Of a DNA stretch of 64,000 nucleotides, positions 1 through 64,000 are shown in pieces. The DNA lies in assembly GCA_034401135.1 (NCBI GenBank), contig JAWZSP010000006.1, positions 1,426,001-1,490,000 of the forward strand, in the 5' to 3' direction. Positions within the stretch are counted from its first letter, which is position 1. Each line of letters starts with the position of its first letter. The notes below the pieces were generated by a model. That model worked only from the letters and a program-made list of their open reading frames with translations, ran no database searches and had not been told where the DNA came from. The position numbers and the translations under genes were made by a program. Source of the stretch: Volutella citrinella (Eukaryota > Ascomycota > Sordariomycetes > Hypocreales > Nectriaceae).

Positions 1-1983
1 CACCTGACACCATGGGATGGCGAGAATCACAAGAGGAGCGGACGGGGGCTTTGAGAAATCTCAGGGTCCTGAAGAGGAGGCGTCTCACTCAGTAATAGCG
101 TCGCAAACCCTCTCCAGGTCCATAGCGACGGCACAGCCCGAACCCACGCTGTCGATGACTCAATATCTTGGGCCTCGCTCTGTCTGCCACGCTTCTTACG
201 CCCGGAAACGGCATCGTCGGTGCCCATCTCGAGCATCCAGTCTAGACTTCGGCCCCAGACAGCGGGTTCACACGACCCGTCCCCGTGATCGTCCCCGAGT
301 CGTCTCGCGTCGTCCCGTCCACGGCCGCCCCGAGAGCCTCTTTCTCCAAGGGCGCCAAACTTCAGGCTTCCCGCGACGGTTCCACGGATGGAGCTGACTT
401 GGCACTGTTGGTGGGCGGGAACGTCATCCACATTCCAGTCGGATCAGCAGAGCGTTTGTGGCCGATTCGCCCCGACATGACGGTTCGCAAACCTGGAAGC
501 AGTCGAAAGTCAATGTTGAGAATGAGGCTCAAGGGCACGAGGCTAATACGTGCTTGTAAGCACCAAGCACTCGAAATTCGCTGGATAGACTTTGCACGCC
601 CCTGCGTTGGCTCCCGCCTTGGTCCCTCCCGTGCCAGTGGGAGAGTTCCATCAAGGGGCGAGGTGTGGCACAACGAGGGGTACAATGCTTTGCAAGCTTT
701 CCCGGCTCTGACTTCCTAACTGTAGTGCACCAGATGAACTTTAGTGGTGGATGGAAAGGGGTGTGAGGGGCTCGCTCCCATGGCCGAGTAATCTGTCAGT
801 TCAAGGATACAGAAACAGCGCGCTCGAACTGTCAAACATCAGACCGAGATGATTTTGATTGGGGGGGTATTGGAGACTCAATCAAAAAGGGAGAGGAAGT
901 AGGGATGGTTGGTGGCTTGCGTTGGAATTGTAGACAATGTGGCCGCGGGGAAAACACCAAGACCCTTGAAGTGACGATGCAGAAGCCAGACACCAGCTCC
1001 TGCACAGAAGGGATGCACAGGTGTGGTCCTGTCTCCGTACGCTCAGGAGAATGTCGCCTCTTGTTCATTCCCTGGAGCTCCCTTGGGGGACTAAAGCACA
1101 CACGTATCTACCTCCATACCGGCGCACATTCCAGTACCGGGGGTTCGGAACAATCAGAAACTGGATGATCTCGTGCCTGGCAATATTCTGACGAACGCGG
1201 TATCCAAGGGGTGATTCCCTTGGACATGTCTCAGATACTTGGGTCCGCCTCCCGTGATGGCCCGGTCCCGAACCAGCCCACGTCGCTTTTCTTCTTGATT
1301 GGAGAGGCATGCGGGAGAGGTCCGCCGCCCTCGCCATTGCGTCGCCCAGTCGCCACCAGGAGTACGCTTCCAAGTACATCCGTTAGCCATCCTCCCGCGT
1401 CAGCACGAGAAGAGAAACACATAACATCGGCCTCAGGGGTAGCCTGGATCATCAGCCGGCTCTCCGCCATGGGGGGAGGGTCGTCAATACCATCGACCAG
1501 AGCAAAACCCTGACTCCTCTGTCGCGACTGCGTGGGCGTGTAAGGCAAGGCGTGGCATGCGTCGTCTTCTGCTAAATTCTTCGGTGCTCGCTGACAAGAA
1601 TAATCAAACCCGTCCAACCTGGGCAGTGAGCTTCCACGGACCTCGCTCCTCCTGGCACAGTGTCATGGCCATCTTTAGGCCCGAGGAGGCAAATTATTCC
1701 CACACCCTCGCCCCTTGCTTCATCTCTTTCCACGACCGGACCCCTATTGCTTTCGGGAGCCAAGACTGCCACGCTGCTGCCTTGCTCGCTCGCAAAAGCA
1801 AGATTTGCTGGATTTGTCAGTCATCCGTAGTGCTGCGATACCGCGATGCGAGTAGGGTTAGTATCAATTCCAAGGACACCCCCCTCCCCTTTCGCACGAG
1901 GAACATCGAAGGCTGCTTGCTTCTCTGGTGGTGGACCTGCTGCGCTTGAACGGGTACAGTAGCAATAAATCTTTCACGCACGC

Positions 1984-2000
1984 AAACACACACACACACC
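1984..2000. repeat. (CA)n microsatellite
   Basis: Short run of alternating A and C in non-coding DNA. No function implied. Confidence 0.8.
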
Positions 2001-4729
2001 CTCGCAGGGACGGCACCCAAGAAACACAATGCGAGAGAGAAATGCAGCCTCACAAAGCCGAACCACCTACCAACCCAAGAGGGCAGGTTACCCTCCCTCC
2101 ACCCCTCCACCCCGGGACTCCATCTGTTGGTTTGCTTCCGACTCTGGTGTTGGGATCCTCGTGTTACTGCCGGAGGTGATGAAAAACGATGATGAACAAT
2201 GATACATGCGAGGCTAGCCACTATTAGGGCCTGGGCACAAACCCGACGTAGAGCGACAATGCCGTAATTAGACCAGCAACAGCCATATGTGCCCGAGCAG
2301 CCTCGCGCAGGCTCACCTGCGGGCGACACGGCAGGAGAAGGTGTGCCTTCGGGTCGAATGGGATGCACCCATCAGGGCAAAATCAGTCGAAGATGGTTGT
2401 GTTGATTCCACGGTACTGCAATGGCCCGAACCTACCGCAAGGTGGCTGTCAGTCCAAGGCTCTGATGGCAACCAACAGCTCTGGCCTTCCTTCCTTCCTT
2501 GGCCCTCCCTTCCTGAGTTCCTTCGCTGCACATCTCGTGTCTCCTTCCCTCCCATGGTACTGTAGCATGGACCCGCTGCCCGCTCTTGCTCTGGCGTGGC
2601 AGAGAGGAGGAGGGAGGCGACTTCCATCTCTGCAGCCCATCTCTGCAGCCGAGGCAGGGCAAGGCTGGCACAACCTGGAGAGGAAGGTGAGGTTGCAGCC
2701 AGGCACTGTGCCATCATGTACCCCGTCATGAGAACCAACGACTGGTCTCCATGATCCAGAACTGCGCCTAATCTTACCCCTCTTTGCGTCTGCCATACTG
2801 CCCAGTGCTTGCTGCACTGACCGCGAGTGTTCTCGCATCCGTCTTGTCACCTTCTCCCCTCCTCTCGCGTTCTGTTTGGCCCGTCCTGGCCATCATCATC
2901 CACTTGCTTGGCTCCCCTCCCTCCCCTCCTCAACTCCAGCAGCAAGGGCTCCTCCGTGCTCCGCTTCGCTACCCAATGTTCCACACCCCTCCATACTGGG
3001 CCTAAATGGAAACCTTACCGCCTCCCACCCACCCGCTCTTCTTAGCGATGACGAGAGACGCCCCCTCTCTTGACGGCCTCATCCCTCACCCTCCTCGCGC
3101 GCTTGAGCCCGCCCGGCCACCGGCACCACGACCGTCGCTGCCGCCGCCGTCGCGCCTCCGAGTCACGCGGCCTGCCGTCGAAATTCGTCGCGGGCTCCGT
3201 TAGGCTTGCCCTCCTCCCACGCCTTCTTTCCTCCTTCTGGCTCCGCCCGCACCGACTCCCCAAGAATGACCACCATGGCGGTGGGACTCCGGATCCATTA
3301 CACGCACTCAACACGATCCAAGGGGTGTGGGACGTGCCAGTGGCTTTCGGACACCCGGAGCTGAGGGGCTGAACCCTTCACCGAATACGTAGCAGTCTCA
3401 ATGGCAGCAGACTGATGGCTTCCAAGCGCCACGCCAGGTTCATTCATTGACAATCTAGGGAGCCGTTAGTGAGTGCCCCTGCCCTGCCCTAAAAGTAGGA
3501 GTGGCACCACCCCCAGGGCTGGCGTATCCAACCTTTGATTGCTGGATTCTCCAGTTTCTGGAGTTTGCCTCTCGCCTGGTGTAAGTTATGCTTTTCGCTC
3601 AGCCTCACGACTTTGCCTAAGGCTGAATATAGCTGGTGGCATAATCCCACTGCAGAGATTGACCGCAATGGCCATACTTGACGTTGTAGCCAGCCCAGCC
3701 GCCCTGGCTCTCCAAGTCAGTTCAGTTCTATCAACACTGCACACTGCCGCTTGGATATGAGAAGGGGGTCCGCGAGCAAGGGGGGTTGTAATAAGACGAG
3801 TCAGAGGCGGAGATAGGAGGATGGGCACGGTACTTGCGAGCGCGCACAGAGCTGCTGCCGTTCCGGCCCGTACGTCACAAGCCCATCCATGCCATGCTAT
3901 TGCAAATATCGCCATGGACATGGTGCTCTTGGTGGGAACGGCGATGGCTCACAGGCCTGCTGATTTGGCAATTTGCGGCCAGCGCGCCGCGCAGTCTGTA
4001 GTCTGCCATGGGATGGGGTACTTGTGCGCCAACGGACACCTTCATCACCAATATCCATGGCGCTCGCGCGAGACGAGCTGCTGGACCGTCCCGCGAGCTA
4101 GCCGTTACGCCGCACCAGCTTATGAGCTGTATTCGCTCGCCAGCGTCTTCGAGCCCGTGTCCTGGGTCCCGCGAGTTCCCCTCGTCTCAGCCAGCCATGT
4201 CTCTGTCCTGCCCTCTCCATCCAATGGGTCATCCGAGTCCTCCACCAGGCCGCTGTTCCACACCCACAATGCCCGAGAACGTCGAATCTGGAAATCGACA
4301 ATACCCCGGCTGGTCCCCGCCGAGCAGGGACCAGCCCCCAAGCCGATTGCCCACCGGCGCAACCTGATTTGGCTCGTCCGTTCTTCCTACTGCCTAAGTG
4401 TCCTGCACCAGATGCTGTTGCTGCTCGCCGCACCTTGGCCCGTTGTCCTGTGGATTTCCCCCTAGCCCATCCAATAATTAATTACCATCTTACGTTACGG
4501 CTGCCCAATGTCTGCCATGGAACGGCGCCTGGGTGCTGGGCATTTAGCTTATTAGCTACAATGAGCCAAGCGTCACTGGGATCGTCCTGGTGCTGCTGGG
4601 CCCTGGTCATCCACTTCAAGACTCCCAGCCGCTGCGCTCCGTAAACGGGCGCAGGCTCGGCAGATAGTCGCACGTGTTTGATGGTCTCATCATGGACAAG
4701 GCATTCGTATACCGTCCCCGCACCCCCGC

Positions 4730-4761
4730 GCGCGTGTGTGTATGTGATTGTGTGTGTGTGG
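4730..4761. repeat. Imperfect (GT)n microsatellite
   Basis: Purine-pyrimidine alternating tract of GC/GT/AT steps, interrupted once near 4748. It lies in non-coding DNA. Confidence 0.75.
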
Positions 4762-5099
4762 CAATTCGCTCCATTGTATTCACGCGCAGTGGCGATTCTA
4801 TCTCGAGGAACTAGCCGAGGACAACATGTTGACGACCGCTGAAGACGGACCGTCTGCCGTTCGCTCAGCGTCACCCACCCCAAGCTCAGATGACGGACAG
4901 AACCTGGGTCACCAGAGAGGGGGGGCTGCCAAAGATGGGGGAAAAAAGTCCAAGACAAAAAAAAAACAGCATCCCCTATCCCGACCTGAGCATTCCCGTG
5001 TAACCCGCCCTTTCCCACAACTCAAAAAAACCGAGAATGCTGTCCTTTGGGGGTTTTGGCTTTTGCCTCCGCCGTCGCTTGCGCGAGTCTCGTAGTGTC

Positions 5100-5746
5100 A
5101 CACAGATATAGGAAATGGAAAATTGAAAAGGGACAACCTAAAACTTCAACGTAACAATCATCCTTAAGTCTGTTGAACTGACGGCAAAAAGAAAGTCGAG
5201 ACAGCCATTCGTAACGTAAGCAAAGCACACTCTTCACACCTAAACAAGACTCTGAAATGAAATACTGTACGCGTGTCAAAAGAAAAATAAAAGCAACTTG
5301 CGAGAACCTTCTGGTGCCGTGAGGCTTTCCGTCTTTCCGTGAAAAAGCAAAAGTGACCGACCGATTAAAAAAGAGGTGCAGGGCCACGAGGCCGCTGCTT
5401 TTGGGCGAAGGAGAGGGCAATTATTGTAAAAACCCTTGCTCAGGTGAAAAAAATCAAAGCCAAGACAACAGCAGAGAGGGCCGTGATTCCCAAAAGCGGG
5501 GTTTGTCGCCAAACTGCATCGTCTCTTTGAAGCCCTTGCTCTGCTATCCTGTATCGCCGAACCACAAATTTCCTCCCGTTGACTCCGGTCGCTTCCGTTG
5601 AACAATCGTGTTGAGATGGGGAATATAAACACATTAACCGAGTTTGAAACGTCGTCATGTCGTTTGGTGACGAGCCAGCAGCAGTCATGATCCTGGCCCG
5701 TCATGTTAGCCTGTCCGGCAGGCCATCTGTTCCTCTCGTGCTCGAT
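5100..5746 (-). other. AT-richer 3' flank of the Zn2Cys6 gene
   Basis: This stretch is clearly richer in A/T than the DNA on either side and lies directly downstream of the minus-strand stop codon at 5747. That composition and position fit a 3' untranslated region and polyadenylation zone. No open frame here looks like a protein. The exact transcript end cannot be set from sequence alone. Confidence 0.5.
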
Positions 5747-7218
5747 TTAACGGCTGGCATCTCTCCGACCACCATTTTGGCCAGGGATAGGTCGGTTCAG
5801 GCGATCGATCATTGTCTTATCAATGTCATTCTTCTCCACCAGGTTGCTGAGACTCATAACCGACGAGTTTCCTTGTCCCGAGGCCTGTCCGCTGCGAGCG
5901 GGAGTAGAAGCGCCGCTGGAACCATTCTGAACCGTGGGGGATCGTCCTCCAGCTGGCGCCGCTGGGGCGGCTGGGGCATTGCCAGCTGTTGGAGGCAACG
6001 CGCTACCAGGAGGATTCCGAGGGCTGTGCCTCGCGCCTCCGTAGGGAGGGTAGCCAAGTCCACCGGGGCTGCTGTGGTTGGAGAATTCAGCGGGTGATCG
6101 TCTTCGAGGATCGTCTTCGGCGGCACTTCGTGGTGGTGGCAGTCTGTATCCCTCCTCCTGCTCCTCTGATGTCCTTCGTCGCCGGCGTCCTGCCACTTGG
6201 CTCCCGTCATCGGCTCTCGGTTCTCCATATGAAGAGTAAGACTCGGTAGGCGATTGAACGGGCGGATAATAGCCACCTGGTGGTGGCGGCCCAGTCGGGT
6301 GCGGGTAAGGACCGCCTTGAGGGGGGGGTGCTGGTACTGCGCTAGGGGCCAGAGGTTGGCCGTAGGCACCAAAAAGTTGGGTTCCGGGAGGAACACCACC
6401 CGGTACCGCGGAAACTGGGACGAAAGCTGTGGTGCTAGACGATGACACAGGTTGAAAGATGCATTCCTGGTTCATGCGCGCGCAGTTCTGGCATTTGCCA
6501 CCAGGAGCGCTCTGGTATCCGCTGCATCGGATCTATTTTTGAGGTCAGCATGGTGCAAACGAACGTGTTAGCAGCTACACCCCACTAGGCATACCTTGCG
6601 CTTTCGACAGTATCTGCAGGCAATTGAAGTGCGCTGGCGAGGAGCAGCTTGGGTCAGCTGCGGCGCGGCGCCTGGACCTCCAGGAGGGTACTCGTAGACT
6701 CCGCTGGCTAGTTGAGCGCGATAGTCGCGATAGCCGTTTTGAGGGGGGCCCTGAGGCGGTTGTCCACGGTAGGCGTAGTACGGGTCTGAGGCGAAGTGGT
6801 CCTGGGAATAGCCCTGGGGGCGGCGGTCATCGTAGTAGGGGCCGCGCTGTTCGGGAGGAGGGTATGCCGAGGATCTTGGGTCAGACTGCGGCTGGAGGGG
6901 CGGAAGGTAAGGTGGCTGTTGCCCGGGGGGAGGAGGCTGCTGTCCAGGGGGGGGGTAGCCATTGACGGCGTTTGGCGACGCATATCGAGGATCAGGATAG
7001 CCTCTGCCGGGGGCAGAGGGCGGCGGCGGCGGCCCATATCCGCGAGAGTCGTGGATGGATGGAAGGGTGACAGAGGCAGCCATGCTGCCTGGTGGTCCTT
7101 CAGGTGGTCTCTGAGGGTTTTCGGAGGAAGGCGGAGGATAGTGCGGCGGTTGTCGAGGCTGGCCTTCTTCAGGGCGACTCGGTGGCGGATAATCCTTGCG
7201 ATAACCTTCGTCGGCCAT
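5747..7218 (-). CDS. Zn2Cys6 (C6) fungal transcription factor with proline-rich flanks
   Basis: Predicted 469-aa DNA-binding regulator in two exons: 6595-7218 and 5747-6532, joined across a 62-nt intron with a GTATGC donor and an AATAG acceptor. The zinc cluster reads C201-x2-C204-x6-C211-x10-C222-x2-C225-x6-C232, which matches the binuclear cluster of the fungal C6 family; the intron falls between the second and third cysteines. The cluster is central rather than N-terminal. Residues before it are rich in Pro, Gly, Tyr and Gln, and the part after it is rich in Pro, Ser and Gly; no fungal-specific TF (MHR) domain is evident. The start at 7218 (MADEGYRKDY) was preferred over an in-frame Met at 7395 because the upstream residues look like leader translation. 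It stands alone in long non-coding DNA. Target genes are unknown; I cannot assign an ortholog name. Confidence 0.88.
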
Positions 7219-9320
7219 ACTACGTCGATGCAGTTGAGGCCGCTGATGGGCTGGTGCAGATGAGCGGGTTGGATCCGTCGGATCGCTTTGACAAGTGCTG
7301 GATGATGAGGCGGCAACGGGGTGTCTGCATTGGGTGGGGGTTAGGTGCCGCAGGCAGGGTGGTAAAGGGTGGTGGGTGGTGGTGATGATGGGCAACGCGG
7401 ACGCAGTCGAGGGATACGGCGTAGATGGATATTAAGTCGTCAGTCGGGGTGGCCGAGATCGCGAGTCAAGAATGAATGTCTCGGCGGGAGATGACAGCGG
7501 ATTCCTGATGTTGGAGGGCCGAGTCCCTGCGGTGCGGTTCAGGAAACGGCGAAAGGTGAGTGTTTCTGGCGCGGGCGGGTGCGACGGGACAAGCCGAATA
7601 TATAGCGAGGGATGGAGGAGGGTCCGATCTGATCCAGGGCGGGAGGAGCCAGGAACCACCAACGGGAAGATGGGTTGGGGATGGTGGATTTCCTGGGGGG
7701 GCGTTGAGCGAGAGGGGAGGGGGGTGTGCGTGCACGTGCGTTGATGGGCAAGGTAAAGCCGTCAAGTCTATGCGAGAAGAAGGACAGAAATGATTACTCT
7801 CCCAAGCGGTGCGCGGAGTGTTTTGTGGCAAGAGGGAAAGAAAAGAGAGGCGCTGATGGTTCGAGGCCAGAGAGGTCTGTCGGCTGGGGGTGGCCTCGAT
7901 GGAGGCGGGGGCAAGGACGAGACAAGGGGGGGGTGGGGAGGTGTGTGCGGTAATCGTAGTGGAAGTGGTGGTGGTTGCAGGTAGCAGCCAGTGTGCAGTG
8001 TGCAGCGGAGGCGGTCCTGCGAGCGTCCAAGGGAGATGGAGAAGGACGAGCTTAGGTTGGAGGTACAGCGGGGACAGAGGCGGGAATGTAATGGGACGGA
8101 TGGCCCGGTGTCGTGCCGTTCCCAGGGAGCCGGCCCAGCTAGCCAAATGGTACTTGGCTAGTCGCAGATGGCTGCCAGAGGACAAAGAAAAAAAAAGAAG
8201 GAAAATGCTAAGGTGTCGATGGCCTGAGGGAGGGGGGGGGGGTGTGCTGGAAGGGCTAGACCCGGGGCGTCTGGCGTAAAGTCAAGTCGTCGGTTCAATC
8301 CAGTGGCTGTCCAGTGGCAGCAAGACGGGACGGGAGAGAAGGACACCGCGCGACAAGGAATCCGCTGGATCAGAATGACGGTCCAGCTGACAGATAGAGT
8401 CGTCGATGGCGCTGGGCAATGGCACTGGGGCGGCCCTTGCGGAAATGGACCTGACGATGGCCGAAGGACGGCGTGAGACGACGTTACCGTTACAGTTCAG
8501 GTCAAGGCTGTGTCGAGGCCAACGTTTTGCGCTTGATTTGGGCGCCAAAAAGAGGGCCGGCTGTGCGTCGAAGGGCTCACGGCCAGATCTCTTGTGGCTC
8601 GCCCAACAAAGGCGCCGTCGGGATGCCCTGGTGAGGAAGGGCGAGACGGGAAGGGGGCGAAGACAGAGGAGTTAAGAGGAATGCCCTACTGAGAAAGCGC
8701 GTGTTAGATCTGATTTGAACTGCGAGCAAAGTGCGCCTTGGCCAAACAACATGGCAAGTTCAGCTTTCGACAGCAACGCGATGCTGCCCTCTCTTTCCGC
8801 CAGTCCGTCCGTCCGTCCGCCCAGATAGCCATCCATGTTCCTGCTATTTGGATTCCAGTGAGCCGTGAAACTAGGATGACGGCTAATCTGAAGGCCAGGG
8901 CAGCAGCAGTGTCCGTCGGCTGTTGGTTGCTGTACATTGCAGTCGTGCGCATTCTGACGACACACAACGTAATGTAAGGTATCCAGTCAGCCAACGCTGT
9001 GCAGCCACGCCGAAACCAACCTCGACCGCGACAAGCCAGGGCAAGCCAGACGAGTGCCCGGTAAAGAGTGATGATGGAAGGCAGGTGGGCAGAAGAGACA
9101 TGGCTCATGGACTGGCTGGGCTAGAGAGACAGAGCGAGAGGCGGGGGGAGCAGACGCAATGTGAAGCAGGCGGCCATGTTTAGCTACGCCTAGGAGGCTC
9201 GTCTAGTTGAGGTTCTGCGGCTGAGATGCCGTCTCGCGCCCGCCGCCCAGCTGGGAACCCACTGCGTCCAGCCGCGGTGGACGAAGGCTCAAATCGAGGT
9301 GCTCACGGACATGGTGAGTG
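7219..9320 (-). promoter_or_regulatory. Probable promoter and 5' leader region of the Zn2Cys6 gene
   Basis: No supported gene. Read on the minus strand this region carries polypyrimidine tracts (about 8182-8202 and an 11-base G/C run at 8232-8242), a common feature of fungal promoters and leaders. Extent and transcription start are inferred from position only. Confidence 0.4.
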
Positions 9321-9442
9321 AACATACCTTTTTTCTACGTGCGATGAAACTTGCGGGTGGTAGGAGTGAGACGACCTTCCGGGGCGAGGAGGGGAATGAG
9401 GAGCAATGCCGGGGAAGGAATGGGCGTGAGGGAAAGAAGGAA

Positions 9443-9469
9443 GGATGGATGGATGGATGGATGGATGGG
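9443..9469. repeat. (GGAT)n tetranucleotide repeat
   Basis: About six to seven perfect GGAT/GATG units in a row within non-coding DNA upstream of the Zn2Cys6 gene. Confidence 0.85.
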
Positions 9470-9644
9470 AGGAGAGATTGACAGAGTGGGAGGGAAGGTG
9501 GGAGAGAAGTACGAAGCGGCGGTGCGTATGTGGTGAGGAGCCAGAGTCAGAGAAACGAGGAAAGAGTTGCACAGTTGCGGCGACGACAGCATACAGCGGC
9601 AATGGTACGGCGGTCAGGGAGTGCCAGCAGAGACGAGAGGAGGG

Positions 9645-9775
9645 GGTGTGGGCGTGGGAGTGGGAGTGGGAGTGGCCGTGGCCGTGGGAGGGGCGCGGTG
9701 TACCAAGTACAGAGTGCATGTCAGTGCGAGAAGTAACTGTGACTGTGACCGTGACCACGGCCGTGGCCGCGACTG
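9645..9775. repeat. G-rich GTGGGA/GTGGCC array followed by GTGACY array
   Basis: Two adjacent six-base arrays: GTGGGA-type then GTGGCC-type units at about 9645-9692, and GTGACT/GTGACC units at about 9733-9760 that run into a CCACGGCCGTGG palindrome. The first array has several runs of three G in close spacing, so G-quadruplex formation is possible. Confidence 0.7.
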
Positions 9776-12700
9776 GGACGGACCGCTACTGTACGAATCC
9801 AAAGAAAGCTGTTGTGTGCCGTGCGTCCACACAGCCGTGCAGCATCGATGCAGCACGGTGGGTGCTGTCCTGTATCAAATTTAGGCACTCGAAGGCTCGA
9901 GTAGGCTTCCACGGCTGCGCAGTGCCACAAGTGCTAGGATGTGCCGAGAGAGTGGGCTTGGTGGGCAAGGCAAGCCAACCTATGTAGGCAGGCGCTGAGC
10001 TAGACTGAGCCGGGCTGGGCGCTCCGTCCCAGCGGGATGGGAGAGGATGTCAAGGTCGGGTCAGGTCAGGCCGGGGTGGGGCTTGGGCTGGGTTGCAGCG
10101 CCGGGAGCAGTGGAGGCCAGGGCAAGCCTAGGACAGCCGCCAGGGAGGGCCGGCCCCAAAGACCATACAGGAATCGTCGAAGCCCAGGGTACACCCGAGG
10201 CGGGCGCTGGCGTCAGGCTGTTGGTCGCCCGCGTCCACTTCCCAATTCGCGGGTGGCAGAAGTGTGGCAGAACGAAAGGGAAAGGGAAGGGTGCGTGTCC
10301 ATCCTCTGAGCATGAGTACCCCCCCTTCCCTCTCACCACAACCAGGTGCTGGCAAGCCAGCTGGCAGGATTCCTGGATTCTAGCCAGCCAGGGTGGCACC
10401 CACCTGGGTGGGCGTCCACGACAGCGGCAGGCGGCAGGCGGCACTGTGGCGGGCGTACACGATTCTGTCGGTACCGACAGTCTGACACCACAACACCTCA
10501 AGCCAGGCTCTGGGACAGGGGGTTGTGCACCTTGCCGACGCTACAGCCAGCCGGAGCAAGACAAGCAACAACTGATGGTTCGAATTCTTCCTGCGACCAT
10601 GAATGTGATGATACACAGCATGTGGCTGCGTCCCATTATTGTCCACCCTCTCCTCTGCTGTAGGCTATTTCATGGTGCTAAATAATGTGCTGCCACCAAC
10701 CACTTCCCCTTCATGAGAAGAAGTACCTGTGTCTGTGTCCGCACCCATGGTATGTGAGACGCCGAGGGGTGGTAGGCGATGACGCAAGGAGAAGACCACT
10801 AGTAAGACTGAGCAACTGATGAGCCAGCCGCAGTTCCATCAGCATTCGAAGCAGCAGGAAGTGGTAAAAGCTAGCGTCTGGGCGGGCCGGACGAGGACGC
10901 CGACACACCAGGATTGAATTTGCAATAACTATGAGAAAGAGAAGAGGGGGATGGTCAGGGCTGGTCAAGCCATGCCCAGCACCCAGCTCACGGGATGGTG
11001 CAGAGCCCCAGTCCAGCTTGACATGTATTGACATGGAAGCTAAAAAGGTGGCGATACCTGCTCCATAAATCGCTAGAAGCCGCTGCACCCCTTCCATCCG
11101 TGCCTCAGTGCGGTGGCGGGGCGCGCAAGCACGAGAGGAAGGCTAAGACAGACGGCTAGCTTGCTCTCTGGCGGGGTTCAGTCGTGCAGGCACAGTCCAG
11201 CGCGTTCGCTTGGATGGATGAGAGAGTCCTGGCGGCTGCTTGGCTATCCACATCGCAGGACGCAGGCTGGGATGGAGAGACATGAAGCTAATCCCACAAT
11301 CCTGAGAAGTCTGACGAAGGAGCTGACGATGGTGACAGCGCCCAGACCTAAACTGCTGCCAGTAAGGGCATCGTTTGCTCTGCCTCGGCTGCGGCGAGGC
11401 CTTGCGGCCGTCTGTAAGCTTAAGGCACTGTAAGTTGCGTTAGCTGCGTGACAGGCAGATTAAGGTCAAGAAGGGTGAGTACGCCTACCCTAGGTTATCG
11501 GAGCTATTTGAGACCATCGCCAACAGTGTCGCGGGCTCAATCGGGGAGTATAATAAGCAACAATTAGATGTAATTAAGTACTGCCGTTGAGGGTCAGATC
11601 CCGGGCCGGTGAAGCCTTTCTATTGCCCTGGTCCGGGCTGGGTGCGACCACCGGGCGCTTCTGGAGCTAGCCCTGTCATTTTGCGGATGACGGATGCCTC
11701 GTTGGGGTTTGCTGCAGTTGCACCCGGCAGCCTTGTCGGTCACTCGTGACCAGGGACGAACGCCCTTCGTCCAAAGGGACGGGATGCCGTGTGCGACGAA
11801 CAGGGCGAGGCCAAGGGAGAGAACGAGACTGTGGAGTCGTGCCAATCACCACCCAGATGGCTGCTGCTGGGTCGCTGCTCTGGTGGAGGCTTTGGAGTGG
11901 GCGGGGGAGGGATCAGGGGACGACGGGCAGGTTGGCGTTGAGACCTGGCCGGTCTTGCGACCTGGCCGCGCACTATATTGCGTCGTCTGGGGTCCCGCGC
12001 TTGTTCCCGACGGCGGGTTGCAGGGCGGCCGCAGGATGCACCGCAAGTGTGTGTGTCTGTGTGCCTCCACTGTGGGAAGCTTGAAGCCTGCCCGAAGGCG
12101 TGGAAGTGGGTACAACACTGTATAGGGGTGGTTGTAGATGGCTGTGCGCGCTGTGTGGCCCCAGGGGTTTCCGCGGTGGCTCAGGCGTGCATCTATCGAG
12201 GGGGTTGCTTGGTTCGTTGCGTTTGCTGTGGTTGGGAGTAAGCTCAGAGCTCTGTTCGCTTGATCCAGAGCTGCACATCAGCGTAGTTTAGACTGGAAGC
12301 AACCCACCGTGCTGTTGGCTGTGGCTGCCCTGTTCCAACGGCGTCGGACTTGTCGCGGAGCAGGCGCAAGGGTAGCCTAGCTTAAGGTATGCGTAGGGCA
12401 GGGGCTTAATCGCTGCAGGTGTTCGTGGTCACTGTCTCCAAACTGGATCCCGCTTTCCTCTCCCACAGGCATCATGTCAGTCACATCGGGCCCGGCCAAA
12501 CCTTAGGGTCGCAGCAGACAAGCGCCAGATGCTCGTAACTTTTGCTATGCCTCGATACGATGCATTGGACATGCTGCTCCAAGCCACCTCACCCATTCCT
12601 CACTCAACGAGTCCCAATCAAAGCTGTAAGGGGCCTCTGGTGCAAGGGGGGCTCCGTGGCCCAGCGGGCATCCGGCATTCCTGGAATGTCTCTTTCGTCC

Positions 12701-14709
12701 CCTCAGAGATGGCAATAGGCAGCGCATTCAGATGCGTGACGAGCCCGCAGCAGGAGCAGCCTCTCTCCAAGGTGGAGCAACGGCCGTTTCAAGGTTCTAC
12801 TTGCCCTGGTGTCGAAACGGGGACTATTCGCATTCGTGTGTGCGGGTAACGCCACATGCCCAGGAACCTAGGGGAATACTGGCCAGACTACACCGTTTTC
12901 TGTCCGGAATCGATCTGGGAGCGTTTCCTCACCTCCCTGCCCCAGCAGCCAGCCTTCTCCGGGCTCTCTCCCCTCTGGCGAACCCCGGTGATGGACGGAG
13001 CGAGTTTGATCGAGCGGGGTGATGCAACACGAGTGACATGGGGCCCAGCGGCGGTACATTCCATGGCAGAGATGGCATAGCCGGCTGTCAACGCCCGCGC
13101 CCTGGACGCGGGCGGCTGCACGACGCTGGTCGCCTGGAACGGTCCGGTACATCCTAGCGACCCAGGATCAACCCCGGCCCTTGGTCCGTCCCGGCCCAGC
13201 GTGGAAGTAACCAGGACTGCTCGGACATGGGAGCCACTGCCGCCTTACGGCTTCTGTCAAGCTGTCGCGCCTGGGGACCCTGGCGCGCGGCGCCCACCTC
13301 GGCGTGCTGCGGTAATGGGGGCTTGCCGCCCGCGTGGTGAATCAAGGGGCAAGGATGTCTCACGGTGACACGGAGCCCATCAATCCTCCACCGACCCAGG
13401 GAAGGCAAGATGCCCGACTCTGGTTCTGACCCGCCCTGAACTCGTACAGCCAGTCGTGTCTGGCTCTCTGCTGCGCGCTTCATCCCCCCAAGCGGTTGTG
13501 CGCTTCGGTAATTATTGCCTGGGGGTGGTACGGGGGAAATGACGTATGGAGGCGAACGATTGCCCCAGAGTACCTCATGGGATGGGTGACGGCAACACCC
13601 AGATGTTTCCTGTGGTTCATTCTACGGCTCCTCACTTCACTGACGAGAATACACTGACATGCAAGTATCGACCGGACGGCTGCAGCGGCAGGCGTAGGAG
13701 AATTCTCGTCTTCTGCTCCCAATCACGGCTTTGAGAAGCCGCACCGCGTCGGATTGTTGCCCGTCGACCTGGGCCCTCCTAACCAACTGTGCAAAATGGC
13801 TGAGGTGCCTGCCTTCTCGCTTTACGTCGCAGCGCCGTCGACACCACCGTTCAAGCCCGTCCACACGCACTGCCCAGATGCATCTTTGCCGTCCTCCCGC
13901 AGTACACCTGGCTGCTGCTGCTACTAGGGACTTCCGCATTGCTTTTCCCTCCCTACCATCCGTGGCGCCTCTTCTCATCCCTGACGAGAACAAGAAAAAT
14001 GAATACACCGGGTCCCAGCACAAAAAAACCCTCTTCCCCCACGAGGCACCCCATGATGAAAGCTGTCACCAGGAAGCCCCAAACTCATGCCCTTGCTCAA
14101 GCCCATGGCCATCCATACCTAAGCCTACCTAAGGGATAGGGCACAGACTCCTCGCCACCCTCTACATCCGTTGCCCAATGACGAGCCGCAGACAAGCCGT
14201 TCTTCAGCACACCGTTCACTTTCCTCGGCCATCTCCAGCCGGACTCCGGGTGTGTTTGGGATGGCCTGTTCTTGAACTCTGTTTGCAGCAAGCCAGCCAA
14301 TGGGCAACTGTGGTCGAAACCACCCAATGCGACCCATGCATGTCCCGAAGCGAGCGATGAGAGAGAGAGGGTTGCGATGCGTTATTACCGATGGCGACCA
14401 ATGCCCTGGGCACGGCCAGAGCGCCCATTGTCCGGCCCCCCTCCCACCCCACACACGCCGGGCACCCCAGTGGTGGCATCGCTCATGCACTGCGGTTCAA
14501 CCCGCAACTCTCGAGATAGCGCCGGCTCAAGTCCTCGTCATCAATCGTGGCACCCCCGCCTCAGTTACCCCACGAGGTTACTCGCACGAGATGCTCCCGT
14601 GTTGACCAACTGCACAGGTCGCGATCAATATCTTTTCTTTTGTTTTTGGCCTCTGCGCCTCGAGGCACACCTGCTCGCCTGTCCCTGACCAAGCAGAGGT
14701 GATGGAGAC

Positions 14710-14730
14710 AGGGGCAAGGGCAAGGGCAAG
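14710..14730. repeat. GGGCAA short tandem repeat
   Basis: Three to four units of GGGCAA in non-coding DNA. Confidence 0.7.
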
Positions 14731-17700
14731 CCAGCACCACACTGGGTGACGGGCTCACCACATCGGGTCCATCCAACACCCACCGTTGCCTGCTAACATG
14801 GCCCCGGCTCACCTTCTCTGGCCAGTCACCTCGCCGGTTTGGCACAGTACGGATTCCGTCAACCCAACAGAACGGGTGCCCTGCGCTTTAGATCGGGCTA
14901 TTTACCCATCCGGCACTGGCGCCGTAGCGGCGTAGTGCGACGTCAGTCAGTCAGTTGCTTCTCTTCTGCGTCTGGTGACTAACTCCAGGGCCTCCCTCCA
15001 AGCCATTCACGAGCACCGGCGCCCCTCCCGTTGTTGCGTCTTGGCCGCAATGACCATGGGATACTCGGTTCTTTTTGTGAGAGGTTTTTCCACCCTCGTG
15101 ACGATGCGGCGCCCCCGCTTGAAAAACCCATCACCGTCACAGGCGAAAGCTGGACGACGCCCTGTGGGACATGCGATTGGTTTTTGAATATTACCGCTCT
15201 TTGTTCCTTGTCGTTTTAGCCCGGCCTGGCCGCCTGGATGTGCAAGGGATGTGCCGTCAGATCTTCCCTTGCGCGACACTGGTGCCCCGCTCCACGCCAC
15301 TCTGTTGTCCATTGTCTATGGTCTGTACCACGGTGTGCACCACACACCGGATTATGTGTGCGCGGGCCATTGCCTTGGGAGAATGTGCGTCCAATTGTGC
15401 CCTGTCTTCTTCGCGCAGCGTCGCATCATGGCTGCGTTGCTGATCGACAATGGCCGCCGCCCGGAGTGGCAGACAGTACCAGCACACGTAGGCAACGCAA
15501 AGAGAAAAAATCAGCGCTCCGTCTCTCGATGGACGTTGTCCGTTCCAGAGCAGTCGTCTGTAAGCGATGTTTTGGCCTAGGGCAGGGTCCTTGCCCTGTG
15601 GCGGTGGTGCTATTTAGTCATTGCCGGATGGTCCAACGAATAGCAGCCGGTTTCTGATGTCATCGGCTCACACGGCCAGGTGCGGTGCGCAATAGCCAGC
15701 TGAACCTCACGGCCAGCTCTGAGCCGCAAGAGTCATTCGCCTCGGCTCACAAGACGCGGAGCAGCGCTCTAGGCGCTGTTGCAGGAAGATTTACGTCACG
15801 AACTGTTTGAACCGACCCTCGACGCCCAACCTGCTGGAACTGGCAGGGCCGCCTCGCGGTGTTGGCTGGCCCTTGCTCTTGAGAAAAAAAAAACAACTAC
15901 CAATCACTCTCCCGAGCTGAGACCTCCTCGGCTGCCACGTTTGAGCCAGTGGAGGGACTGACCTTGCTTTTGCGATGTGCGCCCAAGCAATGAGGTGCGA
16001 TCCCTCAGGAGGGATGTGCGTCCTGGGGAGGGGGGGTCGGGCTACTATGCTACGCTGGGTCAGAATTGGTCACCGCTTCTTCTACTATCTCTGAGACTTG
16101 GGCTAGCCGGCTCAGGCCTGCAATGGTCGGCTCCGCGCAAAATAAAAATAAAGATAAAGACACCACCCGCCTGAACATCGCTTTGATGGTTCGTATGCCC
16201 TCAGGTGGCGGAGCCTGTCATAAGGGTTCCCTGGCCCACTAGATAAGCAGTTCCATCACATCCAGACTCCAAGCGGCCAGAGGTTGAGGCTATTGCAAAT
16301 CCACCAGCTTCTTCATATCTGGTAGTGTGGGATGGGCAAGGGGACAACCGACATGGAACTCGGGAAGTGTGGCTTGGACTATGCAGCCGATCACAAGGCT
16401 CCTCCCGTCTCTGCCAGCCCCATCCTTTGTTTCACCAGCTTTCTTTTGCCCTCCCATTGGTTTTGTTTACTTTTGCTTGCGCCTTCCTTTTTCTTTCCTT
16501 TCCTTCAATGTTGCTTGTTTTTTTTTCGGACAAGGGTGGAAGTCGCGGCGCTGTTTCTGCCTGCTGAAGCGAAGCGCACACCGACCCATGGCGCATTTGG
16601 GAGCTGTCTTTGGACGCGCCTCAGAATCACGCGTCCGAATGCGACCGCATTGGCGTCCTATGGCTTTATTTCCCCTCTTCTATTACGGCTTCTGGGCGCA
16701 GTATCGTGAGACACCAACTGGTGTGAAACCTTGCTTGATTCGCTATCATGGCGACTAATGCAATGCTGACCCTCAGACGAAGGAGTAATATGTCCTCGGA
16801 CCAGCCATGCTATAATTCACTTGGAATTTCCGTTTATGCATCTGATGTCTGAGAAGTGGGGCCGTACCTCGGGTAGCGGTGCGTGAAATGGAAACTGCAT
16901 TGACTATTAGGCTGTTCTATTGCCTCTTACATCGGTGGGTGTCACAGCCTGAGCGGCACAATACTCTCTCGATTGGCAGGCGTGCGAGGCAGCCGAATGT
17001 GGCGGCTGTCCAAGCCTGCCTGTGACATGGGCCGCACGCAGATGTTCTGGGGTGCGCGTCGGGCCGCAAGGGCTGGCCCGTCTGAGCGCACGCTGGGGAA
17101 TGAGGCTTGCGTGCCGTGTTGTCGGGGATCCTTCGGAGGGGGGTCCGGGAGGCCGCGTGAAGCCTCTTTCACGTGGGTAGAACACACTCAGGCCACCAGT
17201 GAGAGTGGCTGGTCGGAGTATGGATACACAGGAGGCAGAACGACAGCGCGACGTGTAATCGGTACGGAGTACATACCTAGTAGTGCGTTTATGATTCTTT
17301 GGGGGCATATGAGGCTCCCCTGCAGTCACTTCCACAGAGGGTAAGGATCTGCCCTTGCAGCCCAATATTGTGATTCCACGACCAAGCCTCAGCCATCCAG
17401 ATTTGACGAGGAGCGTACGTAGTGCGTGTGTTCCCGGCGGCCCAATGCTCTAGTGCCTGATAGGTGAGTAATAAAAATGCACTTTGCATTCCATTCCATG
17501 GAGCAGCGACAAAGGGCGGCTCAAACCGATGGTAGCGGGAGTCGGGAGACTGGGTTGCTGCGTTTGAGACACTGAGCTGTGGGCCCGCCGAGTTGCCACA
17601 CTGATCATGTGAGGCGGGACAGATGGCAGAAGAGCAGCCGCCTCTCCAATGATGTATGGTCAATGGAATGAGGTCACCGAAGGCGGTCCGTCAGGATTTC

Positions 17701-20700
17701 TCATCTCCGAGCAAATGGGGGAGATAAATGAGACGGCCTCAAGATGTTGGTTCAAGCTCAAACCCCCAATTTCCCGGATAAAGCAGCAGAGGACTATGGT
17801 ATGGCCCACATACCAGTTGTGATGAATATGCAGAAAGACGGACGAGAAGCCGACGAAAAGAAACCCAGGACGCTCATGTGGCATGAACATCCCAAATGGG
17901 ATCGAGTACGGCGATTTTGATAATGTGGCGAGGAATGAGTGCGTTGGTCCCCCCTGCATGGGTTGCATATGTGGTGCACAACAAACACCAAGACTATTTC
18001 AAATAGTTGGCAAGCCATCCTGGCCAAAGGGGGTTCTGCCGTAAATCAGTCACAACTCTTGGATTGTCTGGATGGGCTCTACCTGTCACTAATACTAGGC
18101 AGGGGGAGAGACAAGAGAAGACGGCGCTTGGGCCGACTAAGATGCACCGGCCAAGGAGGCCCCCAGATACCAGTCAAAATATATGCAGCCCAGCGGAGCA
18201 TGGTGGCTCAACCACGTATCAATGCCGTCTTATTCTAAGGTTAGAATCTGGACCATCAGAAGCGGCCGGGCAGAGACGCAGGATGCTTGCCCATGGTGGA
18301 GCCAAGCCAAATTGGGTCGTCCCTGTGCCTAGTCCCAAGGGGTGTGTGCATGGTTGATCCGCACGACACAGACAAACGGTTGCGACATGTCTCTTGTAAC
18401 ATACCCTCCTTCGGCTGGAGTGGACCAGTGGTTCGCTGATTGCTGCCTCGCGGCCTTGGCTTGGGCGATGATGCCAACGGCAGAGACATGGGGGAGGAGC
18501 TGATGTTGCCGGCCAGCTTCCCTCAAGGACGGCATTCCAGCACGGCTGCTCACATGACTGATGGCATATGCAGGGGAATCGCCGAGACACTCGGGAAGTT
18601 GGAACGTGGGACGCTTTCTCGGCCGGGGCGGCGGCACCGCGGGTGGTGGGCGAGGGCCGTGACAGGGGATGGCTTGCTGGTTGGCCATATAGTCGACCCA
18701 AGTGGACTGGTAATAGTGAAGGATTGGGGACGGGACGGGAAGGAGGCGAGATGAGTGCTGTTAGTAGGCCTTGGTAGTACGAGGATACGCTGGTAGCAGT
18801 CATTTGTCTGAGGTGGAAGCAGGCGCCGAGAGGCGAGAAGTGAAGCAGCAAAGCAAGGAGATGAAGCAAGCCAAAACAGCAGACGGTGGCTCAATCAGGA
18901 GTCCTCGAGTACGAAACACTGTGTAAGAATGGCCCAGCAGGAGCGGACGTTCCATCATGGCACCTGCCGGCTGCCGCACCTACCATCTCGTGGCACGCAT
19001 CTTCACACGCCAACGCCCAATATACTACGTAGGTTCTCCGTACTAGCCGATGCCCTGGGCACCACTTGTGGTGATTGCCTGTCCATTGTTGGGCTGTGCT
19101 CCAAGGGATTTGTGCGCATGCAGGTGAGGTGAAGTGAAGTGCCACCAAAACTGCGCTTGAGCCCCTGCGAGAGCCATGCCGAAAGAAAGCGCGATGCAAC
19201 AACAGCAGGAGGCGTTCCTCCCACAAGTATTTCGTCTTTCACCAAACTGGGGGGTGCCTGCCACATGCGGGGCTTGTGGCCTACGAGCTGCACTCCTGCC
19301 TTATTTCCTGGGACGCGACGCCGTGTTGTACGTAGTACTCACGCACTCATTTGCAACCACTCCTCCACAAGAACCAGTCAGTCTCTCCCCCCTCCCCGCC
19401 GTCGTTATTTCTTTTTTTTATGGCTGGCTCCCCTTACTTTCCATACAACGCCCTGTCTCCTTTTCCCTCGACTTCCTTTTTGTTTATCAAGCCTCCGGAG
19501 CCAGCCGTGTAACTGTTGTCGACCAACCGACTAGTCGCGTATGCCCAGCCCGAGCCCAGGGCCACCCTGCCTTTCCTTGACACGAGACAAGAAATTTGAA
19601 AATGCCCCAGCCTTGGAAGCTTCCTTGATCCCTGCGCTACGAGAAATGCCAAAGGCTTTTGGTTCATGGCCCTTCTGAATCATTGGTGGTGGCCTCGGGT
19701 AACAGGCTGGTTGAGCCAACACCATCACGACCCCTCATCCCCTTGCAGGCGGCGATGCTGGCCTCGGCACATACATCACTTCCAAGTGTGGGTGGTTCCT
19801 TCGGCTTCAATTAAAGAAGCAATTTTTTTAATCACTGTGAGGCTGCGGCACCGTCGCATCCACTAACACGCCAAAAAGACCGATCCTGGCTAGGGTGGCT
19901 TGCTATGCCATCCGAAATTTGGGCCAACGAAGACATACCAGGCGAGGCGCGTATGGAGAAATCGACACAACGCAAAATCCACTTGAGAGAAAAAGAAAAG
20001 CAAGGAAAGAAAAAGCAAAACAAGGGAAAAGGGCAACCATCACAAATGCAAGATGGGATGCGGTGGTGGTCACACAGTCTTAGACCTTTTTGCTGATCCG
20101 CACATCCAAAGTGACTGCCTGGTTCGCCCCCCTCGAAAGGCAGACCGGCGGAGAGCAGCTTACACCGACTCTACGAGCACCGGAGGACACCTCTCCACTA
20201 GCACTAGGTTGAACCAGGCCCCTGGAGTTGGTGTCAGAGCCTTAGGCTGGTCCAAGCAACAACAAAAGTCGAGAACATGGCACAAACCCCCCGCCAACCC
20301 GCCTGTCACACGCGCTTCCAGGCGGCCTGGTGCGCTAGACCTGTCGCGACAAGGGCCGGTCCGCCAATCGCACGCGTCCGCCTTTCATCACGTGAACAAT
20401 GCCTCATGCACAAGACCATGCAGGGCCGGGAAGCCTGCATCTGTCCCGCAACAAGCCCCGATTTTCCCGGGTGCTATGGTCTTGGGGCGCCGCCATGCCC
20501 AATACAGCTGGCGAGGGCGACTGATGGATCCTCGCCAGCTCCCGAGCTACTCCGCCTGCCTTCCCAGCCGGCTTACGCGAGGAAATGGGCGTTGAATCGA
20601 GCAGAGGATGAATCGAGCGCCTGGCGCCAAGCCCGCACCAGCCTGGATCGGAGGAGGAGAGGAGGAGGAGCGTGAAGCTGAGGCGTGAGGCATGAGGCAT

Positions 20701-22370
20701 GCGGAATGGACATGGGGTGATTGGTGTTACGGCAGCCACGCCCTCCGAGGACAAAAACCATCAATCACCCAGAACCAACAAGCACCACCAGCGTTGCCTT
20801 GGCACTGGACAGATGGTGAGCCGATGGCGCCGATGGCGGCGGTGACGGCGAAAAGCGACGCAGTTGGATGCATTACCAACGCTCGCTGCTACATACGGCG
20901 GTACATATGTACGGAGCACACCACGAGAATAGGGGCGTCCGTAGCGGGAGATCAGAGGGTCTGCCACGTCGCAATTTCACGGCGCGGCGCGGGCGTCGCT
21001 TCGCGCCATCCCGGGCTGCATGTCATCTTGGGCCACAGCGGGTGGGAGTGACTTTCCAGCACAGTGCGAGCCCTCCGTCGGCCTTAGCCCCAATGTTTTA
21101 GGGGGACTGACTGGTCAGAGCGCCTAAGCCATGGCCGCCCCAGGTTCAGCCAGCCGCTGCCCCATCATCCCAGCGCGCCCAGCGTTGTGTTCACTGCTCA
21201 ACCTCCAGCGGGGAGCGGGATCGAGCTTAGCCAGTGCTCACGGTGGTCATGAGGAGCAAGATCCTGGAATATGGGCTCTTTGCGGGAAGCTCACGCGTGA
21301 GGCCCGGACCTTCTGGTTCTACGAACACCCATGGAGCGGAGTGGGCATTGAACCCTGGGCTTGCTTTCGACCCATACCACACCGAAAAGTGATGAATGCG
21401 CAACTGAAGGAAAGCCGACTGGGCTGCCTTGAGGCCGATGTCACGACACTCTACTACCACTCTACTACCACCAAACAACGGCCGTCACCCGCCATCGCTC
21501 TCCTCCCCCAGCGGCAGTTGGGCCCCTAGCACGCTGCTAGTGTTGCGCACTTTGCTTGGGAGCGGCAGCAGGGAGACCAGCGGAGAGGGCCCAGCTGTTG
21601 GTCGCGTCGATGGCTGCTCCAGACCTCCCGCTCCCACGAGACCTGGTCCGTATGCAAGGCGGCCTGCAGACCTGAGGGTCATTGCGTGGTAGCGCGGTAT
21701 CGCAATAGCGTGGTGCATGTCTGGCGTGTTGTTGTCGCTGGCGCGTCGCAAGGGTCCCTGCAATCCAAGGTCGCTACCTACGGGCCGCTCGCGCACAACC
21801 GCTTTTCCACTCCCTGGCACGCAGTAGGCTGGCTGGTGGGCACCAGGGGCAGACCTACGTGGTGTGTCTTCCCAAGCCCCAAGGCTCCCCCCATGCTGGT
21901 TGGGCCGTCGTCCGCTGTTGCACGTCTCCCTTCTAACCAATCCATGCGTGTCATGGGGGCTGGGCTGCCACCCCGCAAGATGGTGGTTCCTTGAGAACAG
22001 GGCAGCACGCCGGCACACGGGGCTACCGCGCCCGCCCGCCGCACTACCAACACTAATGTTCCCCTTGCCATGGACCAGGTACCACCGAGAGTGCTACTTG
22101 GGGGGTGCGAGTGATGGTTGCTGCAGGCTGATGGGCGCCAGTGATTGCGTTTCTCCAGTGGCAGTGGGCACCAAATACGGCCAGCCGCGCTTCTTGGTGC
22201 TTCTGAGGGCCATGAGCAGCAAATGGCGGCTGTTGCTGTGCGCTGGCGCGGTTTCCTCCATGTCAATCAATCACCATGGCCCCGAGCCAAGTTTTTAAGG
22301 TAATTACTGTGGTGGTGATTCATTTAGGCGGTAAGGAACATTGTGGCCCTGACCATGGCTTGCCAGCAAT

Positions 22371-22412
22371 CTCTTGCTCTCTCTCTCTCTTCCTCTCTGT
22401 TTCCCTCTCTCT
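22371..22412. repeat. CT-rich microsatellite
   Basis: Mostly alternating C and T with a few interruptions. It lies about 1.3 kb upstream of the methyltransferase start. Confidence 0.75.
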
Positions 22413-22917
22413 ACTACGCACACCTCCGAGCTCCGAGGGCATGGTGGTGCTGGCTAGCCCGCCTTAGGCGGGACTGTGCTTGTGCTGCTGTGCTGCTCTG
22501 AGCAATCAGCGGTGAGCGGGGGTGGACGGCTAATGGTGAGTGTGCTGGTGGTGACTGTGCTTATGCCTGTCTGGTACACACCAGACACTGCCCGTTGCGC
22601 CTGGCTGCATCTCAGCCGCCCAGAATGCGATCCTGCTGGTCCTCCCCAACCAGTTGGGAGGTTGGTAGGCATGGATAGAGTCCATGGGATGGCGTTGGTC
22701 AGTCCGATACACGATGCAGATGGTGGACTCTAACTGGGGGGAAATCAACGAGGTTGAGGGTCCCACCATTCGAATGGCCACCTAGACGGCGATGCCTGCT
22801 CTTCTTCGCCTCGTTTTACCAAGACGTTGCCTTGCGTTGCCGGCGGCTCATGGGCGGGTGCGCGTCCCATGAATCGACGGAGCCTGAACGGATGGATGTG
22901 CATGTGAGTGTGTGCTT

Positions 22918-23018
22918 CTCCGCCTCTCTCGTCCCTCTCGTCTCCTCTTCCCCTCCCGTCTCCTCCCCTTTCCTCTCCTCTCCTCTCTCTCCTCTCCCGT
23001 CGTGTCCTCTCCACCTTG
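22918..23018 (+). repeat. Long polypyrimidine tract
   Basis: About 100 bases almost entirely C and T on the plus strand, with many CCTCT units. Such tracts occur in fungal promoters; this one is about 740 bases upstream of the methyltransferase ATG, so a promoter role is possible but unproven. Confidence 0.6.
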
Positions 23019-23755
23019 CCCTTTGGGCGACGTGCATATTATCACCACACGCGGCGACAGCACCACCACAGTAGTACGTAGTACTGTCCTGCCCGTTGGG
23101 CGCCCGCATGCATGGGCGTGCCGTTCCACACAAGGTGTTGATCTGAGGTGGGCCGTTGGCGCCCGCTTGGCGTCTGGTCCGCCAGCCGGTTCATCTGTGC
23201 CGAAGTAGCTTCGTGCAGGGCTAAGCATCAACTCGGCGGGCAAGCTACAGTAGCTTTGGCCCTTTGAGAACAGCTGCGACACAACTGCAGATCGCACCAA
23301 GCGTGTTTTCGCGCAGCTTGGGGGAAGTCCGTTTTGAATTGTTGGCCAGAGACCGGCGCGCGCGCGGGGGAAGGGGGGCTGGTTGGAGAGCCCGTCCCAA
23401 GGGGTTGGTTGCCCATCTCGTTGGCGTCGTCGTGGTGCCCTCGCTACTGGCGTGGGGAGGAAACTGACGATGGCGGCGCATCATTTTCGCATCACCGTGG
23501 AGGAACGCGTGGAGCAGCCATCCAATTGTTGTTATTCACATCACGCCTCCGTGGCTTCCCAGGGCACATGAGGCCACGCTCAGCCGAGTGAATTGGAAAT
23601 GGCTCCGAAAGGTCTCCGTCGCCGAGAAAGTTTCCATGTGTCCGAAATGTCTCCGCCACGGGGTTAATATATAGCAGGGAAACGGTCGAGGCTTCTACCA
23701 TGACCAAGTGCACAACCAAGCTCCCCCGATTTAATTCCAGTAGGCGCGAGAAACC

Positions 23756-24853
23756 ATGGACGACGTAGTCTCTGAGAACCAGACATATTTCAAGTTCGTG
23801 GGACCCCAACGATGGCACACTGGGCCAGCTGCTTGCTCCCATCCACCACCTCGGCCGTGATGGGCTGTTAGCATCTTTGGCTAGCCGGTGACGAAGCCAA
23901 CTGACACTGGGACTTGTAGTAAAATTGCCGGGGAATACGACAAACGAAATGCGGAAGCAATCGCCAATCTCGAGCAAGAAATTGAGGCCAGGGCCGACTT
24001 CATCGGCGTAACTCACGGCTCGCGCTTCCTCGACTACGCATCCGGCACGGGGATGCTGTCAAGGGTCAGTTGAGAAACGAGAAGAAAAAAGCACCCCAAG
24101 TATAAATAGCAAGAAACAAAGACTGACACGCCCCTCGTAGGCCCTGAAGAAGTTCACGAAAGAAAGCGTTGGCATCGATGTCACGGAGAACATGGTGTCC
24201 AACTACAACGACCAAGCAAAGGCTGAGGTTGGTTTCTCCCATTCTGGTCCAAGTCTTGGGCAGCGCGAGGGGGCTTTTCAGCCCTCCTCGAATCAACGAG
24301 ACCATATAGCTAATGCGACGAGCAGGGCACGTTTCCTGATGGCAAGGCCGCGTTCGTTGGCAACCTCGCTGACCCTTCCGACCCTGCGCCGTCAGCATTC
24401 TGCGGCGACAAGTTTTGGGCCTTCGACATTGCTGGCGTCGGCGCGGCTTGGCATCACTTTGAGAACTGCGAGCTGGCGGCCGAGAGGCTGGCGGCGCGGC
24501 TCAGGCCCGGAGGCGTCTTCTTCGTCGTCGACTTCCTGCCGCACGAGACGGACTACTCGCTCACCTCGGGCCATGGCATTACGCACAACGGGTTCTCTGA
24601 GAGCCAGATGAGGACAATGTTCGAGGGCGCTGGCCTGACCGAGGGCTTTGCCTTTGTCGAGTTGGAGAAGCCCATGGTCATCCATGGCTTCAAGGACCAC
24701 GTCCACGACCACCATCACGGCGGGGGGCATGGCCATGGACATCAAGGGCACCACCATGGCGACGACAGCTCCAAAGCGCCTTCTGGAGAAAGGGTGACGA
24801 TGGAGAGACGCGTGTTTATCGCCAGGGCATCGAAGCCTGAAGCGAAGCTTTGA
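23756..24853 (+). CDS. Class I SAM-dependent methyltransferase with histidine-rich C-terminal segment
   Basis: Predicted 265-aa methyltransferase in four exons: 23756-23793, 23920-24064, 24141-24227 and 24326-24853. The first short exon (MDDVVSENQTYFN) is inferred because it restores the usual N-terminus of this family and joins in phase through a GTTCGT donor and a CTGAC...TTGTAG acceptor. Motif I is FLDYASGTG at residues 49-57, followed by a GIDV strand (motif II) and the LRPGGVFFVVDF block at 149-160, all as in Methyltransf_11/25-type enzymes. The substrate is not evident; small-molecule or lipid-like acceptors are common in the family. Residues 215-234 are a His/Gly/Asp run (DHVHDHHHGGGHGHGH), which could bind metal. 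The enzyme is probably cytosolic, since no signal or membrane segment is seen. It is convergent with the SHB17-type gene, whose stop lies about 200 bases away. Confidence 0.88.
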
Positions 24854-25059
24854 TGGGTTGAGAGCAACCACGCGAGAAGGCCAATCTGATATGCATAGCG
24901 TTACTTGACAGCGAGGGATACCGAGCAATGTATGTGGAATTCAAGTTATAGACCAAGAGACCGCCTTGACTCTATGCTCGCATGATCGACCCTCTGTGAG
25001 CTTGTATTTGTGCGATTCTAATACCCATCTATTGTCGACGATTCTGGAGCCGTAACTCG

Positions 25060-26120
25060 TCACTGCTTGCCGTCACCGTCCTCGAGCGGCACAACAAAGG
25101 CGCCGCCGAGGAGGATGGCGGGCTCGGCGAGGCTGTGGTGCTCGTAGCTGCGAGACAAGGTCAGACGCCGACGTCGAACTGCGCGGTGATGAACTGCGCG
25201 GTGATGAATAGTGTCAGAGCTTGCTCACCTGAGGGTCCCAACACCGCCGGCCTCGAGGAGGAAGGTTGGGCCGTCGGAGAGGGCGTATCCGGCCCAGCGC
25301 ATGGCAAAGGCGCGCAGGATATGGCCGTGGGCGACGACGAGGACGTCACCCTTGGCCGAGTGGTCGCCCGACTTGTCCATGGCGGGCGCATGCCACCGGG
25401 AGCGGATGTCGTCGATCAGCCGGTCGAGGCGGTCAGTGACGTCCTTGGGGCTCCTGGACGGGCGGACGTTAGGGACTGAATCGAGGGCGCAGACGACGGG
25501 TGGATGGTAGAAGACGGTGTGCTGGTTCGTATGCAACAGGGACCGGAGAGAGTGGGGGAGAGAGAGTAGACTTACTCGCCGCCGGGACAACCATCCTTCC
25601 AGATATCCCACGTCCCCTCAATGCCCTGCTCGGCCCTGATCTTGCGGATCTCGGGGGTTGTGATGCCCTCGTAGTCTCCGTAGTCCCACTCGCGGATGTC
25701 CTGTGTGATTTCAAGCTTGGCGTCGCATTCGATGCCGCCCTCGGGGGCCTGGCCGTGGCGGGCCCAGGGGAGGGGCTCGTCGAGGCCCAGGTTGAGCAGC
25801 TCAAAGGTGCGCTGGGCACGCTTCCTGGGCGAGACGTAGCTATAGACCCGGGTCAGAATGGGGTTCGCCTTGCAGACAGACTTCAATCAATGCTGGTCCA
25901 CTTGACAGTAGCAGAGCAGTAGTAGTAGTTGTCCGACTCACATGTGGGCAATGCGGTTGGGCGCGATGAGGCGGTCGGGGCCGACCATAGCCTTGCCAGT
26001 GGCGCGGACTCGCAGCTCGCCGTTGTGGGTGAGGGGGATATCGGTGCTGCCTGTGTGCCGGCCGTTGAGGGACCACTCTGTCTCGCCGTGGCGGACGATG
26101 AAGACGCGGGGCGTCGGCAT
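25060..26120 (-). CDS. SHB17: Histidine-phosphatase family, sedoheptulose 1,7-bisphosphatase type (SHB17-like)
   Basis: Predicted 251-aa enzyme in four exons: 25942-26120, 25576-25839, 25229-25453 and 25060-25147; introns of 102, 122 and 81 nt, all phase 2. The RHGETEW motif at residues 10-16 carries the catalytic phospho-accepting histidine (H11); [21 protein letters not shown] and [13 protein letters not shown] provide the remaining active-site Arg, Glu and His of the phosphoglycerate-mutase-like superfamily. The order and wording of these blocks match yeast Shb17, which hydrolyses sedoheptulose 1,7-bisphosphate in riboneogenesis and feeds the non-oxidative pentose phosphate pathway. Length fits the family (yeast protein about 270 aa). 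It is presumably cytosolic. A phosphoglycerate-mutase-like phosphatase with another sugar phosphate substrate is the alternative. Intron 3 contains a perfect 15-nt tandem duplication. Confidence 0.9.
25176..25205. repeat. Two tandem 15-nt units inside an intron
   Basis: Perfect duplication of GAACTGCGCGGTGAT inside intron 3 of the SHB17-type gene. Its length is a multiple of three but it is removed by splicing, so no protein effect is expected. Confidence 0.85.
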
Positions 26121-27625
26121 GGCGGCGGATGTGGTGATGCTCTGGAGATGGTGTTGGTGGGATGATGGGCGACGTTGGGATGGTGTGCGGGGTCGCGAGA
26201 CTTTGCGTTTGTGAATTAGACGAGCTGTGTTAGACGAGCTCGTTAGCTGGAAGCCCCGGGGGATGGAATATGATGTGATTTCCCAGAGAGGCTCAAGGAC
26301 TGCCCGTCAGGCGCTCCCCGAAAAGAGACGGCTTCGAGAAGCTGCCCGGACGGGCATGTGCAGGGTCCTGGCGCGGGATGAAGTCATGGGCAGGGAGGGG
26401 GACGGCAGACAGTGCTCCGTACGAACGTACAGTGGGGTCCGGTGGGCAGAACAGCGATTGAAACGCCCAGAGTGGCTTCGCCGACTTGATCTTCAGGCAG
26501 CCCAGGAATTATGGGCACTGGATCAGCCAGTCAGTCGGTCACTCAGCTACGCCCTCGAGATGCGACCGAGACGAGACGGGTGCTTTAAAAAGGTGCCCCT
26601 CGTCAACGTCGTCATGGCGCGGGGTGAGGCTCGATAATGCTGCTCTAATGGCGGGCCAAGCTAGTGTGCAGCTTAGCAATGTGCATGGTCAGCACCAGAT
26701 AAGCGGCGTGCGTTGGGCCATGGGACTGGCGACGCGGGCATGGAGTTGATTGATTCGCGCGCAACTGGCTGTAGAGGAAAGACTCAAAATGGTCATGATA
26801 AGTAGTGGTTGCCGTCGTCGCGCACCACCAAGAAGGAAGGAACAGAGCGGCCATTGCCAGCATCCGGAATCTGGCTGCAAGGCCTAGCCCTTCCCCAATA
26901 CGCATAGCCGTTTGGGCCTTAATTCCTTCAGCAGGTATTTCTCGCATTAGTCTCCGTGCTCTAGCGGCGCCTGGTCGGCCACCACATGGCCGTCGGGGCA
27001 AACCACACCACACCACACATTCACACCTCCTCGACTTGCGTCTCCCGTTTTATTAGGTTGACTTTGGGCGACCTCGAGAGTATGCGCAGTGACATCATGC
27101 AGACCAACCAAGGTCGGGTATTGTATTGGCTAATAAACTGGTGCCGCTGTGGTTGCTGGGCACTGCAGGTTTGGTACGTAGACAATATCGCATAATTCGG
27201 CCATCTTGGAGTTGTAGATTGGTCAAAATGTATTGCTCTGGACCGAACTTCTGAGGCCCGGACGGCGCTGAGCAGCTACTTGACCCATTCTGGCCACGGA
27301 AATCGAATTCTCACAAGTAACTGCATCTGCCGAGTTGCTCAGGTTGTTGTGCAAAGCCTAGGGTAGCTCGAACAGTGGTTGTTTCTCCAAGATCATCAAG
27401 TCGTCGTGAGATATGACTGCCATAGTGGTTCAATATGAATCTTAAAAATATGTAAATAATATAGTGGTGTTGGGCTGTTGGGAAATTCCCGCTTTAGCAG
27501 GCCCAATAGTTGAAATAGCACGATGGCAGACATGATCCATTCAACAACGTGAAAGTCGACACTCGCGGATCTAGGCCCTGGCAAGGCTAGTATTTGGCAT
27601 CGAGCTGAAAGAACGCCATCCGGTA
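26121..27625. other. Intergenic, 5' flank of SHB17-type gene and 3' flank of Cys-rich gene
   Basis: No supported gene. Open frames of 60-136 codons on both strands have no motifs. The left end should hold the SHB17 promoter and the right end, AT-richer near 27420-27480, the 3' end of the Cys-rich gene transcript. Confidence 0.5.
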
Positions 27626-28164
27626 TTATACACAGACTGAATTCCCACTCGGCAAGTTGCGAAACTGTCTCCTGGCCACTTGCTGACAGAGCTTCCGCAT
27701 CATGACGACCTCCATGGGCCTCTGCTGATCCAATATCTCCTGAGGCAATCCCACTTTGGGAACGAGGTACCGCGCGGCAGGCGAAACGTCTGGGCCGCCG
27801 ACGTCGACGCCGGGCTCGAGGGGATCCGGGTGCGCTGCGGAGGCGCTGGACCCGTCCCTTGGGTGCGCCTCCGTCATCTGCACCACCTCGGCCCACAGCT
27901 CGGCCACCTCTGTCTCGAGATTGGCGTACGTGGTCATCAGGCCGTACCGATGCACCCTCTCCACCTCTTGACGCGCTCGTCAATCTGGCGCCGCTTGGAC
28001 ACGACGCGGCCGCAGAGCCTGCAGGCCCTGGATTCGTCGCGGCGGTCGTAGACGAGTTTGAGCCCGCACGTCTCGCCCATGCGGTGCTCCTTGTGGCACT
28101 GCTGGCGAAACCTGCCCCATTTCCAGTCGCCGCAGGCCCAGACGCACTGTTCGTAGAAGCACAT
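27626..28164 (-). CDS. Conserved-looking small Cys-rich protein, frame broken once
   Basis: A frame starting at 28164 encodes MCFYEQCVWACGDWKWG... followed by a basic segment ending near ERVKR, with Cys at 2, 7, 11, 23, 33, 48 and 51, and CRLC late in the segment. At about 27960-27970 the frame shifts by one: the downstream half (VERVHRYGLM..., a helical acidic region ending NSVCV) is in the -1 frame. Adding one G to the GG run gives an uninterrupted 179-aa protein. The total span is 539 nt, one short of a multiple of three, and no intron can explain it because the overlap is only a few bases. Small fungal proteins with this WxCGDWKWGxFRQQC pattern exist widely without known function, and the Cys spacing suggests metal binding. 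It could be a sequencing error, a recent null allele, or less likely recoding. Confidence 0.65.
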
Positions 28165-29447
28165 GGCGAGGGCGGCAGACAAGGATGGGGTTGCCTCGAG
28201 GTAGGGTCGTGTTGGTTCGGGGTTTGGCAGGCAAATCGACAGGTGTGGTGGAGTGGCGTTGTGCTGTTGTTGGATGGTGCGCAACTTGCTCTGCCGACAG
28301 ACAGCGCTTGCTTCTCGAGTCGCAGCAACAACAACGAGCAGAAAAGAGGCGCGGTATTAATGGGATTCCGCAACTTCACCCCGCACTCTCCTTTTTACCG
28401 CAGGGGCAGGCTCAACTCGCCCAGCAACAGCTACTGCAAAGGGCCCTTTGCGTCGACCATGTTGATCGATGGTGCCCCACCGTCAACCAACAGAGCGTTG
28501 CAACCAACACCACCAGCATCAGCGAGAACCCCTGGTGCGTAAGTTAGTCAAGCTGCTGTAGGCGTTGGCGCACTATACCCCTTGCTCTTAGGCGAGTGAA
28601 CCGGATGCATCACCTGTCAAAGCCTGTGATGCGAGGCGAGCTCGTAGGATAGCCGTCATGGTGTTGGTTGTCGACTTACTTGCATATCCGAGTCATGCAC
28701 TGCTCCGCAACCCCTGGACCTGGTTCCCAAGTGCTCCAACGCTTTTTGACACGAGATTGGCAACGGGGCTGCGCTGCCCTTAACCGAGTTCCCAGACTTG
28801 CAGCGACCTGCGACATCCCAGCGAAGCTTGATGTGACGAACCGACAGACAAGCGAGAATAGGAAGTACCGCTTCCAATTGTGATTAGTCCAAGCTCCAAG
28901 GACGTGATTCGGTTGTTGGCTTGCTGGATTGATTAGTCTCGGCGCTATCATCAGCTGCTGTGGGGCACAACGCAACAGCAGGCACAAGCACAGGGGCCCC
29001 GGGAAGTGGATGGCGGGCAGCAGGTGGCTGACACGTGACGAAACATGTGCAACGCGCAACGGCAACCAACCGGCGGGCCGCTACCGCTACCGTTGACGGT
29101 TGACGTCCCCGGTTCCCAGCTCCGTCTCCCGGCCGGGCCCCGATCCTTGACGCCGCCGAGCCCGTCCACGCCCCCGTCCTCGACCCATCTACCGCTCCCC
29201 GACGACGACCAACTCCCTACGCAACATCGACACGCCTCATTGGCCTTCTTTACGCTGCGCTGCCGACGCTACAAACTGTGAAGATCATCGTCGGCCGATT
29301 TCTCCGCTGGAAAAAAACGGCCTCTCGACGACCCTGGGGGTGGCATGCCGCTCGACAAGCACACAGCGCTTGTAATCGACGCCCAGCATAGCATCGCCTC
29401 AAGGCCGTGAGCGCCAAGCAGGCCAAACTAGATTGCCTTACAGCACA
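28165..29447. promoter_or_regulatory. Divergent intergenic region between Cys-rich gene and 94-aa membrane protein gene
   Basis: About 1.3 kb separate two divergently read genes, so both promoters should lie here. No gene is supported; long frames on the minus strand over 27.4-28.4 kb are shadows of the Cys-rich gene. A small direct repeat (GTTGACG units) lies near 29091-29104. Confidence 0.45.
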
Positions 29448-29824
29448 ATGGCGGCGCCCCAATGGACCCGTAGCCAAAAGATCCAGCGCGGTGTCTGGGC
29501 CGCCGCCTTCTTCGCCTGCATCTTCGTTGGTAGCATCACGGGCGCCCAGCTCAAGACGGATAACGAGAAGAAGGCGGTCAGTCACCCTTGCCACCTCCCG
29601 CACCCGTCTCCCTCTGTGCTTGTAGGAACGTCCCGAGCTGACTAGTCGTGTTTCTTTCTTCTCCACAGGCCATCACCGAGTTCCGCGAGACCTCGCCGTC
29701 GGAGCAGATCGCCATGCTGGAGAAGCGCAAGCGAGAGCTGCAACAGGAAATGGCCGTCCACCAGAGGAAATTCGACGTGTTTGTGGAAACGGCAAAGGAG
29801 CGGAGGAAGGAAGCTGAGAAGTAG
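29448..29824 (+). CDS. Small one-helix membrane protein with C-terminal coiled coil
   Basis: Predicted 94-aa protein in two exons: 29448-29576 and 29669-29824, with a GTCAGT donor and a CCACAG acceptor. After a short basic N-terminus (MAAPQWTRSQKIQRG) comes one hydrophobic segment at about residues 15-34 (VWAAAFFACIFVGSITGA), then a highly charged Glu/Lys/Arg region that should form a coiled coil to the end. Size and plan resemble small inner-mitochondrial-membrane assembly factors of fungi, but I recognise no specific family, so the mitochondrial placement is only a guess. The ATG at 29448 has A at -3 and gives a sensible N-terminus. It is convergent with the Ubp6 gene, with about 485 bases between stops. 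An alternative is a microsomal small protein. Confidence 0.75.
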
Positions 29825-30309
29825 TTCTAGGTCTGAGCCTTCACTTTGCCTCGTCCCCCGTGTAGACCCAGACGGTCCTCGCAAAACTATCGCTTCGATC
29901 CGCGACGAGGCCACTGTGCATTGCAACAACGATTGTTTCAAGACCGAAGCAGGATGCTCAGCGGATGACATGTCAGCGTCGCGCACATCCGCATGCCATG
30001 AGCTATCGTTGGTTGTAACCAGTTTATTCTGGGCACGCAAACCTCAACCAGAGCCGACGGAGAATATCTCCACAATTGTACAACATGTAGTAACATTTTA
30101 TAGAAATCAGTCCTTGATTGGCCCAGGCTGTGCTTCATTTTGGACTCGACTGCCATTGCTCGTCTCTCGTGTCTCGCATCGATTCCTTCTAAACCCAGTT
30201 CCCTACCGTTACCAACGCCCTGCAGGCTGGAGATGCCACCCTGTCACTTTTGGGCTCACATGCCATGCAATGTTATCAATCCACCCGGTACTATTTTATC
30301 CTCCTCATA
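29825..30309. other. Convergent intergenic region (two 3' ends)
   Basis: The stretch lies between two facing stop codons and should hold both polyadenylation sites. It is AT-richer near 30050-30120 and 30290-30310. No gene seen. Confidence 0.55.
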
Positions 30310-32110
30310 TTACTTCAGGGCCGGCTGGACGGCCGGGAGGGCAACGGCCTTGTACAGCAGGATCAGAGCCGAGTGGGACTCACCGCCGCCAGCGAGTGTC
30401 TCGATCTTGTCGGCAGTCACCTCGGTCACCTTGTCGTCGTTGAACCACCACCACTTGCCATCCTCCTCGCCGACCACACCAGTCTTGGGGTCCACCGGGG
30501 CGGTTTTCTTCACGTAGGCTGTGTAGTGGCCGCTGTCGGCGCTGGCGCCCTGGTGGGTGACGACACCGCGAAGCTCATAAAGGCCAGACTGATTGGCACC
30601 CTCGTCTTTCGAGAGATCTTGGTTGATGAGTTCGTGAAGCTCCATCTTGGCGTTGAGCAAGGCGTTCTTCTGCTCGGCCTCGACCTCGGCGTCCGTCTTG
30701 AATGTCTCCTCCATGACCGTGTCGCCATCGGCCGTCTTACCACTGGGCTTCTCCGCCTCCTTCTTCTTCTTTCTCTCCTCAGCCTCCTTCTTCTCACGCT
30801 CGCTGGGAAGTCCAGCACCGCCAGGGACGTCGGCAAGCGCCTGGTCCTTGGTGAGCTTGCGACGCTTTCGGGAGCGCTCAATGTCCTCTTCATCCTTGCG
30901 AATCTCTCGGACCTTGTCACGCACAGGAATCAGAGCCTTCTTCAGTTCATCGGAACAGAACTCGACAATGTCCAACTCATGCGGGAATGTCACCTTGCGC
31001 ATGATCTTGGCCTTCTTCTGGGTATCACGCTTCCAGAAGAAGCGCACGAAGTGAACGGTCAAGTATCTGGGTGCGCGAGAGATCTTGGACGTCTTGGTGT
31101 ACGAGGCATCCCGTCCCAGAACCTCCGATTTCTTTTCGAGTTGCTCCTTGAGGCCAGCCAGGATACCGTCCCTCAAGTGGTTGATGGAGCTGTCGATGTG
31201 GCAGTTCAGCTTGGGGAAGGGCTCTTTGCTGACAACAGCTTCTTCCCCGGCGTTGCGAGCCTCTTCCTCGTCGCATTCTAGGACCGAGGTGAACTCGCCG
31301 GACATATACTTTTCAACAAATGACACATTGGAGCCCTCGGGGCCAGGAAGTTGCAGCTTCTGGCGCAGCTGCTGGACAATCTGAGAAAATGCTTCCTCGG
31401 CGTCCTGCTGAGCGTATCCCGGAGCTGACCTGGATCGCTCGGCGAACTGAGGGTAGATGGCTCGCATACACTCGAGGAAGCTGTGCGGGGCAATGGCCTC
31501 TTGTGTTTGTTCCATCTTGCGGAAGACGCCGGCAAGCTGGGAAGTCAGGTCGCGGTTGCTGCTCATCAGCATCGCCTGGGCTGATGGGTCCGGATGATAG
31601 TCGCTGAGGGCTTGTCGAAGCTCGGGGATGAGGCGTAGGGTCTGAAGAGAGGCGTTGAGGTAGCAGGTGTTGCCTTCGTTGGTGAAGCCGGGCGGGGTGG
31701 CGCCAACCTGCTGAGCCTGCTCGGCCTCAGTCATATCTTCCACAAACTTGATGGGATCCTTGGGCCGGATGAGGTCTTGGCCGGTTCCTCCGGGGGTGCC
31801 CATCAGAATGAGACTCTGGCCGTTCTTGAGGCCGAGTTTGGTCATGTCGGCGTTGTCCTGGAGCTTGCCACCCTTGACGAAGATCTTCTGTCGATCGGGT
31901 TCGACGCTGGTCAGGCTGTACACAATCGCCTTGAAGTCCTCGCCAGACATGCCAGGTTCGATTTCGACATCGTGCTTACTGCCCGAGTGTTTGACGGTGA
32001 CTGTCGGGGGGATGCTGTTAGCATAAGTTTGCAGGATTCGGGGGGGCGGGCGGCTATGGCTGGGTTCTGCCTTGGAGGGGCAACGGGGACAGACCTGAGA
32101 AAGAAGCCAT
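30310..32110 (-). CDS. UBP6: Ubiquitin carboxyl-terminal hydrolase 6 (proteasome-associated Ubp6/USP14)
   Basis: Predicted 568-aa deubiquitinase in two exons: 32095-32110 and 30310-32000. The 94-nt intron has a GTCTGT donor and a GCTAAC branch 14 nt before the CGACAG acceptor; the first exon supplies only MASFS plus one base. Residues 1-75 form the ubiquitin-like domain that docks on the proteasome base (Rpn1). The USP domain has the Cys box NEGNTCYLN with catalytic Cys at 118, a QQDAEEAFSQ block, and the His box DSGHYTAYV near residue 497 followed by WWWFNDDKV. Ubp6/USP14 trims ubiquitin chains on proteasome substrates and tunes degradation in cytosol and nucleus. A charged Lys/Glu insert (about residues 355-420) sits inside the USP fold. 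It is divergent from ARPC4 across about 0.7 kb. Confidence 0.96.
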
Positions 32111-32812
32111 GGTTGCTGTGAATTAGATGCTAGTAAAGAGCCAAGGGAAGGGGAAAAACTGGCAGAGGGGATTGCGGAAACTGGGTAGCCGCTGAGACCC
32201 GGAGCTGACTGGTCTCTCCTGTTCTCGAGCCTGTTTGACGTGGGACAAGGGAAAGAGGGTCAAGAAGATGATTTCTGGTTGGAGGCGAACGAAGATGGTG
32301 GAAGCTGCGTCACTTGGCTGGTACCTGGGCGACGGTCGCTGGAACAGGGTGGGGGCGGGAGCGGTGTAGTGCTTCGGCTGTCAAGTCCTCACTGAAGCGT
32401 CTTTGGGTCAGGTACCTCGCCATGCGGGGCAAGTGAGCCTCCCGGCTCTGAGCTTCTGTTGGTTGCTGCCAATACGCATCTGCCTGCTCTGCTCAGTCAG
32501 CCAGCTCTGTGGCGGCATTGTGGCTGGTGCAGCCAATGTCAGAGCAGTTTGTGGACCAGCGCTCTCCCATGACGATATGCCCCCCCTTTCTCAATGGCAA
32601 TTGGCACCTCCGCGTCATGTGTGGCTGTGCCCAGGTCCCCACCCGATGTTCCTCCTGATGGCTGGGAGCTTGCTTCCACGACACAGGCCGCGCAGAGCAT
32701 CGACCGACCCCGCCGAAACGGGAGCATCACCAACCTCACTGTACTCTCGCATCTCCGCTGTGAACATCTCCACCCCCAAGAGCTGGGGCAGAGGATGTAG
32801 ACGACAGAAAAA
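32111..32812. promoter_or_regulatory. Divergent promoter region UBP6 / ARPC4
   Basis: 702 bases between two divergent start codons, expected to contain both promoters and leaders. I looked for the yeast PACE element (GGTGGCAAA) that drives proteasome genes and did not see it. No open frame looks coding. Confidence 0.6.
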
Positions 32813-33620
32813 ATGGTATTAAATCCAGCTCCCCCTGCCGCAGCCCGGCCGCAACCCTCGCCCGTCGCCAGTACTAACCGCTTATCCCAGTCTCAATCCC
32901 TCCGACCCTATCTGCAATGCGTGCGCAGCAGCTTGACCGCTGCTCTCACATTATCCAACTTCGCTTCCCAGACTGCCGAGCGTCACAATGTCCCTGAGAT
33001 CGAAAGCCAGACATCTCCCGAGGTCCTCCTGACGCCGCTGACCATTGCGCGCAACGAGAACGAGCGTGTCCTCATCGAGCCCAGCATCAACTCTGTCCGC
33101 ATCAGCATCAAGATTAAGCAGGCCGATGAGATCGAGCACATCCTCGTACATAAGTTCACACGATTTTTGACACAGCGTAACTGCAGCCACCCCCAGCCAT
33201 GGTCTCCATTCGAATGCTCACCCCCAGTCTAGGCGCCGAGTCCTTCTTCATCCTGCGAAGGAAACCCATTCCCGGATATGACATCTCGTTCCTCATTACC
33301 AACTTCCACACCGAGGAGCTTCTGAAGCACAAGCTGGTGGACTTCGTTATCCAATTCATGGAAGAGGTACACACATTGCACGGAACAGTGGCGCGGCTAG
33401 ATCAACGTACTAATGCTCTGGGCTTGTAGGTGGACAAGGAAATCTCGGAAATGAAGCTCTTCGTAAGTATCCTGGAGAGAGAACGAAGACATTAAGCTAA
33501 TCACACTGCGCAGCTAAACTCGCGAGCCCGATTTGTGGCCGAGTCATTCCTCACCCCTGTACGGATACCAACGAAGATCTTGTTTTGTGCGCAACTAATT
33601 TGTCTGCCCAGTTTGATTAA
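32813..33620 (+). CDS. ARC19: Arp2/3 complex 20 kDa subunit ARPC4
   Basis: Predicted 169-aa subunit of the Arp2/3 actin-branching complex in six exons: 32813-32815, 32891-33176, 33233-33366, 33430-33462, 33514-33558 and 33612-33620. The first exon is just the ATG, directly followed by a GTATTA donor; the intron ends TACTAAC...CCCAG. The last exon is nine bases (Phe, Asp, stop). The joined protein follows ARPC4 almost along its full length: LRPYLQCVR at the N-terminus, [57 protein letters not shown] and [13 protein letters not shown]; human ARPC4 is 168 aa. With ARPC2 it forms the structural core of the complex and nucleates cortical and endocytic actin patches. The length and every phase agree, so the microexons are well supported. 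Confidence 0.96.
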
Positions 33621-34916
33621 AGTGTCGACATCGAAAAGGGCGTCGGAAAAGCATTCAAGAGCACCAAGACACGAAAGGTTCTTGGCCCAAGAACTCAGTG
33701 GGAAATGTCCGACGGGGTGCCGCTTGTGCCAAATGGCAATTAGAGGAAGCAAAGCTTCGGCACCTTCGGGGCCAGGTTATGACGAGATAGAATTGACACC
33801 GAACTATACGGAAAGTGAGTTGGGGCTTCGATTGGAGATCTACAACCGCAATCTGCTTTACTTGATGACTTTCTCCGTACGAAGTGCTGTGACGAGAAGC
33901 TGTCGGAGGATGTGAGCACGCTCGCCCTCCCAATGTGTCCTCAACCAACTGTCGAATACCCCACCGGATGCTAGCATCGAGTCCGGATTATGTCCACGTG
34001 TAAGCCATGTGGCAATCCTTCAACCAAATCGGCCGAATGATACAACGAACGACCTCTGTCTGTGAATCATGCTCACTTTCAAGTATCTAGGCTGCACGCG
34101 GTATTCTAATCGTCCACTCCTACGCAAAGCACCTCTTACTACGGAAGATTGCCGGATATTTCAGGCTCAATGCGTGCGCCTGTCAGTCTCTTCCGTCTAC
34201 AGCTGGCACGCAGCTGTTGGGGCCGGAGAAGCCGCCGTCAGGTGAGCCATCGCTATAAATTCTCCCCCTCCCTCCCCCCAATCTCCTTCTTTTACCTTCC
34301 ATCGTCGACCTTCTTCGCTGCTTCAACAAGTTGCGGTAAATATCTCACCTCTTCCGCTACCTGGCTTGGGATTACTGTACACTATCCGTCCCAATCCATC
34401 GTACTCCCCCACGACGCAACAGGCAGTACTTCTAAAAGGTAATAGTACTCTTGAAGCCATAGGTATTGTTGCCGCGTGCGATCGTCGATTGTTGACTCCT
34501 CTCGCGGGGCCAACGAATCAACAGCTGTTTGCCCCTCTTCCAGTTTGGCACGGGCTGGAGGACCTGGCTTTTGTCATTCATCCCAAGGGCAAAACGAGGT
34601 CCGTTCGGCAAAGTGAGAAGATTCTGATACAAGTCCTGCTGGGGCTCCCACCTTTCCCCTCTTGGAAAGCGGTCGATAGCTCAAAATCTCACCCCGTCTT
34701 ACTTCTGTGTTTTTGGTCAAGGCACCTTTTGCAATTTGTCTTCCCACCTGCAACGCACTCGCAAACAAAGCCGGCCATTGACTACTTTTGTAAGCACCTT
34801 CTTCCGAGCAACTGTTTGTTGCTATTTGTTTTTGCAGCTCCTTTTCTTCGTTCACTTTCATCTACGGATTGTTGGGTTATCTCACCAGACTGACTCTCGT
34901 GCAAAGTGGTACAGCC
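33621..34916. other. Intergenic between ARPC4 and the RRM gene
   Basis: About 1.3 kb with no supported gene. The first part should hold the ARPC4 3' end. The last 600 bases, rich in C/T tracts (for example about 34257-34320), likely hold promoter and leader of the RRM gene. Confidence 0.5.
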
Positions 34917-37195
34917 ATGGAATCCAACACCGAGAGCAATGTTTCCGGCTCATCCTTGCGCGATGAGACGTCCTCGAACCAGAGTGACACTGTTAATCCG
35001 CGGTTTGACTCTGCCAACACTTCATTTGCTTCGGTGAGCCCGACCCAGCTCGCATGCGAGTCTCACGGCTTCTCTGCCGCTGGTGTGCAGTCCAATCTCA
35101 ACCCAGCTTCGGGTTCCTGGATCCCCTCTGCCCACCAGGCCATCTCCAACGCGCTCAATGTAAGCTGTATCGAAACCGCTTCCCCTTGCATTTACTGACC
35201 ATGACAATAGTCGAGCCAGTACATGCCGGCTGCTCCCAACGCATTCGCTCCAGGGTTCGTGGCTCCTTACAACGCAAACCCTGTGGTCAACAATGTGGGA
35301 CAGTACCAGCCTGTGCAGCATCCGGGCCAAAGCTTCGATGTTCATGCTGGAACTCCTTAGATGGGAGCTCCAGTGAATGGAAATGCTGCTAGCTACGGAC
35401 CTTTGAGCTCGCACCCGGCAGAAGGGTTTGCTGGCCACCCATTGATCCAGTCCCCCGCGTTTGTGCCCCAGTCCCATGTTGGCATCCCCCAGAGCCACTC
35501 GGTTCAGACGATTCAATCTCTTCTGAGCCCAGGCGAGACGCCTCAGCAGCTCGCTGGGGCATATGACTGCGTGTCGAGCCCCGAGGTTCCCCGGACCGGG
35601 CGGCTGACGGAGCCTCGAAACTATGCTCCTCGTACATCTGGTCTCCCGGCTTCAGCTGATCCGCCTCCCAAGTTTCTTCTTGAGAGGGGCTCCCCTTCTG
35701 CCCAGTCCACCGGCAATGATCCCTTCACATCGCCTAGATCCGTCAACGGAACAGCTGGTCATCCGTCCTCGGTGGCACGCATTCCAGGACCAGCCTCTAT
35801 GGCCATGGTAGCCCTGGGAGGCAACCCTCAACGGTCTGCCAAGCTGAACATGCTCACCGCGTCCGGGTACCCTACTCTGGAAACAGCCATGGATGCGGCC
35901 ATTTTTCCATTTGTCGAGGGCGCCCGTCAGGCTCAGTCTCAGAACTATGGAGTGGTCAAGTTGAAGAACGTAAGGGGATTCTGCCAAGTCTTTTGATGGT
36001 GTGACTGAGCTAACTGCAGCATGCAGATCCCATTTGCGACTAAGCGCGCCGAGGTCATTGCTTTCCTCGGCCGCAATAGCAAGATTCTCAATGACACGAT
36101 GGAGCCTGTGCACATCATCATGGAACGCGCCACTAGCAAGACCATGGATGCATACGTGGAGTTTCTTACTCTCGAAGAAGCCATGAAGACTGCTGAGCGA
36201 CACCATCAGAATGTCACCAGTGGTAGAATCAGCCGCCTCGGGGATCGCCCCGTGGAGGTTGAACTGTCCAGCCAGGCGAGCCTCATGAAGGATCTCTTCC
36301 CTGTGGCCCGCGGAGTCTTCTGGGATGGAGTCACCCCGAAATTCCTGCCCCACGATCCGGCTCAGCCATGGGAGAGCTTCAAGGGATTCATTTCTAGCGA
36401 GGAAATGGTGATGCTCGTCAAGCATGTCGAAGTCCCTCATCGGGTAGGTGTTTGCCTTGGCTTACGTTGATGAAGTGTTTCCATTTACTAAACCAAATAC
36501 AGTCTCCCTTTTCGAAGGAGTGCCCCCAGCGCCCGTATGAGTGCCTCATCAGCACTCTCCGGAAGTTCCCTTGGGCGATGACGAGCCACATCACTATTGC
36601 CGAGCGGCAGTCGATCTTCAAGGCCACGTGCGAGTTGATTCGCCTCCTTTCTCGTGCAGTTGAGAAGGGAGACGACCCCATTAACTTGAACGCCCAGCTT
36701 TACAAGCGAGTCCTTCGATCCGCCATGGGCTGTGTAGGGTTCACGACCGTGATGAAGGACGACATTGCGTGGATGGTCGACATGACGGAGATGGAGACAA
36801 GCGCCTTCGGCCAGCCTCGATTTGCCCAAGCGTGGGCTCACCAGTACGCACTGGTCCCGAAGCCCGATATGCCACTTGACGTGGTGGAGGTGAGTTGGCC
36901 TGCATGCCCGAGCTCTTGTGGTAGATGGAGAAGATCATGATGCTGACTCAAACGACAGTGGTACATCGGCCTCATCCGTGAGCAGTCGCAGCGTGATTTG
37001 CTTTCACGCCCTCTGCCGGAGCGCGGCGATATCCAAGAAAAGGGCCAGAAAACCAACCTATACTGGGGGTATTTCTGGGCTGAAGTTGGCTACACGCAAG
37101 GCCCCCATTTCGACCATATGTCGCTGGCTCAGGCCGCGCACGCCGAGCTCTCCGCCGTCGAGCGCATCTTGTCTCGAGCTCTTGCTCGTAACTAG
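34917..37195 (+). CDS. RRM-domain RNA-binding protein with an in-frame UAG at codon 131
   Basis: Five exons: 34917-35159, 35211-35969, 36027-36443, 36503-36889 and 36959-37195, all joined in phase 0, giving 681 codons. Codon 131 (35358-35360) is TAG; otherwise the frame is open to the stop at 37193. Residues 1-325 are low-complexity Ser/Pro/Gln/Asn-rich. An RRM follows at about 328-410, with RNP2-like VVKLKNIPF split by intron 2 and MDAYVEFLT as the RNP1-position strand. The rest is a conserved-looking, mostly helical region (for example PYECLISTLRKFPWAM and VGFTTVMKDDIAWMVDM). It probably binds mRNA, cytoplasmic or nuclear unknown. The stop codon sits in the loop of a strong hairpin, which suggests A-to-I editing to UGG (Trp). 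Alternatives are a nonsense allele, sequencing error, a 66-nt in-frame intron (35295-35360) with a weak donor, or translation starting at the ATG at 35361. Confidence 0.82.
35345..35375 (+). promoter_or_regulatory. Predicted mRNA hairpin presenting the UAG codon in its loop
   Basis: Stem: 35345-35351 pairs with 35369-35375 (five Watson-Crick pairs plus two G-U pairs at the base), one A/C mismatch (35352/35368), then 35353-35356 pairs with 35364-35367. The loop is seven bases, 35357-35363, reading TTAGATG. The A of the TAG codon is 35359, third in the loop with T before it and G after it. This matches the known preference of fungal A-to-I editing for loop adenosines with a 5' U. Pairing was done by hand; no folding energy was computed. 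Confidence 0.7.
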
Positions 37196-38595
37196 AAGAC
37201 GAAATACCTTTTGTTTTGCTCTGGGGGGGGCGCTGCGCAGACTATCTAGCGCCGCTAGTCTGTGGTTTGAAATGGTGCTCTGGAGGCAGACGGTTCTGCT
37301 CATGTTGGTTGTTTCCATATATGCGGCCTGGGTACATTTTCCCTTTTTCTTTCCTTTCTTCTTTTCTTGCTCCGTCCGGCATCAGGATATGGCTCTTGGA
37401 GTCGCTCTTCGGCGCCCAAGTGCACCCGCTCTTGTTCTGGGTCGAGATAGAGCGGCTGGCGCATTGTCAGCAGACGAAAGCTATATCGGAGCTCTGGTGC
37501 GAGTGCTAGGCTGATATTGGAGAGCCGGACAGAGCTTGTGCTCGGTGTGAAGCAGTTTGAAGTTACAAACACGTTCGAACGGGCACATTTGGGGGAAGGG
37601 AGTTATGATTTGCAAGTTCTGGCCGTTTGGTTTTAATGGAGGTGTTGTTGACGCACGCACTGATAGCAGGTATCCGAGTACGGGACGTGGAGAGCTCTAG
37701 GACTACGGATAGGCGCCTATGGTACGTGTCCGCCTTTGCTTAATTGATCACTTGATGCGGTAGAATTGGTAATTTGTTTCGCGTGTGGTGTTGTGGTGCT
37801 GCGAGCCTCCAGTTCCGTCACGCGCTTGATCGATTCGCCGTGCTTGCTGCTGAGCGGCACGGCCTCAGCGTCTGAGACGGATGGACCGAACTGCGCCAAA
37901 ATCACGGTTCGAGTTGACATAAAGCTAATACTGCTTTCCCGGAGGAACGCGTTTTACAGAATGCACTTCAAAGGCGCTGTCGAGGTTTGGATGGTTGCTG
38001 ATTGTGCAGCATCTCGTGGTTTCACAGGGTTTCGTTGAAACTCGCACTGTTTTCCTCTTGGATACAATTTGAAGAAGCAGCGGGCAGTTGAGGGAGGACC
38101 CACCGCTCACTGGCCAGGGCCAACGTGACCCCTGCAGCTTCGCCATCCACTGGAGCTATGGTGGAGTTGACAGCCAGCCACTGCCTATCACAGCTCATTC
38201 CTCCTCCTCAAGGCAAAATAAACCCAAGCGACTCGTGGTTCCCACCCGCCTCGAACAAACGGCGGCCAGTTATTATTTGACCTCGATTGCTTCCATTCAT
38301 GCTCCACCCCTCGACTCTTTCTCCAAATTCTCCCTTTCATCAACAACGCCCCCAGAATTCATCAGTCCATTCTTCCATCCGCTAGAGAAACTATTTGCGC
38401 GGGCTGTCCATTCATCGCCAGCGAGAGAGCGAGAGGGACGTGACCCCTCGCATCTTATCTGATCTAGTCCCCAAACAATCCGCACCACTAAAACGTACGA
38501 CCCTGGACAGGCTTCCTCGGCCGGAATCGGAGACTTCAAACCAGCCTTCCTTCATCACCTAAGATCTGGAAATCCGACGACAAAACTAGCTCGCC
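37196..38595. other. Intergenic between RRM gene and SFH5
   Basis: About 1.4 kb. The first few hundred bases (T-rich, around 37310-37370) fit the 3' UTR of the RRM gene; the last few hundred (C/T-rich, around 38270-38350) fit the SFH5 promoter and leader. No gene supported. Confidence 0.5.
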
Positions 38596-39717
38596 ATGTC
38601 CGCTGAACAGGAAAAGACTGCCGCCGCTGGAGCCGCTGACGCCCCGGCTCCTGCGGCCGATGCCCAGGCCAGCACCCCTGCTGCTCCCGTCGTTCCGGAG
38701 ACGTCTCTGGAGAAGTTCAACAGCCGCCTGCCGTCGATCATCGACAAGGCCGGCCACAATGAGATGTGGGGTGTAGAGTTGTCCAACACTGATCACGTCC
38801 CCACCAAGGTTGTCCTCCAGAAGTTCCTGCGCGCCAACAACGACGACGTTGCTGCCGCTGAAGGGCAGCTCCTCTCGGCGCTGCAGTGGCGTAAGAAGAT
38901 GAACCCTGCCTCGCTTATTGGCCAGACCTATGACACCAAGAAGTTCAAGGACCTCGGGTTCGTCACCGTCCACAAGGACGCCAGTGGCAAGGAGACGACC
39001 ATCACCTGGAACATCTACGGCGCCGTCAAGGACAAGCAGGCTACCTTTGGCAATGTTGAGGAGTGAGTGCCATGCCATGCAATCCCGACCATAGCGAACG
39101 CAACGAGCTGAGAAGGGATCGCCATTGACACACGCGATAGGTTCATCAAGTGGCGCGCTGCCATCATGGAGCTGGGCGTGCAGAAGCTCAAGCTAAACGA
39201 GGTCACCGAACCCATCCCCGAGGGCGGCCAGGACCCGTATCAGATGATTCAGGTCCACGACTACCTCAACGTGAGCTTCTTCCGCATGGACCCCGTCGTC
39301 AAGGCAGCCACCAAGGAGACCATCTCCGTCTTCTCCACGGCCTACCCCGAGCTCCTCTCGCACAAGTACTTCGTCAACGTCCCGGCCATCATGGGCTGGA
39401 TGTTTGGCGCCATGAAGCTGTTCCTTGCCGAGGCCACGCTCCGCAAGTTCCACCCCATGACCTCGGGGACGACCCTGGCCACGGAGCTCAAGAGCATCGT
39501 GTCGTCTCTTCCCAGCGAATATGGCGGCCAGGGAGCCAGCGTCAAGGAGGGCGAGTCAGTCAAGCTGGGAGATGTTGATGACAAGAAGAAGGTCGCGGGG
39601 CCTGAGAATGCCGCAGAGACCGCAGTTGTCCCTGCTGTCGATGAGAAGCCGGCCCCCGTTGAGGCTGCCCCGGCCGAAGAAGTCAACCCTGCCGAGAAGA
39701 AGGAAACGGCTGCCTAA
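38596..39717 (+). CDS. SFH5: Sec14-family phosphatidylinositol/lipid transfer protein SFH5
   Basis: Predicted 347-aa protein in two exons, 38596-39062 and 39141-39717, with a GTGAGT donor and a GCGATAG acceptor (phase 2). An Ala/Pro-rich N-terminus precedes a CRAL-TRIO N region (about 45-110: KVVLQKFLRANNDDVAAAEG, LLSALQWRKK) and the CRAL-TRIO lipid-binding domain (about 115-290: GFVTVHKD, VQVHDYLNVSF-type core, YPELLSHKYFVNVPAIMGWMF). This is the SFH5 branch of Sec14 proteins, which transfer phosphatidylinositol at ER-plasma membrane sites; yeast Sfh5 was also shown to bind haem. The acidic Ala/Glu/Pro tail (about 300-347) extends past the yeast length (294 aa), as is usual in filamentous fungi. 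Codon use is strongly C-ending, consistent with good expression. Confidence 0.93.
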
Positions 39718-42684
39718 TTGCACGATTATTCACACATTTCCAAGGCCGCTTCTCCACACTGTGGTACGGCCGCCTAGCCGAGGTGTGTGGCCGCCGCAAG
39801 CTGGTGTGCTTTGTGTACCCAAATGTGGTGGTGTTGCATGAGGCTACGGGCTGCCATGCCAGGGTGGTTCTTGTTGGGTTGGCCCAGTGGAACAGCTGTT
39901 CAGAAGAATGCGTGGTGTGTGAGCGTGCGCGCAGCGCGTTATGTGCGTGTTTACAGTGGGATGCATAAGAATACCCCCCCTCCCCTTTTGATTTCACGTA
40001 CACGCCGCCCCAGTGCATGGAGCCGTGCGTGTGCATTGCCAAAGTTTTAATAAGGACGACAATAATTCAGATTCCCCTATCCTGTGCTGCGAGATTAGTT
40101 AGATCGGCGATTGATAGAGACCAGAAAAAGAATTGCCTGGCTCATTTCTCTCTTGTACCCATCGCGACTCTCGATTTGAGGTACCACCACTGTGGGCTCC
40201 ACCGCGTTTACAACAGTTATCATCCTTGGCAAATGTATGCCGTCTAAATTCATGTCACAGCCTTGACAGGCAGGCGGCAGGCGGCGATGTATTGCCAGTG
40301 TCGGTGCAAATGCCAGTTGCCGATCTGAGGGACAGCAAAGCGGCCGCGTCGTGTCGGTAAAGTCGGTAACGGCCGCTCCGCGCGGGATGCAACAGCTGCT
40401 TCCGCCAGTATATGGGACAAGACATGACGTCTGGCTTGGCTAATGCATGCAAAGATGCTAAACACTGTTTCCCTTTCGGTTTGTCGGTGAATGCTTCCTT
40501 CCAGCTCGCTTGCTCTGGGACGCAGTCTCGTCACGCCATAGCTCAAGCTGTTGACAGGCACACACGGACCTAGCCCTTTACCCGACCTACCCGTGATGCA
40601 GTCTGCGAGTATTCTATGCAGCTATATCCGTTCATTTTTACCCTTTTCCCTTGCAAGATGTTTGCATTGCCGAGCGGTCTAGGGTGAGACCAGCGGCACG
40701 GAAGACATACGCTTGGGTTCCAGAACTTGCAGAACCGCGCGGGGAGTGCATGATAGGATGGGAGGCTATAGATGGAGTTGGATTTTCGCATCAGGGATAC
40801 CACGGCGGGCTCTCAGACGCAGGCACTGCGAGGTGCTCATGGCAGCCCTGAGTTGTGAGGTGGTGATTTTGCCGGGTTGATGGCCGGGACTAACGACATA
40901 TATGTCTCAGATCGGAAGACACCCGACGGGAAACGGCAAGGGGGGCCATCGCTCGAGGGATTTTGGCCTCATCCTACACAGACGTACGGACTACGCTCTT
41001 GCCGTGGGATGGCACCGAGCAATCAATTATCTCTTTCTCCGGCAGTTAGTTTCTTCAACACCGGGCGCGGCAGGTCAGTATTTATGTGTGTGTGTATACA
41101 TCTGTTGGTGGCAACACGCAGCACGCGTGTGTAAGATTGTGTGGGTGAGTGGGTGCGCACACCTGGGATATGTTTGTATCCCCTTGTATGGACGGCCGTC
41201 CTCTTGTAATTATGGCCCCGGCCACGCACGCAGCCTTTGTGCTGTTCCCGTGTGATTAGGACTGTTTCCCCTCTTGTCGGCCTGGCGTGGGTGTCTCGTG
41301 TCTTGTGTCTCTCTCGCCACTTGAATGGCTTTCTGCCGCGGACACCTGTATCCGGAACTTATGCCCTTCATATACATTCAATACATTCACATGCATCCAT
41401 CTGCGCGGCTCCTGCTTTGAGAGGCGGGATACAAAACAACCACAGCCTCATCCATCCGTGTGGTGAGTGCCTCCCTTGCCGTTGCCACGGCTAGTACGAC
41501 CAAGCAAGCGCCCTCGTTGATAGGAGTTGACAAGCACAAGCACGGCACTTCCTTGGGCACAAAGGGATCCATTACTTGATCCACCACGCAAGCGCCTCCT
41601 GCTGCCGGTCCCTCCACCCGGAATCCGAACCTGGAATCCTTCTTGGCTGTTGTCAGTTGGCCACTCTGACCATCGCTGGATGCTTGACGCCTTGCAGCGC
41701 ACGCGTTATTGAACCTACCACCCTCTCTTCTGTCGCTCCGTCTCACTCCGTCTCACCCACGCTCACATACACACATCCCTTCCCCCACCCTTCCCACATT
41801 GCAACCCGTTCATTAGGTACTGTCTGCCCGCGTGTGCCGAGAGAAGAGCAACAACCACATTTGACAAAAGAACAAAACAGCCAGTATCTGGCTCAAGATA
41901 AGCCAGCTAGCAGCGTAGCCCGTGCTGCACAAAGAAGGGGCGCCGCAAAGAGGCAAACTCGGCGCCAAAAAAAAGCCATCGCACGACCAAAACCAAGCCA
42001 AAACGAACAAAAGCCAACCCCTACGACTTCTAGGTTCTGGGCTGAGCTTTGGCCGCCGCATCACGCCTCACGTCGAGCCTGTGAATCAGTCGCGTCCATC
42101 AGGCTGCGTTTATTGTTATCCCTGCTTGCACACCTATCAGTTTACCCTCCGCGTCTTGGGTCTCTCCCCAGGCTGCGTCTACGTTCCAGCTGTCATTGGC
42201 TCCTGCTGCTTGCCAGCTATATCGAGCAAGGTTCTGTTTGGCGCACAAGGAGAAGGAGCCCTGGGAGTCCCGGCTGGAGTGCTGGAGCAAGCCGCCACCA
42301 ACAACACCCACCACGCTACGCTACCTTACCCTCCCCTACCCCTTCCTTCCCCGGCTTGGGCTGTCAACTTGGCCCTTGGCTGGCGGGCGCGCCGCGTCTC
42401 TGGTAATAACCAAAGCTGGAACTGGAACCCACCCACTCACACTCTCGCGTTCGCACGCACCATCTCTCTCTCGCTCTCGCCCTGTCTCTCTGCCCTGTGC
42501 CGTTAATTACACCCACGACACGCTTTCTCCCCCTTCGCTCACTCGACTTGCTCGACCTTCTCCCCCCACCGCGACCACTGCTGCCACCGCGAATGAACGC
42601 GCGCTGTTGATCCTCGCGACTGCTGCCACCCCTTCAGCGCACGTCTCTATCGCCGGTTGCTTTATTTCGTCTTGCTCGCTCGCC
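39718..42684. other. Intergenic upstream of ASH1
   Basis: About 3 kb. The left part should hold the SFH5 3' end. The right part has pyrimidine-rich stretches (CTCTCTCTCGCTCTCG-type at about 42467-42500) fitting a promoter or leader of the SET gene. An open frame in phase with that gene extends upstream to 42196 but its residues look like leader translation. A tRNA-like box A at 40669-40680 is not backed by a complete tRNA. A GT-repeat lies near 41081-41095. Confidence 0.5.
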
Positions 42685-45243
42685 ATGGCTTTGGCCCTGT
42701 CCGCCGAGGCCAGCTTTGATGTCGGCGTTACGGACGACTCCTCCCATGTCGCGTCTTCCTCGTCCACGCCGCCCACCACCGTTGCCGATACGGCCAGCGA
42801 GCACTCCGACACCCCTAAGCGCGATGTAGTGCACGTTGCTGTCGAAGATGCTTCCAGTTTACCCATCGACATCCCTATTGTTGTCGACACGCCTGCAGAC
42901 GATGCCCCCTCAGCCTCGCCTACCGAGTCCCGCCCTCGCCGCGCTCGCGTGAGCGCCCCGGTCTACAACCTGGCTCAATTGAGCGGCACCGCAGGCCATG
43001 GAAAAAGACGCGCAAAGGGCGACATTGTTGCTGATCGACGCCGTACTATTTCGGGTGATACCTTGGTCGATGGTGCCAAGCCCAGCCCTCGATCACGTAC
43101 CGCCTCTGCACAGGCTGTGCGTGAAGGAATTGACGCGTTGGACCTCCAATGGTCGCTCGGTGGTCTCGATACGCCTCGCAGCCGCCGTGTCAGGAGCCTG
43201 CCCTCGTCGCCCGCCAGACGCGCCTCATCACGCCTTACTGGCGGTGCCCCTGTCGCCAATCTGGGCACTACTATTTCCAAGCTCAGCAAGCGCAGCCGCA
43301 AGGCCGTCCAGACCGTCACTACCATGTCGCGTGAGCTGCGACGCCTACAGGACACCAAGGAATTTGCCCACATCGACGAACAGCCCATATATCACACCGT
43401 GTGGTCCAACGGCAAGTTTGTCGACCCCAAGGCTCCCAAGCCCGCGAAGAAGAAACCCGAACCCGAGCCGGAGCTGGAGGAGCCCAAGGAGGTCGAGCCT
43501 GAGCCGGTCACCAGGGCCAAGCGCCACCGCCCCAAGAAGTATCTCGACAAAGGCCTCTATTCCGGCCAGGATAGCCCTATCGATATCTCAAAGGGCCTGA
43601 CTATTGCAGAGAAGAAGAAGATTGCCCAGCTGCCCGAGCTCATCCCCAGTGGTCGCGTGAACAAGACGCTGCCCCTGCCCATGTTTACTGGACTGCGAAT
43701 GCTCATCGCAGGTCGCGACTTCAAGTTGCCGTACCAAGTCTGCAATCCTCTACCCCCTGGACAGCCGAAACCGGACGAATGGAAAAAGATGACGAAGAGT
43801 ACGGAATGCCGGGTGGCCTTTTGCGGCCTCTCCCCTTTGCTATTTTGCTCAATTGTCGCTAACTTTTACAACAGATCGATTTATTGGGGAGTCCAAGGAT
43901 TACTGGCGAAAGTCGCCCCACTTCCACGACATGTCCAAGTGCGTGTGCAAGCCCGAGGATGGCTGCGGCGAGAGCTGCCAAAATCGAATTATGCTCTACG
44001 AGTGTGACGAGCAAAACTGCAATGTTGGAAAGCAGCACTGCAGTAACCGCGCTTTCGCGACACTGACTGCGCGCCGTGCCAAGGGCGGCAAGTACCGCGT
44101 TGGTGTGGAGGTCATCAAGACCTCTGACCGTGGCTACGGCGTTCGCAGCAACCGTTGCTTCAGGCCTGGGCAAATTATCATGGAATACGCCGGAGAGATC
44201 ATTACCGAGGAAGAGTGCGAGCGACGAATGAACGAAGTCTACAAACACAACGAGGTTGGTCGATCTCACCACACCCCTGGCCATCAATTTCACCTTGGCC
44301 TTTTCGCTATAGAACGGAACGGGAACTGACTGATGCCTAGTGCTATTATCTGATGTCATTTGACCAAAACATGATTATTGACGCTACGACTGGAAGCATT
44401 GCTCGTTTTGTGAACCATAGCTGCAATCCCAACTGTCGGATGATCAAGTGGATTGTTTCCGGGCAGCCGAGGATGGCCCTGTTCGCTGGCGACAAGCCTA
44501 TCATGACTGGAGACGAGCTGACCTACGACTACAACTTCGACCCGTTCTCTGCCAAGAATGTGCAGAAGTGCCTATGCGGAGAGTTCAACTGCCGAGGCGT
44601 CCTCGGACCCAAACCCCGTGAGGTCAAACCACCAAAGACTGACCTGACCAAGACTGTCAAGGCCAAGGTCAAGGCCGGAAAGCGCAAGCTCAAGGAGTTG
44701 ATTGGAGATGAAGCGGATGCTGGCTCGGGCAAAGCAAAGAAGCGCAAGATTCAACCGGCCAAGGGCGTCAAGCGATCATTGTCCAGCGCAGGCTCCAAGG
44801 TGGCCAAGGGAGCAGCGACGGTCATCAAGAAGGGCGTGACGACCGCCAAGAAGGCGACAAGCCGACGTGCATCGACTAGTGCCATGATCAAGAAGACGAC
44901 AGCCAAGCGCGTCACCAAGACATATGGGAAGACTGGTTCGCCGAAGAAGCGCATCTCATCCACTACGTCGAGCGTAACTTTGGTGGCGGTTGATGCGAAG
45001 ACTGTCAAGGGCAAGCAGTCACCGGCCGTGAAGCCAAAGTCCAAGTTGACGCCCGTGAAGAAGCCAGTCATCGGCAAGAAGTCGCCTCTCGCGAAGAGGT
45101 CCCCGATCGTGAAGAAGAAGTCCCCCGCTGCAAAGGCCAAATCCCCGGCGGCGCGTGTACGCAAGACTGCTAGCAAGCTGGCATCGCCCCGCAAGGGCAT
45201 TGAACTGCCACGGGTCTCCGAGATCCGGGTGGTGACGGAGTAG
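42685..45243 (+). CDS. ash1: ASH1-type SET-domain histone H3K36 methyltransferase
   Basis: Predicted 798-aa chromatin protein in three exons: 42685-43798, 43875-44254 and 44341-45243 (introns 76 and 86 nt). Residues 1-350 are basic and disordered. The AWS motif spans about 394-432 (CVCKPEDGCGESCQNR...), the SET domain about 440-565 with GYGVRS, NHSCNPNC (523-530) and ELTYDYNF, and a post-SET CLCGEFNC at 575-582. AWS-SET-post-SET without the WW/SRI parts of SET2 marks the ASH1 class (KMT2H in Neurospora), which deposits H3K36me2 mainly on weakly transcribed chromatin. The C-terminal 210 residues are a Lys/Ala/Pro/Ser tail with repeated KKSP, KRSP and AKSP units, like linker-histone tails. The ATG at 42685 follows a CT-rich leader. 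A SET2 identity is the alternative, less likely. Confidence 0.9.
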
Positions 45244-45249
45244 GTGACT

Positions 45250-45272
45250 GGGGGGGGGGGGGGGGGTGGGGG
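45250..45272. repeat. Poly-G tract
   Basis: Seventeen consecutive G, one T, then five G, seven bases after the ASH1 stop codon, so probably in its 3' UTR. Run length is uncertain because such tracts are error-prone. Confidence 0.8.
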
Positions 45273-45784
45273 CATTGGTTGTTTTCAGGGTGGCATGGTG
45301 GTTGCTTGTGAGGGCTTCCAGCGGATTAATCAAGGGCGAAGGCCGGGATGCGGCACGTCCCGAAGACGGACGGGCATGGCTAAAGGAGAGGCCGGGATTT
45401 AAGAATATGGCTGGAATCGGATTGAGCAAACAGTGTATTTGGTTAACTGGCGTCTCGGCGAAACGGCTGGCATTGTATATTACCAAGGATGGGAGCTGGC
45501 GCGGTCCAAGATTTATTTTAGTTTTTTTTTGGGTTTAAGTCAATTTATTTGGTGTAGTTTTCGACGTTGCCCGGTACGTGCTTGCGATGTCCTCTGTAAA
45601 GCGTGAGGCTTCCTTGTGATCCCCGAGCATCCACGAAATACTACTAATCATTTGAGGGAACAAAGGATGCGATTCTATATTAAGGTGGCCTCGATTTGGA
45701 CCATTGACTTGACCCACTGAGTGTTGACGACCTTCTCCTTCCACGATGTCTTCTCGCTCCTTCTCTTTCCTTCAATTCCACACT
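45273..45784. other. 3' flank of ASH1
   Basis: AT-richer stretch (especially 45505-45560) consistent with transcript ends of ASH1 and of the minus-strand small ORF. No other gene seen. Confidence 0.45.
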
Positions 45785-45994
45785 TCAGATGACCTTGCGT
45801 CGTCCCAACTGACAGGCGCGGCCGGCCTCTGTTGTCAGCAGGCGCATCTGCTCGGTCTTTTCCGTCGCCTCTTGCTCTAGTCTGCGCCTTGTCATCGCCT
45901 CCTCCCGCCGCTGCTGGCTGGAGTGTCCGCGCTCGATGAGATTGTCCAAGACACTCGCCTGGACGATGGCACCGCCTCGGCGCTGCTCAGCCAT
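45785..45994 (-). CDS. Possible small helical protein, 69 aa
   Basis: An intron-free minus-strand frame with a good ATG (45994) encodes a compact protein: MAEQRRGGAIVQASVLDNLI at the start, then a charged helical part rich in Arg, Glu and Gln. The first 55 residues look like a genuine small protein; the last part (GRACQLGRRKVI) looks random, and a GTCAGT donor-like site lies there, so a further exon may exist. I recognise no family. Confidence 0.4.
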   Translation of the reverse strand: MAEQRRGGAIVQASVLDNLIERGHSSQQRREEAMTRRRLEQEATEKTEQMRLLTTEAGRACQLGRRKVI

Positions 45995-48362
45995 GGTGAT
46001 TGCTTGTCCAGCGTGCCACTAGGCTAGCTGTGCTTTTCCTACTTGGAAAAAAGGCGAGAAGCAAGTCCGAAAGTGCTGGACAGGTGCGGTGTGTTTCGTG
46101 AGATCCGGACCAGTGCAGCAGCGCCTCGAGGGGAGGGGGAAGGGGGGAGGGGTGTGAGAGCGAGGTGGCGATGCTAGAGCCTGCTTCTGTGGCTTCAAGC
46201 AGAGCGCCGAGAGTTGTTGGATTTTATCTACGCTCATCTTGGTCCTCATGAGGCACAATGGGATTGTGTGTTTGTGAGAACACCTTCGGAGCTGCGCCTC
46301 CTGGACGTGTTCAGTCGCTATGGTTCTGCGAGGCTTGCAATTCCGAACCAAACCACCGCCTGTTCGCGCACTAAGGCTCCCAGAGGCGGAAATTCGCTAG
46401 GGACTGCCTTGTGTTGAGCACCGACTCAAAGGAAACAGAAAGTCGACTTGGCCTCGGGCAACCCGAAGGACTCATTGTCCAATACCAGCAAGTATCGAAC
46501 AACCCAACCGGCGCCAGCGCTTATCCCGAGGGACAACCGAATGACAAAATAATGGAATGCTTAACGTTTCTCTGGGGAAATGACCTATCAATGTGGAACT
46601 GGAGTGTGGTTTGTCTGTAAATGAGTCCCAAGTTGAACACTCACTAACAATAGAGTCATCACGTCTAGCCTACACACAAGGAGATACCAACCCCTGAAGA
46701 ACATGTGCAGAAATACCCCAAGGCGAGAAAAAAACCCAAAAGCACTCGGTGATGAAGGGTTTACGATCGGCGGTCGGCGATATGAAGCACATGTGGCGTT
46801 GCAGGGCGGAGCGAGCACCGCAGCAGCGCCCATCCATCTGTATTAGTCCCGGCCGCCTTCAATTCATACATCACACAAGCGATGCTGGGCTACCTATTGC
46901 TTGGTCTCCCAGGCACTTATGCCCCTAGCCGGCAGTTATTGGGCACCAAGGCCTTGAAGTCGAGGCGCGCCGGTACAGGGCTAAGCGACAAGGCAAACAT
47001 CTGCCTCGCCACGACACCCGGGGCATTCAAGGCCACTCATATCCAACGAGGCCTTCACCGCAATTTGGCCGCGCTTCATAAAAGAGACGCTTCGCTAATC
47101 TGCTGAACAAGGGGGTTCGTGACGACCGGGGAATGCGTTGTGATGTCAGTAATGCGGCTCTGCTGCGCATGTCCGGTAACCCGTTGGGCGGAGGACGTGT
47201 CCGGCCTCAACGCCATCACAGCCAACCAACGGGACCAGCGCCGGGGCCTGCTACGCCACAGAATGGACCATTCTGGGGACGAATGTGGTAATGCCCACGG
47301 GCTGTGCACCGTCGCCGAACCCCGCGCCCTCGTTGCAGCAAACGGTCGTATGGGCGTGTCTGTCACGGCCTGGTATTGATAGGCCCAGACGGACCAATCT
47401 GCAACACTTTGGGCTGTCAATCTCAACAAGCCGCCAAGAGAGACGCGCGCGGGATGACTAAGGGAATTCCAAAAATTGAACGACAACCGCAGCATCGGGA
47501 TGTCGTCACGCAAACCAGAATCGCGGCCAAGATTCCCGCCTCGCAGGCATAGTCGCTTGCTGGGATTGTGGCAATCAATGGTGGAAGCGGGGGAGCGCCT
47601 ACATGAGATTGAGAACACAACATCCCGGAAATGTGTGGAACATTTGTATGACCCGACGCCGTTGCCTTTCAAGTACGACGCAGACCGCCGAGTTGCCGCA
47701 TCTAGTAGCGGTTTCAAGTGGCAACCCAAGTCACAGTAGGGGATGAAGGCACCGTTTTCAAGCGAACGTAGTGTTAGATTCTATCTAAATCTCAAAAAGC
47801 AAGTACAGTAAGAAAGAGTGAAATTGATGTTAACACAACTTGAAGAACTGGGGGCAAGGGTGGGCAATGGGCGGGTAAACGAACGACGAGAGGAGAAGTA
47901 GTCCTAGCTGAAGCAGAAGAAGAAAGGGGAAGAAGACCAAAAATTGATTCCACCACAGTAAAATACAAAATAAGCAACATTGTCGAAAAGAAGAAAAAGG
48001 AGAGAAAGTCTGAGAATCCCCCGCGGGGGGGGGGAGTACCAAAAGCAAGAGAGCAGGGGGTCATCTGAGTGGGCGGCTGGTGCAGAATGAATGCCAAGAC
48101 GGAAGCCTCTTGGGAATTCGCAATGACGGGCACACCAAGCCCAAGTCAGATGCCCCCCAAAACCTCTCGCACGTTCCTTGCATGCGATTGTTCGCTTCCT
48201 CCTGTTGTTGTCGTCTATCTTTTGTCATCGGTTTGTTGACTGGCGCGGCGAGCATGTCTAGATGAAGTCTAGTCTATAGTAGGTTCTGTACTGAGAATGG
48301 CGAGTGCTGTTGCCCCTTTCATGATACACGCGGTTTCGAAGCAAAAGACAATGCGAACACCC
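45995..48362. other. Intergenic
   Basis: About 2.4 kb without a supported gene. A G-rich stretch lies near 46131-46155 and a purine-rich stretch near 47880-48010, the latter probably the 3' flank of the zinc-ribbon ORF. A 74-codon frame at 46882-47106 begins with a signal-peptide-like segment but has nothing else to support it. Confidence 0.45.
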
Positions 48363-48575
48363 TTAAGCGTCCTTCATGTACTCGGTAAATTGATCGCAGT
48401 TGTAGCAGCACGGGTGTGTGCAAGATTGGCAATGATCGGTGACGGCTCTGTTCCAGACGTTGTAGCAGCGGCAGCACTTGAATCGCACCACGTATGTGCC
48501 CGCACCGTCCGCACGTTTTCCGGCACGGCCACGGGCAGCGCGAGTATACTTCTGAGTGGGAGTGGTGGGTTGCAT
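48363..48575 (-). CDS. Small zinc-ribbon-like protein, 70 aa
   Basis: Intron-free frame from the ATG at 48575 to the stop at 48363. The N-terminal half is basic (KYTRAARGRAGKR) and the C-terminal half carries three CxxC pairs: C34/C37 (FKCCRC), C49/C52 (CQSC) and C57/C60 (CYNC), the pattern of small fungal zinc-binding proteins of RanBP2- or zinc-ribbon-like kind. No signal peptide or membrane segment is seen, so a nuclear or cytosolic nucleic-acid or protein-binding role is possible but only inferred. The region upstream on the minus strand is pyrimidine-rich. I recognise no named ortholog; an upstream exon cannot be excluded. Confidence 0.6.
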   Translation of the reverse strand: MQPTTPTQKYTRAARGRAGKRADGAGTYVVRFKCCRCYNVWNRAVTDHCQSCTHPCCYNCDQFTEYMKDA

Positions 48576-50246
48576 GATGATGAAGATTGCGTCTCAAGTG
48601 TAGTTGCGAAATAAAGCGTTTGAGTGAGGAGAAGAGGAGTCCAAATATCTGTCTTAGAGAGCAGTGAGGTTCTGTGGTGTGATAAAACAGCAAGAAGGAG
48701 ACGGGAAGTGAGGTTTTAAATACTCCAAAGGAGACGCTCAACAAGACTCTCGAGAGAACATTGTCCATGTCTTTGTGGCAGAGCAAGGCAATTGTAATCC
48801 CGTGGCTTGGTCCTGTAGTTACAATATTATTCGGATGTGTCACAACGTCTGGGCCAAAATTGTCTTGGAGATGGCCTCATCAAGGCGCAGGGTCTCCAAG
48901 GCAACAAACTCACGCGCACTTGCTTCGTTCTCGCGGGTGGCCTCCATTGGAGGAGAATGATCGTACAAACTTCGAAAAGATGGACCGAGTTCGGTGATTG
49001 TCAACACTGCCATCGACCACATGCAGTCTGCCCTCAGACAGCTTGACCATTGGACATGAGCGTCGAGACATTTCAAGGCTCTCCTTGCCGAATCAACCAA
49101 GGCAGACAAGGCATCTCGGCGCGGCGAGTCGGTCAAGACAGAGGCGAGGTGGCTCGTGTGTTGAATGGGAATTCGGATAGGTTAAACACCAAATCCGCCT
49201 GGATTGAGGCCGAAACCCAAGTGATGGCCTTGTCGGCAGCAGCGACACGCCCCAGAATGTCTCCGAGAAGGCGACAGCGCTAACATGCTAAGCCTGCTTG
49301 TTAGTGCCACTGGAGCTGTGCTGGTCCGGGCATGATGCTATGGTCTGCTGGAGTCGACGGCTTCATGTGAGCAAGCACAAGAGATCCGAGGCCAAGGAGA
49401 GCTCCGACGCAGTAAAGGAGGCGACAAGGGTAAGGCAAGCCTGGCATGCTGGTCTGCTTGTCGTCTACTGCCCCGCTGATGGCCTCGTCCGAAGCGGTCT
49501 GTTCGACCAGCGCAAGGCGATGAGAAGGGGTTGACGAAGTCGCACATCTTGCACTGCCCGCGGCAGCACAGCCACATATCGTAGCGAAGCTTCGCGGAAG
49601 GGGAACGATGCTAGATTTATGTGTAGATAGCGGCTGTCAGTCACGAAACAAGATGTAGCCGGGCGAGCTGAGGCAGGCGGTCGACCATGCGGCTCTGCTC
49701 TGCTGCCCCACCGGACCATCATGGGGGAGGGGGGGCAGCGGGGCGAGGAATGGCAGGGCGGGCACACCTAAAAACAACGGGAGCAGTTGGCGAACAAGCA
49801 GGAAGAAAGTAATTGGACCCACATCCGAAAGAAATGCCGACAAGGTTGAGAACCGGGGCCGAGTGAGCACACGATTCGTATTGTGTCTTGTGGGAATACT
49901 TGCCCGACTCGGGCCCAGGCACAGGACGACTCCAACTCCAGGGGCGGACGGTGCTGGGCCACAGAACCACCGCCTGAACGTGGCTCGAGCGCCATGGTTC
50001 TCACACACCTCGGGCACGACGCGGGTGGGGCGCTGGGCGGCGCTCGCCTCCATTCTCAAGGCTGGATGGATGGTGTCGATGCCGATGCTGGTGCTGACGG
50101 GCCGCTGGCAAGGGGGCCTTGATCCGGATGTGGTTGAGTGGATGTGCCACACTGTAGCAGTAGCACGAGCAGATTCAACCCGCCTTGGTTGGGTCAGCCT
50201 TGTTTCTCACTCAGTCCCCGGGCTGCCGGTGTAGGTAGCGATTGCG

Positions 50247-50274
50247 GACCACAGACCACAGATCACAGACCACA
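50247..50274. repeat. GACCACA heptanucleotide, four tandem units
   Basis: Four consecutive seven-base units, the third with one change (GATCACA), in non-coding DNA. Confidence 0.85.
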
Positions 50275-53200
50275 GAGTGCTACTCCAGTCAGCAACGGGA
50301 ACTTCGTCAGGGCGATTCGTGGGGCCTCGTGTTGAGGAAGTGGGTTTGCAGCCTCGCTGAGGGAATCTTACCTTTGGTGTGACGTCGCCAACACCCTCCT
50401 CGACGCATTCCCTCTCATAGATAATATCCATTCGAGTATCTCTCTGTTACATCGATATCCGATTGTGCATCGCTAAAACGGGGATATCCGCCAGCCTGGT
50501 TGCTGTGGCTGCTAGCATTGGGTGCCTGGGTGTTGGTGGGACAAAGAACAGACCAGGCTCAGCGGCCGAGCAATCGCCGACAGCGCATCATGGAGCAGGA
50601 TTGGGCTGAGATACACCCAGCGGGATTGAAGTGGCGAAAGGGTTGCAGAGGCATAGAATGGAGAACATGGATCTCGAAACAAATTTGAATTGCGAAAAGG
50701 TAAACTCCGGAGTACCTTAGTACTAGTAGTTCAGGGCACTGTGGGCAACTCCGAGTTGCTTTCGCAGTAACCGTAGTTACCTGTGGAAGGCGCACCCGTC
50801 GATCCGGCTGAACACTTCCCTCGCAGCCGCGCCGCAGAGCCTCGCACACCTGCCTCACAAATAACTCAGTAAACTGCGCTCTCCCGAAATCCAGAGCAAT
50901 GGAGTCAAACAAGTGAAGCACGAACTGCCGATGAGAAGTCGGACTCAATCAGTCTGGGACTCGCCTTGAATACCCAACCCCGCCACAGCTCTCGCATCCA
51001 GTGTGCCACTGAAGCGAAACTCCTCCGCCCACGCGCCGCTGAAACAATTGTGTGACCGACGAGGACGACACGACAAGATGACAGAGAGAGCGACGAGAGG
51101 CTATTTATATAGCACAGGTGGCTCTGTGTTCCATGCCATTTGAGCCTCACCTGCCGGCCCGGCAACTGCACTTGGCACTTCCCCGAGTCACAAAAATAGG
51201 ACCATCGGCTCAAAATGCCTAAGGTAAATATGCAGGTATGTGCAGCCATCCTCTTCTGAGCTTTTGCAGCTCTCTAACGCGCGGGGCGACCACATTGGTC
51301 ACTATCAGCCTACCAGACCAGTGCAAGTCCTTCGGGCCTACCTCTCGTCTCAAGGAAAGGCACTTCTTCAGCTCATGGGCCGTATGCAAGCGACAAACGC
51401 TAGCCTCATACTGCCTTTCTGTAACGAATGATCTGGCAAGTGTACTTTAGTTGGATATGCTGTCCACGGCGTGTGTCGGATTGCTGTTGGCGGCCATGAC
51501 AGGCGAGGGAGCAGCTTTTCACCATTGGGCCCAGAGAAAAGAGGCCATCCAGGTTGGTCGGCCTCAGCACCACCAGCAAATCACAGATGTTTGGATACCA
51601 TCCGGTATGAAGAGATATCCTCAAATGCTGCCTCCGCATGGCAAGACTCGGGGCCCAGATCTGCCTGCCCATTTCAGATAGGCTGGCAGAAGTCATGCTT
51701 TGCGAATGTGCAAGTGACTTCGCTAAATGAATGACCCAATGATCAACAGAAGATGCTGTAGGACTTGATGCTAACGAGAAGCAAAGATGTCTACATGACA
51801 GCCAGCTGAGTGCTATTTACGCCCAACAGAGCCCCATGTAGCCCAAAAGCGGCACCTGCGCCCCAGATTTGGCTTCTTTGGCAGAAGAAGGGGCTATGTC
51901 GTGGCAGGGGCAAGTGGCTCACTCCAGCACTTGATTCGAAGCTACTCCAAATTGGGGTAAAAGAACGTGTTACAGATCTCTGCTCAGTCCTACTACGTAC
52001 AGCGTAGTCGACAGGCCCGACGATGACGATTGCACTCATACTACGGGAGATGGAATGGCAGAGACTGGCTTGGCCATGGGCGCAAGCACGTCGAAAGACC
52101 ATTTGCACAAGCTCAGAGATGGGCCATTTGAGCGAGTGCCAAAGAGACGTGAGCCTATGGGCGCGACATATGCCTCAGCCAGCATGTCAACAACACCTGT
52201 TCAGACAGGATCGCAGGGCGTGGGGAAATTACAGTCTGACCATCGTGGGCGCCAGCTCGGTCACCAACGGTCCATCCCGGCTCAACATCAGATGCAGCCT
52301 TCCCAAGTCCACAATGTACGGAGCTCGAACCGCATGCTGCTGCGACTACTACACTTTGTGTGTGTAGGCGACTGCCATCATCAACAGCTACGGCCGTCAC
52401 AAGGACCGCAGATGCTGCAAACTAAGCTGACAATCTGCCAAATAGAACGTCCAGAAACATCATTCACGAAATTACATGGGTAGAAAAGCAACTTGATTAG
52501 TCGAGAGAGGCCCTTATCCCCCACGCGTTCTAGGTTGGTCAAAGGCGGTGTAGGTCCGGCAGGCAACTCTGAGCTTTTCTAACCCAGACTGGCGCTGAAG
52601 TCATCCCAACCGCGACTAGCTGCTTGACATGTCACAAGTCGCGTAGCCATGAAGTGTAGTGCGCGACTTTTGCGGAGCAGGCTGGTCTATATCTATTTTC
52701 GTTTTGATCCTATCGTACTGATGCCAATTATCTAGCCCAAACACTCTCATTCCACGACCCTCCCTATAGCAACACCTCAACCCCCTCTGAGCTCTAAATT
52801 TTTGTGGTCCCTCCCTTTGCTTTGCTTTCGAAAGCATCGATTTGTCTTTCTGGGTCCTCTTAAAATAGTGATAATAACAATTGCAACATCGGCCGTTGAA
52901 GCTCCTCTTCAATTGCAGAGCAACGCCCTAAGTGGGGTGGATACAAGTGCGAGTAGAAGGATCCACGCGAGAGGTTCTCTCTGTTCATTGAGGCTTGAAG
53001 TACCGCTGGCAATTTAAACAGTTGCCTCTACGTACACGCGACCCATCCGGCAAGGCAATTCGCCAATTCTTCACCGGTGCTGCCGAGCGGCTGCTTCCAT
53101 TTCTCACGGATTTCTCGCAGTCTGTCCTCGCCTAGGTGAATGAGGGCATATGAATACGAATAATTGCACATGCCTTAGCTCAAGCGTGGCTCCAGGTGGC

Positions 53201-53700
53201 AGAACGATGTCACAATTCGGATTTCTGCATCGTTTCTCCTAGGCTGGCCCCTGAGTAGGCGCGTCTTAGGCCTTCTGCACTCTCCTCACAGCAGATCAGC
53301 CCACTATCTGCGACGCCTTGTAATCTGGACCGCAATAGAGCACTTGCTGCAGGTACTACTCCCCTTCGGACGCCGCTCACCACACTCGCAGCGACCAAGA
53401 TGAGCGGCGGTCGTCATCAGATAACATCTGCGTAGTCCATATATGGTTGCCATCTGCGTCAGCCCCGCAAAAGGCTACAGGAGGTCTTGGAGCGCCCATT
53501 GCTTGGGGACGTCCCCAGCACCAGGGTGTGCACATCGACGACATGCGAGGCACCCATGTGTTTCCATCAATTGGTGTTGTTGGGTGCCACATCAAGGGTT
53601 TCTTCGTTTTCTTCTTCTCCTTCCTCATAATAAACGCCATCGGGATCGTCTCCCACTGTTATATTGCGCAAGCTGCGCAGTCCTTGAGATGGGCTAAGTT

Positions 53701-53723
53701 GTGGCCCCACCTGTGGCCCCACG
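53701..53723. repeat. Two-copy GTGGCCCCAC repeat
   Basis: Two near-identical copies of a ten-base, partly palindromic unit about 130-155 bases before the acetylglutamate kinase ATG. They could be a regulator site, but this is speculation. Confidence 0.5.
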
Positions 53724-53854
53724 TGACGCGCCCCAATGCACTTCAACACCAACAAGCGAAGTCGGCCTTCCTCCGTCAGTCACCCCCTCCATCCCGCCGT
53801 CCTCATTGCCAAACACATCGACATCCCTCAATTGGGCCGTAGCACCCAGACAGA

Positions 53855-55403
53855 ATGCTCTCCACCACTGCCGCCCTCCGGGCTGGCGCTCGCCGGGCTG
53901 TCTCTCGGTCGTCCGGCGCCGCGGCCGCCAGCAGGAGCCACAACCTCACGGCCGTCCGTGCCTTCAGCCTGTCCCCGAGAGCCCTTGCCGGCGCCCCGAA
54001 CCGAACCCGCGAGATTGTTGCCCAGACCATCGGCAACATTGGCAGTCGGCGCGAGGGCCAGCAGTACCTTAAGCTTTTTGCCTCCGTTTCTTCGCAGAAA
54101 TTCGCTGTGGTCAAAATCGGAGGGCAGTTGCTCTTGGATAACCTCGAGGAGCTCTGTCAAAGTTTTGCTCTCCTATTCGAGCTGGGCCTATACCCAGTTT
54201 TGGTGCACGGAGGTGGTCCGCAATTGAATGATCTTCTGCAGGCCGCTGGTGTGGAACCTCAGTTCGAGGAGGGTATCAGGATTACTGATGCTAAGACGCT
54301 GGGCATTGCCCGGAAGCTATTCCTTGAGGAAAACCTAAAGCTGGTTGCGCGCCTAGATGAGCTTGGCGTAACTACCCGGTCTCTTCAGGGCGTCTTCCAG
54401 GCTGATTACCTCGACAAGGAGAAGTGGCAATACGTCGGCAAGATCACCAAGGTCAATACGGAAGCCATCAAGCAGTCTATTGATGCTGGATATATTCCTG
54501 TTCTTACCTCTATGGCTGAGTCTGTGGATGGTCATCTTCTCAATGTTAATGCCGATGTCGCTGCTGCTGAGCTTGCTCGAGCTCTGGAGCCCCTCAAGAT
54601 TATATATCTGGCTGAGAAGGGAGGTCTATTTGATGGTGAGGGCCAGAAGATCAGCCAAATAAACCTGGATCAAGAGTTCGAAGGGCTCATGCGGGAGCCT
54701 TGGGTCCGGTATGGGACAAGATTGAAGATTCGTGAGATCCACGATCTTCTCAGTTCGCTCCCCCGCACCTCCAGCGTTGCTATCATTCACCCTAGCGATC
54801 TACAAAGGGAGCTGTTTAGTAAGTGTCCTACCCCCTACAACCCCTAACCCTTCTATGAGGTGCTTGCATACTAACAAAGACTTAGCCGACTCAGGAGCCG
54901 GGACGTTAATTCGTCGGGGAGCTACTGTCAGAAAGGCTACCTCTATCTCTGAGTTTGAGGATCTCGACACATTGAAGGAGAATCTAATCCGTGACCAAGA
55001 GGGTCACAAGGCTGCCGTCAACCAGGCTATCGACTATATCAAAGAGAGCCCCTTCACTGCGTATTATGATGATACTATGCAGTGTCTCGCTGTTGTGATC
55101 CCCCCCGGCCCCAACCGCTCTATAGCCACTGTTCTCACCCTGGCTATCACCAAGTCTGGATGGTTGACGAATATTGCCGAAAACATCTTTACGGCTATCA
55201 AGAAGGATTATCCTAGCTTCATTTGGGCTGTAAGCGAACATGACGAGAACTTGACTTGGTTCTTTGAGAAGGCGGATGGCAGCTTCAACCGCAACGGTAG
55301 TGTTCTATTCTACCAGAGCGATGATCCCAGCTTAGAAGCTCTTCTCCCTGTTTATGAGGACTTCATCTCTCACGGACGTGAGGGTGTGAAAAGCAAGGCA
55401 TGA
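53855..55403 (+). CDS. Mitochondrial N-acetylglutamate kinase with NAT-like domain, lacking the reductase domain
   Basis: Predicted 493-aa protein in two exons, 53855-54818 and 54886-55403 (GTAAGT donor, CTAAC branch, CTTAG acceptor). Residues 1-45 are Ala/Arg/Ser-rich with no acidic residue, a typical mitochondrial presequence. The amino-acid-kinase domain (about 80-320) has VVKIGGQLL with K87, HGGGPQLN, NVNADVAAAELA and LAEKGGLFDG; it phosphorylates N-acetylglutamate, the second step of arginine synthesis. Residues about 325-480 form the NAT-like (DUF619) domain (SGAGTLIRRGATV). Fungal Arg5,6-type precursors normally continue with an N-acetyl-gamma-glutamyl-phosphate reductase domain to about 860-900 aa; here the protein stops at HGREGVKSKA and no reductase motif follows in any frame. 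Codon use is less C-ending than in SFH5. It is probably a truncated or specialised paralog; a second full-length gene should exist elsewhere. Confidence 0.88.
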
Positions 55404-56439
55404 GGGCGGGACTCACGTAGCAGATACAAGATGATAATGCAGATACGGTTCCTTGGAATAACATTGAAAGACAAGATACTTTCCGACCCCCCCGATCGCC
55501 CTTTGCTCAGGTCAAAGCGGCCACAGCTCAGAGCCGGCACGAAACAAGGATTTGGACTGCCAGGACATTCGGGGGCGACTATCTTATTAAGGTCGACACC
55601 CCCGAATCGGGCGCGCTCAGCGTGGCCATTCTTGCCGGGAGGAGGGCATCCACGCCGGGTTTGGCATCTACGACAAACATCGTGATTCCGCCTGTTAACT
55701 GTCTGCTGGCAGACTGCTTCTGGCGACCGTGAGAAGGAGCATGTCTACAGTCCAGCAGAAAACCAGCCTGCGAGCATCCCCTTTTCCTGGAACTTGAAAG
55801 GCACCCGCGATTCCGTTGCGAAAAATCTGGTGCTCTGTGCCTTTGGCATGTGCGTGCCGAATCCGTGCGGAATATACTAACTTGGTAGGTACCCACTGGG
55901 CAGGTACGTGGTGTCCAGTGGTGTAACCGCGAGATGCCACATCAACGACGCTCCTTGAAAGTCCAGCGCTGACAGTGCGGGTGAACCATGTGCTAGGTAT
56001 GTCTTGAAAACGCCCAGGAGTTTTGCGCAGATCTACCCAGACAACGGCAAAGGCTGGAACTCAATGCCAGGGTTCTTCTCCTCTACTGTAGTTATTCTTG
56101 CCAGCTCACGAAGGCGATGTCAAGTGAAATACTTTTGCATCAAGAAAATCGGCAAAGAGAAAGGCACACATACGACTATCGTTAGTACCTTTACCTTGCA
56201 GGTTGTCGTTCCTGGAGGACCAAGAGCGTCTGTTGGTTCGCTCCTGGTCTGGCGGGAGCTCTTGCAGTGACGCGCAAAGCTGGTGCTTGCTGACGTAGCG
56301 ACGCCGGGCTCAGCCGGGCTCAGCCACAGCATCATTGGGGCGTGTGGCACGGTGCTTGGCGCTCGGGATTAGCGATATAACCTCGACCTTGGCCCCGGCT
56401 CTTGTTCCACCATTCTTGTGACCGACTCACGATGCCGTA
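55404..56439. other. Intergenic between acetylglutamate kinase and PFA5-like gene
   Basis: About 1 kb, searched for remnants of an ArgC-type reductase without success. A stop-free frame of 103 codons without ATG runs 55421-55729, not recognisable. A two-copy GCCGGGCTCA repeat lies at 56303-56322. The right end should be the PFA5-like promoter and leader. Confidence 0.5.
56303..56322. repeat. Two tandem GCCGGGCTCA units
   Basis: Perfect ten-base duplication about 120 bases before the PFA5-like start codon. Confidence 0.7.
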
Positions 56440-56440
56440 A
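56432..56440 (+). promoter_or_regulatory. Two-codon upstream ORF overlapping the main start
   Basis: ATG CCG TAA directly precedes the gene, and the final A of its stop codon is the first base of the main ATG (TAATG). If both lie in the leader, scanning ribosomes meet the short uORF first, and translation of the main frame would depend on leaky scanning or termination-coupled restart. Confidence 0.5.
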
Positions 56441-57778
56441 TGCTGCGCCCGGGGGTCAGCAACCGGTTGGAGACCCGGGTGACCGTGCGGATAATCCCAT
56501 TCTTCATCGCCGCCGCCTTTGGCTTTGCTACCTACGACGTTGTCGCGCACCTCGGCAGTAAGTAGGCGAACACTGGCGACGTCACCACGGAAACTGACCG
56601 GCGCCCTCTCGCCATAACAGTCAACTACCTCTACCAAACGAAGAAGCAAACCGGCCCAGCCATCGCACTGATTGTGCTCTATCTCGTATTCCTTCTGCTT
56701 ACATTGGCCGCGTACCTGCGAACTTTCATCGCTGTGCAGTACAACACCGGCTTCGTGCCGCTCGAGCCGGACAGCGACAAGGAGGGGCGCACCACCACGA
56801 CCAGGCGCACGCGAGGGCGAGATATCGAGTCCCAGCCATGGGTTCCCCCAGACGATAGCCCCGACAGTCCAGGCCTCGAAGCCTTCTATAGCAAGGAGGT
56901 CTTCGTGTGCGAGTACGACGGTCGGCCTAAGTGGTGCTCCGATTGTCGAGCATGGAAGCCCGACCGTGCCAGTCATTCTAGCGAAATGGATCGCTGCGTC
57001 AGGAAGATGGACCACCTGTGTCCATGGGTCGGCGGCGTCATCTCTGAGACATGTGAGTCGTGGGCCTGGCGCAAAGAACCGTGTGCTGACGGAACCCTAA
57101 TGCTAACCTGCCACGACAGCATTTAACTTCTTTATTCAGTTTACATTCTACTGCGCCATGTGCTGCGCCGTGTGTCTCGCTACATGTGCATACTCATTGA
57201 AGCTTCAGATGGACGACGGCCTCGCCTTGGATGGACGGGTAGTCGCTGGGTTGGTTCTGGCCGCCTTCTTCGGCTTCTTTACGTTTGGCATGGCCCTGAC
57301 CTCGTTCCGCTTTGCCTTCCTGAACATTACCAACATCGACATGCTAAAGAAGAACCAATTCTACCGGCTCGCGGTGCACATTCCCTCGAATACCCCTCCG
57401 ACGGAGGCATATCGGACGATTACGTATCCCGTCGAGATCCCCAACAGCCCGGCTGCAAACGGAGGCAACGGGTCTGCCTCGCACGCGGCCCGAGATCAGC
57501 AGGCTAAGCGGCTGTTTGCCATACTGGAGACTGATGCCTCGGAGAATCCCTGGGACCTGGGATATTGGCGAAACTTCAAGTCGGTCATGGGTAACTCCGT
57601 CGTCGCGTGGCTGCTTCCGATTTGGCACTCGCCATGTTGCAACCACGACAGCATGGAAAGTGACTACGAGTATGGATATCTCGTTAATGAGTTGAAGAAG
57701 CGGTATGGGCTCGTGCATGGTGAAGGCCCGGCAACAGAAGGTGTAGAGCTGCACGCGGTTGGAGTATCGGGACAGTGA
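56440..57778 (+). CDS. PFA5: PFA5-type DHHC palmitoyltransferase homolog with altered catalytic region
   Basis: Predicted 402-aa membrane protein in three exons: 56440-56557, 56621-57052 and 57120-57778. Hydrophobic segments are at about 16-36, 56-77, 185-205 and 220-245, the four-helix plan of DHHC proteins; the Cys-rich domain lies on the cytosolic loop. That domain reads CSDCRAWKPDR...SHSSEMDRCVRKMDHLCPWVGG (about 146-178): the tetrad is DHLC (170-173) instead of DHHC and the usual HC pair before it is HS, so one zinc ligand is missing. The rest (SFNFFIQFTFYCA, NMTN-like NITNIDMLKKNQ) fits PFA5. Family members S-acylate cytosolic Cys residues of membrane proteins at vacuole or plasma membrane. 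Activity of this protein is uncertain. The start was chosen because it places a hydrophobic first helix in frame. Confidence 0.83.
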
Positions 57779-58901
57779 TTGGCGACATAATATTGATACC
57801 CTACTGAGTATGACGTGGTTCAGTGCTGGAAGAAATGATTCTTACCGCGGTATTACACTGCATTTCTATTATTAAGCGACCTGACATAGCGAAGCATTCA
57901 TATGTTGAGATAACTCATCCTCCTCGCCTACTAATTTGTGTCACCACTCCTCGACAACATATTCCTTGTCTCGATGACGTCCACAAGTTTGCTCTCGGTC
58001 CCGGGGATATGGTCACTGCTCCGATTGGAACACCGGCAGTAGAAGCAGCCTGAGGGAGGAATGGCTTTGGTGGCCGCAGACCATGAGCAGGTGTAGGGTG
58101 TGAGGGGGCTGTAGATTGATTGGGTTTCCAAGGAACGGCCAACTTGTCTACCAGTCTGAGCGGTGGGATCGGTCAACACTATCGGTGGACTGTCAGGACG
58201 CGGACACGAACTATCGGCCAATGGCCCTCAAATGAGAGTTCTGTTCGGTTGCATTGTGTCACTGTCGATCTGCGCTACTACATCTCATCCTAGACACGGT
58301 GTGGTCGTGGGTTTTCTGCGTGCTTCAACCCGATCTTATGACCTTTGGCAAGGATGAATAGACCCTCTACTAGCCAAAAGGTTTTGGAATGCGTCCGGAG
58401 ACGTTTATAGATGAAAAGGGTACGCTAGGCCGATGACCTTCGTCCTGCTGATGGTTTATGTACACCTGCCGCTGCAAAGTCACCTGCGAGCAAGCCAAGC
58501 CCAGCTCCACGGCCAGCAGCCCCCCCTTGTGCTTTCGTTGGCACCTTAAATGCCTGCCCGCTATCCCTACTGAGGTCCGAAGATTATCGTGGTAAGGGAC
58601 CGAATGTTGCACACGATCCGCCCATTCCCCCAGCGGCATGAACATCGCGATGCAATCTGCGGTGGGGCTGCTTAGTGAAGCAACCGCCAATCACGCACCG
58701 ACGTGCGCGTGCTCACTTCAACTGGTGCGCGACACCTTTGCCTTTTGTTCTTCTCACCATCATCAGTACTCTCCACGAACGGTCACCGGAATGTCCAGTG
58801 ACCTGGAATATCATCGAAAACAAGATTTCAGGATGAATCCGACCAAGTAGACCGCGATGCGCCTACGCCAATGGTGATTCGTCGACTGAGTCTTCACGGT
58901 C
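57779..58901. promoter_or_regulatory. Intergenic between PFA5-like gene and polymerase eta gene
   Basis: About 1.1 kb between genes in the same direction. It holds the 3' end of the former (AT-richer, about 57830-57960) and the promoter of the latter. No gene seen. Confidence 0.5.
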
Positions 58902-61029
58902 ATGCCCTCATCACCGACATACCGTTTGGGGCCGTCGTCCCCCTTGGACGGATCCGGCTCGCGGCGTTCCAAGTTCACTTATCGAAATCTTTCGCAGCTC
59001 GCTTCCTACAACTGTTCAAATCCACTGCGTGTGGTTGCACACGTCGATCTCGATGCTTTCTATGCCCAGTGCGAAATGGTTAGGCTCGGTGTTCCGAAGG
59101 ACCAGCCTCTTGCAGTTCAACAATGGTATGTTTGAGTCTTTTAAACTGGAACCTCGATCGTTATTGAGCTGGAAGAAAAATGCGTACAATTTCATGCTCA
59201 TCTCCGAAGAACCTGTGATCCATGAGCGATGTCTGACACCCAGCAGGGAAGGCCTCATTGCCGTGAACTATCCTGCCAAGGCATCGGGCATCGGACGCCA
59301 TTGCAATATCACAGAGGCGATGAAACTTTGCCCTAATTTAATTCGGCAGCATGTCGCAACTTGGCGCGAGGGCGACGATAAATGGGCATATCGAGAAGAC
59401 GCAGCTGCCAACATCGCCAAGGACAAAGTGTCTCTGGACCCTTATCGGCTAGAATCGCGGAAAATCCTGACTTTAATCAAGGACTCTCTACCAGCAAATC
59501 TGCAGAAGGTAGAGAAGGCTGGGATTGACGAAGTTTTCCTTGACCTTTCCGCCCATGTCCATTCGATTCTCCTCGAAAGGTTCCCAGAGTTGACAGCTCC
59601 TCCGCCGTATGATGATCCAACGGAACTTCTGCCGCTTCCATCCATCTCTGCTCTGGATTGGCAAACAGACGCACTAGTGGACTTGGACGAACAAGAGGAA
59701 TCCGTCGACCCTGACTGGGATGACATTGCGATCCTCATTGGATCAGAGATTGTTCGCGATGTGAGGGCCAAGATCCGACAAGACCTCGACTATACCTGCT
59801 CAGGAGGTATCGCAAGAAATAAGCTATTGAGTAAGCTGGGCTCAGCATTCAAGAAGCCCAACCAGCAAACGGTCGTGCGGAATAGGGCCACCCCAGTGTT
59901 TCTCTCCGGCTTCAAGATTACGAAAATGCGCAATCTCGGAGGCAAACTTGGGGAACAGGTTGTATCTGAATTCAACACGGAACAAGTCTCTGAACTACTT
60001 GAAGTCCCTCTAACAAGTATGAAGGCTAAGCTGGGCGACGAAACAGGGCAGTGGGTATATAACACAATCAGAGGTGCTGACTTTAGTGAGGTCAACTCCC
60101 GGACTCAAATCAAGTCTATGCTCTCTGCAAAATCTTTCAGGCCGTCCATCAACACACCGGAACAAGCAGATAAATGGCTCAGGATCTTTGCTGCTGATAT
60201 CTACGCTCGTCTAGTGGAGGAAGGCGTACATGAGAACAGACGACGCCCACGCACCATCAATCTCCACCACCGCCACAATAGCCAGATGCGGTCGAAGCAG
60301 GGCTCGATACCCCAGGGGAAGAGCCTTGACGAAGACCTGCTTCTTGGTCTGGCCAAGGGGCTCCTCGCACAGATCGTGGCCGAGGGTCGGGTATGGCCTT
60401 GCGCAAATCTCAGCCTAAGTGTGGGGACATTCGAGGATGGAGTGAAAAACAACCACGGCATCGGTGCATTTCTGATCAAAGGGGAAGAAGCTGAAGCAGC
60501 TCGAGCCAGTACTCCTGATACGAGTACGGTTTCGCTTGAGGTCGATCGACCAGTAAAGAAGCGACGAGTGGAGGAAAATGGAATACAGCGCTTCTTCGGG
60601 CGGGCATCCTCCTCGGACGCCGCAGTCACATCCAATGGATCTGGTCTCCGCATGGAGTCTCCGAACCCAGATGATCACCCTCAAATTGACGGGCCTTTTT
60701 CTCCGGGCCAGGTTGCAGAAAACCTGGATCAGATTGCATCACGCAAGCTGGAGACCCCAGACCTTCATTTGCCTGATGTACCAGTACTACAATGTTCTCG
60801 CTGCCATGCTGGGTTCAATGACCCTGACGAGTTTCAGAGCCATGAGGATTGGCATATGGCCAAGGACCTTCAGGAAGCAGAACGCGTCAGGCCTGCCCCC
60901 CTCGACAGGCCAAATGCCTCCCGTGCACCGACATCAGGCACCAAAGGCCATGGTACCAAAGGCCATGGCACCAAGCGCGGCCGAGGCGGTAAGCTGGAAC
61001 ATGGGCAGAGTCGGCTTCGATTTGGGTGA
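58902..61029 (+). CDS. RAD30: Translesion DNA polymerase eta (Rad30)
   Basis: Predicted 668-aa Y-family polymerase in two exons, 58902-59125 and 59247-61029; the 121-nt intron (GTATGT donor, CTGAC branch, AGCAG acceptor) joins QQW to EGLIAVNYPAK. Catalytic acidic residues are D49 (HVDLDAF) and D169-E170; the usual SIDE motif reads GIDE here. RKxxGIARNK-type palm/thumb residues and the little-finger domain (about 395-500) follow. A UBZ zinc finger at about 591-611 (C591, C594, H607, H611) binds ubiquitinated PCNA, and NGIQRFF near 505-520 looks like a PCNA-binding box. Pol eta copies past UV dimers in the nucleus; Rad30 homologs have also been tied to RIP and repair in fungi. The tail holds a GTKGH tandem repeat from a 15-nt duplication. 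Confidence 0.94.
60937..60975 (+). repeat. 15-nt coding tandem repeat (GTKGH)
   Basis: Two units of GGCACCAAAGGCCAT (second with one synonymous change) plus a partial third, encoding GTKGHGTKGHGTK near the C-terminus of polymerase eta. Confidence 0.85.
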
Positions 61030-64000
61030 GGTGAACTCACCAGCAGGCGACCCACAACCGGATCAAACAAGCAGGCGTTATCATTACTGGATCTTCTTTA
61101 CTCGGATGATGGTCTATGCAAGAGCTGATGGCTCGAGCATGGGGCTACATCTCAGCACTAGCTCCACCCGTGGTCGTGCGAGGCACTATGGAGTCCGGAA
61201 GCCGGTCGTGTATTGCACTTTATCCGGCTGTGAACTCATGCTCAAGCCTTCTCATCAACTCTCTGGGTCCCTTTGAGTGAGACATCATACTTATTCCGGC
61301 CAGGCACGACGTTGGCAATCGGTGTCAGATGGCATCAGCGTTCGTTTCGGGCGATTTGTATGTTGTTATCATGCAGGGTACGTTTTCTTCCCGTCCCGAA
61401 TGAGACGATTCCCACGAGTGATCAAGGGGCGGAGCAGGTGCCACAATGTCGTGGCGGCTTGCAACCTCAACTTGGCAGGGCTCACACTGCTTCTGATGAG
61501 CTTCCGGCGGAACGGATGGTTCAGATGCGCAGCCTAGCTTACTAGCCCTGCGCTAGGCTTATGCATTGCAAGGGAGTGAGCTTGAAGCTGCGACGGGGAG
61601 AGCTTGAGACGTGGGGAGATGTTCATCACACACGCTCTTGCACTGGCTGGACTGGCCATCTTGGCCATCTCCTTGACAATCAAAAATCGACCCGATGTCT
61701 TGGATTGGATGAACTGAGTAAACAAGGCAAGCCTGCAGGCTTGTGGTGCATGTGGGGCGTGTCATTCACTTCCAGAAAACTGGTTGGCGCTGATTGGACA
61801 AGGCCAGATTTGGGCAGCGAGCTGATGGGGCAATGGGCATCTCTGCGTTGGGCGCCAACAAGGACGGGAAGCATGGGTGCCCAAGCCTTACGGACGGGAA
61901 CGTGACAGCCGATGGACAAGCGAGGCTGGTTGGTTGGTGCGTGCTCCCCAGCCGCTGGTCCTCGGTTCTATTTGAGGCAGTCATCGGGTCGGCCACACAA
62001 AGTCACCAAACATTGGGAACCACGTCGTCACGAAATGTGGGCTCCTGGCCAGTAGTCGCGGCGGGTCTGTGGCAACGACTTTGCAGATTGGCAGCCCGTG
62101 ATGGGCAGGGACTGATCCGTCATTGTTGGGCACGAGACATCCGTTGCACTCTGCTCGCTCCGCATGGAGCCGCCCCGTCAGCAGCACGCACGGGAATCGC
62201 TTGCTGGTCGCTTTGAGATGGACCTTCATCAATCGACAGGGGCTGCTATAGTGTCGGTGAGTTGGACAACGGAGCAGAGAGCTACCTGGTGGTAGCGTAC
62301 GCCGTACGTGTCGTTGGGGAGATGCACCCTGCGCGGGGTGGGTAACACATTGGAGATGTTCAGCATATCAACCACATATAAGATGGCCGGTACATTGTAG
62401 GCAAGGGGAAAGCGCGTCAAGACTTTACAGCACCCATCCGAAACTGCCGGGCACAGTGAACGTACCGGATATCGACCAAGTGCAGCCTCCAGGACAGCTG
62501 GGCTGCAGTCAGACTTTGGACGACAGTGGCGAGATCCAGTCCGCTATTGTCGCGTTCTGTACACTCTGCGTACATTGTCACACCCTCAGCAGCACTCTAG
62601 TGTACAATCGTACATAGATGCTGTACGGTACATCAGCCCGCACTAGCTCCATCGGCCTCTCCATCGACGGTCACCAGCCACCGAGGGGGTCGCTTCGTCA
62701 AAGATTTCTTGATACGAGAGGCCCACGTACGATGAGGCTTCATCCTGGCCCATTGACGATCGTAACTTCGAAGGTGCCGCAACGATAGCGGCATAGGATC
62801 GGGCTTGCCTCGTGGGGTAACGTGTTGGCGTCATTGTCATCCAACAGTTCGGAGCAGGAAGGCTGGGCGAGGCATTGGGCATCGCTTGGACCAGGAAGAG
62901 CCTTGTTGTGGGAGGAGAGCATCGAGTTGATCTCCTGCTCGCCACCCCGAAACCAGCGCATCCTTGGCCTCAACGCGAACAAGCCCGCACGGAGCCAGCA
63001 CTGGTACTGCCGTGATCTGTCGCAGTTGTCAAAGACGAGGTGTATCTGGGTTATCCCGGACCTCCACTTAACGCGTGTGCGCTTAAGAGCCACCTGAGAT
63101 CAGTGTTAACATCTGTACCTTTGTATATCGCGTCCTTGTCGCCAATTTTCGACGCCTTCACTCCCAGTATTGCCGCAATCACCCCCCTCTTCTCTTTTCA
63201 AGAGATTCACGTATTCGAAATCTCGCGCCCATCACAAGACGGGCCCATCGCCCAATGAGACGAGCAAGAAGCGGCTCTGACAGCGGTCATACTCGCCGCA
63301 ACACCCGGGCAAAGATAGCGAGGCAACATCGGCAGCCTAACACGGCACAGCAGCAGAGAGGCATCTGTCTCACCAGTCAGGTTGTTTGGTGGCTCAATAC
63401 TGCATTACACGCCGCAGCCGTCGACGAGATAGGAGCAGGCCTCTGATAGACGAGAGAGGGCTCACGCTGCAGCCGACCAGGAAAGTAGTGGAAGAGGAAG
63501 AAGAAGGAAGCTGCAGCATCAGCAGCAGGTTGACGGCCTCAAAATTGGCAGCAAGCTGCGGCACGGAACCGACGCGGGCCTCATTCGTGGGCGACATTTT
63601 TGATTCGAAGTTGGTCGTGTCCATGGCTAACACGGCGAGCCAAGCGACCACCGTCCACGCCCAAGAGCCAGCCCACGCCCCTGCACAAGGCACGGAGCGG
63701 AACGGGGGCCGGGCTGGTGGTGGTGCTGGTGCCCAAACAGACCCAGGCCAAGCTCTGGCGTCAACGTCAACGTTGTTGGGCGGGCCAGCGTTTCGCGAGC
63801 CAGCCCAAGGGCCCGCCGCTATAAGCTTGGCCCGTTATTGCCAGGGCCAAGGTCACGGCGGCCAGGGCAGTGTCCACTGGCAGGGCGTGCACGGCCAGAC
63901 CCTGCACGCGCCGCCGCAGATCCTGCAGGGTGAGGTTGGGCTCGGTCGCCCAGAGGGACAAGTCGCCTCCACCGACAGTGCCCAGCCATCAGCATCATCG
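61030..64000. other. Right-edge stretch without a supported gene
   Basis: About 3 kb. Open frames up to 140 codons lack motifs and overlap one another. On the minus strand at the very end (63767-63961) a frame looks protein-like but has an in-frame stop near 63995 and no clear ATG; it might be an exon of a gene that extends past the window. Confidence 0.45.

Follow-up and report, generated by a model that had tools for sequence, protein, structure and literature searches.

The window, by which we mean the whole 64-kb stretch of DNA that was analysed (64,000 nt), carries a five-exon gene whose features are collected in the table below. The summed exons of this RRM gene come to 2043 nt, or 681 codons with the final TAG counted, and the frame is interrupted by one internal stop, a TAG at codon 131 that the sequence-only reading had claimed and that our gene model confirms. 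The four introns are 51, 57, 59 and 69 nt long, and their branch sites, located 15-17 nt from the intron end, read CTRAY in three of four and CTRA in the remaining one.

Features of the RRM gene and of the candidate editing site (window positions)
Feature	Position	Strand	Remarks
Five-exon gene, 681 codons	34917..37195	+	exons 34917-35159, 35211-35969, 36027-36443, 36503-36889, 36959-37195
PAM2-like motif LNPASGSWIP, codons 61-70, exon 1	35097..35126	+	same-form motif in relatives
Predicted hairpin GCUGGAACUCCUUAGAUGGGAGCUCCAGU, TAG in loop	35346..35374	+	from folding
In-frame TAG, codon 131	35358..35360	+	candidate edited A = 35359
ATG, codon 132, immediately 3' of in-frame TAG	35361..35363	+	T at -3
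qRRM domain, hnRNP F/H and ESRP type, codons ~328-415, spans an intron	35949..36269	+	predicted structure of P0002 and PDB matches; edges approximate
Helical C-terminal domain, codons ~458-676, across two introns	36396..37180	+	predicted structure of P0002; edges approximate
Canonical stop TAG of RRM gene	37193..37195	+	

Upstream of the RRM gene, at window positions 32882-33567 (32.9-33.6 kb), lies a neighbouring gene that was hit by the portion of relatives' models belonging to PF05856, a family we take to be ARPC4. This domain is fused to the RRM protein in one database model in 7 of the best 120 of 278 relatives, so the neighbourhood of the gene is common to relatives. There was no tRNA in the 64-kb window and no Rfam family at 34800-37400. 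The genome comprises 45.1 Mb in 26 contigs, and the 148-residue qRRM region had a single match in it, so we saw no spare paralog of this part of the gene.

We searched a protein database with the translated gene, carrying an X at the stop, and obtained 278 proteins at E<=0.001 from the 7993 scored candidates that shared most words with the query; the best 120 of these were listed. All named relatives among the best 120 of 278 were fungi. The best matches came from Stylonectria, Dactylonectria, Cylindrodendrum, Ilyonectria and Neonectria, with 57-67% identity over 75-91% of the query, and there was no closer protein among the best 120 of 278. By these best hits the fungus belongs to Hypocreales, probably to Nectriaceae. 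Aligning 49 of these 120 relatives gave 74 invariant columns, and the protein studied here keeps the residue at every one of them (74/74), which gives no sign of gene decay. The in-frame TAG is flanked on both sides by conserved parts of the protein. When seven relatives were compared to the window by tblastn, four of them (P0001, P0003, P0006 and P0047) aligned to exons 1-3 in one frame, and exon 1 aligned in frame to the N-termini of relatives; on these alignments, the N-terminal part is part of the same protein as the qRRM part. Used alone as a query, the 130-residue N-terminal piece gave five database candidates, none at E<=1, and no truncated relatives.

For the Dactylonectria ortholog P0002, the predicted structure (mean pLDDT 76.9) starts with a disordered N-terminus, followed by an RRM-like fold and then a helical C-terminal domain; we transferred its domain edges to the gene by a constant offset, hence their approximate character. 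A profile search placed hnRNP F/H and ESRP1 chains on top (best E 0.0009), and a fold search did the same for ESRP1, Glorund and hnRNP H, with a best E of 0.0014 and hence no match reaching 0.001. These weak but consistent matches suggest that the modelled RRM fold is nearest to the qRRM structures of hnRNP F/H and ESRP. The earlier description of the product as an RRM protein was therefore right, in the form of a qRRM by both profile and fold, though a Pfam search of the protein returned no family above the cut-off.

Exon 1 encodes a short motif whose form is found N-terminal to the qRRM in 44 of the best 120 of 278 relatives, in Hypocreales and Colletotrichum both; among the other 76 of the 120 are models without the N-terminus, and also Fusarium forms (for example SNSWMPSAHQAL) that were missed by the pattern. 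The PAM2 consensus is xxLNxxAxEFxP, and a Trp variant, PAM2w, is known from LARP4 (PMC9249222). Set against L-N-x-x-A-x-E-F/W-x-P, the motif LNPASGSWIP fits except for S in place of A and S in place of E, and it thus resembles a PAM2 motif with Trp replacing Phe, as in the LARP4 PAM2w. From this resemblance we infer putative binding of the motif to PABP. As the conserved PAM2-like motif precedes the TAG and the qRRM and helical domain follow it, the stop separates a putative PABP tether from the RNA-binding part. The genome contains one MLLE-domain match (L053, G000:C1:1502651-1502797), which covers 49 of 66 positions and has a TAA inside, possibly within an intron of a poly(A)-binding-protein gene.

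The in-frame TAG is presented in the loop of a predicted hairpin whose stem consists of 4 bp, one A/C mismatch and 5 bp, with one G-U pair outside. The sequence-only reading had placed the A as the third base of a 7-nt loop. The stem that it described (4 bp, mismatch, 5 bp) was recovered, but in the minimum-energy fold a U-G pair also closes the loop, leaving the 5-nt loop UAGAU with the A second, and the 7-nt loop with the A third forms only when this wobble is open (pair probability 0.945-0.974 across five folds). A 35359 was unpaired at a probability of 0.97-1.0 in the five folds, the shortest covering 61 nt and the longest the entire spliced transcript (2365 nt, its ends assumed), and the hairpin persisted in the folded spliced mRNA. 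The energy of the hairpin itself was -15.8 kcal/mol. The canonical stop of the gene is likewise a TAG and could formally be lost by editing, although the 61-nt fold shows its A paired.

As a sample for comparison we used 4015 TAGs from both strands of 264 kb (the window and 20 further stretches), excluding sites within 30 nt of an end. By a hairpin-energy measure that was picked after the site had been seen, an energy as low was found at 5/4015 TAGs, the candidate site included, and at none of the 660 that occur on the sense strand within open frames of at least 200 codons. When TAG was placed at codons one step from TAG, none of 120 such codons in the RRM gene reached the hairpin energy (best -15.4), and 5 of 2891 did so in frames of at least 450 codons. 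Shuffling of an 81-nt stretch gave no sequence that folded as well (0/200; z -3.38). Other controls were less telling: TAGs in a hairpin loop at all are common (33% of 4015), and the energy of the whole 61-nt fold was ordinary, being matched by 216/4015 TAGs, by 52 of the 660 sense-strand TAGs and by 13 of the 120 one-step codons in the RRM gene. Among 20000 synonymous recodings with the amino acids fixed, the A lay in a loop in 65%, 2620 reached the 61-nt energy and 818 (4%) reached the hairpin energy, so the local amino acids explain part of the hairpin. An A third in a seven-base loop with at least four Watson-Crick pairs is possible at 20/4015 TAGs, and this geometry coincides with a hairpin energy of <=-10 at one of the 4015; as the candidate site combines both, it must be this single case. 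In tRNA, A34 is the third base of the 7-nt anticodon loop. It is preceded there by U33 (PMC11169179).

Among the features of edited sites, U at -1 and G at +1 have the most weight, with a hairpin loop ranked third and minimum free energy fourth, and -2 U, +1 G and +4 G are preferred while +2 A and +3 U are depleted (excerpted text of PMC9600606). The T before and the G after A 35359 are present in the sequence as had been claimed, the U at -1 being trivially so for any UAG. Around the candidate A, the -2 U, +1 G and +4 G are preferred bases, and the +2 A and +3 U (2/6 flanking bases) are disfavoured. Codon 131 lies in a linker of ~codons 82-165 that is fast-evolving and without a confident alignment. 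In the weak alignment of this linker, Trp was found at the stop column in 0/22 relatives, 2/22 being gapped there; Stylonectria and Cosmosporella have Thr at this column in a short local match, and Paramyrothecium has a Trp nearby, in HGGWPVGAP. A conserved TGG at this codon in orthologs, which had been named as a possible mark of selection, was thus not supported by this comparison of protein sequences only, and the column held no Gln either.

A-to-I editing of mRNA is performed by Tad2-Tad3 together with the cofactor Ame1. The latter is one of the DUF726 proteins, and its MV pair at 500-501 originated in Sordariomycetes (PMC11156358, PMC4817773, PMC11087585). We found three DUF726 genes (six matches) in the genome, of which one has the MV pair. 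In this AME1-like gene (L024, G000:C3:2006002-2006535) the M and V precede the catalytic-Ser slot by exactly 31 and 30 residues, with Asp at +58 and His at +98, spacings equal to those of F. graminearum Ame1 M500 V501, S531, D589 and H629. The catalytic-Ser slot itself holds Arg (GYRLA); in F. graminearum, sexual development was reported to be normal in S531A mutants of Ame1 (PMC11087585). The other two DUF726 genes have AH and SL instead of MV, Asp at +58 and Ser in the catalytic slot. Deaminase-family genes were also found in the genome.

A further mark came from the kinases. There were 136 kinase matches in the genome, 20 of them with a TAG inside, and when all 20 were read only one (L021, G000:C1:3689407-3689595) had its TAG at the PUK1 position; the other 19 look, as judged by eye, like intron or exon-edge stops. 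This kinase, called PUK1-like from position and context rather than from a tree, reads CDW-TAG-SIGIILYECLYG, with TGG TAG at the published editing position; at this place PUK1 reads TAG TAG in F. graminearum and TGG TAG in F. verticillioides (PMC4817773). Its TAG is predicted to lie in a 6-nt loop with the A third. Among the best 120 of 1860 relatives of the kinase piece, 37 end right after RCD, 12 end after RCDW and 71 continue as WW, and the ends of these 49 fit stops at two Trp codons. We consider a PUK1-like kinase with TGG-TAG to be a strong sign that this fungus edits mRNA, and together with an AME1-like gene bearing the Sordariomycete-specific MV pair it makes the genome look editing-competent. 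In other families, there was no stop inside three DNA-methylase matches or one Dcp1 match, and a TAG was found inside 2/12 RhoGAP and 1/6 DUF726 matches, possibly in introns. A codon-usage survey of single-stop interruptions in the 264 kb returned 828 cases (456 TGA, 229 TAG and 143 TAA) and was not discriminating.

From these data we propose, with a probability of roughly 0.64, that the codon-131 TAG is a premature-stop-correction (PSC) site of Sordariomycete A-to-I mRNA editing, and probably a new member of the known PSC class. What the sequence-only reading had put forward as editing is favoured by the U at -1, the G at +1, a very stable hairpin loop, an intact and conserved gene, and the presence of an AME1-type activator and a PUK1-like kinase; a conserved TGG was not supported. 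Speaking against it are the column without Trp in the weak alignment, the depleted +2 A and +3 U, the recodings that reach the hairpin energy and the TAGs that match the 61-nt energy, the predicted 5-nt loop in place of the tRNA-like 7 nt, the lack of database matches to the 130-residue piece and the Arg in the Ser slot of the AME1-like gene. Editing is the most likely reading when set against its best rival, a recent nonsense mutation or strain polymorphism, which we judge unlikely. By that rival account, translation would begin at the following ATG, whether by leaky scanning, by reinitiation or on a transcript started further downstream, and would give a protein of 549 residues that retains the entire qRRM part. 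The account is helped by the position of this ATG immediately 3' of the stop, by database models of several relatives that begin within the N-terminal region, and by the lack of Trp at the weakly aligned column. Yet few mutations of this type would be expected to land in so stable a hairpin, as the one-step codons indicate, and the PAM2-like motif upstream of the stop is conserved in the relatives. The start codons also argue against it, the first AUG having G at -3 and G at +4 and the second T at -3 and G at +4. A T at -3 of an AUG is a poor context.

The stop might instead be a product of a wrong gene model, with the TAG spliced out or the first exon derived from another transcript, so that codon 131 would never be read in frame. 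Such an error could be suspected from an unconserved linker with codon-usage scores near background, from the acceptor-like CTCCTTAG, from a CTRA at 35523 through which the exon-1 donor could be joined to acceptors 35546/35549, with a resulting intron length of 387 or 390 nt, and from the precedent of FgBUD14, a known gene that is both edited and alternatively spliced (PMC11156358). However, an intron of 387-390 nt would remove a stretch common to relatives (VGIPQSHSVQTIQSLLSPGETP), the called introns are 51-69 nt long with CTRAY or CTRA branch sites, and the in-frame agreement of exon 1 with relatives' N-termini speaks for the model as drawn; we therefore consider a misdrawn model improbable. 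Splicing across the TAG from exon-2 donors offered 24 frame-keeping introns of 45-200 nt, none of them with CTRAY. For the exon-1 donor, six in-phase acceptors lie past the TAG in 35361-35560, and the stretch 35211-35560 contains a single CTRA and not one CTRAY. A one-base sequencing or assembly error at the TAG is the least probable account, and very much so: the base was read from one assembly only, but the sampled contigs of 4-7 Mb suggest a good assembly, and by the one-step-codon control a chance error within such a hairpin would be improbable.

If the TAG is a PSC site, the mRNA in mycelium would be read as a 130-residue fragment with the PAM2-like motif only, and the unedited mRNA would probably be a target of nonsense-mediated decay (NMD), which the three introns 3' of the stop make likely. 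Where Tad2-Tad3 and Ame1 are active, as in perithecia of related fungi, we infer that the A in the hairpin loop would be deaminated and the edited UAG read as UGG. The edited mRNA would then give a 680-residue protein that joins the PAM2-like tether, the qRRM and the helical domain. With the PAM2-like motif split from the qRRM and an AUG right after the UAG, two separate pieces could be made from the unedited mRNA; neither this split nor the adjacent ATG had been remarked on in the sequence-only reading. We offer as a tentative and rather doubtful extension that the stop acts as an editing-controlled tether, in which the same mRNA would yield these two pieces without editing and a single joined regulator after it. 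Editing would then be a developmental switch acting on a protein that regulates mRNAs, and the inserted Trp itself would be unimportant.

The premature stops corrected by editing in F. graminearum (PUK1, AMD1, FgRID, FgAMA1 and FgBUD14) resemble the candidate in having a UAG within the coding region, U at -1, a hairpin loop, an otherwise intact gene and an editing-competent genome. In those genes editing has been observed, whereas at the present site it is predicted from genomic sequence. The stops of PUK1 fall in the kinase domain. The present one is located in disordered linker sequence, with a PAM2-like motif on one side and the qRRM on the other, and its column held no Trp in the weak alignment of 22 relatives. 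The PSC genes in the excerpts of the cited papers are from Fusarium and Neurospora (PMC11156358, PMC4817773, PMC11087585, PMC11169179, PMC12754623). In the listed titles and abstract openings of the literature on RRM genes under stop editing, and of that on PAM2 with quasi-RRM or Fusarium, this gene was not met, and we found no paper joining Dactylonectria, Neonectria and RNA editing. If true, the candidate would place a PSC site in an apparent further Hypocreales lineage and in an apparent RNA-regulator gene, linking editing to the regulation of other mRNAs. What is restored would moreover be chain continuity and not a conserved Trp, a point relevant to the question of whether PSC sites serve as repairs or as switches.

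Two other systems are similar in part. In CHE1 of F. graminearum, as described in the excerpted text of PMC11169179, a UAG follows a 145-residue fragment, with a less conserved N-terminal region before it and C-terminal domains after it, and some relatives' gene models begin at a downstream Met, both as here; CHE1 differs in being a zinc-finger factor whose editing takes place in hyphae, and its PSC is conserved in closely related Fusarium species. In the OLD-ZAO module of Neurospora, UAG-to-UIG correction switches on a full-length protein with a preference for a hairpin loop and U at -1, like the candidate, but that module has its own dedicated OLD editors, with ZAO factors as their neighbours, and acts in an antiviral response (excerpts of PMC12754623).
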